Assembly: GCA_016191015.1 (NCBI GenBank)
Contig: JACPPM010000319.1
Coordinates: 1-44,548, forward strand
Source: Acidobacteriota bacterium
Lineage (GTDB): Bacteria > Acidobacteriota > CAIWXX01
DNA length: 44,548 bases
Direction: 5' to 3'
Part shown: one piece after another, positions 1-44,548 of the stretch
Numbering within the stretch: the stretch's first letter is position 1
Layout: every line of letters starts with the position of its first letter
Notes under the pieces: model-generated
Told to the model about the DNA's origin: nothing
The model's input: the letters and a program-made list of their open reading frames with translations, nothing else
The model's database searches: none
Program-made: the position numbers and the translations under genes

Positions 1-118
1 CGGCCGAGACGACCGCTCCGTTCCTGCATTCCTCCCCTCCTGCTTTCCTGAGAGGAGTTCGGAAGATCTAGCCGCCTCAGATTTCTTGCCATTTCGTGTC
101 GGCACTCGACTTCCTAGA
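1..118 (-). repeat. Dispersed repeat, copy 1
   Basis: Read on the minus strand, this block starts AGTGTCTA at 118 and contains ACACGAAATGGCAA, then CTCTCAGGAAAGCAGGA and GGAATGCAGGA. The same order of blocks recurs at 9631-9750 (plus strand) and 44455-44548 (minus strand), with a partial copy at 44368-44420. Identity to the 9631 copy is very high in the CTCTCAGGAAAGCAGG core and lower in the 20-30 bases before it. The sharp AGTGTCTA edge looks like an element terminus. The repeat supplies the last codons and stop of the adjoining sigma-factor gene. The family is not recognised. Confidence 0.8.
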
Positions 119-767
119 CACTGAGATGTTGCTCGAGCAACTTCCGAACCCTCGAACGCGCGCGATGCAAGAGCACTCGCTGATTCGTCTCGCTGATTTC
201 GAGAATGTTACAGACGTCCTCCGGATTCATGCCTTCGATGTCTCTGAGTACGATCACCGCCCGCTGCTTGGGCAGCAGTTCCTCGATGGCCTTCTTCAGG
301 AAATCGTGAGTCTCTGCCCTCAAGAGGATTGTTTCCGGAGTATCCAGGGACCACGAATGCGGCGGGTCGGTCCAGCGCCCGGAGGCGGCAAACCTCTCCG
401 GCTCCACCGCGGGCTCGTTTTCCGATTCGGACCCCGCAAGCGAAGCGAAGGAAATCACGCGCGCTTCCCGGACCGCACGTGTCCTCGCGCGGTTCATGAG
501 AATACGATAGATCCACGTCTTCAGAGACGAGCGCCCCTCGAACGCGGCTAGCCCGTTCAGCACGCCGAGCCAGGTCTCCTGGACGACCTCCTCGGCAACC
601 GAACGGTCCGAGACAAAGGACATGGCGAAGCGGAGAAGACCCCCGTGGAGGCTTCGCACCAGATCGAGGTACGCCTGCTCCTCGCCCGCGAGCAGGCGCT
701 TCACCAGCCCGATGTCTTCAACAGGCCCAGTCCCCGCCGGATCCCTATGAGCGAGGGCCTCATCCAT
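114..767 (-). CDS. ECF-family RNA polymerase sigma factor
   Basis: This 217-residue protein is an extracytoplasmic-function sigma factor that would direct RNA polymerase to a small regulon. Region 2 is visible at about residues 40-95, with the motif VAEEVVQETWLGVL followed by LKTWIYRILMNRAR. Region 4 lies at about 165-210, with LPKQRAVIVLRDIEGM and a helix-turn-helix ending in HRARSRVR. The linker of roughly 60 residues is longer than in minimal ECF factors. I chose the ATG at 767; an in-frame GTG two codons upstream is possible. No anti-sigma gene is visible next to it, and the upstream gene is divergent. The stop codon falls inside the AGTGTCTA end of the dispersed repeat, so the native C-terminus may have been replaced by repeat insertion. 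The family call is firm; the regulon is unknown. Confidence 0.9.
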   Translation of the reverse strand: MDEALAHRDPAGTGPVEDIGLVKRLLAGEEQAYLDLVRSLHGGLLRFAMSFVSDRSVAEEVVQETWLGVLNGLAAFEGRSSLKTWIYRILMNRARTRAVREARVISFASLAGSESENEPAVEPERFAASGRWTDPPHSWSLDTPETILLRAETHDFLKKAIEELLPKQRAVIVLRDIEGMNPEDVCNILEISETNQRVLLHRARSRVRKLLEQHLSV

Positions 768-1060
768 TGTCACCGTCCGGATTCATCATTGACCTGGTTT
801 GCTCCGTCCCCAGTTCTCCGCTTCTCCACATGATCGTCGCGAGCGGGCACATCGAGCCATCGACGGGTGAGTCTACTACATAGATCAGGGATCGGCCACT
901 ACCTCTTGAACATTCGACGAGCGTGTAACGGAGCGCCTCGTGCCGAGACAGTAGAGCGTATGTGGAGGACGAGAGAAATGGTGACTGGCCGGCGCCTTGT
1001 TCGGCGCCATTTCGTCGAAAAGCGCTCGACACCCCGATGAGATCCCTCAGAGGTCGATTA

Positions 1061-1303
1061 ATGGTGGCTCTGGCGATCGCATCTTCGGGCCCGGTGATTA
1101 GGGGCGCTCTGAAAGTCGCACTCGTCGTCGGCACGATTCTGAATGTCATCAATCTGCGAGGGCAGCTCACGAACGGGCTCTCGCACCTGGACTGCGGAAA
1201 GGTGTGCCTGAATTACGCAGTCCCCTACTGCGTTGCCACGTACAGCTCTACAACCGCGCATATCTTCGAGAAGCGAGCGCGCTCGGCGGACGGGCCTCAA
1301 TAG
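1061..1303 (+). CDS. nrtS: NrtS-like nitrate/nitrite transporter family small membrane protein
   Basis: This is a protein of about 80 residues with two hydrophobic segments. The block GALKVALVVGTILNVIN and the later LNYAVPYCVATYSS match, from memory, the small NrtS family annotated as nitrate/nitrite transporters. The start is chosen at 1061 because AGAGG lies seven bases upstream. Earlier in-frame starts (GTG at 962, ATG at 1037) lack a good ribosome binding site and would add residues not seen in the family. The gene is divergent from the sigma factor. It is followed after 12 bases by the broken DUF547 gene. No other nitrogen gene is nearby, so the substrate is known only by family name. 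Confidence 0.75.
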   Translation: MVALAIASSGPVIRGALKVALVVGTILNVINLRGQLTNGLSHLDCGKVCLNYAVPYCVATYSSTTAHIFEKRARSADGPQ

Positions 1304-1315
1304 GAGTGTGTTGCC

Positions 1316-1735
1316 ATGCTACAGAACGATTCAAAAAGGCTGCCACGACCGGCAGGCTGCAGCTGCGGGGCCTATGATTGGCGGCTGGGGCTCCTGGCGC
1401 TTCTGGTTGTCGCCGGTCTGGTTGTTGCCGGAGCCGTCACGCTCTGGCGCGCATTAGCGAGCGATCCATCACCGGGCGCAGGGGGGCCGGCTACATCGAA
1501 TGACTCGTCGTGCGTATCGTCCGATCAGACTCATGCGGCCTGGAGCGCAATCCTAAGCCGGTTCGTGCACGGCGGCCGGGCCGACCGTGCAAGGTCGAAG
1601 AGCCGGAACCAAGGAGAGCGCGACGGGTACCTCCATTCACACCAGTCCATCTCTCACCCCCCACGATGCGCAATGGCCGAGCTAGCGCAATCTGGCAGCG
1701 TACTACCTGGGCGTTTCTCCATCCCGCATTCATGA
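1316..1735 (+). pseudogene. Broken DUF547-domain gene
   Basis: The frame starts well, with AGGAG nine bases upstream of ATG 1316, then a membrane anchor (LLALLVVAGLVVAGAV) and the DUF547 opening THAAWSAILSRFVHGGRA. This aligns with THSAWTAVLSRYVQDGRV of the intact gene at 34057. Similarity continues weakly (QGERDGYLHSHQSISHPP against QGELSVYLRSLQSVDHPQ) and then fails. The expected LAFWVNAYNAF block and the remaining two thirds of the domain are missing or out of frame. It is therefore a decayed N-terminal piece. It directly precedes the TVP38 gene, an arrangement repeated with a DUF547 piece after the flavoprotein gene. A short expressed membrane peptide cannot be excluded. Confidence 0.75.
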
Positions 1736-1827
1736 TTGGTACTATGGCGGAAACGGTTCGCGATCCCGCAGGGAAAAACAGACTCACAAAACCGAGGCCA
1801 TTGCCAGCACTGGCTGGAGTCGCAGGC

Positions 1828-2532
1828 ATGGAAGCTGATGCCGAGGGCGCGGATGGAAGGAACGCATCGTGGTGGCGCCCGGTGGTCCTGCTGGCTGTTA
1901 TCACGACGATCTTCGTCCTGGGTCATCTGTTCGGGCTCGGAGACCGCCTGGGGGCTTTCCGCGATTGGATCAGATCCCTCGGTGCTTGGGGGCCGGCAGC
2001 ATTCGTACTTCTCTACGCCGCAGCAGCGGTTGCGGCGATTCCCGGTTCCCTCCTTACGGTCGCTGCCGGAGCGCTGTTCGGAACGCTCCTGGGCGTGCTC
2101 CTGGTTAGCATTGCATCCACCCTCGGAGCTTCTCTTGCATTTCTCACCGCTCGCTATTTTGCTCGGGATGCCGTTACCCGATGGCTGTCGGGTAACGAGA
2201 AATTTCGGCAGATTGATCAGCTGACGGCAAGACGCGGGGCCATCATTGTCGGTCTAACCCGCCTCGTGCCATTGCTCCCTTTCGATCTGCTCAACTACGC
2301 GTTCGGACTCACGAACATACCGTTTCGGACTTACGTCTTCTGGTCCTGGCTTTGCATGCTGCCGGGAACGGTGTTGTATGTCGCCGGGACCGATGCTCTT
2401 CTCAGCGGAATTGCACAGCGTGCGATTCCCTGGGGCACGATCGCGACACTAGCAATCGCTGCGGTCGTCGTGGCAGTCCTGGTGCGGTACGCGCGCCGGA
2501 GGCTGAATCAAAGCGAGCGCTCGAAGACATGA
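1828..2532 (+). CDS. TVP38/TMEM64 (VTT domain) membrane protein
   Basis: This protein of about 234 residues belongs to the SNARE-associated/VTT (DedA-like) membrane family. It shows a first membrane helix (VVLLAVITTIFVLGHLFGL) and the core AAVAAIPGSLLTVAAGALFG. Next come the re-entrant segment LTRLVPLLPFDLLNYAFGLT and a C-terminal helix with a basic tail. Start 1828 has GGAG eight bases upstream and gives the usual family length; ATG 1744 is the alternative. Its stop overlaps the start of the next gene (ATGA), so the two are translationally coupled. The TVP38 and mercuric-reductase-like pair is, from memory, typical of arsenosugar loci, and arsM/arsS lie 30 kb downstream. The transported substrate is unknown. 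Confidence 0.88.
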   Translation: MEADAEGADGRNASWWRPVVLLAVITTIFVLGHLFGLGDRLGAFRDWIRSLGAWGPAAFVLLYAAAAVAAIPGSLLTVAAGALFGTLLGVLLVSIASTLGASLAFLTARYFARDAVTRWLSGNEKFRQIDQLTARRGAIIVGLTRLVPLLPFDLLNYAFGLTNIPFRTYVFWSWLCMLPGTVLYVAGTDALLSGIAQRAIPWGTIATLAIAAVVVAVLVRYARRRLNQSERSKT

Positions 2533-4094
2533 CAACGAGGAAGGACATGAAAATGGCGATGCTCCAGGTTGGGGGTCTTGGGATGGGAATCGATCCCGAC
2601 GATGTGCACAACCGAAAACTGGTTTCGAATGTGCATCCTCCTGATTGGAGGAACCCCGACCCGGAGCGGCGCTACAACCTAGTGGTCATTGGGGCGGGCA
2701 CCGCCGGACTGGTGACGGCCGCAGGCGCCGCAGTCCTGGGCGCAAAGGTTGCGCTGGTCGAGCGGCATCTGTTCGGAGGCGATTGCCTCAATACGGGGTG
2801 CGTGCCCTCGAAATCCGTGATCCGCGCCTCTCGCGTGAAGGCAGAGCTCGACTTGGCCCGTTTTTGCGGAATTCCGATTTCGGAGAGCTCTTCTCTGGAT
2901 TTTGCCATTGTGATGGAACGTATGAGGCGGATCCGGGCGCAGATCAGTGACCACGATTCGGTGCAGCGATTCCAGAAACTGGGAATTGATGTTTTTCTCG
3001 GGGATGGGCACTTCACAAGTCCCGATACGGTAGAGGTCGCCGGGAAGCGTCTTCGCTTCAAGAATGCAGTCATTGCCACCGGAGCCCGCGCGGCTATCCC
3101 TCCGATCGAAGGTCTGGCGGAAGCTGGCTATCTCACGAACGAAACGGTTTTCAACCTGACGGAGCGTCCCAGCCACTTGCTGGTAATGGGGGGAGGCCCG
3201 ATCGGATGCGAACTGGCCCAGGCATTCTGCCGGCTGGGCAGCCACGTTACGATTGTCGAAATGGCTCCGCAATTCCTGACGCGGGAAGACCCCGAAGCGG
3301 CGCAAATTCTCGCGCGCGCATTCGAGCGGGACGGTATCGATGTCCGATTGAACACGAAAGTCAAGAGAGTTGTGTCTCTCGGGGAAGCAAAGCAGGTGCA
3401 CGTGGAGAGCAATGGCAGAGAGTTTGTGGTCGGGGCAGACGCAATTCTGGCGGGAGTCGGACGCGCCCCCAATGTGGAAGGCCTTGGCCTAGAAGCGGCA
3501 GGAGTTGAGTATGACAGCAAGGCGGGTGTTCATGTGAATGACTGTCTTCAGACCACCAACGCGCGGATTTATGCGGCCGGGGATATCTGCCTGTCTCACA
3601 AGTTTACTCACACTGCCGATGCCGCGGCACGCATTGTGATTCAGAACAGCCTCTTTTTGGGAAGTAAGAAATGGACCACCTTGACGATTCCATGGTGCAC
3701 TTACACTGATCCAGAGATTGCGCACGTGGGCATCTACGAAGCGCAGGCGCGGGCCAAGGGCATCGCGGTTGATACGTTCAAGATCCCGATGGACGAGGTG
3801 GATCGCGCAATTGCCGATGGCGAAGAAGAAGGATTCGTCAAAATCCACGTCAAGAAGGGAACAGATCGGATTCTGGGGGCCACCATCGTTGCGCGACATG
3901 CCGGGGAGATGATCAGCGAAATCACCCAGGCAATCGTGCACGGCATTGGCATGGGAGGCATCGCCAATGTCATCCACCCTTACCCAACTCAGGCCGAGGC
4001 CATCAAGCGGGCCGCCGACAGTTACAACCGCACCCGCATCACGCCCTTCGTCAAAGGGCTCCTCAGACGTTGGCTGAACTGGACTGCCGCCTGA
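2529..4094 (+). CDS. Mercuric-reductase-like FAD/NAD(P) disulfide oxidoreductase
   Basis: This 521-residue protein belongs to the class I pyridine nucleotide-disulfide oxidoreductases. It has the FAD-binding VVIGAGTAGLVTAAG near residue 52 and the redox pair GGDCLNTGCVPSK (Cys86 and Cys91). An NAD(P)-binding segment LLVMGGGPIGCELAQ, the second FAD motif IYAAGDIC and the dimer-interface signature HPYPTQAEAIK follow. It lacks the N-terminal heavy-metal domain and the C-terminal vicinal Cys pair of true MerA, so mercury reduction is unlikely. Members of this branch are often annotated mercuric reductase and sit beside TVP38 and arsenosugar genes. Start 2529 overlaps the TVP38 stop; ATG 2553 has the better Shine-Dalgarno (AGGAAGG). 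The last codons (WTAA) and the following bases are homologous to the DUF547 coding sequence, which marks a recombination joint. Confidence 0.88.
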   Translation: MTTRKDMKMAMLQVGGLGMGIDPDDVHNRKLVSNVHPPDWRNPDPERRYNLVVIGAGTAGLVTAAGAAVLGAKVALVERHLFGGDCLNTGCVPSKSVIRASRVKAELDLARFCGIPISESSSLDFAIVMERMRRIRAQISDHDSVQRFQKLGIDVFLGDGHFTSPDTVEVAGKRLRFKNAVIATGARAAIPPIEGLAEAGYLTNETVFNLTERPSHLLVMGGGPIGCELAQAFCRLGSHVTIVEMAPQFLTREDPEAAQILARAFERDGIDVRLNTKVKRVVSLGEAKQVHVESNGREFVVGADAILAGVGRAPNVEGLGLEAAGVEYDSKAGVHVNDCLQTTNARIYAAGDICLSHKFTHTADAAARIVIQNSLFLGSKKWTTLTIPWCTYTDPEIAHVGIYEAQARAKGIAVDTFKIPMDEVDRAIADGEEEGFVKIHVKKGTDRILGATIVARHAGEMISEITQAIVHGIGMGGIANVIHPYPTQAEAIKRAADSYNRTRITPFVKGLLRRWLNWTAA

Positions 4095-4160
4095 TTGTGA
4101 GCCGCTGGGTGCACGACGGCCGAGTCGACAATGCAGGGTTGAAGAGCCAGAATAGTGTAA
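4078..4160 (+). pseudogene. DUF547 gene fragment fused to flavoprotein 3' end
   Basis: Across the stop of the flavoprotein gene, a reading frame gives SRWVHDGRVDNAGLKSQNS, matching SRYVQDGRVDYAGLKNKGQ of the intact DUF547 protein at 34057. Nucleotide similarity begins at about 4078 (TGGACTGCCGCC against TGGACCGCGGTC) and ends near 4155. Only about 25 codons survive. It is the same domain segment as in the broken gene at 1316, so the two pieces are separate copies rather than halves of one gene. The remaining 180 bases up to the next gene show nothing recognisable. Confidence 0.7.
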
Positions 4161-4341
4161 GTGAGGCAGGTACAATCAAAACCACAACGTGCGGACATGA
4201 CCTGGGGAAGAGTACTGGAAGGGATCGATTGGCGTCCGTGCGATGCCCGCCACAGGCTGGCGTGCATAAGGTTGAGAGGAGAGGTCCGGGGGTCATGTCC
4301 GCGCGCAACAATTCGCGGAGACGCGACGGGAGGATGTGCAA

Positions 4342-5238
4342 ATGCTGAGACGCTTGGTTAGCTGTGCGGCGATGATCGCGCTGGTGGGTACTGTTGGTGC
4401 CGGCCCATTGCAGCCGGCGCCCGCAGAAGCGGAGATCTCATCGTATAAGACGATACAGCCCCGGTATGGCGAATCCCGATCCGCTCAGACGGTGCTGATC
4501 TACGTGACGGAAGACCTGAACCGGGATACACGGATAAAAGTGGAGGACTATGCGAAGACTCCGCCCAGCCAACGCATGCACGTCCTCAAGTTGAACCGAT
4601 CGCTTCACTTCAGCACGGGAATCTATGACTACTCCGTCATGACCTCAGTCTTCAGTGCCCTGCAGCCCGGACACTGCATGGGCATCCTGTGTCCCGCAAA
4701 GATCTCCATCACCGCCTCCGAGTGGTGCGGCAACTTCTACGAGCAGATCTTGCCGGATAGCAACGGCGCCAGGCGCACTATGCATTCCTACTTCGAGGCG
4801 GAAGGGGACAAGGAGGACTACGTGGCTCTTCCGGGTCCAGGTCTCTATGAAGATAGCCTCCCTGTGCTCATCCGCGAATTCGAAGGGGAATTCATTCCGG
4901 TTGGCCAGAAACGGGAATACAACATCCTTCCCTCGCTCTGGGAGAGCAGGATCACACACCGGCCTCTAGCCTCTGAAAAGGGTTCGGTTGAGAAGACCGT
5001 CGATCGTCTGACGGTGGCCGGCGGAAAATCCCAATCGGTTTACAAGTGGATCTGGCATGTCGGAAGCCGTGTAGTCACCTACTGGACCGAGCAGGAGTAC
5101 CCACACTACATTGTGCGCTGGAGCTCCTCCGCTGGTGAGTCGGGCGAACGGATCAAGACCATTCATCTCCCTTACTGGGAGCACAACAAGAACGAGGACA
5201 GCCGTCTCCGGCGGGAGTTGGGCCTTGCCACCCCATAG
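4342..5238 (+). CDS. Secreted protein of unknown function (family sometimes misnamed 'septum formation inhibitor Maf')
   Basis: This is a 298-residue exported protein with an N-terminal signal peptide ([20 protein letters not shown]). Recognisable blocks are [51 protein letters not shown] and a C-terminal [17 protein letters not shown] remember the same block order in Bacteroidetes proteins carried in databases as septum formation inhibitor Maf, although they have no similarity to the real Maf nucleotide pyrophosphatase. No function can be given. Start 4342 has GGGAGG seven bases upstream. The following DUF255 gene starts about 60 bases after the stop and may be co-transcribed. Confidence 0.75.
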
Positions 5239-5296
5239 CTCCCGTCCACGAGTGGTCCCTTCAGGATTGTCCTCCAGAGCTTGCATGGTTTCCGCG

Positions 5297-7705
5297 ATGT
5301 CTCGAAGAGACCGAGCGGCCAAGGTGAAGTCCCGTGCCTGCCTGTCGGCGCTGGTTCTCGTCCTCGCCGCCTGCGCGGACACGGAGGGGACAGGTCCGGG
5401 AGCGGGGGCCGAGGCGAATCCAGGTCCCAGTGGAGGAGACACGAGCTCGTTGTCCGTCACCCTTCCGCTTCCCGGGACCCCTTTGTTCGGGCCTGAGCTC
5501 CTGAAATCACTCGATCTCGCCCGCAAGACGAAGGGTCCCGCTTACAAGCCCCACACGCGCCACCTGCGACCCGACGGCTGGGCGAAGTACACTAACCGCC
5601 TCTTCCTGGAGTCGAGCCCGTACCTTCTGCAACACGCGCACAACCCGGTCAACTGGTACTCATGGGGCGACGAGGTGTTCGCCGAGGCCAAGCGGCGCGG
5701 GGTGCCGATTCTCTTGAGCGTTGGCTATTCGACCTGTCACTGGTGCCACGTCATGGAGGAGGAGTCTTTCGAGGACGAGGAGATCGCACGGATCATGAAC
5801 GAGAGCTACGTGGCGATCAAGGTGGATCGTGAGGAGCGCCCCGACGTGGACGCGATATACATGAGCGCGGTTCAGGCGATGACGGCACAAGGAGGTTGGC
5901 CGATGACGGTCTGGCTGACTCCTGACCGCAAGCCTTTCTTCGGCGGCACCTACTTCCCGGCACGCGACGGTGACCGGGGGGGTGGGACTGGCTTTCTGAC
6001 GCTGCTCCGGAAGCTGAAGGAAGCCTACGACGCGCAGCCCGACCGCGTGGCCGCGTCGGCGACCGAGATCACTCGACACGTCCAGGGGCAGCTCGCGACC
6101 CAGGTGGGCGGTACCCACCTTCCCGGCGTCGAGATCGTGCGCGCAGCCGCGGCGCAGTACAGAAGCCGCTTCGACGCCACCAACGGCGGGGTCGCCGGTG
6201 CTCCCAAGTTTCCCTCGAGCCTCGCCTTCCCTTTCCTGCTCCGCTACCACCGCAGGACGCGTGACCCCGAGTCGCTCCACATGGCCGTCCTCACGCTCGA
6301 GAAAATGGCCGCGGGCGGCATGTATGACCAGATCGGAGGCGGGTTCCACCGCTACTCGACAGACGTGCGGTGGCTGGTGCCGCACTTCGAAAAGATGCTC
6401 TACGACAACGCGCTCCTCACGCTCGCCTACCTCGATGCGTATCAGACCACCGGTGATGCGGGCCTCGCCCGCGTAGCACGCGAGATCCTGCGCTACGTCG
6501 AGCGAGACATGACCTCGCGCGACGGCGCCTTCTATTCGTCGACCGACGCCGACAGCCTGACACCGGAGGGCCACAGGGAGGAGGGCTATTTCTTCACCTG
6601 GACGCCGGCCGAGATCGAAGCCGCGCTCGGCCAGGAGCGTGCGAGGATGCTAGAAGCGTATTACGGTGTGACGCCGGGAGGCAACTTCGAGGGGCGCAGC
6701 ATACTCCACGTTGCGAGACCCCTGGCCGAGGTAGCCCGTGAGCTGAAGATCAAGCCAGAGGAGCTCTCGAGCACGCTCGAGCAGGCGAGGGAGATTCTCT
6801 ACAGGGAACGCGCTAGGCGGCCCGCACCCCTGCGCGACGAGAAAGTCCTTGTTGCCTGGAACGGCCTCATGATCTCGGGGTATGCCCGGGCGGCGATGGT
6901 GTTCGGCGAGGAGAGGTATGCTGGGATCGCCGGACGGGCGGCAGACTTTCTCCTCCGGAACCTCCTGCAGGATGGCCGGCTCAGGCGGAGCTTCAAGGAC
7001 GGCCGCGCGTGGCACAATGCCTACCTCGACGACTACGCGTTCTTCATCGCGTCGCTCCTGGATCTGTTCGAGGCGACCGGAGAAGCGCGGTGGCTGGAAG
7101 AGGCGATCGCCCTCGATCACGTCCTGGAGGCGCACTATGAGGACAAGACGGGCGGAGGTTTCTTCATGACGAGCGACGACCATGAGGTTCTCCTCGCCCG
7201 TGAGAAGCCGAGCTACGACGGGGCGGAGCCATCCGGCAACTCTGTCGCCGTCCTGAATCTTCTTCGGCTCCACGAGCTCACTACCTTGGACAGCTACCGC
7301 CAACGCGCCGAGCGAACGTTCAAGGCGTTCAGCCCTCTTCTTGCCAGGGCACCCCAGGCGCTCTCCGAAATGCTCCTCGCGGTCGACTTCCACCTCGATA
7401 CCCCGAAGGAGATCGTGATCGTCGTCCCGGAGAAAAGGAGTGACGCCGAGCCCCTGCTCGCGCAGTTACGTGCCTCCTTCGTCCCGAACCGCGTGTTGGT
7501 CGTGGCGGTGGAGGGCAAGGAGCTCCAACGGCTGTCCGAGCTTGTTCCACTACTCGAAGCCAAGGTCGCGCAGCGCGGGAAGGCGACGGCCTACGTCTGC
7601 GAACGCCGCGTCTGTGAGCTCCCGACCAGCGACCCCGCTGTCTTCGCCAAGCAGATCCGGAAGGTAAGGTCCCTGGATGAATCCGGAACGAATCCGGACA
7701 GATAG
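5297..7705 (+). CDS. DUF255 thioredoxin-domain lipoprotein (YyaL/SPATA20 family)
   Basis: This protein of about 802 residues is predicted to be a lipoprotein (lipobox LAAC, Cys26). An N-terminal DUF255 thioredoxin-like domain at about 95-260 contains the canonical [15 protein letters not shown] and the redox motif [10 protein letters not shown] (Cys147 and Cys150). It is followed by an (alpha/alpha)6-barrel resembling N-acylglucosamine 2-epimerase, with [15 protein letters not shown] and [14 protein letters not shown]. The family is conserved in bacteria and animals, but its reaction is not established. A lipobox is unusual, since many members are cytoplasmic; here the protein should sit in the periplasm on a membrane. 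Starts at 5285 and 5297 are both possible; neither has a strong Shine-Dalgarno. Upstream in-frame codons overlap the previous gene and are not used. Confidence 0.92.
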
Positions 7706-7776
7706 TCGGACGGCGGACGAGACCTCGGACTGGATATTCGGAAGCTGCCGTGGTGTGCAGTTGAGAAGGGGGTACT

Positions 7777-7801
7777 ATAGGCCGCTTAGCGGCCTATTCT
7801 T
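7777..7801 (+). terminator. Hairpin, probable terminator after the DUF255 gene
   Basis: A perfect 9-bp stem ATAGGCCGC / GCGGCCTAT with loop TTA is followed by TCTT. It lies 72 bases after the DUF255 stop and 31 bases beyond the convergent stop of the 549-residue gene, so it could end both transcripts. The T-run is weak. Confidence 0.5.
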
Positions 7802-7831
7802 ACCAACATGTTGTCAGGCAGGTGGGCATGG

Positions 7832-9481
7832 TCAGGACGCGAGCGCGAGTGTGTTGAGGGTCTGGTTGAGTTCCCTCTTGAGGTTGATGTAGTGGATGTC
7901 GAGGGGGCCGAAGTGCCTTGGTCTTCGCCCGGTGCGCAGGTTGTAGCCCGAAGAGATAAGGGGCCTGATGACCTTCTGGTCGAGGATGAGCCAAGCGAAG
8001 AGCTTGCGGCAGGGGTCGAGGAGGGGACGGTACCGGTAGGTCCTGTCGATTTTTTCGGCGAGGCCCTTTCCCACGATTTTCTTGAGGTCGTAGGCGGCGT
8101 TTCGAATGGTGTACTGGGTCGGAGGCTTGTCGGTGAGTTCCTGGATTTTGGCGGCGAAGTCGGTGATGGTGAACCCGGAAGGAGCTGGGGAGAGGGCGAT
8201 GAAGGCACGGAGAGCGTCACGCATGCGTTGGCTTTGGAGGTTGACGCCGGCGAGTCTGGTGTGGCCTGTGAGTGTGGGCGAGGGGAGCTGATCGACGAAG
8301 CCCGTGTCAAGGAATTCGACGCTCAGGGACCGGACGACATCCAGGAATCGAACGAGGATCTGCTTCAGCATCGAGATGATTGTAGGCAGCAGACCGATTC
8401 CTCTGCCCAGCTTCAACGCCTTCGTGTTGTGTACGACGACCTCGATTCGTAGGAGACGAGCGCCTTTGTCGTAGATCTTCAGGGTCAGTTTCCCGAAGTG
8501 GATTTTGAACACCGTCAGATCATAGGTAGGTTTCTCGGTCGTCACCTGGAATCTCTCTTTCCGGAGACGTTTCGTGTGAGGGCGGTAGCGGGAACCGAAG
8601 ATGGTGCAGACCCTTCTGAGGTCCAACAGAGTGCGTGTTCGGTCGATCGTACTCTGGTAGATCTGCTCCATTTCGCGGCCGCTCCGAAAGAGGAGGCTTC
8701 GGCTGTACTCGATCTGGTAGGAGGAGTACCGATATCGGAAACCGCTTTTTTCCTGCTCCTCGATGCTCAGACCAAAGCACAGACAGCACGAGTAGATCCA
8801 GCGATCGCAGAGCTGGGAGAGACGCCCTATAGAGTTCGGAGAGCTCAAGGTATCTGCGATCTCCCCCAGCCCCGCCGGGTCGGAAAAGCGTACGAAGCAA
8901 TTATCCTCTTTCGTCACATCGATGTCGCGTTTTTTCAGACGACGCGAACCCCACTCGTGGCCGTTGAGAATGATCTGGGCACCAAACGGTGGGTGAGCAC
9001 TCATGTTGATCGTGATGTGCCCCCACTCGGCATCGATGATGTGAAAGTGGTAGTAGTTCACATAGGGCCATGGATCCCTTCGCCTCAGATCCATCCCGTT
9101 TTCTCCGTAGTGACGGACCTGCCAAACCAGTGCGGGTGCCTTGGAGACGAGCACCAAGAACAGACCAAGCCGTTTCGGATCCTTCGGGAGATGCTGGTCG
9201 GCGATCTTGTCTTTCCTTTCACCCGACTTGCAATAGATCACAGGCATACCATGCTGACCGGCCCAAGCACGAACCCGCCGGCCGAAATGACCGGCTGTCC
9301 GCATCAGGTGCGTGTCATCAAGGCAGGCATCGGAACCAACCAGCTGTCGCCACCAATACCGAAACCCCGCCGGACTCTGTCCCATGGGGAAATAGGCATT
9401 GACGACGATCCGATCGATCCAGTCATACGATCCCTCCAGCAGCGAAGAACAGGCGTCGGAAAAACCATCCAGCGTTGCCAT
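7832..9481 (-). CDS. 549-residue protein of unknown function, possibly mobile-element encoded
   Basis: I do not recognise a named family. Visible blocks are an N-terminal VVNAYFPMGQSPAGFRYWWR, then HGMPVIYCKSGERKDKIAD, an aromatic and His-rich YVNYYHFHIIDAEWGHITIN, and a basic central region. The C-terminal 120 residues look like a winged-helix DNA-binding module (FTITDFAAKIQELT, then YTIRNAAYDLKKI). The AAGAGGAG site seven bases before ATG 9481 supports the start. The gene is isolated between hairpins (7777-7801 and 9581-9603), and the dispersed repeat begins 150 bases upstream of it. From memory, similar proteins occur in many environmental genomes and are sometimes called MarR-like on the basis of the C-terminus alone. 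A nucleic-acid-directed function or a mobile origin is inference. The long opposite-strand frames over this gene are shadows. Confidence 0.7.
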   Translation of the reverse strand: MATLDGFSDACSSLLEGSYDWIDRIVVNAYFPMGQSPAGFRYWWRQLVGSDACLDDTHLMRTAGHFGRRVRAWAGQHGMPVIYCKSGERKDKIADQHLPKDPKRLGLFLVLVSKAPALVWQVRHYGENGMDLRRRDPWPYVNYYHFHIIDAEWGHITINMSAHPPFGAQIILNGHEWGSRRLKKRDIDVTKEDNCFVRFSDPAGLGEIADTLSSPNSIGRLSQLCDRWIYSCCLCFGLSIEEQEKSGFRYRYSSYQIEYSRSLLFRSGREMEQIYQSTIDRTRTLLDLRRVCTIFGSRYRPHTKRLRKERFQVTTEKPTYDLTVFKIHFGKLTLKIYDKGARLLRIEVVVHNTKALKLGRGIGLLPTIISMLKQILVRFLDVVRSLSVEFLDTGFVDQLPSPTLTGHTRLAGVNLQSQRMRDALRAFIALSPAPSGFTITDFAAKIQELTDKPPTQYTIRNAAYDLKKIVGKGLAEKIDRTYRYRPLLDPCRKLFAWLILDQKVIRPLISSGYNLRTGRRPRHFGPLDIHYINLKRELNQTLNTLALAS

Positions 9482-9580
9482 GGCGCGACTCCTCTTCCGA
9501 TGATCCGGATCCCATCTTATGCCCGCTGGCCACCACAGCGCGACTGTCAGATCGAATTCCTCAGCTGCTCAGCCCAGGCT

Positions 9581-9605
9581 GCGGCCCGTCAGGGCCGCCT
9601 CTTTT
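9581..9605 (+). terminator. GC hairpin with T-run upstream of the repeat
   Basis: A perfect 7-bp stem GCGGCCC / GGGCCGC with loop GTCA is followed by CTCTTTTC, the form of a Rho-independent terminator on the plus strand. No plus-strand gene ends just before it. It may be an end structure of the segment that carries the 549-residue gene. Confidence 0.4.
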
Positions 9606-9630
9606 CGCAAGCGACGCGCGCGAAAAGCAT

Positions 9631-9750
9631 AGTGTCTAAGAAGTTGAGTGCTCACACGAAATGGCAAAACATTTGACGGTGCAAGATCTTCCGAACTCCT
9701 CTCAGGAAAGCAGGAGGAGAGGAATGCAGGAACGGAGCGGTCGCCTCGGG
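9631..9750 (+). repeat. Dispersed repeat, copy 2
   Basis: This copy starts AGTGTCTAAGAAGTTGAGTG and continues through CACACGAAATGGCAAAAC to CTCTCAGGAAAGCAGGAGGA and GGAATGCAGGAACGGAGCGG. It is nearly identical to the reverse complement of 1-118, so copies 1 and 2 are inverted relative to each other with their AGTGTCTA edges facing the 9.5 kb between them. The sequence after it (9751-9880) is rich in short GC-rich inverted motifs such as GGCCCGCGAAGCGGGCC, a near-perfect palindrome at about 9820-9836. Confidence 0.8.
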
Positions 9751-9903
9751 CGGATCAGAGCGGCTCGGAAGAACGCTCTCACCCCGTCGCTCCGCTCAAG
9801 GGCTCCGGCTCCACGCTCCAGGCCCGCGAAGCGGGCCGGACGCTTTCACGCGCGGCGGAGACTGCCGTATCGGTCAACTAGCTCATGCGGCTGGCATGGG
9901 CTC

Positions 9904-10566
9904 ATGGTGATGACGTTGCTGATTCAGGTCCTTGGACCGTCCGCAGCGTCTGCGTCGGATTCTGACCGACGCAACGATCCAATACTCGCGTCTCACCTCG
10001 TTTCACACACAGCACAACGGGCGATGAAAGTGGTCCCGGCTCGAGCGGGGGTGATCTTCCGAGACAGGAAGTGGGAGCTGGGCGCCATGGCCGGCTACGC
10101 GAGCTCGCTCAGTGCTCCCCGCGGCGACAACCCAGGGGTCAGTTTCAGCCCTATTCTCGTGTCTGTTGGGTGTCCCATCACTGATATCCATGGAACCGGC
10201 TCCTTCCAAGGGGATCTCGAAATAGTCATCGAGCCGGCCCTTTTGGCCATGACCGCCCCTGCTCGGTCTCCCGCGGAAGGCGTCAGCCTGCTGCTGCGCT
10301 ACAATTTCGTGGCCAAGGGCCCCTGGGTGCCTTTCTTCGACATCGGCATGGGCGTCCTGAACTGGAGCATCGAGCTGCCAGACGTGCTGGTGACCAAGTT
10401 CAACTTCACGCTCCAAGCCGGGCCCGGTCTTAGATACTTCCCGGCCACCAACCTGGCCCTCGTCGGACAGCTCCGATTTCATCACATCTCAAACGGGGGC
10501 CGCGACCGACCCAATGTCGGCGTCAACTCGGTCGTCGCCCTCGTGGGGGTTTCTCGCTTCTTCTGA
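9904..10566 (+). CDS. PagL-like acyloxyacyl hydrolase (lipid A 3-O-deacylase family)
   Basis: This 220-residue exported protein starts MVMTLLIQVLGPSAASAS (signal peptide) and ends in Phe, as outer-membrane barrels usually do. The C-terminal HHISNGGRDRPNVGVN matches the PagL family signature, in which His and Ser of H-x-S-N (here His194 and Ser196) are catalytic. The Glu found 12 residues after the Ser in Pseudomonas PagL is Asn208 here, so full activity is not certain. From memory, this substitution is common in distant members. The likely role is trimming lipid A acyl chains at the outer membrane. The frame is open upstream to 9661, but that part is translated repeat, so I set the start at 9904. 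It stands alone. Confidence 0.75.
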   Translation: MVMTLLIQVLGPSAASASDSDRRNDPILASHLVSHTAQRAMKVVPARAGVIFRDRKWELGAMAGYASSLSAPRGDNPGVSFSPILVSVGCPITDIHGTGSFQGDLEIVIEPALLAMTAPARSPAEGVSLLLRYNFVAKGPWVPFFDIGMGVLNWSIELPDVLVTKFNFTLQAGPGLRYFPATNLALVGQLRFHHISNGGRDRPNVGVNSVVALVGVSRFF

Positions 10567-10954
10567 ATCCTGACCAGGGCAAATCGTGCCGCAACAGGAT
10601 GAGGGGTCCAGAGGCGTGCGAGAGGTTGAGATGCCCGCGAAGCCACGCGTTGAGGAGCGCCAGCCGACTCGCCCGGGAGGCACCGGTGTCGTGAGGGGGT
10701 GGGTTCGTTGAGTGCGGGCATCGGGAGCCCACTCTTCTCCGCACTGCCTGTTCGACCTCTCGCTCGTGCCCCTTCTTGGTAGAAGACCGCAGGTGGGTGC
10801 CTGGACCGAATGTCATGAGGTACACCTGTGCTCTGTCCGAGGGAACGGGCTCCGTTCGGGAGAGACTCAAACATGCGTGCCACCGGATCAAACCAAACAA
10901 AGGACAATCCCGTGCGGCTCCAGGGGATCTGCCGGCAACGAACCTGAGGTCCCG
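10567..10954. other. Non-coding or decayed stretch
   Basis: No convincing gene lies here. On the minus strand a short run reads AQVYLMTFGPGTHL, reminiscent of the opening of DUF4105 proteins, but nothing follows it. I treat it as unexplained sequence between the PagL-like gene and the convergent DUF3179 gene. Confidence 0.4.
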
Positions 10955-11761
10955 TCATCGGCTTCCTTTCGCGCCGTAGGCTCGTTTGTCACCCAGTAGG
11001 ACTCGGGTGTCCGGGTGGGCTCGTCGCCATTCTCCCAGCGTAACGACACCGGGCTCCTGGATAAAGGATATCGTCTCGCCCTTACGCGGTCCCGAGACTG
11101 CCGTCCAGCCGGACCCATCGAGTGGATACCAGAGGCTCTCGGTTCTTCGGTCAAAGATCAGGAAGACGTTTCTGTACACGTAACCGCTGACTCCGAACTG
11201 GTCGAGCTGGCCAGCTTTTTCTCGTCCGTAAACTACGGACAGATTTGAGAGCGGTCACCAGCCGACGCCGATCGGCTTGTTCCCGATCCGGTCATTAACC
11301 AATTCGTGGAGATCGAGCAGGGCGACGGGATATGCCCGTGCTTCACCTCCATCCACGTACCCGATGACAGGGATACCGCCGGTGGTCTTCGGCCGCTCGT
11401 TGGATCGATAGCGGCTGGGCGGAATGAGAAGGAGACGAGGGTCATCCGGGGAGACGAAGAGGGGGTCGTCGATCGCGCGAATTCGATCCTTTCCGATCCC
11501 ATACTGCAGCTCGAAAACCGGAATAGACGATCCGGTGAAATCGTACCACTGGGCTCCGGGACCAGTCGGATCTCCGCCGGCCCAGAGGAACGTCTTGCCA
11601 TCCTCAACACGTATCTTGGCGCTGCCCTTCCCCAGCAGGCCACGGTACTCATTGTTCTGTGTCTGCGACCCACTGCTCGAATCGGCGGCCATCGTCTGCC
11701 CGCAGACCATTGCCCATCCGACAGCGAGAGCGAAACGAACCGACGCGCACATGAATGTCAT
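10955..11761 (-). CDS. DUF3179 protein with in-frame TGA: candidate selenoprotein
   Basis: Read through one TGA at 11255-11257, this is a 268-residue exported protein. ATG 11761 has GGAGG seven bases upstream, followed by a signal peptide ending near MAADSS. The N-terminal half carries DUF3179 blocks DDPLFVSPDDPRLLLIP, IPVIGYVDGGEARAYPVALL and LHELVNDRIGNKPIGVGW. The next codon is TGA (residue 169). The same frame then continues with PLSNLSVVYGR, QFGVSGYVYRNVFLIFDR, TESLWYPL and VVTLGEWRRAHPDTRVLL, all DUF3179 C-terminal blocks. In ordinary members the residue after this point is the first Cys of a CPLC motif, so TGA stands exactly for a Cys, with the second Cys replaced by Ser. A hairpin 14 bases downstream fits a bacterial SECIS. 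Family function is unknown. The alternative is a nonsense-mutated pseudogene, but no other damage is visible in 268 codons. Confidence 0.82.
11224..11240 (-). promoter_or_regulatory. Candidate bacterial SECIS hairpin
   Basis: Immediately downstream of the in-frame UGA, the minus-strand RNA contains GUCCGUA-GUU-UACGGAC. This is a perfect 7-bp stem, extendable by a U-G pair, with a three-base loop starting in G. The stem begins 14 bases and the loop 21 bases after the UGA. This fits the known bSECIS rules: a small loop with an early G, 16-37 bases from the UGA. The hairpin codes for SVVYGR in the reading frame, so it is compatible with readthrough. SelB binding is inference. Confidence 0.7.
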
Positions 11762-11882
11762 TCTGTAACCTCCATTGCCTGCTCTTTTCGGCACCTCTAA
11801 TGGACAAAGTCTCTCGGAGTGAATTCCTGTTACAGGCACCCTGGTGCGGAGAGTGCAGAATCGATCCAGTTCCTCAACGCCG

Positions 11883-12020
11883 CCCGAAAGAGATCAGCGC
11901 TCGCTCCGTGCAAGAGGGGCGGGGCATCACGATTTGGAAGGTCGTAGACGGACGGATTGCGGAGGAATGGAGCAAGTTCGATCAGGCCAGACGAACGTCG
12001 CGCGCCACGATCGCAGTCCT
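11883..12020 (+). pseudogene. SnoaL/ester-cyclase-like C-terminal fragment
   Basis: A short open stretch reads GRGITIWKVVDGRIAEEWSKFDQ, the typical last strand and helix of SnoaL-like (NTF2-fold) ester cyclases. No start or N-terminal two thirds of such a domain is present upstream, where the divergent DUF3179 promoter region lies. It is taken as a remnant. Confidence rests on one motif. Confidence 0.5.
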
Positions 12021-12084
12021 TGCGCCCCCCGTGATGTGGCACCGGCGATGCGCGCGCTTGACGCCCGACGCCAGGACTGACTGA

Positions 12085-12853
12085 TCCCCGAACTCATCTG
12101 ATTGCGCGATTCACTAGGTAGAGGGAGACAGGTATGAGAACCGATCCGGCGGAGCCGTCCGGGACCGTGCCCAGTGTCATCCAGCATGTGGTGTCACGCA
12201 CGACGGCGACGCATTTTGGTACGCACGCCCTTCTCTCTTCGTCGCCTCATGGATCTCCCGGCCAGGATACTGCGCGATGCCGCAACTACGGCCGGGGTCG
12301 TGAGCGTGGGCCCTGTCGAGCCAGATAGGCAGGCTGGAATCGAACGAGGATGACGCGCCATCCAGCAGTGTCAAGAGAGCTATCGAGAATTGGAGGATAC
12401 AATGAAAGCATTCGGCGGTGTGGTCATGTGTGCTTGCTTCCACGGCAGCATCTCTGCGTGGGGGCGGACCCAGGAATATCTGTGATGGCTGGATTCCGCG
12501 GGCCTGACCGGGGACAGTTTGGGAGTGGCCAGCAACCGGTCCTGCGTATCGCCGAACTGCTGACGCTCGAGACGCCGTCTCGAGAAGTGGAGGAAGCCGG
12601 AGAAGGATCTCCGGAGCGATCGAATGCGCATCAGCGACGACTACGAAGCGAAAATCCAGCAGATTCGCCGCGGTGGGTTCTGACCCGGCGTCGCAGGCCG
12701 AAGGCGGAGGACCCTTGCCGGCTTGCCTTGCTGCCCGTGGTCCAGATCATTCGCCCTTCTACCAGGGGTGCGCCAATGCCCCGGAACCCGCATCCGGGAT
12801 TGCCGGATGATACGATGCCGGGCGAATTCTCGCGTTTAGTAGTGGAGGTGCGA
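12085..12853. other. Stretch without a clear gene
   Basis: This 770-base stretch shows no supported gene. It contains tiny frames with ribosome binding sites: ATG 12402, 27 codons, with GGAGG upstream and a signal-like MKAFGGVVMCACFHGS; and ATG 12624, 19 codons, with GGAG upstream. It also contains the tandem hairpins at 12566-12614. The tiny frames may be decayed gene starts or small peptides; I cannot tell which. Confidence 0.4.
12566..12614 (+). other. Two adjacent perfect hairpins
   Basis: CTCGAGAC-GCC-GTCTCGAG (12566-12584) is followed 12 bases later by CCGGAGA-AGGA-TCTCCGG (12597-12614). Neither has a T-run. The second ends just before the 19-codon frame at 12624. They could be a small structured RNA or a decayed element end; the evidence is structural only. 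Confidence 0.35.
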
Positions 12854-13240
12854 ATGAGCTTCAATTTGCCTCGCCTTTTCTCTTCACGATCCGAGCGGAG
12901 TGGACCGGATCTCCTCACAGATGGCATCGACGTATACGCCCAGCCGGACGGCCGATCACATGGCATGCATGACCAGCTCAGCGGGCGATTCAGAGGTGCC
13001 GTTGTCTTCTCAACTCAAAACGCTCAGTACCACGTCACGGACGGCGCTTGCACCGCCATCATCGATCTGAATTCGAGGCGGTCATCGGCTCGCCGCGATG
13101 CCCTCGGCATGCGCCTCCTCGGTCACTGTCCTCCTCGATCCCTCCAGGTAGCATCCGGTCAGCCTCCGCTGGGCAACTGCCTGGTCTTTTCGAACCAGAG
13201 AAAATTCGTCATCACGAGTCCCATATCGGAGATACTGTAG
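12854..13240 (+). CDS. Hypothetical protein, 128 residues
   Basis: The family is not recognised. ATG 12854 follows GGAGG by five bases, and the frame runs to a TAG just before the DUF4375 gene. The protein is basic at the N-terminus and has no signal peptide or membrane segment. The region from residue 65 onward (HVTDGACTAIIDLNSR, then PLGNCLVFSNQRKFVITSP) alternates hydrophobic and polar residues like a small beta domain. The same frame is open for 500 bases upstream, but that part is Arg- and Pro-rich and looks non-coding. It may be co-transcribed with the gene at 13286. Confidence 0.45.
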   Translation: MSFNLPRLFSSRSERSGPDLLTDGIDVYAQPDGRSHGMHDQLSGRFRGAVVFSTQNAQYHVTDGACTAIIDLNSRRSSARRDALGMRLLGHCPPRSLQVASGQPPLGNCLVFSNQRKFVITSPISEIL

Positions 13241-13285
13241 TCTGACGATGTCTATCGGAAGCCGCCAGAGAGGTGATCAATCGTC

Positions 13286-13864
13286 GTGGACAAGCAAGAG
13301 ATCGAGGTGTTCGTTTCCGCACGAATCAGGGGGGCGGTGGAGGAAGCCGCAGCGGACTGCGTCCGTGAGCTCAACACGATGGGTCACGACTTCACGGAGT
13401 TGAGTGGGCTCCCCCTCGGCTGGCGCGACGGCAAGACCGACCTGATCCTGGCCGTGAATTGCGCACTTGCGGTCGGGCTTGCCCCCAGCGCAGATTTGCC
13501 GCAGCCGGCCGACTCGGAGACCGAGGCGTTCATAGCGCTCGCCGAGTCGGGGACAGACAGAGAAGCCCTCGTTCTCAACCTTCTGGAAGGTGACATTGCG
13601 AATGGCGGTTTCTATCAGCTTTACGACAACAAAGGGATCGAGTTCATTCGTGAGGCAGTGCGGTACTTGCAAGGCATCGGTGCCCGTTCGGCCAAACGCA
13701 TTGTAGAACGGGCCCTTGAGCTCATCGAGGAGAAGGCGACAGTTCTGAGCGAACATGAGAAGCTCAGAAAGGAGCTGTGTCGGCTGGACTCACGCTTCGG
13801 CAGGTTGCGCGAGAGCATTCCTGCGCTCTTTGCCGGGCGACGTCGGGGGGCGCGCCCGTCATGA
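13286..13864 (+). CDS. DUF4375 (DMP19-like) protein
   Basis: This 192-residue soluble protein starts with GTG at 13286, preceded by AGAGAGG. Its centre, LLEGDIANGGFYQLYDNKG followed by FIREAVRYLQGIGA, matches the DUF4375/DMP19 domain, whose hallmark is NGGFxQ. The C-terminal part is helical and charged (EKATVLSEHEKLRKEL). Family members are acidic cytoplasmic proteins of unclear role; the phage homologue DMP19 is described as a DNA mimic. It is convergent with the CPBP gene, with about 20 bases between the stops. Confidence 0.72.
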   Translation: MDKQEIEVFVSARIRGAVEEAAADCVRELNTMGHDFTELSGLPLGWRDGKTDLILAVNCALAVGLAPSADLPQPADSETEAFIALAESGTDREALVLNLLEGDIANGGFYQLYDNKGIEFIREAVRYLQGIGARSAKRIVERALELIEEKATVLSEHEKLRKELCRLDSRFGRLRESIPALFAGRRRGARPS

Positions 13865-13883
13865 GCTTCGAGGGCTGTGGGGA

Positions 13884-14705
13884 TCAGCCGAACAATGGGC
13901 GGATTCCGTGAACCAGGATGTCGACAGTGAAATGCGAAACCATGGCCGCTTCGAGGCCGTGTTTGCGATACAAATAGCCGAAAGCCATCCCAAAAGGCAG
14001 AATATCGACCAATGTTCGGAGCATGATGATCGGAGCCTCGGCGCCCGTCAGGTGGTAGAGGCCAAAGACGAGTGTTGATATCGCGTTCGCGGTCCAAAAA
14101 GCCGCTGGAGTCAAGACACCGTCGCGGCGCCGCACGATCGTCGTGATCAGCCACCCGAGCCCGGAGAGGAGGAACAAGCGGAAGACGATCTCTTCGCCGA
14201 TTCCTCCTTCGAAGGAGGCGAGGACCCCAGCCCAGGCTGGCACACCGCTCAAACGGCTGTGGATCTCATACGCGGGCTCGAGCACCCCGAGCGCACGGTG
14301 AAATAGAAACTCTTCAATTCCGATCACGAGGAGAGTCAATCCCACGGCGATAGAAATGGCTGGAACGAGGATCGATCGCAGTGACGCGTTCGTCCGTTCA
14401 CCATAGACCTTCGCCTGGAGGAGTGGTACCGCCAAGCCGATTCTCTTCGCGGCGTACAGCCCGCCCGCAGCAGCGGTCAGGTCCATCAATGCCACAAACG
14501 CCATGCCCGACAGCAGCACTCGCCAGGTGAGCGGGGGCAGCGGCACGCCGGTAAGGGCGTTCTCGAGTGCTGCGATGAAGGGGTAGCTCAGCGGGTGCAC
14601 GGCAACGCTGCACGCCGCGAGCAGGAAAACGACCCGCCACGGATAGCGGTGTGAGCCACTTTCGATGACGCCGGGGTCAACCATACGACTTGCGGATTCT
14701 ATCAT
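13884..14705 (-). CDS. CPBP-family intramembrane metalloprotease
   Basis: This 273-residue membrane protein has about seven to eight hydrophobic segments. The CAAX-protease/bacteriocin-processing signature is clear: GGIGEEIVFRLFLLSG (Glu171, Glu172, Arg176), then FGLYHLTG (His218) and SHFTVDI (His258). Members cleave substrates within the membrane and act in peptide maturation or self-immunity. No bacteriocin or prenylated substrate gene is seen beside it. ATG 14705 is used; ATG 14681 is an alternative, as neither has a strong ribosome binding site. Confidence 0.88.
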   Translation of the reverse strand: MIESASRMVDPGVIESGSHRYPWRVVFLLAACSVAVHPLSYPFIAALENALTGVPLPPLTWRVLLSGMAFVALMDLTAAAGGLYAAKRIGLAVPLLQAKVYGERTNASLRSILVPAISIAVGLTLLVIGIEEFLFHRALGVLEPAYEIHSRLSGVPAWAGVLASFEGGIGEEIVFRLFLLSGLGWLITTIVRRRDGVLTPAAFWTANAISTLVFGLYHLTGAEAPIIMLRTLVDILPFGMAFGYLYRKHGLEAAMVSHFTVDILVHGIRPLFG

Positions 14706-15182
14706 TGCTCATGAATGCAGACCCGATATGGTCCCGGTCCTTGGTCCGTTTCGCGCCGCGCGCACACGGCGGGCGGCAGTCGTACAAGCGCCGGTCATCT
14801 TGGAACCACGAGACGCCGGCGAATGCAGTGTGCTGGATCAGGTTCTGCAGCTCGGGTCCGGTCGCCACCTCAGACACCTTCCCTCCGCCACTGACCATCG
14901 GAGTCGAGGAATACTCAGCGGCTGTGATCGCCGGTATGTCGCGCTGCGAAGACGGCGAGCTGGGTGAACCCGACCCTGTCGGTCTCATGCAATCTCCCTA
15001 TCTTGTCCGAGCATTCGTTGTCACGTTTCGCCACACACATAATCGCGCAAACGCCCTTCGTTGCGGGTCAGATGCACGGACGCGCTGATGGAGCGATCGC
15101 GAGTATCCATTGATCTCAGGCGGGAGGAGGTTCTCCGGGTTGCCGAGTGCGCAGGCCGGCCAGGATGCATCGTTCCTCGGTC
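14706..15182. other. Intergenic stretch without a supported gene
   Basis: A 103-codon minus-strand frame (14677-14988) overlaps the CPBP start and has no recognisable domain or ribosome binding site. Plus-strand frames are low-complexity. I see no hairpin with a T-run and no repeat. Confidence 0.4.
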
Positions 15183-18100
15183 TCAGCCCTTCAGCGCGCG
15201 CTCCGCCTTCCGTGCCACTCCCATGAATCCCAGGGCCCGCGCCCGGGCCGTCAGCGCTGACAGGCGCTTCCGCCCGGCGCTTCCCTCCCCGCAGAGAGTC
15301 TCGACCTCCCCCAGGCATAGGATCGCCTCCAGAGCCAAACCCACGTCCCCGCAACGAGCGGCACCGGCCTCCAGAGCGCGCCCGCGTGTCAGGGCGACTC
15401 CAGCTTCGCCCCTCGCCGCCAGGACACGCACGGCAGCGATCTCGGCGGCAATCCGGGAGGTATCGAGCTCGGTCCGGCCCGCGGCTTCGAGAGCATCCTT
15501 CGACCATGTGTGTGCCGCCTGGAGATCGCCGCGCGCGAGGGCCGACAGGGCGAGGATCGAGCGGGCGGTGCAAACCCCCTCCCAGTTCTCAGCCCCTTCC
15601 AGACCGGACACCGCAGAAGACGCGATGCTCGCGGCCCTGGCCGGGTCAGCCCCCATCAGCTCGATCTGTGCTTCGCGCAAAAGGGCCTCATCGCGTTCAA
15701 ACGTGAGGTTCAGCTGTGCAAAGCGGCCCAGCGCTTCTTCGATCGATCGTCGCGCCGCCGCGAGATCTCCCGCCCAGATCTCGATATCGGCGAGAGTGAT
15801 GGTGGATTCGGCGGCGAGGCTTTGATTGCCGATCTGCGTCGCAATCCCGATAGCCGCCTCTATGTCACGCCGAGCGTCTGCGAGCCGTCCCTGCATCCGC
15901 GCGGTGATGGCGAGGTTGCCCAAAGTCACCGCTTCGCCTCGCCGGTCCCCGATCTCTCTGTACGCGTCCACGGCGTCGGCGTACTGACGCAACGATTCCT
16001 GGCGCTCACCCATGTCATCGAGAAGGTTTCCGAGATTGTTGTGGGCACGCGCGGCCCCTCTCCGATTGCCCGTCTGCGCGTAGATGGCCAATGCTTCCTC
16101 CATGCAGAGGCGTGCCTCCGCCCTATGCCCCGACTCCGCGAGGGGCCCGGCCATGATACTAAGGGCCCGGGCGACCGCGTCGAGGTTGCCCGCCTCCCGA
16201 AACACAGGCAGACTCGCACGGCACTCTTCGAGTGCGCGTGCATTCTCGCCGAGCTTGTAGGAGGCGAACGCCTGCCTCAGCCGAGCATGGGCGGCCAACA
16301 TGCGCGCTCCGATCATCGCCGCCTGCTCCTCCGCCGAGCCAGCCTCCTTCCGTTCGAGCTGGTAGTCGCCGGCCACCTCGGCTGCCTGCGCCCGCGCCAT
16401 TGAAACACGCGGATCGTTTTGGATTGATGGCAGCACCCGGCGCGCCTCTTCAAGAGCAGCCATCGCCCCGGGGCCGTCTCCACTGTTCGCCAGCGTAGCA
16501 GCGAGACGCAGCCGGTGCTCCGTGTCATACGGGTGGAACGTGACAAGGGCACGTCGCACTTCGATGGCACGTTTCCAGTCCGGCTGGTATTCACAGTACC
16601 TCGCTTCCATCGCCAGCTTCACCTCCCGAGGCAACGCCAAGGAGCAATCGAACGCAGCGCGAGCCTCCTCGATCGCGCGAGCGTCGTCACCCCTTGCCCG
16701 CCACGCGTCGGCCAACGCTGCATGAAGGTAGGGTGATCGCGGAGCATCCCTGACAGCCTCCGAGAGAAGTTCCGTGGCTCTCACGCCGTCGAAGCTTCGC
16801 AAGCGGTCAAGACCTTCGGCATAGAGACGCGCGACATCCGGAGGGAGCGCCAGGGCGGCGCGCATACCTTCGCTGAGGTGCGGCGCGGCGGTACCACCGC
16901 CAAGTTGCCGGCGCAGCTCCATGCAGCAGCGTGTGACCAGATCGTAGAGGTCCGTAGCTGCGGCCGCTTCCGCCACCTCGGCCCTGACAACGCCGCTGTC
17001 GGTTTCCAGAGCTCGGAGGGAGAGCCGGACTTTCGGCGACCCGCTTGCCGGGATCAGCCGATAGGATCCGCTGATCACGAAATCCACCCCCAACGACGTC
17101 CGAATCCTGCCCAGATCGCCTGGATCCGGGAGGCGGACAGTCGACCCCTGGGCGACATCGGCGACCGAACCCGCAGGCACATCGATCGGAATGACGCGGA
17201 ATCTGCCATGCCAGGCGATCTCAGTTGCAATCATCTCGCTCACTGATGTCCCGATCCATTCCCAGCTCCGGTCTCCGGTCGCATTGAGAGGCCGCTGAAC
17301 CATCAGCGCCGGTGGCAGGCGCGGAGAGATCGGGCCGCCAAGCCAGTGGAGCCACCCGAGTGCCGCCCCGATCAGCGCCAATCCGCCAACCGCCACTGAT
17401 CCGCGAGTGACCCAGACGCGCCGCCGCATGGCTGGAGACAATGGCACCCGTTGTCCACGCAGCGCGCGCGCTACATCCTCTGCCCGTGCCCAACGCAGAG
17501 CTGGATCTGGTTCCAAACATCTGGCGATCACGCGGTCCCAGGGCCGTCCGAATCTCAAGCTGGCCAGCCGCTGCCCGGGCACGGATCTCAGCGGCCAATG
17601 CTGCCGCATCAGCCCCTCGGCCTTGGGCAGAACCCCTGCAAGCATTTCGTGAATGACCAGCCCCAGCGAATAGATGTCGGAGGCGGGCGTGGCTGGCACC
17701 CCGGCCAACTGCTCGGGTGACATATACGCCGGCGTCCCCAGTATGTGACCGGTCCGCGTGATGCGGTCCCGCTCGTCCTCAACTCCGCTGAATCCGTGAG
17801 CGGTCCCGAAATCTGTGATCACAGCGTGCACTGTGGTCCCATCGGCTGGAACCAGGAAAACATTGGCCGGCTTGAGGTCACGGTGCACAACGCCAGCCGA
17901 GTGGGCCGCCTGGAGGCCGGCCGCGAGCTGAATCACGATCGCCATTGCGTCCGACGGCGACATCGGCCCTCCCCGGTGGAGGCGCTCCGCGAGGGTCTCG
18001 CCGGGCAGGAATTCCATGGTCAGGAACAGAATCTCGGACCGGGAATCCGAGCTCCCCGGATGCCGGCCCACATCGTATGTGCGGCAAACGTTCGGATGCG

Positions 18101-18530
18101 ATACGCGGCGCGCCAATTGGACTTCACGTTTGAGCCGCTCGACAAAGCTGGGATCGGTGGAAAGACGCGGATGCAGGGCTTTCAGTGCCGCTGGGATGCC
18201 CAGTTCCATGTCGGTTGCCTCGAAGACCTGACCCATGCCGCCCTGACCGACGAACCGGCGGATGCCGTATCGGCCGGCCACCAGAGTACCCGGAGCGAAG
18301 AGCGGCTCCTCGCGAGGCTCCATCAAATGATGGGGCTCGGGTCCAGGCCCTATCATGCAGCCCAGAGCCCCCGTCTCGCGTGGCGCAGCTTCGAGCAGCG
18401 ACAGCACTTCAGAGAGGAGCTCTTCGTCACCCCGAGCCTCGGACTCCAGAAACGGAACTCGATCGCTTTCGGGCTGCTCGCAGGCTCTATCGAAAAGATC
18501 CTTGATCTTCTGCCAACGCTCGGGGATCAT
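15183..18530 (-). CDS. Ser/Thr protein kinase with TPR-repeat C-terminus
   Basis: This 1,115-residue receptor-like kinase begins with a helical segment (MIPERWQKIKDLFDRA) typical of kinases paired with ECF sigma factors. The kinase domain at about 86-360 is complete: glycine loop VGQGGMGQV, Lys117, HRDLKPAN with Asp218, DFG at 240-242 and GTPAYMSPEQLAG. One membrane helix lies at about 377-397. The extracytoplasmic part has a TolB-like segment (WEWIGTSVSEMIATEIAW) and then many tetratricopeptide repeats (for example ARAHNNLGNLLDDMGERQESLRQY). Such proteins phosphorylate partners, possibly including the sigma factor. Start 18530 overlaps the sigma stop in ATGA, which decides it over the upstream ATG 18578. 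Confidence 0.93.
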   Translation of the reverse strand: MIPERWQKIKDLFDRACEQPESDRVPFLESEARGDEELLSEVLSLLEAAPRETGALGCMIGPGPEPHHLMEPREEPLFAPGTLVAGRYGIRRFVGQGGMGQVFEATDMELGIPAALKALHPRLSTDPSFVERLKREVQLARRVSHPNVCRTYDVGRHPGSSDSRSEILFLTMEFLPGETLAERLHRGGPMSPSDAMAIVIQLAAGLQAAHSAGVVHRDLKPANVFLVPADGTTVHAVITDFGTAHGFSGVEDERDRITRTGHILGTPAYMSPEQLAGVPATPASDIYSLGLVIHEMLAGVLPKAEGLMRQHWPLRSVPGQRLASLRFGRPWDRVIARCLEPDPALRWARAEDVARALRGQRVPLSPAMRRRVWVTRGSVAVGGLALIGAALGWLHWLGGPISPRLPPALMVQRPLNATGDRSWEWIGTSVSEMIATEIAWHGRFRVIPIDVPAGSVADVAQGSTVRLPDPGDLGRIRTSLGVDFVISGSYRLIPASGSPKVRLSLRALETDSGVVRAEVAEAAAATDLYDLVTRCCMELRRQLGGGTAAPHLSEGMRAALALPPDVARLYAEGLDRLRSFDGVRATELLSEAVRDAPRSPYLHAALADAWRARGDDARAIEEARAAFDCSLALPREVKLAMEARYCEYQPDWKRAIEVRRALVTFHPYDTEHRLRLAATLANSGDGPGAMAALEEARRVLPSIQNDPRVSMARAQAAEVAGDYQLERKEAGSAEEQAAMIGARMLAAHARLRQAFASYKLGENARALEECRASLPVFREAGNLDAVARALSIMAGPLAESGHRAEARLCMEEALAIYAQTGNRRGAARAHNNLGNLLDDMGERQESLRQYADAVDAYREIGDRRGEAVTLGNLAITARMQGRLADARRDIEAAIGIATQIGNQSLAAESTITLADIEIWAGDLAAARRSIEEALGRFAQLNLTFERDEALLREAQIELMGADPARAASIASSAVSGLEGAENWEGVCTARSILALSALARGDLQAAHTWSKDALEAAGRTELDTSRIAAEIAAVRVLAARGEAGVALTRGRALEAGAARCGDVGLALEAILCLGEVETLCGEGSAGRKRLSALTARARALGFMGVARKAERALKG

Positions 18531-19105
18531 GCTTGCCGGGAGAGCTCCCGCGAGAGCCAAGCCTTCGCGAATCGCCACTCGCGCTTGACGGTGCTCTCGG
18601 AGATTTCGAGGAGACTGCTGATTTCTTCGACGCTGAGTCCCCCGAACACGCGCATCTCGACAATCTGCGCCTGGCGCGCGTCGATGCCCTCCAGGTCGAT
18701 GAGTGCCTGGTTCACAGCCAGCAAGTCGACCTCACCGCGCCCGGGAATGAGCAGACCTGTATCGAGCGTAACAGCCTGCATCCCACCTCCGTGCTTGATC
18801 GCCAGCCTCCTGCGAGCCTCATCGACCAGGATGCGGCGCATAATGATCGCGGCCGCGCCGAAAAAGTGTGCACGATCGCGCCAACTGACACTCCGCTGGA
18901 CCGCGAACTTCAGGTATGCCTGGTGGACCAGATCAGTTGCCTGGATCCGCTGGTCCGGCAGCTCGCGCCGGATCTGTTGTCGGGCCAGCCGCCTCAAGTC
19001 CTCGTAGACAGTTGGAATCAGCTCGGACAGCGCTGACGACTCCCCGCGATTCCATTTCTCGAGAAGCCTGGTCACCCCGACCAAGTCTGTCTGTCCCACA
19101 GGCAC
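18527..19105 (-). CDS. ECF sigma factor paired with the Ser/Thr kinase
   Basis: This 192-residue sigma factor is of the Ser/Thr-kinase-associated ECF type. It contains LARQQIRRELPDQRIQATDL, the region 2 block FFGAAAIIMRRILVDEARRR and a region 4 helix-turn-helix (FGGLSVEEISSLLEISESTV, then REWRFAKAWL). Its stop overlaps the kinase start by four bases, so the two are translationally coupled. This sigma-then-kinase order is common in Acidobacteriota and Planctomycetota. Control by phosphorylation rather than by a membrane anti-sigma factor is a reasonable inference. It is divergent from the operon starting at 19371, and the 265 bases between them should hold both promoters. Confidence 0.92.
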   Translation of the reverse strand: MPVGQTDLVGVTRLLEKWNRGESSALSELIPTVYEDLRRLARQQIRRELPDQRIQATDLVHQAYLKFAVQRSVSWRDRAHFFGAAAIIMRRILVDEARRRLAIKHGGGMQAVTLDTGLLIPGRGEVDLLAVNQALIDLEGIDARQAQIVEMRVFGGLSVEEISSLLEISESTVKREWRFAKAWLSRELSRQA

Positions 19106-19370
19106 GCCTCCATTCGGTCCCGATGCTCACCGCACGATACCATCTCCATCACCGGCGGCTCAACTGAGACGATCGAGTATCGGTAGGGCCCAGCATACGG
19201 CGCGTGGGCTGAGCAGGGGCGCTTGAGTGTAACATCAGGACCGCTGGGCGGACTGTGTTCACGGGACTCAGCGAGGCGATTGCAGGAGGAGGATCTTGAG
19301 CATCGAATTGGAACGTGCGCGGCCGTTGACAGGAATAGATGCAAGATTGCATATTTCTGTTGAGGGGTTG

Positions 19371-20603
19371 ATGAAACGGCATCCCGTCGCGATTGTCCTA
19401 CCTTTGTTTGTCATCGTGTCTTGCACACTCTGTGCTGGCGGGGAGCTCACGCGTGAAGCTGAGCTGAGGGCGCTGAGGGAGGAGAAATCCCGTGTGCTCG
19501 CGCCAGACCGGCGCAACCGCATCGAAAGCGTGCTGCTCTGGATGCAAGAGCGGAAGATCAAGGAAAGGCTGGAAACGCCGGGGGCTGGGTTCAAGGGATT
19601 CCGGCCGAAGCTGGGTGGCCTGAGCACGGGCTCAGGCTTCGCCTTCGGGGTCCAATTCGATCGACCACGGACTTGGTCGGATCGGTTGGATCTCTCGTTC
19701 TCTGCCGCTGCCTCCCCAAGGAAATACCAGAGCTACGACGCGATCTTTGATTTCCCTCGGTTGCTTCATCAGCGTGTACGACTCACCGCGTCGATGCGCT
19801 ACCGCAACATGCCACAGGAGGATTACTTCGGCTTGGGTCCGGATACCAGCAAGGGCGATCGCAGCGACTATCTGTACGAAGACACCGCCTATGAGCTCGC
19901 TGCGGGCCTGCGGCCCATCCCACATTTGTTTCTTGGGTCACGGCTCGGATGGCTGCACACGAACGTAGGCGAGGGTACGGACAGGCGGTTCCCGAGCACA
20001 ACTTCGGTCTTCGACGAGAAGACCGCTCCAGGCTTGTCGCAACAGGCCGACTTTCTCCGCGGGGAGCTCTTCGCTGAGCTCGACTATCGGGATTTCGCAG
20101 GCAATCCGCATCGGGGCGCTTACTACAGGCTTGGATATGCAATCTTCGACGATGTGACGCTTCACCGATATGGGTTCGGCCGCCTCGAAGCCGAGGTACA
20201 GCAGTACCTGTCGTTTAACCACGGGCACCGCGTCATCGCGCTCCGGTTTTCTACATCTCTCGACCACCCGAGGAGCGGACAGAGTGTCCCCTTCTACCTC
20301 CAAAGGACACTGGGCGGCTCCAATGACCTGCGCGGATTCCGCGAATTCCGCTTTCGAGACCAAAACGTGATGGTGATCAACCTTGAGTACCGCTGGGAGG
20401 CATGGATCGGCCTCGACATGGCGCTCTTCGCCGACGCCGGCAAAGTTTTCCGGGATCGCTCCGACTTCGATCTGAGGAATCTGGAATCGGATGTCGGCAT
20501 TGGATTCCGATTCAACGTCGAGAAGGGCGTCTTCTGGCGCATTGATATCGCGCGAAGCCGTGAGGGGACGCGGGTCTTCATGAAGTTCAACCACGTTTTC
20601 TGA
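19371..20603 (+). CDS. Omp85/BamA-TamA-like outer-membrane barrel protein
   Basis: This 410-residue protein has a signal peptide (MKRHPVAIVLPLFVIVSC) and a barrel of the surface-antigen (D15/Omp85) type. Evidence is the GGSNDLRGFREFRFRD motif, corresponding to the conserved RGF/loop 6 region, the alternating barrel strands and the terminal aromatic (FMKFNHVF). POTRA domains are absent or reduced to about 70 residues, so it is barrel-only, unlike BamA itself. Start 19371 follows GAGGGG closely; the frame is open 75 bases further up. It is the first gene of a tight plus-strand operon. It would insert, secrete or anchor a surface protein. Confidence 0.85.
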   Translation: MKRHPVAIVLPLFVIVSCTLCAGGELTREAELRALREEKSRVLAPDRRNRIESVLLWMQERKIKERLETPGAGFKGFRPKLGGLSTGSGFAFGVQFDRPRTWSDRLDLSFSAAASPRKYQSYDAIFDFPRLLHQRVRLTASMRYRNMPQEDYFGLGPDTSKGDRSDYLYEDTAYELAAGLRPIPHLFLGSRLGWLHTNVGEGTDRRFPSTTSVFDEKTAPGLSQQADFLRGELFAELDYRDFAGNPHRGAYYRLGYAIFDDVTLHRYGFGRLEAEVQQYLSFNHGHRVIALRFSTSLDHPRSGQSVPFYLQRTLGGSNDLRGFREFRFRDQNVMVINLEYRWEAWIGLDMALFADAGKVFRDRSDFDLRNLESDVGIGFRFNVEKGVFWRIDIARSREGTRVFMKFNHVF

Positions 20604-20615
20604 GAGAGACGCTCC

Positions 20616-22250
20616 ATGACCACTCTTGTCACCAATGTCCGAAGGCGTTCGCGTGCCACTGTGATGACTCTAGCGATGGCCCTCAGCGCGTCTGCAGCTC
20701 CGGCAGAAGTATTTCGTTCGGATGACCCGATCAGGGTCGATCGCGATGATTTGCATACTCCGAAGCCGCAAAAGCGAAAAATCAACGACTACTGGGACTT
20801 TTTCGAGAATACTTTTTTCCTGCGGGGCGACAGATCCGACACCCGGGCGCTGAACATCAACACCCGTGGAGAGGTGCCGGACTCCAGCTGGTACACGAAT
20901 CGCATCGGATGGCGACCGATGACGCGTGACGAGCTCGTGCGCGGACCGGATACTGGCAGTGGACCGGCAGCGGGTATCTGGACAGTGGTTTCGGGGAAGT
21001 CGCAAGGAATCAGCCCGGGGTTCACGATCGCCGATCCGCGCGGCGACCAGTACTTCCTGAAGTTCGACCCGAAAAGCAACCCGGAGATGGCGACGGCTGC
21101 GGAGGTGATATCCACCAAGTTCTTCTACGCGCTCGGCTACAACGTCCCGGAGAACTACATTGTAGCGTTTCACCCATCGAACCTGCGCGTCGATCCCGGT
21201 GCCACGGTCGAGAACCAGCTCGGTGAGAAAGCGCCGCTCACCACGGAGCAGGTGCTGGAGCTGTTAGCCGGCGTGGCTCGAATGCGGGATGGGCGGATCC
21301 GTGCGGTTGCGAGCAAGCGCATAGCGGGAGCAAACCTCGGTCCGTTCAAGTTTTACGGCATGCGCGGCGACGATGCCAATGACGTGATCCCGCACGAGCA
21401 CCGGCGTGAGCTGCGCGGCTACTACGTGTTCTGCTCATGGCTGAATCATGACGACTCGCGGAGCATCAATACCTCCGACTTCTATGTGACCAGTGGTGGA
21501 AGTGGTTTCGTCAAGCACTATCTGATCGATTTCGGTTCGACGTTGGGGAGCGGCAGCGTCGCCGCTCAGAAGCGGCGGCCGGGCAACGAGTACTTATGGG
21601 AAGCGAGGCCGACCTTCGCCAGCATTTCCACCTTGGGTATGTGGCTTCGTCCCTGGGTCATGGTGACCTATCCCGACCATCCCGGCATCGGTCGGTTTGA
21701 AGCTGACTTCTTCCAGCCGGACAGATGGAAGCCCGAATACCCGAACGTCTCGTTCAGCAGGATGCTCCCCGAAGACGCCTTCTGGGCCGCTCGACAGGTG
21801 ATGCGGTTCACCGACGATGACGTTCGCGCCGTGGTCAGGACGGGCAAGCTATCTGATCCCGAAGCCGAGAGCTACCTCGCGAGCTGCCTTATCAAGCGTC
21901 GTGACAAGATCGGCTCATACTGGCTGCGGCAGATCTCGGCGCTCGACAACTTCCGCATCGAGTCCGGCTCGCTCTTCTTCGATAATCTGCTCGTCACACA
22001 CGGCTTCTCGCAAAACATGATTGAACAGGCGGTCAAGTTGGCGCTTTTCGATAACGTATCCGGAGAGCGGATGGATCCCCGCGGGGAAACAGTTGCCACC
22101 GGTGGCCGTGTGCCGCTGCCATCATGGCTCCTTGAGTCCAATGATGGTTCCATCGCGGTTTTGCATCTCTCGGCCGGTCCCCACTCTGTGAGCATATTCT
22201 TGAGGAAGACCGGGGGCGAGATCGACATCGTCGGGATCGAGCGGCATTAG
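20616..22250 (+). CDS. Exported protein with kinase-like (HipA/FAM20-like) motifs, function unknown
   Basis: This 544-residue protein starts 12 bases after the barrel gene and has a signal-like N-terminus (VMTLALALS-type stretch ending in ASAAPAEVF). No family name is known to me. Its middle part has an order of residues like an atypical kinase: QYFLKFDPKSN (Lys149), AAEVISTKFFYALG (Glu163), a catalytic-loop-like WLNHDDSRSINTSDF (Asp279/280, Asn285) and YLIDFGSTLGSGS (Asp305-Phe-Gly). HipA, FAM20 and PI3/4-kinase-like folds share this order. The C-terminal 200 residues have no recognisable features. Its stop abuts the start of the next gene. A kinase acting in the periplasm would need a nucleotide supply, which makes the neighbouring transporter interesting. 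Confidence 0.65.
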   Translation: MTTLVTNVRRRSRATVMTLAMALSASAAPAEVFRSDDPIRVDRDDLHTPKPQKRKINDYWDFFENTFFLRGDRSDTRALNINTRGEVPDSSWYTNRIGWRPMTRDELVRGPDTGSGPAAGIWTVVSGKSQGISPGFTIADPRGDQYFLKFDPKSNPEMATAAEVISTKFFYALGYNVPENYIVAFHPSNLRVDPGATVENQLGEKAPLTTEQVLELLAGVARMRDGRIRAVASKRIAGANLGPFKFYGMRGDDANDVIPHEHRRELRGYYVFCSWLNHDDSRSINTSDFYVTSGGSGFVKHYLIDFGSTLGSGSVAAQKRRPGNEYLWEARPTFASISTLGMWLRPWVMVTYPDHPGIGRFEADFFQPDRWKPEYPNVSFSRMLPEDAFWAARQVMRFTDDDVRAVVRTGKLSDPEAESYLASCLIKRRDKIGSYWLRQISALDNFRIESGSLFFDNLLVTHGFSQNMIEQAVKLALFDNVSGERMDPRGETVATGGRVPLPSWLLESNDGSIAVLHLSAGPHSVSIFLRKTGGEIDIVGIERH

Positions 22251-25001
22251 ATGCTCGCACGAATCCTCCGGCGCTTACCGATCAGGAAGGGAGAGTGGGG
22301 TGTCACCCTGCTTATGCTCTCCTGCATCTTCGGCGTGATGACTTTCTACTACATTCTGAAGCCATTGCGCAGCGGCCTCTTCCTCAGGAGCTTCCCATCA
22401 AGCCACCTGCCCTACGCCTACTTCTTGACAGCCTTTTTTGCGGGAAGCCTGGCGACGCTGTTTTTCAAGCTCAGCCGGCGAATTTCCGCCATAACCTTCC
22501 TCACAGCCACCAATCTGGCGATCATCGCGACCCTGCTCTATTTCCGATGGGCAATGGGGCGTGAAATCCACTACCTGCCTTACGTCTACTTTGTCTACGT
22601 CCAGATTATCTCGGTCCTTTCGACCGCGCAGTTCTGGCTGCTCGCGGGATACGTCTTCGACAACCAACAGTCAAAACGCATTTTCCCGATCCTGGGATCC
22701 GGTGCCATCGCCGGGGCCATGGCCGGGAGCTTCGTACCAGCCTTTCTCTCGCGCCGGTTGGAGACGCCGACAATGCTGCTCATCTGTGTCAGCATCTGCA
22801 TCCTCCTCACGGTTCTGAGCCAGCTTGCATGGCGGAGGAGGAGGCCTGAATCCGATCTGGCTCCGCACCGTCGCGGATTCGAGGAGAAGCCGGACAGACT
22901 CGTCGACCTGCTTCAGTTGATCTTCGGCTCGCGCCACCTTCTTCTCGTTGCCGTTCTCGTCTTCCTGACCCTGATCGCGTCGCAGATTTCCGATTGGCAG
23001 CTCAACGATGCCGCTCAGAGCGCTTTCAGCCACCTGCCGAAACCCGAGCAGGAGAAGATGATCAACTCCCTGTTCGGCCGTTTCTACTTCGTGACCAATA
23101 TTCTCGGTATCCTGCTGCAGCTATCTCTCTCCGCCTTCGTGGTGCGCAATTTCGGAATCGGTACGGCTATCCTTTTCCTGCCGGGCGCCCTGTTCTTGTC
23201 CGCTATCGGTGTGATCCTCGCCCCCACCCTCTGGACCGCCGTCATCGCCCTCGGGAGCAATTCGGTCTTCCGATATTCGATCAATCGGGTGGGGTTCGAG
23301 CTCCTGTACCTTCCCCTATCCCCCGAGGTCCGGAAACGGATCAAAGTCTTCATTGACGTTTTCATCGATCGTTTCGGACGTGCCGTTGCGGGTCTGATAG
23401 TCCTGGCGCTGACAGGGGCAGTCGTCTCCGCCGGTCTCCGAGGCACCGCGGTTGCTATCGCCATCCTGACAGCCGCGTGCGTGATGATCTGCCTCATGCT
23501 GCGTCGTTCGTACGTCGATGCATTCCGAAAAAAACTCGCGCGCGGGGAGGTGGATGTCTCAGAGGTTCACCGCTACATCAGCGATCCCCAGACGGTTCGC
23601 CTTCTCCTCGGCGCGCTCGAATCCGGGAACGAACGGCAGATCCTTTACGCGCTCGGCCTCCTGCAGTCGTCCCGTGGTGTGGACTTCTCCGCAAAGCTGA
23701 TTCCACTCCTCACACACCCTTCCGCTTCCATCCGCGAGTCGGCGCTGCGCACTCTGCCGGCTGTCCCGGTTGATCACAGCGCGGAAGTGGAGCGGCTCCT
23801 CGAGGATTCATCCGAAAACGTGCGTTGGGCAACGGTGGATTATCTGTGCTCGACCAGTCCCCCCCAGCTACAGCGGCTTCTCGCTGATGACGACATCAAC
23901 ATACGTTTGGCGGTGGCGAGATGGATGGCGGAGCACCCCGAGTCCGGCATCGGACCATCGAAGGATTTCATCTCTCGCCTCCAGGCCGGGCCGGACGCAG
24001 ATGCCTGGCAGTCGCGTGCCGCGGTGGCGGAGCTGTCGGCGATACTCCCGGCCTCGCCGTCTCTCCTCCACTTGAGAAGGTCGCTCGCTGACCCTGATCC
24101 GAAGGTCCAGGGCGCTGCCGCGCGCGCGTCTGGTCGCGCGGGGCATCGGGAGCTGGTCTTGGACCTGCTACCCCTGCTCACTCGCGGCCCCACGCGTGGT
24201 GCTGCACGCGGCGCCTTGGTTGCGTACGGACCGCGCGTGGTCGGCACCCTGGGCGACGTGCTCGGGGACGTGAGCTACGACCTCGCGATTCGTCGCCAGA
24301 TCCCCTGGGTCCTCGCTCGTATACCGACCAGACGCTCCGCCGACGCACTGGTGGACAACCTCGGAGTCGATGATCCGCTCCTGAAGTATCGTGATCTGAA
24401 AGCGCTGAACCGCATCCGTGACGTCAAGCCTGAGCTGCCCGGGGCGAGGCCGGCCATAGCCGCGCGTATCTACGCGGAGACCAGGGCCTACTATGAGTCC
24501 CTTCTTCTTTATCGGTCGTTGACCTCCGGATCCGACGGTCCGGCGTCGGGATTACTCGAGCGAGCTCTCCGGGAACGCATCGACCAAAACATGGAAATCG
24601 TCTTTCGACTCCTGGGGCTCCAGTATCCGCAGAAAGATATCTACTTTGCGTATGCGGCGTTGAAAGAGGCTCGACCGGATCGACGTGCCTCGGCAATCGA
24701 GTTTCTGGACAACCTCCTGCAGAAGGACGTGAAATCGATTATCCTTCCTCTGGTGGAGGAACCTTCCTTGGAGCGCCTTGCAGAATTGGGGAGCCGCCAG
24801 TTTGGTTTGCGTGCGAGCAGTCGGGTGGAGACCCTCCGCCAGATTGCCGAAGCGTCCGATCTGTGGCTGAAGACCTGCGCTCTCCATGAGATCGGCGAAA
24901 GGCGGCTGCAGGAGCTCTCCGACGTCTGCCGTAGGTATGCGGCAGCGAGCGATCCGGGGGTGAGAGAAACGGCGTTGTGGGCACTCGCGCGCTGCGCCTG
25001 A
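22251..25001 (+). CDS. ATP/ADP-translocase-like (NTT) transporter with C-terminal HEAT repeats
   Basis: This 916-residue protein has an N-terminal membrane part (about 1-425) with 10-12 helices. It begins TLLMLSCIFGVMTFYYILKP, LRSGLFLRSF, the typical opening of the nucleotide transporter (Npt/NTT, MFS-like) family. YVFDNQQSKRIFPILGSGAI and RVGFELLYLPLSPEVRKRIK are also family blocks. The soluble part from about 440 is a series of HEAT-like helical repeats (SIRESALRTLPAVP; LADPDPKVQGAAARASGRAG). Classical NTT proteins exchange ATP and ADP in intracellular bacteria and plastids; HEAT-bearing forms occur in free-living bacteria and are uncharacterised. The ATG follows the previous stop directly, and its own stop abuts the cyclic-nucleotide-binding gene. 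Confidence 0.85.
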   Translation: MLARILRRLPIRKGEWGVTLLMLSCIFGVMTFYYILKPLRSGLFLRSFPSSHLPYAYFLTAFFAGSLATLFFKLSRRISAITFLTATNLAIIATLLYFRWAMGREIHYLPYVYFVYVQIISVLSTAQFWLLAGYVFDNQQSKRIFPILGSGAIAGAMAGSFVPAFLSRRLETPTMLLICVSICILLTVLSQLAWRRRRPESDLAPHRRGFEEKPDRLVDLLQLIFGSRHLLLVAVLVFLTLIASQISDWQLNDAAQSAFSHLPKPEQEKMINSLFGRFYFVTNILGILLQLSLSAFVVRNFGIGTAILFLPGALFLSAIGVILAPTLWTAVIALGSNSVFRYSINRVGFELLYLPLSPEVRKRIKVFIDVFIDRFGRAVAGLIVLALTGAVVSAGLRGTAVAIAILTAACVMICLMLRRSYVDAFRKKLARGEVDVSEVHRYISDPQTVRLLLGALESGNERQILYALGLLQSSRGVDFSAKLIPLLTHPSASIRESALRTLPAVPVDHSAEVERLLEDSSENVRWATVDYLCSTSPPQLQRLLADDDINIRLAVARWMAEHPESGIGPSKDFISRLQAGPDADAWQSRAAVAELSAILPASPSLLHLRRSLADPDPKVQGAAARASGRAGHRELVLDLLPLLTRGPTRGAARGALVAYGPRVVGTLGDVLGDVSYDLAIRRQIPWVLARIPTRRSADALVDNLGVDDPLLKYRDLKALNRIRDVKPELPGARPAIAARIYAETRAYYESLLLYRSLTSGSDGPASGLLERALRERIDQNMEIVFRLLGLQYPQKDIYFAYAALKEARPDRRASAIEFLDNLLQKDVKSIILPLVEEPSLERLAELGSRQFGLRASSRVETLRQIAEASDLWLKTCALHEIGERRLQELSDVCRRYAAASDPGVRETALWALARCA

Positions 25002-25439
25002 ATGGGGATGAAGATGCTGACGGTGGTTGAGAGGGTGTTGCTGCTCCAGACAATCAATCTGTTCTCGGACGTGAATACGGAGCAGCTTTCGTTCCTCGCC
25101 GCTATTGCCGAAGAGATCACCGTGGGTCCCGGGCGGGTGATCTATCGGGAGAACGACGCCCCGGATGGGCTTTATGTCGTGGTCTCGGGGACTTTGATGA
25201 TGCGTCGGGGAGGCGCGGACATCGACCGGATCGGTCCAGGCGGATCCTTCGGCGTCTGGGCGCTCTTCGACGGCGCGCCTCGACTGACCTCCGCCGAAAC
25301 CATCGACCAGTCCCGTCTGCTCTTCATCTCTCGTGATGACTTCTACGAGGCGCTTTCCGATCACGTGGATATTGTTGAGGGGCTCTTCAAGCACCTTGTC
25401 CAGCGCCTCCGGAAGCTCGTGAGCGCCGTGGAGGTATGA
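25002..25439 (+). CDS. Cyclic-nucleotide-binding (Crp-like) domain protein
   Basis: This 145-residue protein is a single cNMP-binding domain: LFSDVNTEQLSFLAAIAEEI, the phosphate-binding-cassette region GPGGSFGVWALFDGAPR and a helix (IVEGLFKHLVQRLRKL). The usual Arg of the cAMP cassette (GExA...R-S/T-A) is altered, with TSAETID after the cassette, so the ligand may not be cAMP. There is no DNA-binding domain, so it probably regulates a partner protein. It abuts the transporter gene with no gap; in related transporters a cNMP domain is sometimes fused, which fits a split subunit. ATG 25002, 25008 or 25014 could each be the start. Confidence 0.82.
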   Translation: MGMKMLTVVERVLLLQTINLFSDVNTEQLSFLAAIAEEITVGPGRVIYRENDAPDGLYVVVSGTLMMRRGGADIDRIGPGGSFGVWALFDGAPRLTSAETIDQSRLLFISRDDFYEALSDHVDIVEGLFKHLVQRLRKLVSAVEV

Positions 25440-25440
25440 C

Positions 25441-26685
25441 ATGCAACAGGACCTCAGCTATCGGGATCTGTTCGACCTTGCGAACGACGCGATTCTCATA
25501 ACGTCGGCGGAAACCGGGAGGATTCTCGACGCGAACCGCCAGGCGGAAGCGCTGTTCGGATACACGCGGGAGGAGCTTTCCAACAAGAATCTCCGCGATT
25601 TGCTGCACGCGGATGAGCCGGATCGTGTTGAGCAGTTCGAGAGGCAGCTTGCCACATCGGGATGCGGCTGTGGCATGACGGCTGACCTCCCCTACCTCGC
25701 CGGCGATGGGCGCCGGCTCGTCCTGAATGTGAGCTGCTCCGTGCAGCAGATTTCGGGCACCAACGTCGTCACGCGGATTTGCCGCGACGTGACCAGGGAG
25801 CGAGAACTGGAGGGGGAGCTGTCGCGGCATGCCACTCGGATGGAGCAGGAGTGCGACGAGAAGCAGCGGCAACTTCTCGAATCCCAAACCCAGCTCATGC
25901 AGGCTGAAAAAATGGCGGCGCTCGGCAGCCTCGTCGCAGGTGTCGCCCATGAGATCAATACTCCACTCGGCAGCGTCAATAGCAACAACGACATCTTCGC
26001 CCTGACCTTCCAACGCATGCGTGATTTTATCCGCTCCCACCCCCCAGCCGATCGTGCGGATGCGGAGAAGGAGCTCGCGGACATCCTGTCGATCGTCGAC
26101 GAGGCCATCCAGACGAATCGTATGGCGTGCGAGCGAATCGTCAAGATCGTCAGAAGCCTGCGCAATTTCGTGAGGCTGGATGAGGCTGACAGAAAGATGG
26201 CGGACATCCATGATGGGATCGAGAGCACACTGATCCTGGTCGCGCACGAGCTGAAGCGGCGCATCACTGTCGTCAAGGAATTCGGGAATATCCCCGAGAT
26301 CGAATGCTATCCGAATCAGCTCAACCAGGTGTTCATGAACCTGCTTGTAAACGCCGCGCAGGCGATCGAAGCCGAAGGGAGTATTCGCATTCGCACCTGG
26401 CGAGAGAACGACTCGATCCGCATTGCAATCAGCGACGACGGAAAGGGGATCCCGCGCGAGCTGCACTCGAAGGTGTTCGAGCCCGGCTTCACGACGAAGA
26501 AGGCAGGCCTCGGCACGGGGCTCGGATTATCCATCTGCATGAAGATAGTACAGAATCACGAAGGGAGGATCGATCTGGAGAGCGACGTGGGCCGGGGCAC
26601 GACTTTCACCGTCGTTCTCCCGATCAGGTCTCGCGCAAAGGCGACTTCGTGCGAGACCCCCGCAACTCATACAGCCCACAACTAA
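25441..26685 (+). CDS. PAS-domain sensor histidine kinase
   Basis: This 414-residue soluble kinase has an N-terminal PAS domain at about 1-120 (YRDLFDLANDAILITSAETG, then ANRQAEALFGYTREEL), a coiled-coil linker and a dimerisation domain with the phospho-acceptor His170 (GVAHEINTPLGSV). The ATP-binding domain shows the N-box LNQVFMNLLVNAAQAIE, DDGKGIP and GTGLGLSI. Lack of membrane segments indicates cytoplasmic sensing. It starts one base after the cNMP-domain gene. The response regulator follows after 74 bases and is its probable partner. Confidence 0.94.
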   Translation: MQQDLSYRDLFDLANDAILITSAETGRILDANRQAEALFGYTREELSNKNLRDLLHADEPDRVEQFERQLATSGCGCGMTADLPYLAGDGRRLVLNVSCSVQQISGTNVVTRICRDVTRERELEGELSRHATRMEQECDEKQRQLLESQTQLMQAEKMAALGSLVAGVAHEINTPLGSVNSNNDIFALTFQRMRDFIRSHPPADRADAEKELADILSIVDEAIQTNRMACERIVKIVRSLRNFVRLDEADRKMADIHDGIESTLILVAHELKRRITVVKEFGNIPEIECYPNQLNQVFMNLLVNAAQAIEAEGSIRIRTWRENDSIRIAISDDGKGIPRELHSKVFEPGFTTKKAGLGTGLGLSICMKIVQNHEGRIDLESDVGRGTTFTVVLPIRSRAKATSCETPATHTAHN

Positions 26686-26759
26686 CGCTCGCTTTCACGC
26701 TCCACCATCGAGGAAGGCCCTAGCGTTCAAATCGTCAGCACATTTCGAAAGGCGGAAGA

Positions 26760-27242
26760 ATGACAGAAGCCAAATACCAGCCCACGATCTTGATCGTCGA
26801 CGATGAAATCATGATCACCTCATCTCTCCGGAACCTCTTCCGGCTTCAGTCCGGCTATCGACTCCTCGTCCACAATTCGCCGGTTGAGGCACTGGCTCGG
26901 GTGCAGGAAGACACTGTGGATCTGGTCATCACCGACTACCTCATGCCCGAAATGGACGGGATTACATTTCTCTCGAAGCTCAAGGAGATCCAGCCTCAGG
27001 CCGTGCGCGTGCTGCTCACCGGCTATGCCGACAAGGAGAACGCGATCAAGGCCATCAACACTGTCGGGTTGTATCAGTACATCGAGAAGCCATGGGACAA
27101 CGACGCCCTGTTGATGATCGTGAAGAACGGACTCGAAAAGGGGGCTTTGCTGCGAACTCTGGAGTACAAGATCGCAGAGTTGGATCTTGCGCACACGAAC
27201 CTCAAGTCGTTCCAAACTGAGCTGATCAAGGCCTTCATGTGA
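26760..27242 (+). CDS. Response regulator, receiver domain with coiled-coil tail
   Basis: This 160-residue protein is a receiver domain: acidic pair Asp14/Asp15 (ILIVDDE), phospho-acceptor Asp59 (VITDYLMPEMDG), Thr87 (LLTGYAD) and Lys110 (YIEKPW). The EKPW form is typical of receivers in RpfG-like and phosphodiesterase-associated regulators. After the domain there is only a 35-residue helix, with no output domain, so it acts by protein contact. RBS-like GAAAGG precedes ATG 26760. Its stop overlaps the GTG start of the metallophosphoesterase gene by three bases. Confidence 0.93.
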   Translation: MTEAKYQPTILIVDDEIMITSSLRNLFRLQSGYRLLVHNSPVEALARVQEDTVDLVITDYLMPEMDGITFLSKLKEIQPQAVRVLLTGYADKENAIKAINTVGLYQYIEKPWDNDALLMIVKNGLEKGALLRTLEYKIAELDLAHTNLKSFQTELIKAFM

Positions 27243-28441
27243 GCCGTCGGCTGGGGGCTTTGATCCCGCCATCGCGAAAGCGGCCACACCGCAGGTGGCC
27301 TGCGCTCTTATTGTCGGGCGTTCTTCTGCGCGTGGGAGTCGGCGGCGGGGCGCAAGCTCAGACCGCTCCTCACGAGGCCCAGACACGGCCTACAGTCGAA
27401 AATATCGAGACGACACTCCTGCTCGCTGGCGACGCGGGCAGTCCGGCGCGCACGCATGAGCCGGTCCTGATGGCGCTCGAGCACGAGGCATCCCGGGCGC
27501 CCTCCCGCACAATCGTGATCTTCCTGGGCGACAACGTCTACCCGAATGGTCTCCCCATGGCCGATTCCCCCTCCCGGGAAGAAGCCGAGCGCAGGCTCAA
27601 TGCGCAGATCGCAGTGATCGGCAGATCCGAGGCACGGGGTATCTTCATCCCGGGGAATCATGATTGGGGCGGTGGTGTGACCGGAGGGTGGAATGCACTC
27701 CGGCGGCAAGAGGAATACGTCCTGGCACGCGCCGGGCCGCGAGCCTCGTTTCTGCCGCGCGGAGGTTGTCCCGGACCGTCGGTGCAGGACATCGGGAGCC
27801 GGCTCCGCCTCGTCATTCTGGACACGAACTGGTGGCTCCATGACGGCCAGAAGCCCATGCACCCGGCCTCCACCTGCGCCACGGACTCCGAGAGCGAAAT
27901 CATCGACGCACTGCAGGCAGCGATCGGCAGCGCCAACGGCCGGCGCGTCATTGTTCTGGGGCATCATCCCCTCGTCTCAGGCGGACGTCACGGAGGGCAC
28001 TTCGGGTGGATGGATCACATCGTCCCGCTCCGTGCATGGAACGGATGGCTTTGGTTGCCGCTGCCCGGAGTGGGATCGCTGTATCCGGCAGTGAGGGGAT
28101 CCTGGGGTCTGGGCCAAGACCTGCACTCCTCTGCATACAGCAAGATGCGCCATGCGATCGAAGCCGCGTTCCGCCCCTGCCCACCCATCGCATACGCCTC
28201 GGGGCACGAGCACAATCTCCAGGTGCTGGATGGCCGCGTATCGCCGCATCTGCTCATCAGCGGGGCGGGCATTTACGGCCACACAAGCCCGGTTGTCCGA
28301 ATCGATGAGACACGCTTTGCTCTATCCCGAGGCGGCTTCATGCGCCTCGATGTCCATGACAACGGCCGTATCTCGCTCAACGTCCTCGCGGCTGACGCTG
28401 CGGGCACGGCTTCGAGCGTTTTCTCGCTCTGGATGGAGTAA
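27239..28441 (+). CDS. Exported calcineurin-like metallophosphoesterase
   Basis: This 400-residue protein starts at GTG 27239, overlapping the regulator stop, and has a signal peptide (WPALLLSGVLLRVGVGGGAQ, cut near AQA). Metal-binding motifs are in order: LLAGDAGS, FLGDNVYPNG, IPGNHDWGGG, VLGHHPLVSG and YASGHEHN. The architecture resembles purple-acid-phosphatase-type exported phosphoesterases. It ends the operon that began with an Omp85 barrel. In Bacteroidetes, from memory, a metallophosphoesterase domain is fused to such a barrel, so the pairing here is probably functional. The substrate is unknown. Confidence 0.92.
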   Translation: MSRRLGALIPPSRKRPHRRWPALLLSGVLLRVGVGGGAQAQTAPHEAQTRPTVENIETTLLLAGDAGSPARTHEPVLMALEHEASRAPSRTIVIFLGDNVYPNGLPMADSPSREEAERRLNAQIAVIGRSEARGIFIPGNHDWGGGVTGGWNALRRQEEYVLARAGPRASFLPRGGCPGPSVQDIGSRLRLVILDTNWWLHDGQKPMHPASTCATDSESEIIDALQAAIGSANGRRVIVLGHHPLVSGGRHGGHFGWMDHIVPLRAWNGWLWLPLPGVGSLYPAVRGSWGLGQDLHSSAYSKMRHAIEAAFRPCPPIAYASGHEHNLQVLDGRVSPHLLISGAGIYGHTSPVVRIDETRFALSRGGFMRLDVHDNGRISLNVLAADAAGTASSVFSLWME

Positions 28442-28510
28442 GTCTCCCGGACCGTGCTTTTACTTTTCATTCTTGCTTGGCACGACCTGTGGGCTGGTGA
28501 GAATGCAACG

Positions 28511-28681
28511 ACGAGTCGCGCGGTTCGGGTTGAGTTTGACGGGGCACACTACGACGTCATGGCTCGCGGAGTGGGGCGAGCGGCGGTGTTCCCGGACGAT
28601 GAAGATCGTCGGAACTGTCTTGCGAATGTCGGGAAACTGGTGGAGGCCGGCAAGGGGGAGAAGCTGGTCAGCGTTTCCTGA
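28511..28681 (+). pseudogene. RAYT (REP-associated tyrosine transposase) N-terminal remnant
   Basis: The frame reads SRAVRVEFDGAHYDVMARGV, then GRAAVFPDDEDRRNCLANVG, the start of TnpA_REP/RAYT transposases (usual form PRxVRxExxGAxYHVMxRG). It ends at a stop soon after KLVEAGK, before the catalytic HxH motif and Tyr. Only about 55 codons remain. A second, more damaged copy lies at 32190-32390. Confidence 0.8.
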
Positions 28682-29122
28682 GGGCGTTCCGGTCGGAGCG
28701 CATGGCCTACCCGCACACAACAAATGAGCTGGTGGAACGGCTCTTTTCAGGTTTAGGTTGTTCCCGGCGAAGACGGCTACAACTACTCGCCCTTCGGAAA
28801 TACTCCAAGCTTCGGCCGGTTTAGATCGCTCGCCGATAAGAAAGGCGGCCCTGGGGGAAAAGCCTCAATTGGCCGGTTGGATGGAGACCTCAGAAGCATC
28901 ACGTGAGCGGCGCGAAGGAGCCTTCCCCATCCTCCGAGGAGGCATGCTCGGGTGAGAATCTCGCGTTTCTCCAAAAGAAACGCGGATGAAAGGGATATGT
29001 ATGATTGAAGCGCGGGTTCCGGATTGTGGGCCGGGATGAGCGCCCAAGTGGTGCAGAGACCCACCCGCGGTACGGATCGTGGAAATGAAGAAGGAGAAGA
29101 TGGGATCTTGGAGGTCAGGAAG
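28682..29122. other. Intergenic stretch after the RAYT remnant
   Basis: There is no supported gene. An open stretch just after the RAYT piece reads NELVERLFSGLGCSRRRRLQ and could be a further remnant of unknown origin. A short hairpin, GCGTTTCT-CCAA-AGAAACGC (8-bp stem), lies at about 28963-28982, upstream of the Asp-box gene. Confidence 0.4.
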
Positions 29123-31201
29123 ATGAGAAAGATAACATGGCGATTGCAAAGAGGTAGCTCCCGTGAAACGGGGGTGCAAGCGGCGGAGAGGAAGTCCCTC
29201 TCGCATCTGAGCACGCGACGCCGAACGCATCGGTGCAGACCGGTGCGATTCCACGTGATCGGGGTGTGCATCGCGTCAGTCATGATGATGACCAGCAGCA
29301 GAGCGGTCGCAGAAGGCGTGTGGACGAGGATCGGGCCGCGAGGTGGAGGGGTCCTCATCCGCGCGATGGCGGTTGACCCAGTCGCAGCTTCGACAGTCTA
29401 CGCATGTACAGTCGTCCAGGGCGTTCATAAGAGCACGGACGGTGGAGCTAATTGGAGGAAGCTTACACGAGGTCTTGAGGCTGTGGGGTACATCAAAGAA
29501 ATCGTCGTGGACCCGAACAATCACGAGAATCTTTACCTTGTGCACGACAATCTCGCGACGCCCACTGCACTGAGCGCATCGAGGGACGGTGGTGCGAATT
29601 GGAAACTCATCGGAACCGGGTTTCCCGCGGACAACGAGATCTTCGACCTCGAAGTCGATCCGCGCCAGACGGGCCACCTCTATGCGGGAATGTACGACGG
29701 CGTCTACAAGAGCGAGGACGGGGGACGCACCTGGACGGCAGCGAACCGGGGTCTCGGCGGTTACAGGGCGACGCAGTCGATCGTCGCATCCCAGGTCGAG
29801 CCAGGTACCGTTTACGCGGCGATCCTTGATCGCGTCTTGAAGAGTCAAGACGCCGGACAAACGTGGAAACCGACTGCCTCCGGCCTACCACTGGTGGAGA
29901 CTCTCATCGCATCGCCGGATGGTGACAACATCATCTATGCGGTGGGAATGGAAGCCGTGTTCAAGACTGATGACGGTGGGGCGAGCTGGACGAAGGCCTT
30001 TACCTTCCCTTCGGACGCCGAGCCTGTCAACACCGTCGCGTTCGTGGCGGGCGATCCGCGCGCCCTTTTCATCGGCACAGATACGGGGCTGTACAAGACG
30101 GGGGACCGGGGTGAACACTGGGCGAGTGCCCATACCGGGATGGAGGGCATCCTCGTGAAGGTCATCGTCACGCATCCGCACGCGACGGCCATCATGTACG
30201 CCGGCACATCGTGTGGAATTTATCGGACGGGAGACGGCGCTGGCCATTGGATGCCGCGGAACACAGGACTGAACTACACTCACTACTTCGTGACCCAGGC
30301 GCTGATACTTGATTCCATCCCCAGGGCCATTGTCGTTGGCACAGATGGTTGCGGAATATTCGAGAGCACCGACGAGGGGAGCACCTGGGAGCCCCTCAAC
30401 AATGGATTGACGCGCCCTCGCATAACCGCCTTGGCGGCGGATCCATCGGACCCGGAGACGAGATATGCCGGCACAAGAAGCGGCGAGATCTTCAAGACCG
30501 CTGACGGCGGAGCTCACTGGACGGACATCAGCGCCGGTCTCCCCGGCCAATCGGTTTCCGGCCTCGCGGTCGATCTGGCCCGACCGAACCGTCTCTACCT
30601 CGGAACCTGGGGAGGCGGCCTCTTCGTCAGCTCCGACTCCGGCCGTTCCTGGCAGAAAGCAGGTGGTGCCTTCTCTCAGCAGATCGTCACGACCCTCGCG
30701 TTGGATCCGTCAAATCCGGACACGCTCTACGTTGCCACCTTTGACGACTACACGCTCCATGTCTTCAAGTCCACAGACAGGGGCCGGACATGGAGCCAAG
30801 GCGATTCGGGACTCCACGGCATACTCGTGACCCAGCTCGCAATCTCCCCGGCGAACTCGGATATCGTCTACGCTGGAGCCGTGTCTGGGTTGTACCGGAG
30901 CACGGATGGAGGACGGCGCTGGAGGAGACTGAGCGAGATCCCGTCGCGCAGGGATTCGCAGGTGAATGGGCTGGCGCTCGACCCGGTGAATCCTGGGGTC
31001 ATGTACGTATCGGTTTTCGGGATATACGAGTCCAAGAGCGGGGTCTATCGGAGCTCGGACGGCGGCGATACCTGGAAGCTGGTGCGTGAGGGACTCGAGA
31101 GACTCAGGTGGCTCGGGCCGCTCGTGATTGATCCAAGGACCACGGATCTGGTCTACGCCGCCACTGATGATGCCCTTTTCGTGCGGTCCTTTGCCCAATA
31201 G
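29123..31201 (+). CDS. Exported Asp-box (BNR, sortilin/VPS10-like) beta-propeller protein
   Basis: This 692-residue protein has an N-terminal signal after a long basic region (IGVCIASVMMMTSSRAVAEG). It consists of about twelve repeats, each carrying the Asp-box S-x-D-x-G-x-x-W: STDGGANWRKL, SEDGGRTWTAA, TADGGAHWTDI, SSDSGRSWQKA, STDRGRTWSQG, SSDGGDTWKLV. The spacing of about 45 residues and phrases like DPSNPDTLYVAT are typical of VPS10/sortilin-like and YCF48-like propellers, used as extracellular binding scaffolds or glycan-acting enzymes. There is no catalytic signature. Start 29123 has GGAGG eight bases upstream. The gene stands alone. Confidence 0.88.
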   Translation: MRKITWRLQRGSSRETGVQAAERKSLSHLSTRRRTHRCRPVRFHVIGVCIASVMMMTSSRAVAEGVWTRIGPRGGGVLIRAMAVDPVAASTVYACTVVQGVHKSTDGGANWRKLTRGLEAVGYIKEIVVDPNNHENLYLVHDNLATPTALSASRDGGANWKLIGTGFPADNEIFDLEVDPRQTGHLYAGMYDGVYKSEDGGRTWTAANRGLGGYRATQSIVASQVEPGTVYAAILDRVLKSQDAGQTWKPTASGLPLVETLIASPDGDNIIYAVGMEAVFKTDDGGASWTKAFTFPSDAEPVNTVAFVAGDPRALFIGTDTGLYKTGDRGEHWASAHTGMEGILVKVIVTHPHATAIMYAGTSCGIYRTGDGAGHWMPRNTGLNYTHYFVTQALILDSIPRAIVVGTDGCGIFESTDEGSTWEPLNNGLTRPRITALAADPSDPETRYAGTRSGEIFKTADGGAHWTDISAGLPGQSVSGLAVDLARPNRLYLGTWGGGLFVSSDSGRSWQKAGGAFSQQIVTTLALDPSNPDTLYVATFDDYTLHVFKSTDRGRTWSQGDSGLHGILVTQLAISPANSDIVYAGAVSGLYRSTDGGRRWRRLSEIPSRRDSQVNGLALDPVNPGVMYVSVFGIYESKSGVYRSSDGGDTWKLVREGLERLRWLGPLVIDPRTTDLVYAATDDALFVRSFAQ

Positions 31202-31486
31202 TAGTCGACGGCGGTTAGTGGTGGCCCTGGGGTAGGGCTACCTGAGTAGCTACCTATCGGAAGCTGGACGAACGCTTTCGGAAAGCGCTCGGCCGGCTGG
31301 ACCCACGTTGCCCGGAAGCCTCTCTGCGACGGTACTTGCGAGGAGCCAAGTAGCGAGTCACCAGCAGGTGACGCGCATACGCCCTCGTAGGTGAGCACCG
31401 CAGCGACGAAGCAGATGCCCCCTTATCGCCGGATCTGGGTCCCAAGCGCGGTTGTCTTCCAGCACTGATTGCTGTATGGTGAGTGT
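31202..31486. other. Spacer with possible gene remnant
   Basis: A 32-codon plus-strand stretch reads YRKLDERFRKALGRLDPRCP and then ASLRRYLRGAK before a stop, with stops also just upstream. It looks like part of a real protein but I cannot name it. The antitoxin promoter should lie at the right end. Confidence 0.3.
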
Positions 31487-31714
31487 ATGGCACGTTTGAT
31501 TTCGACAACAGTTCGTCTCGGCGAGGAGGATGTGCGCGCGTTGAAGCGCGCGCGGAACGCCGGAATCTCGGCCTCTGAGCTCCTCCGGAAGGGCTTGCGC
31601 GTCGTGGCGGCTCGCTACTACACGGGACGCCGTCCTCCGTCGACGCGTCTATTTGAATCCTCGGACACCAAGCTGGGGGATGAATCCGAACTGTTCCGAG
31701 GCCTCGTGGATTGA
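31487..31714 (+). CDS. Ribbon-helix-helix antitoxin (VapB-like)
   Basis: This 75-residue protein has an N-terminal ribbon-helix-helix DNA-binding fold: ISTTVRLGEEDVRALKRARN followed by ISASELLRKGLRVV. The C-terminus (STRLFESSDTKLGDESELF) is acidic, as expected for toxin binding. Its stop TGA overlaps the TTG start of the PIN toxin gene (TTGA). It should neutralise the toxin and repress its own promoter. A 55-base segment of this gene is duplicated inside the RAYT remnant at 32243-32298. Confidence 0.82.
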   Translation: MARLISTTVRLGEEDVRALKRARNAGISASELLRKGLRVVAARYYTGRRPPSTRLFESSDTKLGDESELFRGLVD

Positions 31715-32142
31715 CGGCGCCCATCATCGCTGACACCGGCGGGCTGCTTCGAGCGCTCGCCCGCACCAGCGACGGCGGTGCGAGCTTTCCGGACTACGAG
31801 AGTGTGTTGATCTCCGCCCGGCTCGTCGTCGTGCCGGGGCTCGTCCTGGCGGAAGTGGATTACTTTCTTCGCGAGAACAGGGCTGCCATGCGCAACCTGG
31901 TCGCGGAAGTGTTCAATGCGCGGACGCGTTATGAATACGAAGTTCCGCTGCCGTCCGACATTGTTCGGGCGCTTGAGCTCGACGCCAAGTTCGCGAACCT
32001 CCACATGGGGTTGGTCGACGGCACTGTGGCCGCCGTGGCTGAGCGGCGACAGATCTACCGTCTGTTGACGACCGACCGGCGCGATTTCGGCGCGATCCGC
32101 ATCGGCCCACGATTCAATCGAGCATTGGAACTGCTTCCGTAA
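31711..32142 (+). CDS. PIN-domain ribonuclease toxin (VapC-like)
   Basis: This 143-residue PIN protein has the acidic metal-binding residues in place: Asp8 (IIADTGGL), Glu48 (GLVLAEVDYFL), Asp103 (LVDGTVAAVAERR) and Asp122 (LLTTDRRDF). VapC toxins cleave tRNA or rRNA. The start is TTG, overlapping the antitoxin stop, which couples translation and keeps toxin synthesis low. All catalytic residues are present, so it is probably active. Confidence 0.88.
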   Translation: MTAPIIADTGGLLRALARTSDGGASFPDYESVLISARLVVVPGLVLAEVDYFLRENRAAMRNLVAEVFNARTRYEYEVPLPSDIVRALELDAKFANLHMGLVDGTVAAVAERRQIYRLLTTDRRDFGAIRIGPRFNRALELLP

Positions 32143-32189
32143 ACCGCGCGCAGCTGGCGACCCGCAGACGCATGACCGGCCGCAGCTGA

Positions 32190-32390
32190 GTCGCGCGGTT
32201 CGCGTTGAGCTTGAGGGGGCACACTCCCGTGTTGTGTCGCGTGAGGATCGCAGGCATCTCTGCCTCTGAGCTCGTCCGGAAGGACCTGCGCGTTGTGTTG
32301 AGTGGAGTGGGGCGAGCCGCCGTGTTCCTGGACGATGAAGACCGTCTAGACTTCCAGGCGATCGTCGGGAAGCTGGTAGAGGTCGGGGGG
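32190..32390 (+). pseudogene. RAYT remnant interrupted by an antitoxin-gene fragment
   Basis: Bases 32190-32242 match the RAYT piece at 28511 (AGTCGCGCGGTTCG, GGGGCACAC). Bases 32243-32298 instead match the antitoxin gene at about 31560-31612 (TCTGCCTCTGAGCTC, GTCCGGAAGG). From about 32303 the RAYT match resumes (GTGGGGCGAGC, GTGTTCCTGGACGATGAAGA). The order is therefore RAYT, antitoxin, RAYT, with the RAYT parts resuming where they left off. It is not translatable as a whole. Confidence 0.75.
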
Positions 32391-32433
32391 TTTGATTTCC
32401 CCGCCTCTTGCATGATCTTCGAACAGGTCCTCT

Positions 32434-33573
32434 TCATTGAATGCCTTCGAGAAGCTTGTGCATGAACGCATCGTGGAAGGAGCGCGACGGAGTCGATGTG
32501 GCGCCCATGTAGCGGTACTGTCGTGTCAGCAGTGCGATTGAGACGGCGCGCCCCGACCCTTCAGGGTCCCACTGTGCCACCTGGAATATTCCGCCGTTCG
32601 TGAAGAAGCCCCTTTGCCGGGGATCTTCAGTCTCCTTGAACGCACAGGTCCCCCAGATCCTTCTGACCTTCTTCCCAGGCACCGAGAAGGTTTCGAATCC
32701 GCTGATCTGGATCGAGTCGACGTCTGCCTGTTGTGTCGCAATCGATTTCAGACGATCGAGAACCGCAGGGTCCGTCATGAATGCCGCAACTTCTTTCGTC
32801 TCCGCAGCCGGCTCCCATCTCAGCGTGACCCGGAGATTCTGATCGGAACAGAGGCCGAGCACAGATCCGAAGCGGCGATCTCTCACACCGTCATATTCCG
32901 GAAATGGCACGTAGAACGGGCTGTCGAAGACGAACCATCGTTCAGGGTATTGAAAAGACAGTCCATCCATCGGGGCGCTCCAGATCGCGCCAAGCTCCGG
33001 CTCGGCACTTGAAGAAACCGCTTCATGGCAGCGTACCGTCTTGGCCGAGCCTGTCTCCTCCTCGAAATCCTCCTCCGGCGTCTTTAAGCTCAGATTGTAG
33101 TTAGTGTCGGCGATGAGCTCCCGCTTGCTTTCCGGGCAGTTCCACATGATGAACCGCGTGTAGAAGGCGTGATTCGTCCCGAAGGCTTCCACCCAGACAG
33201 CGTCATGCCCCGCAACCGTCGTTCGGCCCTCCTTACCGGTAAACTCGAACTCAACTCCCCACATGTTCGACATCCGTTTCCTGACATAGTCGGGAGTGAT
33301 TCGAGGCACCTGAAGAGGGCCCCAGTGGGCGAGATACATCAGCCACTTGGTATCGGAGAAAGTGATCTCACCTTGCTCGGGACCCCCCTTGATGTCCGCA
33401 TCCTTCCACTGCCATCCAACATCATCCAAGCGGAGTGTCATGCCCGATTTCTCCTTGATGAGAGACATGAGTGCCGTGACCTCCTGCGGCGCGGTGTCGG
33501 CGGCAGGCAAAGAAGTCCAGCAAACGGCTAGGAACGTGAGGGCGCGAATTGCGCCTTTCGTAGGTGAACCCAT
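32434..33573 (-). CDS. Secreted protein of unknown function, 379 residues
   Basis: The family is not recognised. ATG 33573 has AAGGAGG six bases upstream and opens a signal peptide (IRALTFLAVCWTSLPAADTA). The mature part has two similar-looking halves rich in Trp and aromatic residues (WGVEFEFTGKEGRTTVAGHD; LSFQYPERWFVFDSPFYVPF). The latter resembles the lipid- or ligand-binding start of PsbP/DUF1795-like domains (xFxYPxxW), but this is weak. There are two Cys pairs (WNCPES, VRCHEA; LGLCSD, GTCAFK). A decayed NTF2-like gene lies just upstream on the same strand. Confidence 0.72.
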   Translation of the reverse strand: MGSPTKGAIRALTFLAVCWTSLPAADTAPQEVTALMSLIKEKSGMTLRLDDVGWQWKDADIKGGPEQGEITFSDTKWLMYLAHWGPLQVPRITPDYVRKRMSNMWGVEFEFTGKEGRTTVAGHDAVWVEAFGTNHAFYTRFIMWNCPESKRELIADTNYNLSLKTPEEDFEEETGSAKTVRCHEAVSSSAEPELGAIWSAPMDGLSFQYPERWFVFDSPFYVPFPEYDGVRDRRFGSVLGLCSDQNLRVTLRWEPAAETKEVAAFMTDPAVLDRLKSIATQQADVDSIQISGFETFSVPGKKVRRIWGTCAFKETEDPRQRGFFTNGGIFQVAQWDPEGSGRAVSIALLTRQYRYMGATSTPSRSFHDAFMHKLLEGIQ

Positions 33574-33602
33574 CTGAATCCTCCTTCTCTCTATGACCTT
33601 TG

Positions 33603-33810
33603 CCCGACAGCAGCTGGGGGCACTTTGACGCTGCCTAGCGGATGGACGATGCGCCAGCCCTGGGACGCTCCCTTCCAGATCAAGGTCAACCTTGAATCGA
33701 GCTCGAACTGACCACCTCGGCTCCTTAGTGGGGTACGGGGTCTCGCCCGCGGGAGTTCCGCGGGTTGTGACGGGCGGTCGCTTCTCGGTGATGACCCGGC
33801 CTTCCACTCG
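33603..33810 (-). pseudogene. Frameshifted NTF2/SnoaL-like gene remnant
   Basis: The minus strand reads EGRVITEKRPPVTTRGTPAG in one frame and then FELDSRLTLIWKGASQGWRI-VHPLGS in the next. The second part has the look of the last strands of DUF4440/SnoaL-like domains (LTLxWxxxxxGWRIVH). The shift falls near 33715. No intact N-terminus is seen. The reading is tentative. Confidence 0.4.
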
Positions 33811-33880
33811 TTCGGAGGTTGTTCGGCTCTTCTGATCGCGGTCTCGCGCTGCGCCTCATTCGCCGGTCGATTGAGCCATC

Positions 33881-33902
33881 GTTCACACGGTATACTGTTC
33901 AC
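33881..33902 (+). promoter_or_regulatory. Possible promoter/operator: GTTCAC direct repeat around TATACT
   Basis: GTTCAC at 33881 and 33897 are direct repeats 16 bases apart, enclosing a -10-like TATACT (33891-33896). The site lies about 160 bases before the DUF547-arsM-arsS-pit operon. The repeat could bind a regulator over the -10 box. No clear -35 is found at the ideal spacing; TTGAGC is only 14 bases upstream. Confidence 0.3.
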
Positions 33903-34056
33903 GGGCTCAATGGGCTGCTACGACATGAATTGGAGAGAGGGTTGTAACGGACGGCCTCGTTGCGGGACTATGGTGTGCGAGCTGGAGGAAGAAAGGATTG
34001 GAGACGAGCTGGCGGATCATGCGACGCGACTTCAGTGCAGGACTGGAGTCCTATCT

Positions 34057-34854
34057 ATGAGATTTGCTGGACGTCCGTTTATCCTCGCGATGACCATGGC
34101 ATCGATATGCCTAGTTGGGGGGAGTGCCTCCGCGAGCGGTTCATCCCCGGCCTTCGATCACACCCACTCGGCCTGGACCGCGGTCTTGAGCCGCTACGTC
34201 CAAGATGGGCGCGTCGACTACGCGGGGCTCAAGAACAAGGGCCAGGGGGAGCTCTCTGTCTATCTGCGCTCACTCCAGTCCGTCGATCACCCGCAGTACC
34301 AACAGTGGTCGCGGGACCAGAAGCTGGCATTCTGGGTCAACGCCTACAACGCCTTCACGATCCGGCTGATTCTGGATCACTATCCGCTCGACAGCATCCA
34401 GTCGATCGGCCTGCTCCCGGGGGCGGCGTTCAGGACATCATTCATCGAGATGCCGGCTTTTCGTTCGGACAAGATTTCACTGAATGACATCGAGCACGAA
34501 ATCCTGCGGAAGCAATTTCAGGAACCGCGCATTCATTTTGCCATCGTATGCGCTTCGAAGGGGTGCCCGCAGCTCCGCTCCGAATCCTACCGACCCAACG
34601 ACATCGACCGGCAGCTCGACGCCGCTGCCCGCGTTTTCGTTCAGGATACAGCCAGGAATCATTTCGATGCAGCAACGCGAACGCTCTCACTCTCGTCCAT
34701 CTTCAAATGGTTTCGAGAGGACTTCGAGACCCAGGCGGGATCGCTTCCCGCTTTCGTGGCCCGCTACGCCGCGCCACCAGTCGCGGCAGCCGTCGAGGCG
34801 AAGGACGTCCGCGTTGAGTTTCTCGACTACGACTGGTCGCTCAATGGGAGGTGA
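34057..34854 (+). CDS. DUF547-domain exported protein, arsenosugar-locus type
   Basis: This 265-residue protein has a signal peptide (FILAMTMASICLVGGSASAS) and a complete DUF547 domain: HSAWTAVLSRYVQDGRVDY, KLAFWVNAYNAFTIRLIL, IPGAAFRTSFIEM-type block, IEHEILRKQFQEPRIHFAIV and CASKGCPQLRSESY. The last contains the Cys pair characteristic of the family. DUF547 proteins regularly accompany arsenosugar genes; their reaction is unknown. The start has GGAG eight bases upstream. Its stop is one base before the arsM start, with GGAGG inside its last codons, so translation is coupled. Two broken copies lie at 1316 and 4078. Confidence 0.88.
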   Translation: MRFAGRPFILAMTMASICLVGGSASASGSSPAFDHTHSAWTAVLSRYVQDGRVDYAGLKNKGQGELSVYLRSLQSVDHPQYQQWSRDQKLAFWVNAYNAFTIRLILDHYPLDSIQSIGLLPGAAFRTSFIEMPAFRSDKISLNDIEHEILRKQFQEPRIHFAIVCASKGCPQLRSESYRPNDIDRQLDAAARVFVQDTARNHFDAATRTLSLSSIFKWFREDFETQAGSLPAFVARYAAPPVAAAVEAKDVRVEFLDYDWSLNGR

Positions 34855-34855
34855 C

Positions 34856-36052
34856 ATGAGCTTCACACAGACTTCCGACCTGAACGTCGAAAAGGCGGTT
34901 CGCGAACGATACTCGAACGCGGCCAAAGCAGCCGAGGCCAGCCTCTGCTGCCCGACAACCTATGACCCGCGGCTGATCGAGGTCATCCCGGCCGAGGTCC
35001 TCGAGCGCGACTACGGCTGTGGCAACCCAACACCCTATCTGCGCACCGGCGACACCGTGCTCGATCTCGGATCCGGTTCCGGAAAAGTGTGTTTCATCGC
35101 AAGCCAGATCGTCGGCCCCGATGGCCGCGTGATCGGCGTTGACGCCAACGACGATATGCTCGCACTCGCGCGGCGATCCTCTCCGATCGTCGGGGATCGG
35201 ATCGGCTTTGCGAATGTGGAGTTCCGGAAGGGCAGAATTCAAGACCTGTCGCTGGATCTCGAGATGCTCGACCGCCGCTTGTCGCGGCAGTCGGTCCGCT
35301 CCGCTGAAGACCTCACCCTCCTCGAGGCCGAGTGTGCCAATCTGCGCGAGATGGATCCACTCATCGCCACCAGCTCGGTCGACGTGGTGATCTCGAATTG
35401 CGTCCTGAATCTCGTGCGGCCTGACGAGAAGAGAAAGCTCTTCGGTGAGATCCACCGTGTTCTCCGCACGGGCGGCCGAGCCGTCATCTCCGATATCGTC
35501 AGCGATGAGGACGTGCCCGAGCATCTCCGGCGGGACCCGGAGCTCTGGAGCGGCTGTATATCGGGCGCCCTCCGCGAAGATCTCTTTCTCCGGGCCTTCG
35601 AGGAGGCGGATCTCTACGGGGTCACGCTCCTGGAACGGCAGGCTGATCCGTGGCGCACGGTGGAGGGAATCGAGTTCCGGAGTGTCACGGTCGTCGCCTA
35701 CAAGGGGAAGGAGGGTCCATGCATCGACCAGAGGCACGCCGTGCTCTACCGCGGGCCGTTCCGGGAGGTGATCGATGACGACGGACATTCTCTCCGGCGT
35801 GGTGTGCGCACCGCAGTCTGCGAGAAGACCTTTCGCCTCTACTCCCAGGAGCCATACCGGTCGCACCTCGAACTGATTCCTCCGCGCGTGCTCGTGCCCC
35901 TCCCTGAGGCGCCCCCATTCCCGTGCTCTCGGGGCGCCCTCATTCGCGACCCGCGTGAGACCAAGGGGCCGGACTACAGGATCACTACGGACGCTACGAC
36001 CGCGACCTGCGGGGGCGAGGGAGGTGGTGCTGAATCGAGGAGGTGCTGCTGA
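34856..36052 (+). CDS. arsM: Arsenosugar-type arsenite methyltransferase
   Basis: This 398-residue SAM-dependent enzyme methylates trivalent arsenic in the cytoplasm. The SAM-binding motif is VLDLGSGSGKVCF (68-80), followed by VIGVDANDDML. Candidate arsenic-binding Cys are Cys31/32 (SLCCPTTYDP), Cys55 (RDYGCGNP), Cys182 (VISNCVLNLV) and Cys234 (SGCISGALRED), matching the Cys positions of ArsM. A C-terminal extension of about 120 residues ends in RRCC and fits the longer ArsM form linked to arsenosugar synthesis. The start is coupled to DUF547. The stop overlaps the arsS start by one base. Confidence 0.93.
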   Translation: MSFTQTSDLNVEKAVRERYSNAAKAAEASLCCPTTYDPRLIEVIPAEVLERDYGCGNPTPYLRTGDTVLDLGSGSGKVCFIASQIVGPDGRVIGVDANDDMLALARRSSPIVGDRIGFANVEFRKGRIQDLSLDLEMLDRRLSRQSVRSAEDLTLLEAECANLREMDPLIATSSVDVVISNCVLNLVRPDEKRKLFGEIHRVLRTGGRAVISDIVSDEDVPEHLRRDPELWSGCISGALREDLFLRAFEEADLYGVTLLERQADPWRTVEGIEFRSVTVVAYKGKEGPCIDQRHAVLYRGPFREVIDDDGHSLRRGVRTAVCEKTFRLYSQEPYRSHLELIPPRVLVPLPEAPPFPCSRGALIRDPRETKGPDYRITTDATTATCGGEGGGAESRRCC

Positions 36053-37050
36053 TGGCCACGCTGCTGTTGGACCCGCGTGCCCAATCGCCCGAGCCGCTCC
36101 CTGATTTCGACGCGGTGGTTGCTCGGCATGGTCTCGGACCGCTCATCCGTCAGCCCGTCAGAACGCTCCAAGTCAACGTCGGGAAACTCTGCAATCAGGC
36201 CTGCCATCACTGTCATGTCGAAGCGGGTCCGGCACGCACAGAAACTATGTCGGCCGAGGTGGCGGATCGGGTCCTTGAGCTACTCGCCCGGAGCCCCGGC
36301 GTCGAGACGCTGGATCTCACAGGCGGAGCGCCCGAGCTGAATCCGAATTTCCGGAGATTGGTTGTCGAGGCGAGGCGCCTCGGGCGCCAGGTGATCGACC
36401 GATGCAACCTGACAATCCTGCTCGAGCCGGGAATGGAGCAGCTTTCTGAATTCATGGCGGCACAGCAGGTGAGAATCGTGGCCAGCCTCCCATGCTACCA
36501 GGCGAAGAACGTGGACAAACAGCGTGGGCGTGGCGTCTTTGATAAGAGCATTGACGCGATGCGTCGCCTCAACCGCCTCGGATATGGCACGCCGGGCTCC
36601 CCACTCGAGATCGACCTCGTCTACAATCCTGGTGGCGCATACCTGCCGCCGCCTCAGGACCAGTTGGAGGCACAGTACCGCGAAGAGCTCGGCCGGCTCT
36701 TCGGTCTCCGCTTCAACCGGCTCCTCACGATCACGAACATGCCCATCAAGCGGTTTGCCGACTTCCTCGACAGGGTCGGGCAGTCGCAGGCGTACATGTG
36801 CCTGCTCGCGAATCACTTCAATCCCGCGACCGTCGGCGGGCTCATGTGCCGATCCCTCCTGAACATCGGATGGGACGGCCGTATGTACGACTGCGACTTC
36901 AACCAGATGCTGGAGATCCCGACCCCTGCCCGTACGATCTGGGAGATTCACTCCCTCAGCGCACTCACCGGACGCCAGATCTCCACTGGCCGCCACTGCT
37001 TCGGGTGCACGGCTGGGGCTGGGTCGAGCTGTACGGGAGCTCTGCAATGA
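36052..37050 (+). CDS. arsS: Arsenosugar biosynthesis radical SAM protein
   Basis: This 332-residue radical SAM enzyme is thought to add the 5'-deoxyadenosyl group to methylated arsenic on the way to arsenosugars. The iron-sulfur Cys47, Cys51 and Cys54 are in LCNQACHHCHVEAGP; LDLTGGAPELNP is the second radical-SAM strand. The C-terminal domain has further Cys (AYMCLLANHF, GLMCRSLLNIG, MYDCDFNQML) and ends GCTAGAGSSCTGAL. Some family members have selenocysteine near that end; this one has Cys. GAGGAGG lies eight bases upstream of ATG 36052, which overlaps the arsM stop (TGATG). The stop overlaps the pit start (ATGA). Confidence 0.94.
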   Translation: MATLLLDPRAQSPEPLPDFDAVVARHGLGPLIRQPVRTLQVNVGKLCNQACHHCHVEAGPARTETMSAEVADRVLELLARSPGVETLDLTGGAPELNPNFRRLVVEARRLGRQVIDRCNLTILLEPGMEQLSEFMAAQQVRIVASLPCYQAKNVDKQRGRGVFDKSIDAMRRLNRLGYGTPGSPLEIDLVYNPGGAYLPPPQDQLEAQYREELGRLFGLRFNRLLTITNMPIKRFADFLDRVGQSQAYMCLLANHFNPATVGGLMCRSLLNIGWDGRMYDCDFNQMLEIPTPARTIWEIHSLSALTGRQISTGRHCFGCTAGAGSSCTGALQ

Positions 37051-38189
37051 GCCTGATTCTGATTCTCGCCGCCGGCGCTCTCATCGCGGGAGTCAATGGC
37101 GCGAACGATGTGTCCAAAGGGATCGCCACTCTCGCCGGGAGTGGTGTCACCGGCTATCGCCGTGCCATCCTTTGGGGCACGGCCTGGACGGCGGTGGGGG
37201 GAATCGGAGCATCGGTCTTTGCCGGTGCCATGATCACGACCTTCGGTAACGGGCTTTTGAATCCGGGCGAGGCCCCGTCCATGGCCGCGGCGGCATCGAT
37301 GATCCTGGGCGCCGCAGCCTGGGTGCTCATCGCTACGAGAACCGGCTGGCCCGTCTCGACGACGCACGCGATCGTGGGAGCACTGGCCGGGGTCGGTGCG
37401 GTCGCCTACGGAGCGGAGGGGGTGCGGTGGAGCGTCCTTGGAAGCAGGATTTTCCTCCCGCTGCTCCTGAGCCCTCTGGTGGCGCTCGGGACCACGGTCT
37501 TGCTGGTCCAGGCTGTACGCCGGTTCGCGGGACCAGCCGCTGCGACGGCGGACTGTCTCTGCGCTGAGGTGGAACCGTGTCTCGCGGCGGTCCGAGGCGA
37601 TTCGCCTGCGGCACAGTCGATCGCGATCGTGCCCGGGCCGGGGATGGTCAGCCTGACGTTAGGCGACCTGCAGTCGTGCACATCCGAGCACCCGGCGGCT
37701 GTCCGATTGAGCGTCGATCACCTGCACTGGCTGACGAGCGGCGCGACGTGTTTTGCCCGCGGCATGAATGACGCACCGAAGATGGCAGCCATGATTCTCG
37801 CGGTGTCCGCATTGAGCACGGGAGCGCAGCTCGGTCGCGCACCAATCTTCGCGGTAATCACCCTCGGCATGGTCGCCGGCAGCATTGTCGCAGGGCTGCG
37901 TGTCACGAGGGTCCTGGCGGAACGTATCACGGAGATCGACCATCGCGGAGGATTCCTCGCGAACCTCGTGACCTCCGTCCTCGTCACGGCCGGCGCCGTC
38001 GGCGGCCTCCCGATGTCGACGACTCATGTGGCAGCGGGAGCCATCATCGGCGCGGGAGCTGGAAAGGGAATGGGTGCTCTAAACGGGAAGACGATCCGTG
38101 ACATGCTTCTTGCCTGGATCGTGACCGTACCGGGCGCAGCGGCCCTGGGGCTTCTCGCCTATCTGGCTTTCGGCGTTACGATCCGGTGA
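37047..38189 (+). CDS. pit: PiT-family inorganic phosphate permease
   Basis: This 380-residue inner-membrane transporter has the two duplicated PiT signatures: GVNGANDVSKGIATLAGSGV near the N-terminus and RGMNDAPKMAAMILAVSAL in the second half. Each is paired with a TGWPVSTTHAIVGA- or GLPMSTTHVAAGA-type motif. About ten membrane helices flank a soluble central loop that carries Cys residues (TADCLCAEVEPCL). It takes up phosphate with cations. In an arsenic operon it may favour phosphate over arsenate or move an arsenic species; this is inference. The start overlaps arsS by four bases; it is the last gene of the operon. Confidence 0.93.
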   Translation: MSLILILAAGALIAGVNGANDVSKGIATLAGSGVTGYRRAILWGTAWTAVGGIGASVFAGAMITTFGNGLLNPGEAPSMAAAASMILGAAAWVLIATRTGWPVSTTHAIVGALAGVGAVAYGAEGVRWSVLGSRIFLPLLLSPLVALGTTVLLVQAVRRFAGPAAATADCLCAEVEPCLAAVRGDSPAAQSIAIVPGPGMVSLTLGDLQSCTSEHPAAVRLSVDHLHWLTSGATCFARGMNDAPKMAAMILAVSALSTGAQLGRAPIFAVITLGMVAGSIVAGLRVTRVLAERITEIDHRGGFLANLVTSVLVTAGAVGGLPMSTTHVAAGAIIGAGAGKGMGALNGKTIRDMLLAWIVTVPGAAALGLLAYLAFGVTIR

Positions 38190-38260
38190 CGCACGGGCAC
38201 GCGTAGCCATCGAGCGGCAGCCATCCCGCTGGCGATTCGCCCTCAAGAGCTCGGTCACGA

Positions 38261-38914
38261 TCACTCGCTTGTCACACCCTTGACTCCAGTCCGGAGCTCC
38301 TCGGGATGCGCGTCACTCGGGAGCACCTCGTAGTAGCCGAGAGGGTTGTAGATGGTGCGAGGACCGGGCCGCTGTCCGATGTTGAGAGTTCCCGCGATGA
38401 CGCTGCCGCGGGCGCTGATGCGGACGAAGGCTGGAGGCACAGATTTGGTGTGCCCGGCATCATAGATGTCGAAACGAGGGGGCGGGCTCCCGCCTCCCGC
38501 GGTACTGACCGCGCCATCCGTCTGGAAAGTCAACACCAGATCCGGCCCCCCAAGGATCCCTTCACCGAGGTGCCACCCCATCCCCACGCGGTTGCCCCCG
38601 CCCTTGGGTAGTGTAAAGGACTGCACCATGAGACTCCCGCCGGCCGGAGTGCCTTCCTGAAGTGTGACCGTCAGGGAGCCCGGTTCCTTGTGGAAGGTCA
38701 TCGACACAGGCGCTCGGGTGCTCGCGGCCCTCAGGCGAGCCTTTTGAGCCATGATGGCCAGTGTGTGTGCAGTCCCCTTGATCTTCCAGCCCCAGTAGTA
38801 GGTCTTGATCGCAGGAGTGGCGATCAGGGCCATCAGACCGATTACGGCCAAGGCAACGAGCAACTCGGTCATGGAGAACCCGTCGGTTCTCTTGCGTGTG
38901 GGTTTACGAATCAT
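38261..38914 (-). CDS. Type IV pilin-like/GspH-FimT protein
   Basis: This 217-residue protein has a prepilin N-terminus: basic leader KPTRKRTDG, cleavage G|FSMTELLVALAVIGLMALIA with the conserved Glu5. It is followed by a GspH/FimT-like globular part (AQKARLRAASTRAPVSMTFH). Such pseudopilins form tips of type II secretion or type IV pilus fibres. AGAGGAGG sits just before ATG 38914. No other pilus or secretion gene is in the window, so it is an orphan. It may share a promoter with nothing else here. Confidence 0.85.
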   Translation of the reverse strand: MIRKPTRKRTDGFSMTELLVALAVIGLMALIATPAIKTYYWGWKIKGTAHTLAIMAQKARLRAASTRAPVSMTFHKEPGSLTVTLQEGTPAGGSLMVQSFTLPKGGGNRVGMGWHLGEGILGGPDLVLTFQTDGAVSTAGGGSPPPRFDIYDAGHTKSVPPAFVRISARGSVIAGTLNIGQRPGPRTIYNPLGYYEVLPSDAHPEELRTGVKGVTSE

Positions 38915-39129
38915 CTCGCCTCCTCTTGTCGATGACGAGCCGATCTCGATAACATGAGTATAGCGCATGCCACGACCGCATCTGTTTCTCCCGCGCCGTT
39001 GCAGGTGAAGCGCAATCGTGGCGTTGAAAAGCCGGGATCGACGCCCGCGTCCGCGTGGCATCTGGGATCGGGCGCAGGCGAAGCGGGCCGAGCCGATTCC
39101 ATCGATATCGTTGTCGGTGCGTGCTGGAA

Positions 39130-41724
39130 TCACGAGGTCTCCGTCTCAGCGGGCGCGTCATGAGCAGTCGCGCGCGGTGAGAATTCCGGATAAAGCTTTC
39201 CCATACAATCAGGACAGATGCCGTGGCTGAACTCAGCGTGAGAATGCTCGTGGATGTAGTTCTCGATCTGGGTCCAGTACCCCTTGTCGTCGCGGATCTT
39301 CTTGCACGAAGCGCAGATTGGGAGGAGACCGCTCAGGACCTGGACCTTGGCCATGGCGTGGTCCACTCTGATCACCAACTCCCTCTCCCGGGCCTCCGCC
39401 TGCCGGACGCGGAGGAGATGAACACCAACCGCGCCGAGGGCGATCGTGAGCGCGCAGAGTGCGTAGAACGGATAGGTCTGGTAGAAGCGCGGCTTCAGGT
39501 AGAACGTGAGGGATGCACCCGCTCCATTCCAAATACCGTCATCATTGGAAGCGGTCACCTCAAACGTGTAGTTGCCGGGCGCGAGGTTGGTGTAGTAGGC
39601 CACACGTCTGACGCCCGCATCCACCCAATCCCTGTCGAACCCGACGAGTCGGTACCTGAATCGGACACGGCCGGGCACGAGCATGCTGAGTGCCGTGTAG
39701 TGGAATTCGAAGCCCGTCCTTCCGTCGCTGAGGACGGGGTTCTGTGAGACACTCACCGGTTTCTGATCGACGATGACCTGCTCGATATGCACCGGCGGCA
39801 CTATCTGGTTGCGCTGGATGCGACCCGGATCGATCGCCAAAAGCGCTCCAGCCGTGGCGAACCAAAGCCGTCCATCCTGCGTGCGGCAGGAGCCCGGGCT
39901 TCCTGCGTTGCACTCGCTCCGCACCATCCCGTCGGCCCTGTCGTACGCGATGCACGCGATCGACCGGGTCTTCTTGTCGGCGAAGTCATCGAGCGCCTTC
40001 CTGGACACCGTGTAAATCCCGCGGTTGCATCCGACCCAGAGGTTGCCAGCGCTATCCTCCTCGAACTGGAACGCCGATCGGTCGTGCAGCCCGGCGCTGA
40101 CTGTGTAAGAGGTGAACACACCCTGCCGCAGCCGGCTGATCCCGCCCCCATGGCTCCCTATCCACAGGGTGCCCTCACGGTCCTCCCAGACCTTCAGAAT
40201 GCTGTTGCTGCACAACCCATCCGCCGTCGTGTACGTGTGGAACTGACCGTCCCTGAATCGTGTAAGGCCCCCCAGCGAGCCAAGCCACAGGCTCCCATCG
40301 CGCCCCATGCAGAGCGACAGAATGCTCATCGTCGGCAGTCCATCTCGGGTCGTATATGTCCTGAACTGTCCTTTCTCAAACCGATGCAGTCCCTCGTACG
40401 TCGCAATCCACAGGCACCCGGAGGAATCCTCACAGATCGAGAGCACCCAGTCACTCGCCGGGCCGCCGCCGGTTGAGTGGTGCGTGATCTTGCCGTCCTT
40501 GAGCCGGTCAAGCCCCTTGCCCGCAGTCCCGACCCAGAGTGCCCCGGTCCGGTCCTCGTGGAGCGCATTGATCGTGTCGGAGGAAAGGCCATCTTTGGTA
40601 GTCACGCGGGTGAATCGCCCGTCTTTGAGCCTGTTGACGCCGCCACCCTGAGTGCCGATCCAGAGGCTGCCATCCCGGCTTTCGCAGACGGCGTAGACCA
40701 TGCCGTGCGAAAGTCCCTCAGCCGGAGAGAACGCCGTGAACTTCCCATCGCGAAAGCGATTCAAGCCACCAGCTTTCGCGCCGAACCAGAGACCCCCCTC
40801 ACGATCTTCACAGATACTCGTGACGACATTATCCGCAGTGTCACCCCTGACGGCGAACGCGTCGATCATTCCATTCCGGAATCGGCATAGTCCCCCGCCG
40901 TAAGTCGCAATCCAGAGGTTGCCGTCTCGATCCTCACTGATATCGGTGACGGCATCGCCGCCGAGGCCGTCCGCTGTTGAGTAGGTCTTGAAGGTTCCGT
41001 CCTTGTACTCCACCAGCCCCTGGCCCATGGTGCCGATCCACAGAACCCCGGCACGGTCCTCACAGAGCGAGAAAATATCATTCGAAGGAAGACCGTCCTC
41101 TTTGCCAAACACGAGCAATTGATTGTCGGAGAGACGGCAGAGCCCACCACCTCGGATCCCCACCCAGAGCTGTCCCAGGTGATCCTCGATGATCGTGCGG
41201 ACAAGTCCATCGGGAAACCCGTGCGCGGCAGCGTAAGTCCAGAACTTCCCGTCCCGAAACCGCGTCAGACCACCCGCTTGAGTTCCCATCCAGAGCGTCC
41301 CCTCACTGTCTTCGAACAGCGATCTCACGCTTTCGCTCGGCAGTCCGTCACGAATGCCGTAGGTCCGGAACTCACCGTTGCTATACCGCGTCAGCCCACC
41401 TTGAGTCCCGATCCAGAGATTCCTGCTCCGATCTTCCAGGAAGGCATAGACGAAATCGTCCTCTATACCGGGGGTCCTCGCCGCATCGAATTCGACGAAC
41501 CGGACGCCGTCGAATCGGACTATCCCCTCCTCCGTCCCGACCCACAGGTATCCGTCCTGGGTCTGGAGTAGAGCCTGGACAGTATTCGCCGGTAGTCCCT
41601 GGTCTGTGGTCCAGACGTCATGGATGTACTGAGTCATCTGCTTTGCAGGATCCAGCGGAAGGAGTGGGCGCGATCCGACAAGAGCCGCTGCCAAAGCCAG
41701 ACACACACACCTTGTTCGCTTCAT
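39130..41724 (-). CDS. Two-component-type propeller sensor ending in a zinc-ribbon-like tail instead of a kinase
   Basis: This 864-residue protein has a signal peptide and then about 14 Reg_prop repeats (unit like DGxLWIGTxxGGLxRFRDGKF) forming periplasmic propellers. A Y_Y_Y domain (FRYRLVGFDRDWVDAG, then YTNLAPGNYTFEV) and one membrane helix (YPFYALCALTIALGAVGVHL) follow. Normally a histidine kinase or GGDEF domain comes next. Here a short coiled coil leads to ICASCKKIRDDKGYWTQIE and GICPDCMGKLYPEF, with Cys804/807 and Cys837/840 likely to bind a metal. This tail is known, from memory, at the end of PAS and receiver proteins. ATG 41724 is used; GTG 41727 is adjacent. Confidence 0.9.
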   Translation of the reverse strand: MKRTRCVCLALAAALVGSRPLLPLDPAKQMTQYIHDVWTTDQGLPANTVQALLQTQDGYLWVGTEEGIVRFDGVRFVEFDAARTPGIEDDFVYAFLEDRSRNLWIGTQGGLTRYSNGEFRTYGIRDGLPSESVRSLFEDSEGTLWMGTQAGGLTRFRDGKFWTYAAAHGFPDGLVRTIIEDHLGQLWVGIRGGGLCRLSDNQLLVFGKEDGLPSNDIFSLCEDRAGVLWIGTMGQGLVEYKDGTFKTYSTADGLGGDAVTDISEDRDGNLWIATYGGGLCRFRNGMIDAFAVRGDTADNVVTSICEDREGGLWFGAKAGGLNRFRDGKFTAFSPAEGLSHGMVYAVCESRDGSLWIGTQGGGVNRLKDGRFTRVTTKDGLSSDTINALHEDRTGALWVGTAGKGLDRLKDGKITHHSTGGGPASDWVLSICEDSSGCLWIATYEGLHRFEKGQFRTYTTRDGLPTMSILSLCMGRDGSLWLGSLGGLTRFRDGQFHTYTTADGLCSNSILKVWEDREGTLWIGSHGGGISRLRQGVFTSYTVSAGLHDRSAFQFEEDSAGNLWVGCNRGIYTVSRKALDDFADKKTRSIACIAYDRADGMVRSECNAGSPGSCRTQDGRLWFATAGALLAIDPGRIQRNQIVPPVHIEQVIVDQKPVSVSQNPVLSDGRTGFEFHYTALSMLVPGRVRFRYRLVGFDRDWVDAGVRRVAYYTNLAPGNYTFEVTASNDDGIWNGAGASLTFYLKPRFYQTYPFYALCALTIALGAVGVHLLRVRQAEARERELVIRVDHAMAKVQVLSGLLPICASCKKIRDDKGYWTQIENYIHEHSHAEFSHGICPDCMGKLYPEFSPRATAHDAPAETETS

Positions 41725-41913
41725 CACGGAAGCAGGATCGGAACGTCGAGATGCATACGAGATCTCCTTCTGAGAGATCCCTCCGTTTGCGGATCGAGGT
41801 TTGCGATCCCCTACCCGCGCATCCGTAGCGTCACATCAATACAAATAGCATATCCGAGGGCTCCCACTCGCGCAAGGTGGCCCGGCATCATCCAAGACTC
41901 CGGCAAAGTCCCG

Positions 41914-42055
41914 GAAACCGCAGAATGCACAGATTGACTCGCAGATGTCGCCGATTGCTTCGCGCCGACCCGACAGTGAGGAGCAAGTTGCTCGTCGGTT
42001 GAATGCTGGCAGAATCTGCGTAATCTGCGCGGAAATCTGCGCCATCTGCGGTTTC
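41914..42055. mobile_element. MITE-like inverted repeat element
   Basis: The left end reads GAAACCGCAGAATGCACAGA; the reverse complement of the right end reads GAAACCGCAGATGGCGCAGA. Inside, AATCTGCG-type units repeat (AATCTGCGTAATCTGCGCGG and AAATCTGCGCC). The whole 142 bases can fold on itself. The direct repeat CCCGGCATCATC occurs outside both ends (41881-41892 and 42102-42113), though not adjacent to them. No gene lies in 41728-42261 apart from this element. Confidence 0.6.
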
Positions 42056-42261
42056 GCACGGAACGGCCTCGCCCGAGTCGGCGCCTCGACCTTGCCGCAG
42101 CCCCGGCATCATCAGGTCGGGAAATCGGTGAGTTTGCCTGTAACAGATGGAAAGTTTCGGCCACCTGTATGTGATCGGCACATGGATGATCCGTGGGGGG
42201 CTTAGGCCGGCCGGAAGCCTAACGCGGCGATGGGCTCAGCGATTATCAAAGAGGAGGTACG

Positions 42262-42723
42262 ATGAACCGAAGGTATTGGCGATTACTCAAAGGGGTCTTG
42301 TTTGCTGCGGTGATCATGTGGCTTCCTGGCGCATCAGAGGCCGCGGATGGGCAGGCTATGATCAGAGCCGCAAGCACGGAGGCGGATGAGCTGGCGCAGC
42401 TCCCAGATGTGAGCGGCCTCCCGGAGCTCCGGCGTGTCGACGAGGACCAGATAGAATCCAGTGAAGCGCCGGCCGGCTACGCCAAGCTTTACTGGAAGGT
42501 GAGCAGCTTCTGGTGCGCCACCGGCGGCCGGGTATACATCTACGTAGACGGCAAGCTCAAGGGCTACGCAACCAAATCGGGCACCTACTATGTGGGCCTG
42601 GTCTCAAACGCCCACACGCACAAGCTATACGCAAGGGACAGCGACAGCAGCTCGAAGTGGGGTCCGGCCACCTATTACATCTACAGCTACTGGACCAAGT
42701 TCACCTGGATTACAAAGTGCTGA
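42262..42723 (+). CDS. Small secreted protein of unknown function, 153 residues
   Basis: GAGGAGG stands a few bases before ATG 42262. A signal peptide (LLKGVLFAAVIMWLPGASEA) precedes a low-complexity linker with SGLPELRRVDEDQ and then a compact Tyr/Trp-rich domain of about 80 residues (AKLYWKVSSFWCATGG, VYIYVDGKLKGYATKSGTYY). This domain resembles a small beta-sandwich such as PEGA-like or carbohydrate-binding modules. Two Cys (WCATGG and the terminal TKC) may pair. No family is recognised. It is convergent with the secreted TIM-barrel gene, with strong hairpins between. Confidence 0.75.
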   Translation: MNRRYWRLLKGVLFAAVIMWLPGASEAADGQAMIRAASTEADELAQLPDVSGLPELRRVDEDQIESSEAPAGYAKLYWKVSSFWCATGGRVYIYVDGKLKGYATKSGTYYVGLVSNAHTHKLYARDSDSSSKWGPATYYIYSYWTKFTWITKC

Positions 42724-42751
42724 TCTGAGCTGTAGATCCTCTCATTGTCCA

Positions 42752-42778
42752 CCTCAGCGGGACCCGGTCGCGCTGAGG
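42752..42778 (+). terminator. Hairpin after the small secreted protein gene
   Basis: An 8-bp stem CCTCAGCG / CGCTGAGG with an 11-base loop begins 28 bases after the stop. No T-run follows on the plus strand, so termination would be weak or factor-assisted. Confidence 0.35.
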
Positions 42779-42842
42779 GGGGGTGTTGGGATGTCCCGCT
42801 CGCAAGTGTGGCGGGAACATCGAGCGCCGAGCTTGGAGGAAG

Positions 42843-42872
42843 TCTCGCGCACGGCAGTCGCCGTGCGCGAGA
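42843..42872. terminator. Perfect 13-bp hairpin between convergent genes
   Basis: TCTCGCGCACGGC-AGTC-GCCGTGCGCGAGA is a perfect stem with a four-base loop, 22 bases from the stop of the minus-strand secreted gene. It is symmetrical and could block transcription from both sides. There is no long T-run on either strand. Confidence 0.5.
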
Positions 42873-42894
42873 ATCCAGGCTGGCTGCAGGGCTC

Positions 42895-44181
42895 TCACTC
42901 CGCCGCCGTCCATGAGCTATCAACCTGCTGGAAAAACTTCTTGCAGGTGTACGTGAACGTGTACGGCTTGGTTTCCGGGATATTCTGCTTGGGATTGGGA
43001 TACCAACTCCAGACGCCGATTTCATCCGGGTTCCCCCCGACCGCCTGATACTTCGGCCATCCGGCCATCACATGCTCGTAGAACAACTTGCCGCTTGTCT
43101 CGCCGCCCACACCGGAATTGAAGACCAAGCCGAAACGGAGTCCCACGGAGTGCACGTAGTTCTCCAATTCCGCTAGCTTTTTCCACCCCTGGGTCACTGT
43201 GCTCTCGTTGTACTCATAGGGCGAGTCGGCATAGACGAACTGGAGCTCCTCTCCTCGCTCCTCGAGGACGGCCAGCACCGTGTCCAGGACCGTCGGAAAA
43301 TCGCCGTAGTTTGCACCGGGATGATTCGGGTACTGCCCAACACTGTACCACGGCACCGGCTCGATAATCCCGAACTCGACGTCGGGGAGGTGCTGACGGA
43401 TGGACTTCATGTAGTCAGCGAGCTCGTTGGCTACCTTCGGAATCGTCCATCCGCAGTTACCCCAGTCGCCGTTCTTCATCATCGTATTGATCGCCGAGTC
43501 CATCGTGATCAGGTTGATGTGACCTCCAAGCGCGATCCACTTCGACATGTTCTCCCACTCGAGTGCTGCGTGATTCTCGCCAGCCATTGAATCGCAGCCG
43601 GAGAACGGCCTCAATCCACCGGCTTCTACGTTTAGAAGGAGACCCTTCTTCGAGACAAACTTGACAGCCTGCTTCATCCCATTCTTCACATCGGGTCGAT
43701 CGTAGGTCAGGTAATTGACGTGCAGGCTGAACACGTCAATGGTCTTACTGGTTTTGTTCCATTTATTGGGAGGTTTGAAGAGGTTCCAGTAGTTCTTCAC
43801 CCCTCCGGCAGCACTTGCCCAGTACCGTGTCGTCGATGGCTTCTGACCCTCTGGCCATGACAACGACCCAGCATCAGCGAAACTCCCGCTATCTGTGGAA
43901 CTGGTTTCCGTGACTGGAAGACTCGAGTCCCCGTCGACGATCTCAGCCAAGCAGGTGCCATCACCGTCGATCCGCGGACGACTCTCGTTGCGCGCGTCGA
44001 GATCCGCGGGATGAAGCGAACAGACGAACAGGATTGCGGCCACTTTCGTTGCACACTCGGCGACTGACCTCCGCGTGAACCGCTCGCCACACGGTCCCCG
44101 GTCCTCCCGATGTCGCACGTGGGCAGCCTCCTTTTCGAGAATGTCGATGGTTCCTGCATGCCCTCTTCCAACTGTGATCAT
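42895..44181 (-). CDS. Secreted TIM-barrel (glycoside-hydrolase-like) protein
   Basis: This 428-residue protein starts at ATG 44181, with AAGGAGG six bases upstream. It has an unusually long N-region of about 45 residues before a hydrophobic segment (ATKVAAILFVCSL). A Ser/Thr-rich linker (VTETSSTDSGSFADAG) leads to a barrel-like domain. IDVFSLHVNYLTYDRPDVKN, GLLLNVEAGGLRPF, HINLITMDSAI, FGIIEPVPWYSVGQYP, LQFVYADSPYEYN and LRFGLVFNSGVGG look like successive strands. Glu residues at strand ends (LNVEAGG, GIIEPVPW) would suit a retaining hydrolase, but I cannot name the family. No carbohydrate operon is nearby. Confidence 0.72.
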   Translation of the reverse strand: MITVGRGHAGTIDILEKEAAHVRHREDRGPCGERFTRRSVAECATKVAAILFVCSLHPADLDARNESRPRIDGDGTCLAEIVDGDSSLPVTETSSTDSGSFADAGSLSWPEGQKPSTTRYWASAAGGVKNYWNLFKPPNKWNKTSKTIDVFSLHVNYLTYDRPDVKNGMKQAVKFVSKKGLLLNVEAGGLRPFSGCDSMAGENHAALEWENMSKWIALGGHINLITMDSAINTMMKNGDWGNCGWTIPKVANELADYMKSIRQHLPDVEFGIIEPVPWYSVGQYPNHPGANYGDFPTVLDTVLAVLEERGEELQFVYADSPYEYNESTVTQGWKKLAELENYVHSVGLRFGLVFNSGVGGETSGKLFYEHVMAGWPKYQAVGGNPDEIGVWSWYPNPKQNIPETKPYTFTYTCKKFFQQVDSSWTAAE

Positions 44182-44367
44182 CACCCACCTCCTTGATCGA
44201 TCGCCTGGTGAGTATTTGCGGATCTCGTGCCAGGCTGCTTGAGCCATCTTCAGCGAGGCGGGAGTCACGGCGAGTTCACGTTTGCTAACCCGTGCCGCAA
44301 GAGCGGTTGCGTTTTCCTAACGCGGCGGAGCCGCAACCAAACAGGCAAGACCCAGGCACGCTGCAAG
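44182..44367. other. Upstream region with short inverted motif
   Basis: There is no gene. GGTTGCG at about 44305 pairs with CGCAACC at about 44332 around a GC-rich centre. The region then runs into the repeat copies. Confidence 0.35.
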
Positions 44368-44420
44368 ACCCTTCCGAGCACCTCTCAGGAAAGCAGGAAG
44401 TTAGGAGGGCAGGAAGGGGT
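44368..44420 (+). repeat. Dispersed repeat, partial copy 3a
   Basis: CCTTCCGAGCACCTCTCAGG and AAAGCAGGAAG, then a shortened GGAGGGCAGGA, match the core of the repeat. The AGTGTCTA and ACACGAAATGG part is missing. It is inverted relative to the copy that follows. Confidence 0.65.
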
Positions 44421-44454
44421 CTGTTCGATGCCACCCTGCGCTCCGGAGATGACT

Positions 44455-44548
44455 GCTCCGCTCCTGCATTCCTCCCTTCCTGCTTTCCTGAGAGGGGTTC
44501 GGAGGATCTCACCCACTCGAACGTTTTGCCATTTCGTGTCAACACTCA
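44455..44548 (-). repeat. Dispersed repeat, copy 3b, cut by the window edge
   Basis: On the minus strand it reads TGAGTGTTGACACGAAATGG, then CAAAACGTTCGAGT, CTCTCAGGAAAGCAGGAA and GGAATGCAGGAGCGGAGC. The terminal AGTGTCTA should lie just beyond the window. Together with 3a it forms a 150-base inverted pair. Confidence 0.8.

Follow-up and report, generated by a model that had tools for sequence, protein, structure and literature searches.

A predicted selenoprotein of the DUF3179 family with a covarying SECIS hairpin in an Acidobacteriota genome

The gene, its in-frame UGA and the hairpin downstream

The window, that is, the whole stretch of 44,548 nucleotides analyzed here, carries on its minus strand a frame of 268 codons plus a TGA stop, which starts with an ATG at 11761, ends with the stop at 10957-10955 and has a single internal TGA, at codon 169, as its sole interruption. 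Both the coordinates and the frame agree with those of the initial annotation, which gave no strand, when the gene is translated with TGA as U. The features of the locus are the following:

10955..11761, minus strand: predicted selenoprotein gene coding for an exported DUF3179 domain protein (translation with TGA as U; PF11376, E=5.9e-32; UGA in the same column of homologues at 54-70% identity)
11684..11761, minus strand: probable signal peptide, residues 1-26 (from inspection of the sequence)
11291..11308, minus strand: HELVND block, residues 152-157 (alignment A4; N156 and D157 invariant, H152 and E153 almost invariant)
11255..11257, minus strand: in-frame UGA, codon 169, predicted Sec in GVGW-U-PLS (aligned to the Cys of CPLC/CTLC homologues)
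11223..11241, minus strand: putative bacterial SECIS hairpin, with the 5' arm at 11241-11235, the loop (AGUUU) at 11234-11230 and the 3' arm at 11229-11223 (covariation in 18 sequences; absent in Cys homologues)

The product of read-through matches PF11376 (DUF3179) over residues 92-264, on both flanks of the TGA as previously described, and with 111.7 bits against a Pfam gathering cut-off of 27 it belongs to this family; no NCBIfam model matches it. The GVGW-TGA-PLS context is likewise present in the translation, and the second Cys position of the motif is occupied by Ser.

Downstream of the UGA, the RNA can form the hairpin GUCCGUA-GUU-UACGGAC, in which the perfect 7-bp stem, the GUU loop and a loop starting 21 nt past the UGA are all found as the initial annotation had them (the innermost loop is GUU if the A-U pair forms). 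The model for bacterial SECIS elements (bSECIS; rules restated in PMC13188914) calls for a G in the first two positions of the loop, a spacing of 16-37 nt, a loop of 3-9 nt, a stem of 4-16 bp and an energy of at most -7.5 kcal/mol. The window hairpin does not differ from this model in any respect: the loop has 3-5 nt, with a G within the first two positions followed by a U, the stem 7-8 bp, the spacing is 20-21 nt and the fold energy about -11 kcal/mol. Moreover, among the 30 longest read-through frames with one TGA in the window, it is the DUF3179 gene that has the longest contiguous stem within these rules. A search of the window with Rfam returned nothing at the gathering thresholds. The chance of an equally good 7-bp pairing at this position, estimated by synonymous recoding of this single gene, is 4.5%; the hairpin alone is therefore weak evidence, and it is the comparative evidence that makes the case strong.

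The terminal UGA of the gene, at 10957, is followed by no hairpin of the SECIS type (4 bp in the best stem). That the terminator lacks a comparable hairpin argues against a general change of the code, in which UGA would be read as another amino acid (TGA=Trp), or against selenium-free read-through. The frame is indeed open under such a code, but most of the non-Sec homologues have Cys, not Trp, at the column, and the genome encodes SelA, SelB and a Sec-type SelD (see below), so that we regard this explanation as extremely unlikely.

Conservation and covariation among relatives

Named genomes were scanned with a single protein, and the identities of 54-70% refer to the best segment. The eight close loci come from seven Planctomycetota (six of them labelled Phycisphaerae) and one genome labelled Gemmatimonadales. 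Each of the eight keeps the frame, with a single UGA in the same alignment column, within GWUPLA or GWUPLS, and followed by the same hairpin, and the further frameshifts that would have marked a pseudogene are not seen. In the phylum of the window genome, 396 genomes were sampled and 121 of them have a homologue at E<=1e-10, in many cases with a single TGA in frame; wherever the locus was read, this TGA falls on the Cys column, and UGA occupies this column in most UPLx homologues. In homologues, then, the column of the in-frame UGA holds Cys or Sec, as expected of a selenoprotein gene and as the initial annotation had anticipated, a few members having S, N or G instead.

The covariation set consists of 18 UPLx-type genes, aligned without gaps downstream of the UGA. 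All seven pairs of the helix form in 18/18 sequences (126/126 cells with standard pairs), and double-sided changes are found at six of the seven pairs. Cells with double changes number 21, against 6.3 in shuffles, and none of 500 shuffled controls reaches any of the helix measures; in slid controls, 27-48% of cells are paired, as compared to 100% at the helix. RNAalifold recovers the identical helix unaided, and the G and U of the loop (columns 25 and 26) are invariant in the UPLx alignment. As the 18 sequences are related, these counts are not independent events; nonetheless, the double changes occur in several separate branches. Sixteen non-Sec homologues form at most five of the seven pairs at the position of the hairpin. 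Among 31 UPx Sec genes, all seven pairs form in 28, six in two and five in one.

Members of the U[ST]LC type have their hairpin 5 nt nearer to the UGA. DUF3179 thus has two SECIS registers, with the loop at +20 in UPLx genes and at +15 in U[ST]LC genes (L050-L055 vs L027-L047), which suggests separate gains of Sec.

Coding constraint was estimated from the window gene and its eight relatives, with pN at 0.19-0.32 and pS at 0.57-0.81. No consistent difference is found between the codons before and after the UGA, dN/dS being well below 1 on both sides, and such equal constraint is not expected of a pseudogene. It is very unlikely, accordingly, that the UGA arose by chance as a nonsense mutation in a DUF3179 gene of the Cys type: the same UGA and hairpin recur in eight relatives at 54-70% identity, and the window gene shows no other damage, even if the gene is absent from the single genome of the same family and the searches of the assembly yielded no tRNA-Sec.

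Inspection by eye of the surroundings of the gene in the relatives showed no conserved operon. A Thioredox_DsbH (DUF255) protein is encoded a few kb from the gene (window 5111-7705, plus strand; Pfam), and a protein similar to it by eye is encoded in one relative (L132:1-1509, minus strand), which may be chance. In another relative (L125:5170-6684), a DUF547-like domain, also recognized by eye, lies upstream and in frame with the Sec-DUF3179 domain, a possible fusion, and in L027 and L133 a PDZ-like C-terminal stretch (by eye) extends beyond that domain.

Selenocysteine machinery of the genome

The window genome, 6.43 Mb in 349 contigs, encodes SelA (502 bits) and a Sec-type SelD (325 bits), both above the curated cut-offs, as well as SelB (344 bits; cut-off 242, reached by only 2/14 control genomes). 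The selD gene has an in-frame UGA of its own, in the known UxxK motif. The sel genes proposed as a check on the locus are thus present as regards selA, selB and selD, but the fragmented assembly yielded no selC. A tRNA-Sec was sought in the 349 contigs with RF01852, with two patterns and with a model built from the tRNA-Sec of 15 relatives, the best 150 candidates of the family and purpose-built model searches being scored, and was not found. The top match to RF01852 (47.7 bits) was rejected, because ARAGORN identifies it as tRNA-Ser(UGA), and a promising pattern match, C36:5439-5481, was rejected as not being a tRNA; loose patterns gave hundreds of chance matches. ARAGORN found no tRNA near selA, selB or selD. 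The same RF01852 search gave a clear tRNA-Sec in 15 of 16 relatives (61-78 bits), and in the sole genome of the same family the tRNA-Sec scores 76 bits and has the anticodon TCA. Because the assembly is in 349 contigs, the absence of a tRNA-Sec is likely to be an assembly gap. Another fragmented assembly, G025, has four DUF3179 genes with an in-frame TGA and no clear tRNA-Sec.

Together, the UGA at the Cys column, the covarying SECIS element, the constraint on both sides and the presence of selA, selB and selD provide comparative sequence support for a working selenoprotein gene, to which we assign a probability of about 95%; this figure covers the gene and not the chemical role of its product. 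SelB with selenocysteyl-tRNA would bind the hairpin that lies 20-21 nt past UGA-169, selenocysteine would be inserted at this codon, and translation would stop at the ordinary UGA, at 10957, where such a hairpin is lacking. The product would be exported via its putative signal peptide and would fold into a beta-rich DUF3179 domain, with Sec in place of the first Cys of a CxxC-like motif. The insertion of Sec, the export of the protein and its redox or metal role are what we infer from the sequences.

Place in the DUF3179 family and possible role of the selenocysteine

Sec forms of DUF3179 had already been recognized, as the initial annotation noted; they are catalogued as UxxC/T in two reviews (PMC9312934, PMC13188914), the second of which cites their prediction in 2007 in an Olavius symbiont by Zhang and Gladyshev. 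The window protein shares with the listed selenoprotein the Pfam domain, one Sec and the position of Sec as the first residue of the motif. Unlike the listed form, however, it is UxxS (UPLS), while most of its clade is UxxA (UPLA, the others UPLS), and it has a single copy of the domain, an N-terminal extension and a mature protein free of Cys. The wider Sec set has the motifs UPLA/V/T/K/C and UPA[A/I], and thus the listed UxxC/T is too narrow. The second motif Cys is kept in 20 of 22 non-Sec proteins, whereas Ala, Ser, Val, Thr, Lys or Ile takes its place in 28 of 31 UPx Sec proteins. Non-Sec homologues have at the Sec site the CPLC previously ascribed to ordinary members, but also CTLC, CSIC, CPLT, SPLC, SPLS, NPLC or GPLC. 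The first Cys is thus not universal in DUF3179, as L002, L032, L034 and L145 have S, G or N in the column of Sec or Cys (SPLC, GPLC, NPLC, SPLS).

The window genome also has DUF3179 proteins of the Cys type (C244, CTLC) and of the Ser type (C214, SPLC), with the same domain and an HE..ND-like block; in contrast to the window protein they are longer and have neither UGA nor hairpin. C244 covers the whole Pfam model (2-292). The window protein aligns only to positions 2-159 of the 292 and hence represents a short, one-copy form of DUF3179. In a protein tree of 59 rows, the window protein falls in an all-Sec clade of 12 rows (SH-aLRT 98), mostly planctomycete and nested within a larger, mostly-Sec group; the same tree requires five changes for the Sec, hairpin register and non-Sec states. 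The rows nearest to the window protein are Planctomycetota, and a transfer of the gene between phyla is possible.

The only two Cys residues of the window protein are inside the signal peptide, and none follows residue 26; likewise, in seven of the eight close relatives there is no Cys in the 110 residues before Sec nor anywhere after it. Lipobox-like N-terminal ends are found in the relatives L127, L131 and L027. Apart from the Sec site, HELVND is the most conserved motif. The AlphaFold model is confident and mostly beta (mean pLDDT 87.9; between residues 41 and 260, every ten-residue block averages at least 91); a fold search of the PDB with this model gave no match at E<=0.001, and a sequence search of the PDB gave none either. 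Sec would replace a redox or a metal Cys. As the mature protein is free of Cys, the selenol probably works alone, either as a redox centre that an external thiol would regenerate or as a metal ligand beside the HE..ND block. A role of Sec as a ligand, structural or metal-binding, and not in redox catalysis, is compatible with the selenoprotein, and we give it somewhat less than an even chance: no Cys is available in the mature protein, nor in those seven relatives, to resolve a selenylsulfide, the conserved His-Glu..Asn-Asp block lies upstream of Sec, and the predicted fold is unmatched to thioredoxin or any PDB entry, but most uncharacterised selenoproteins are considered redox proteins (PMC13188914) and a CxxC or UxxC pair is kept in many DUF3179 members.

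The window protein, as a predicted selenoprotein, adds to the known Sec forms of DUF3179 a UxxS/A branch in which the mature protein lacks Cys. Possibly, and we suggest this only tentatively, the branch comprises exported, Cys-free proteins with a lone selenol, whose chemistry differs from that of a thioredoxin-like UxxC and whose fold is without a solved relative, the family having acquired Sec on more than one occasion, with two hairpin registers. Standard annotation would end the gene prematurely, at codon 169. The covarying hairpin, which strongly supports decoding of the UGA, also shows that Sec-containing DUF3179 is widespread and stably kept rather than an oddity. With one predicted Sec and no Cys, the mature protein would offer a clean system in which to study the function of DUF3179 and the reason why selenium is retained.
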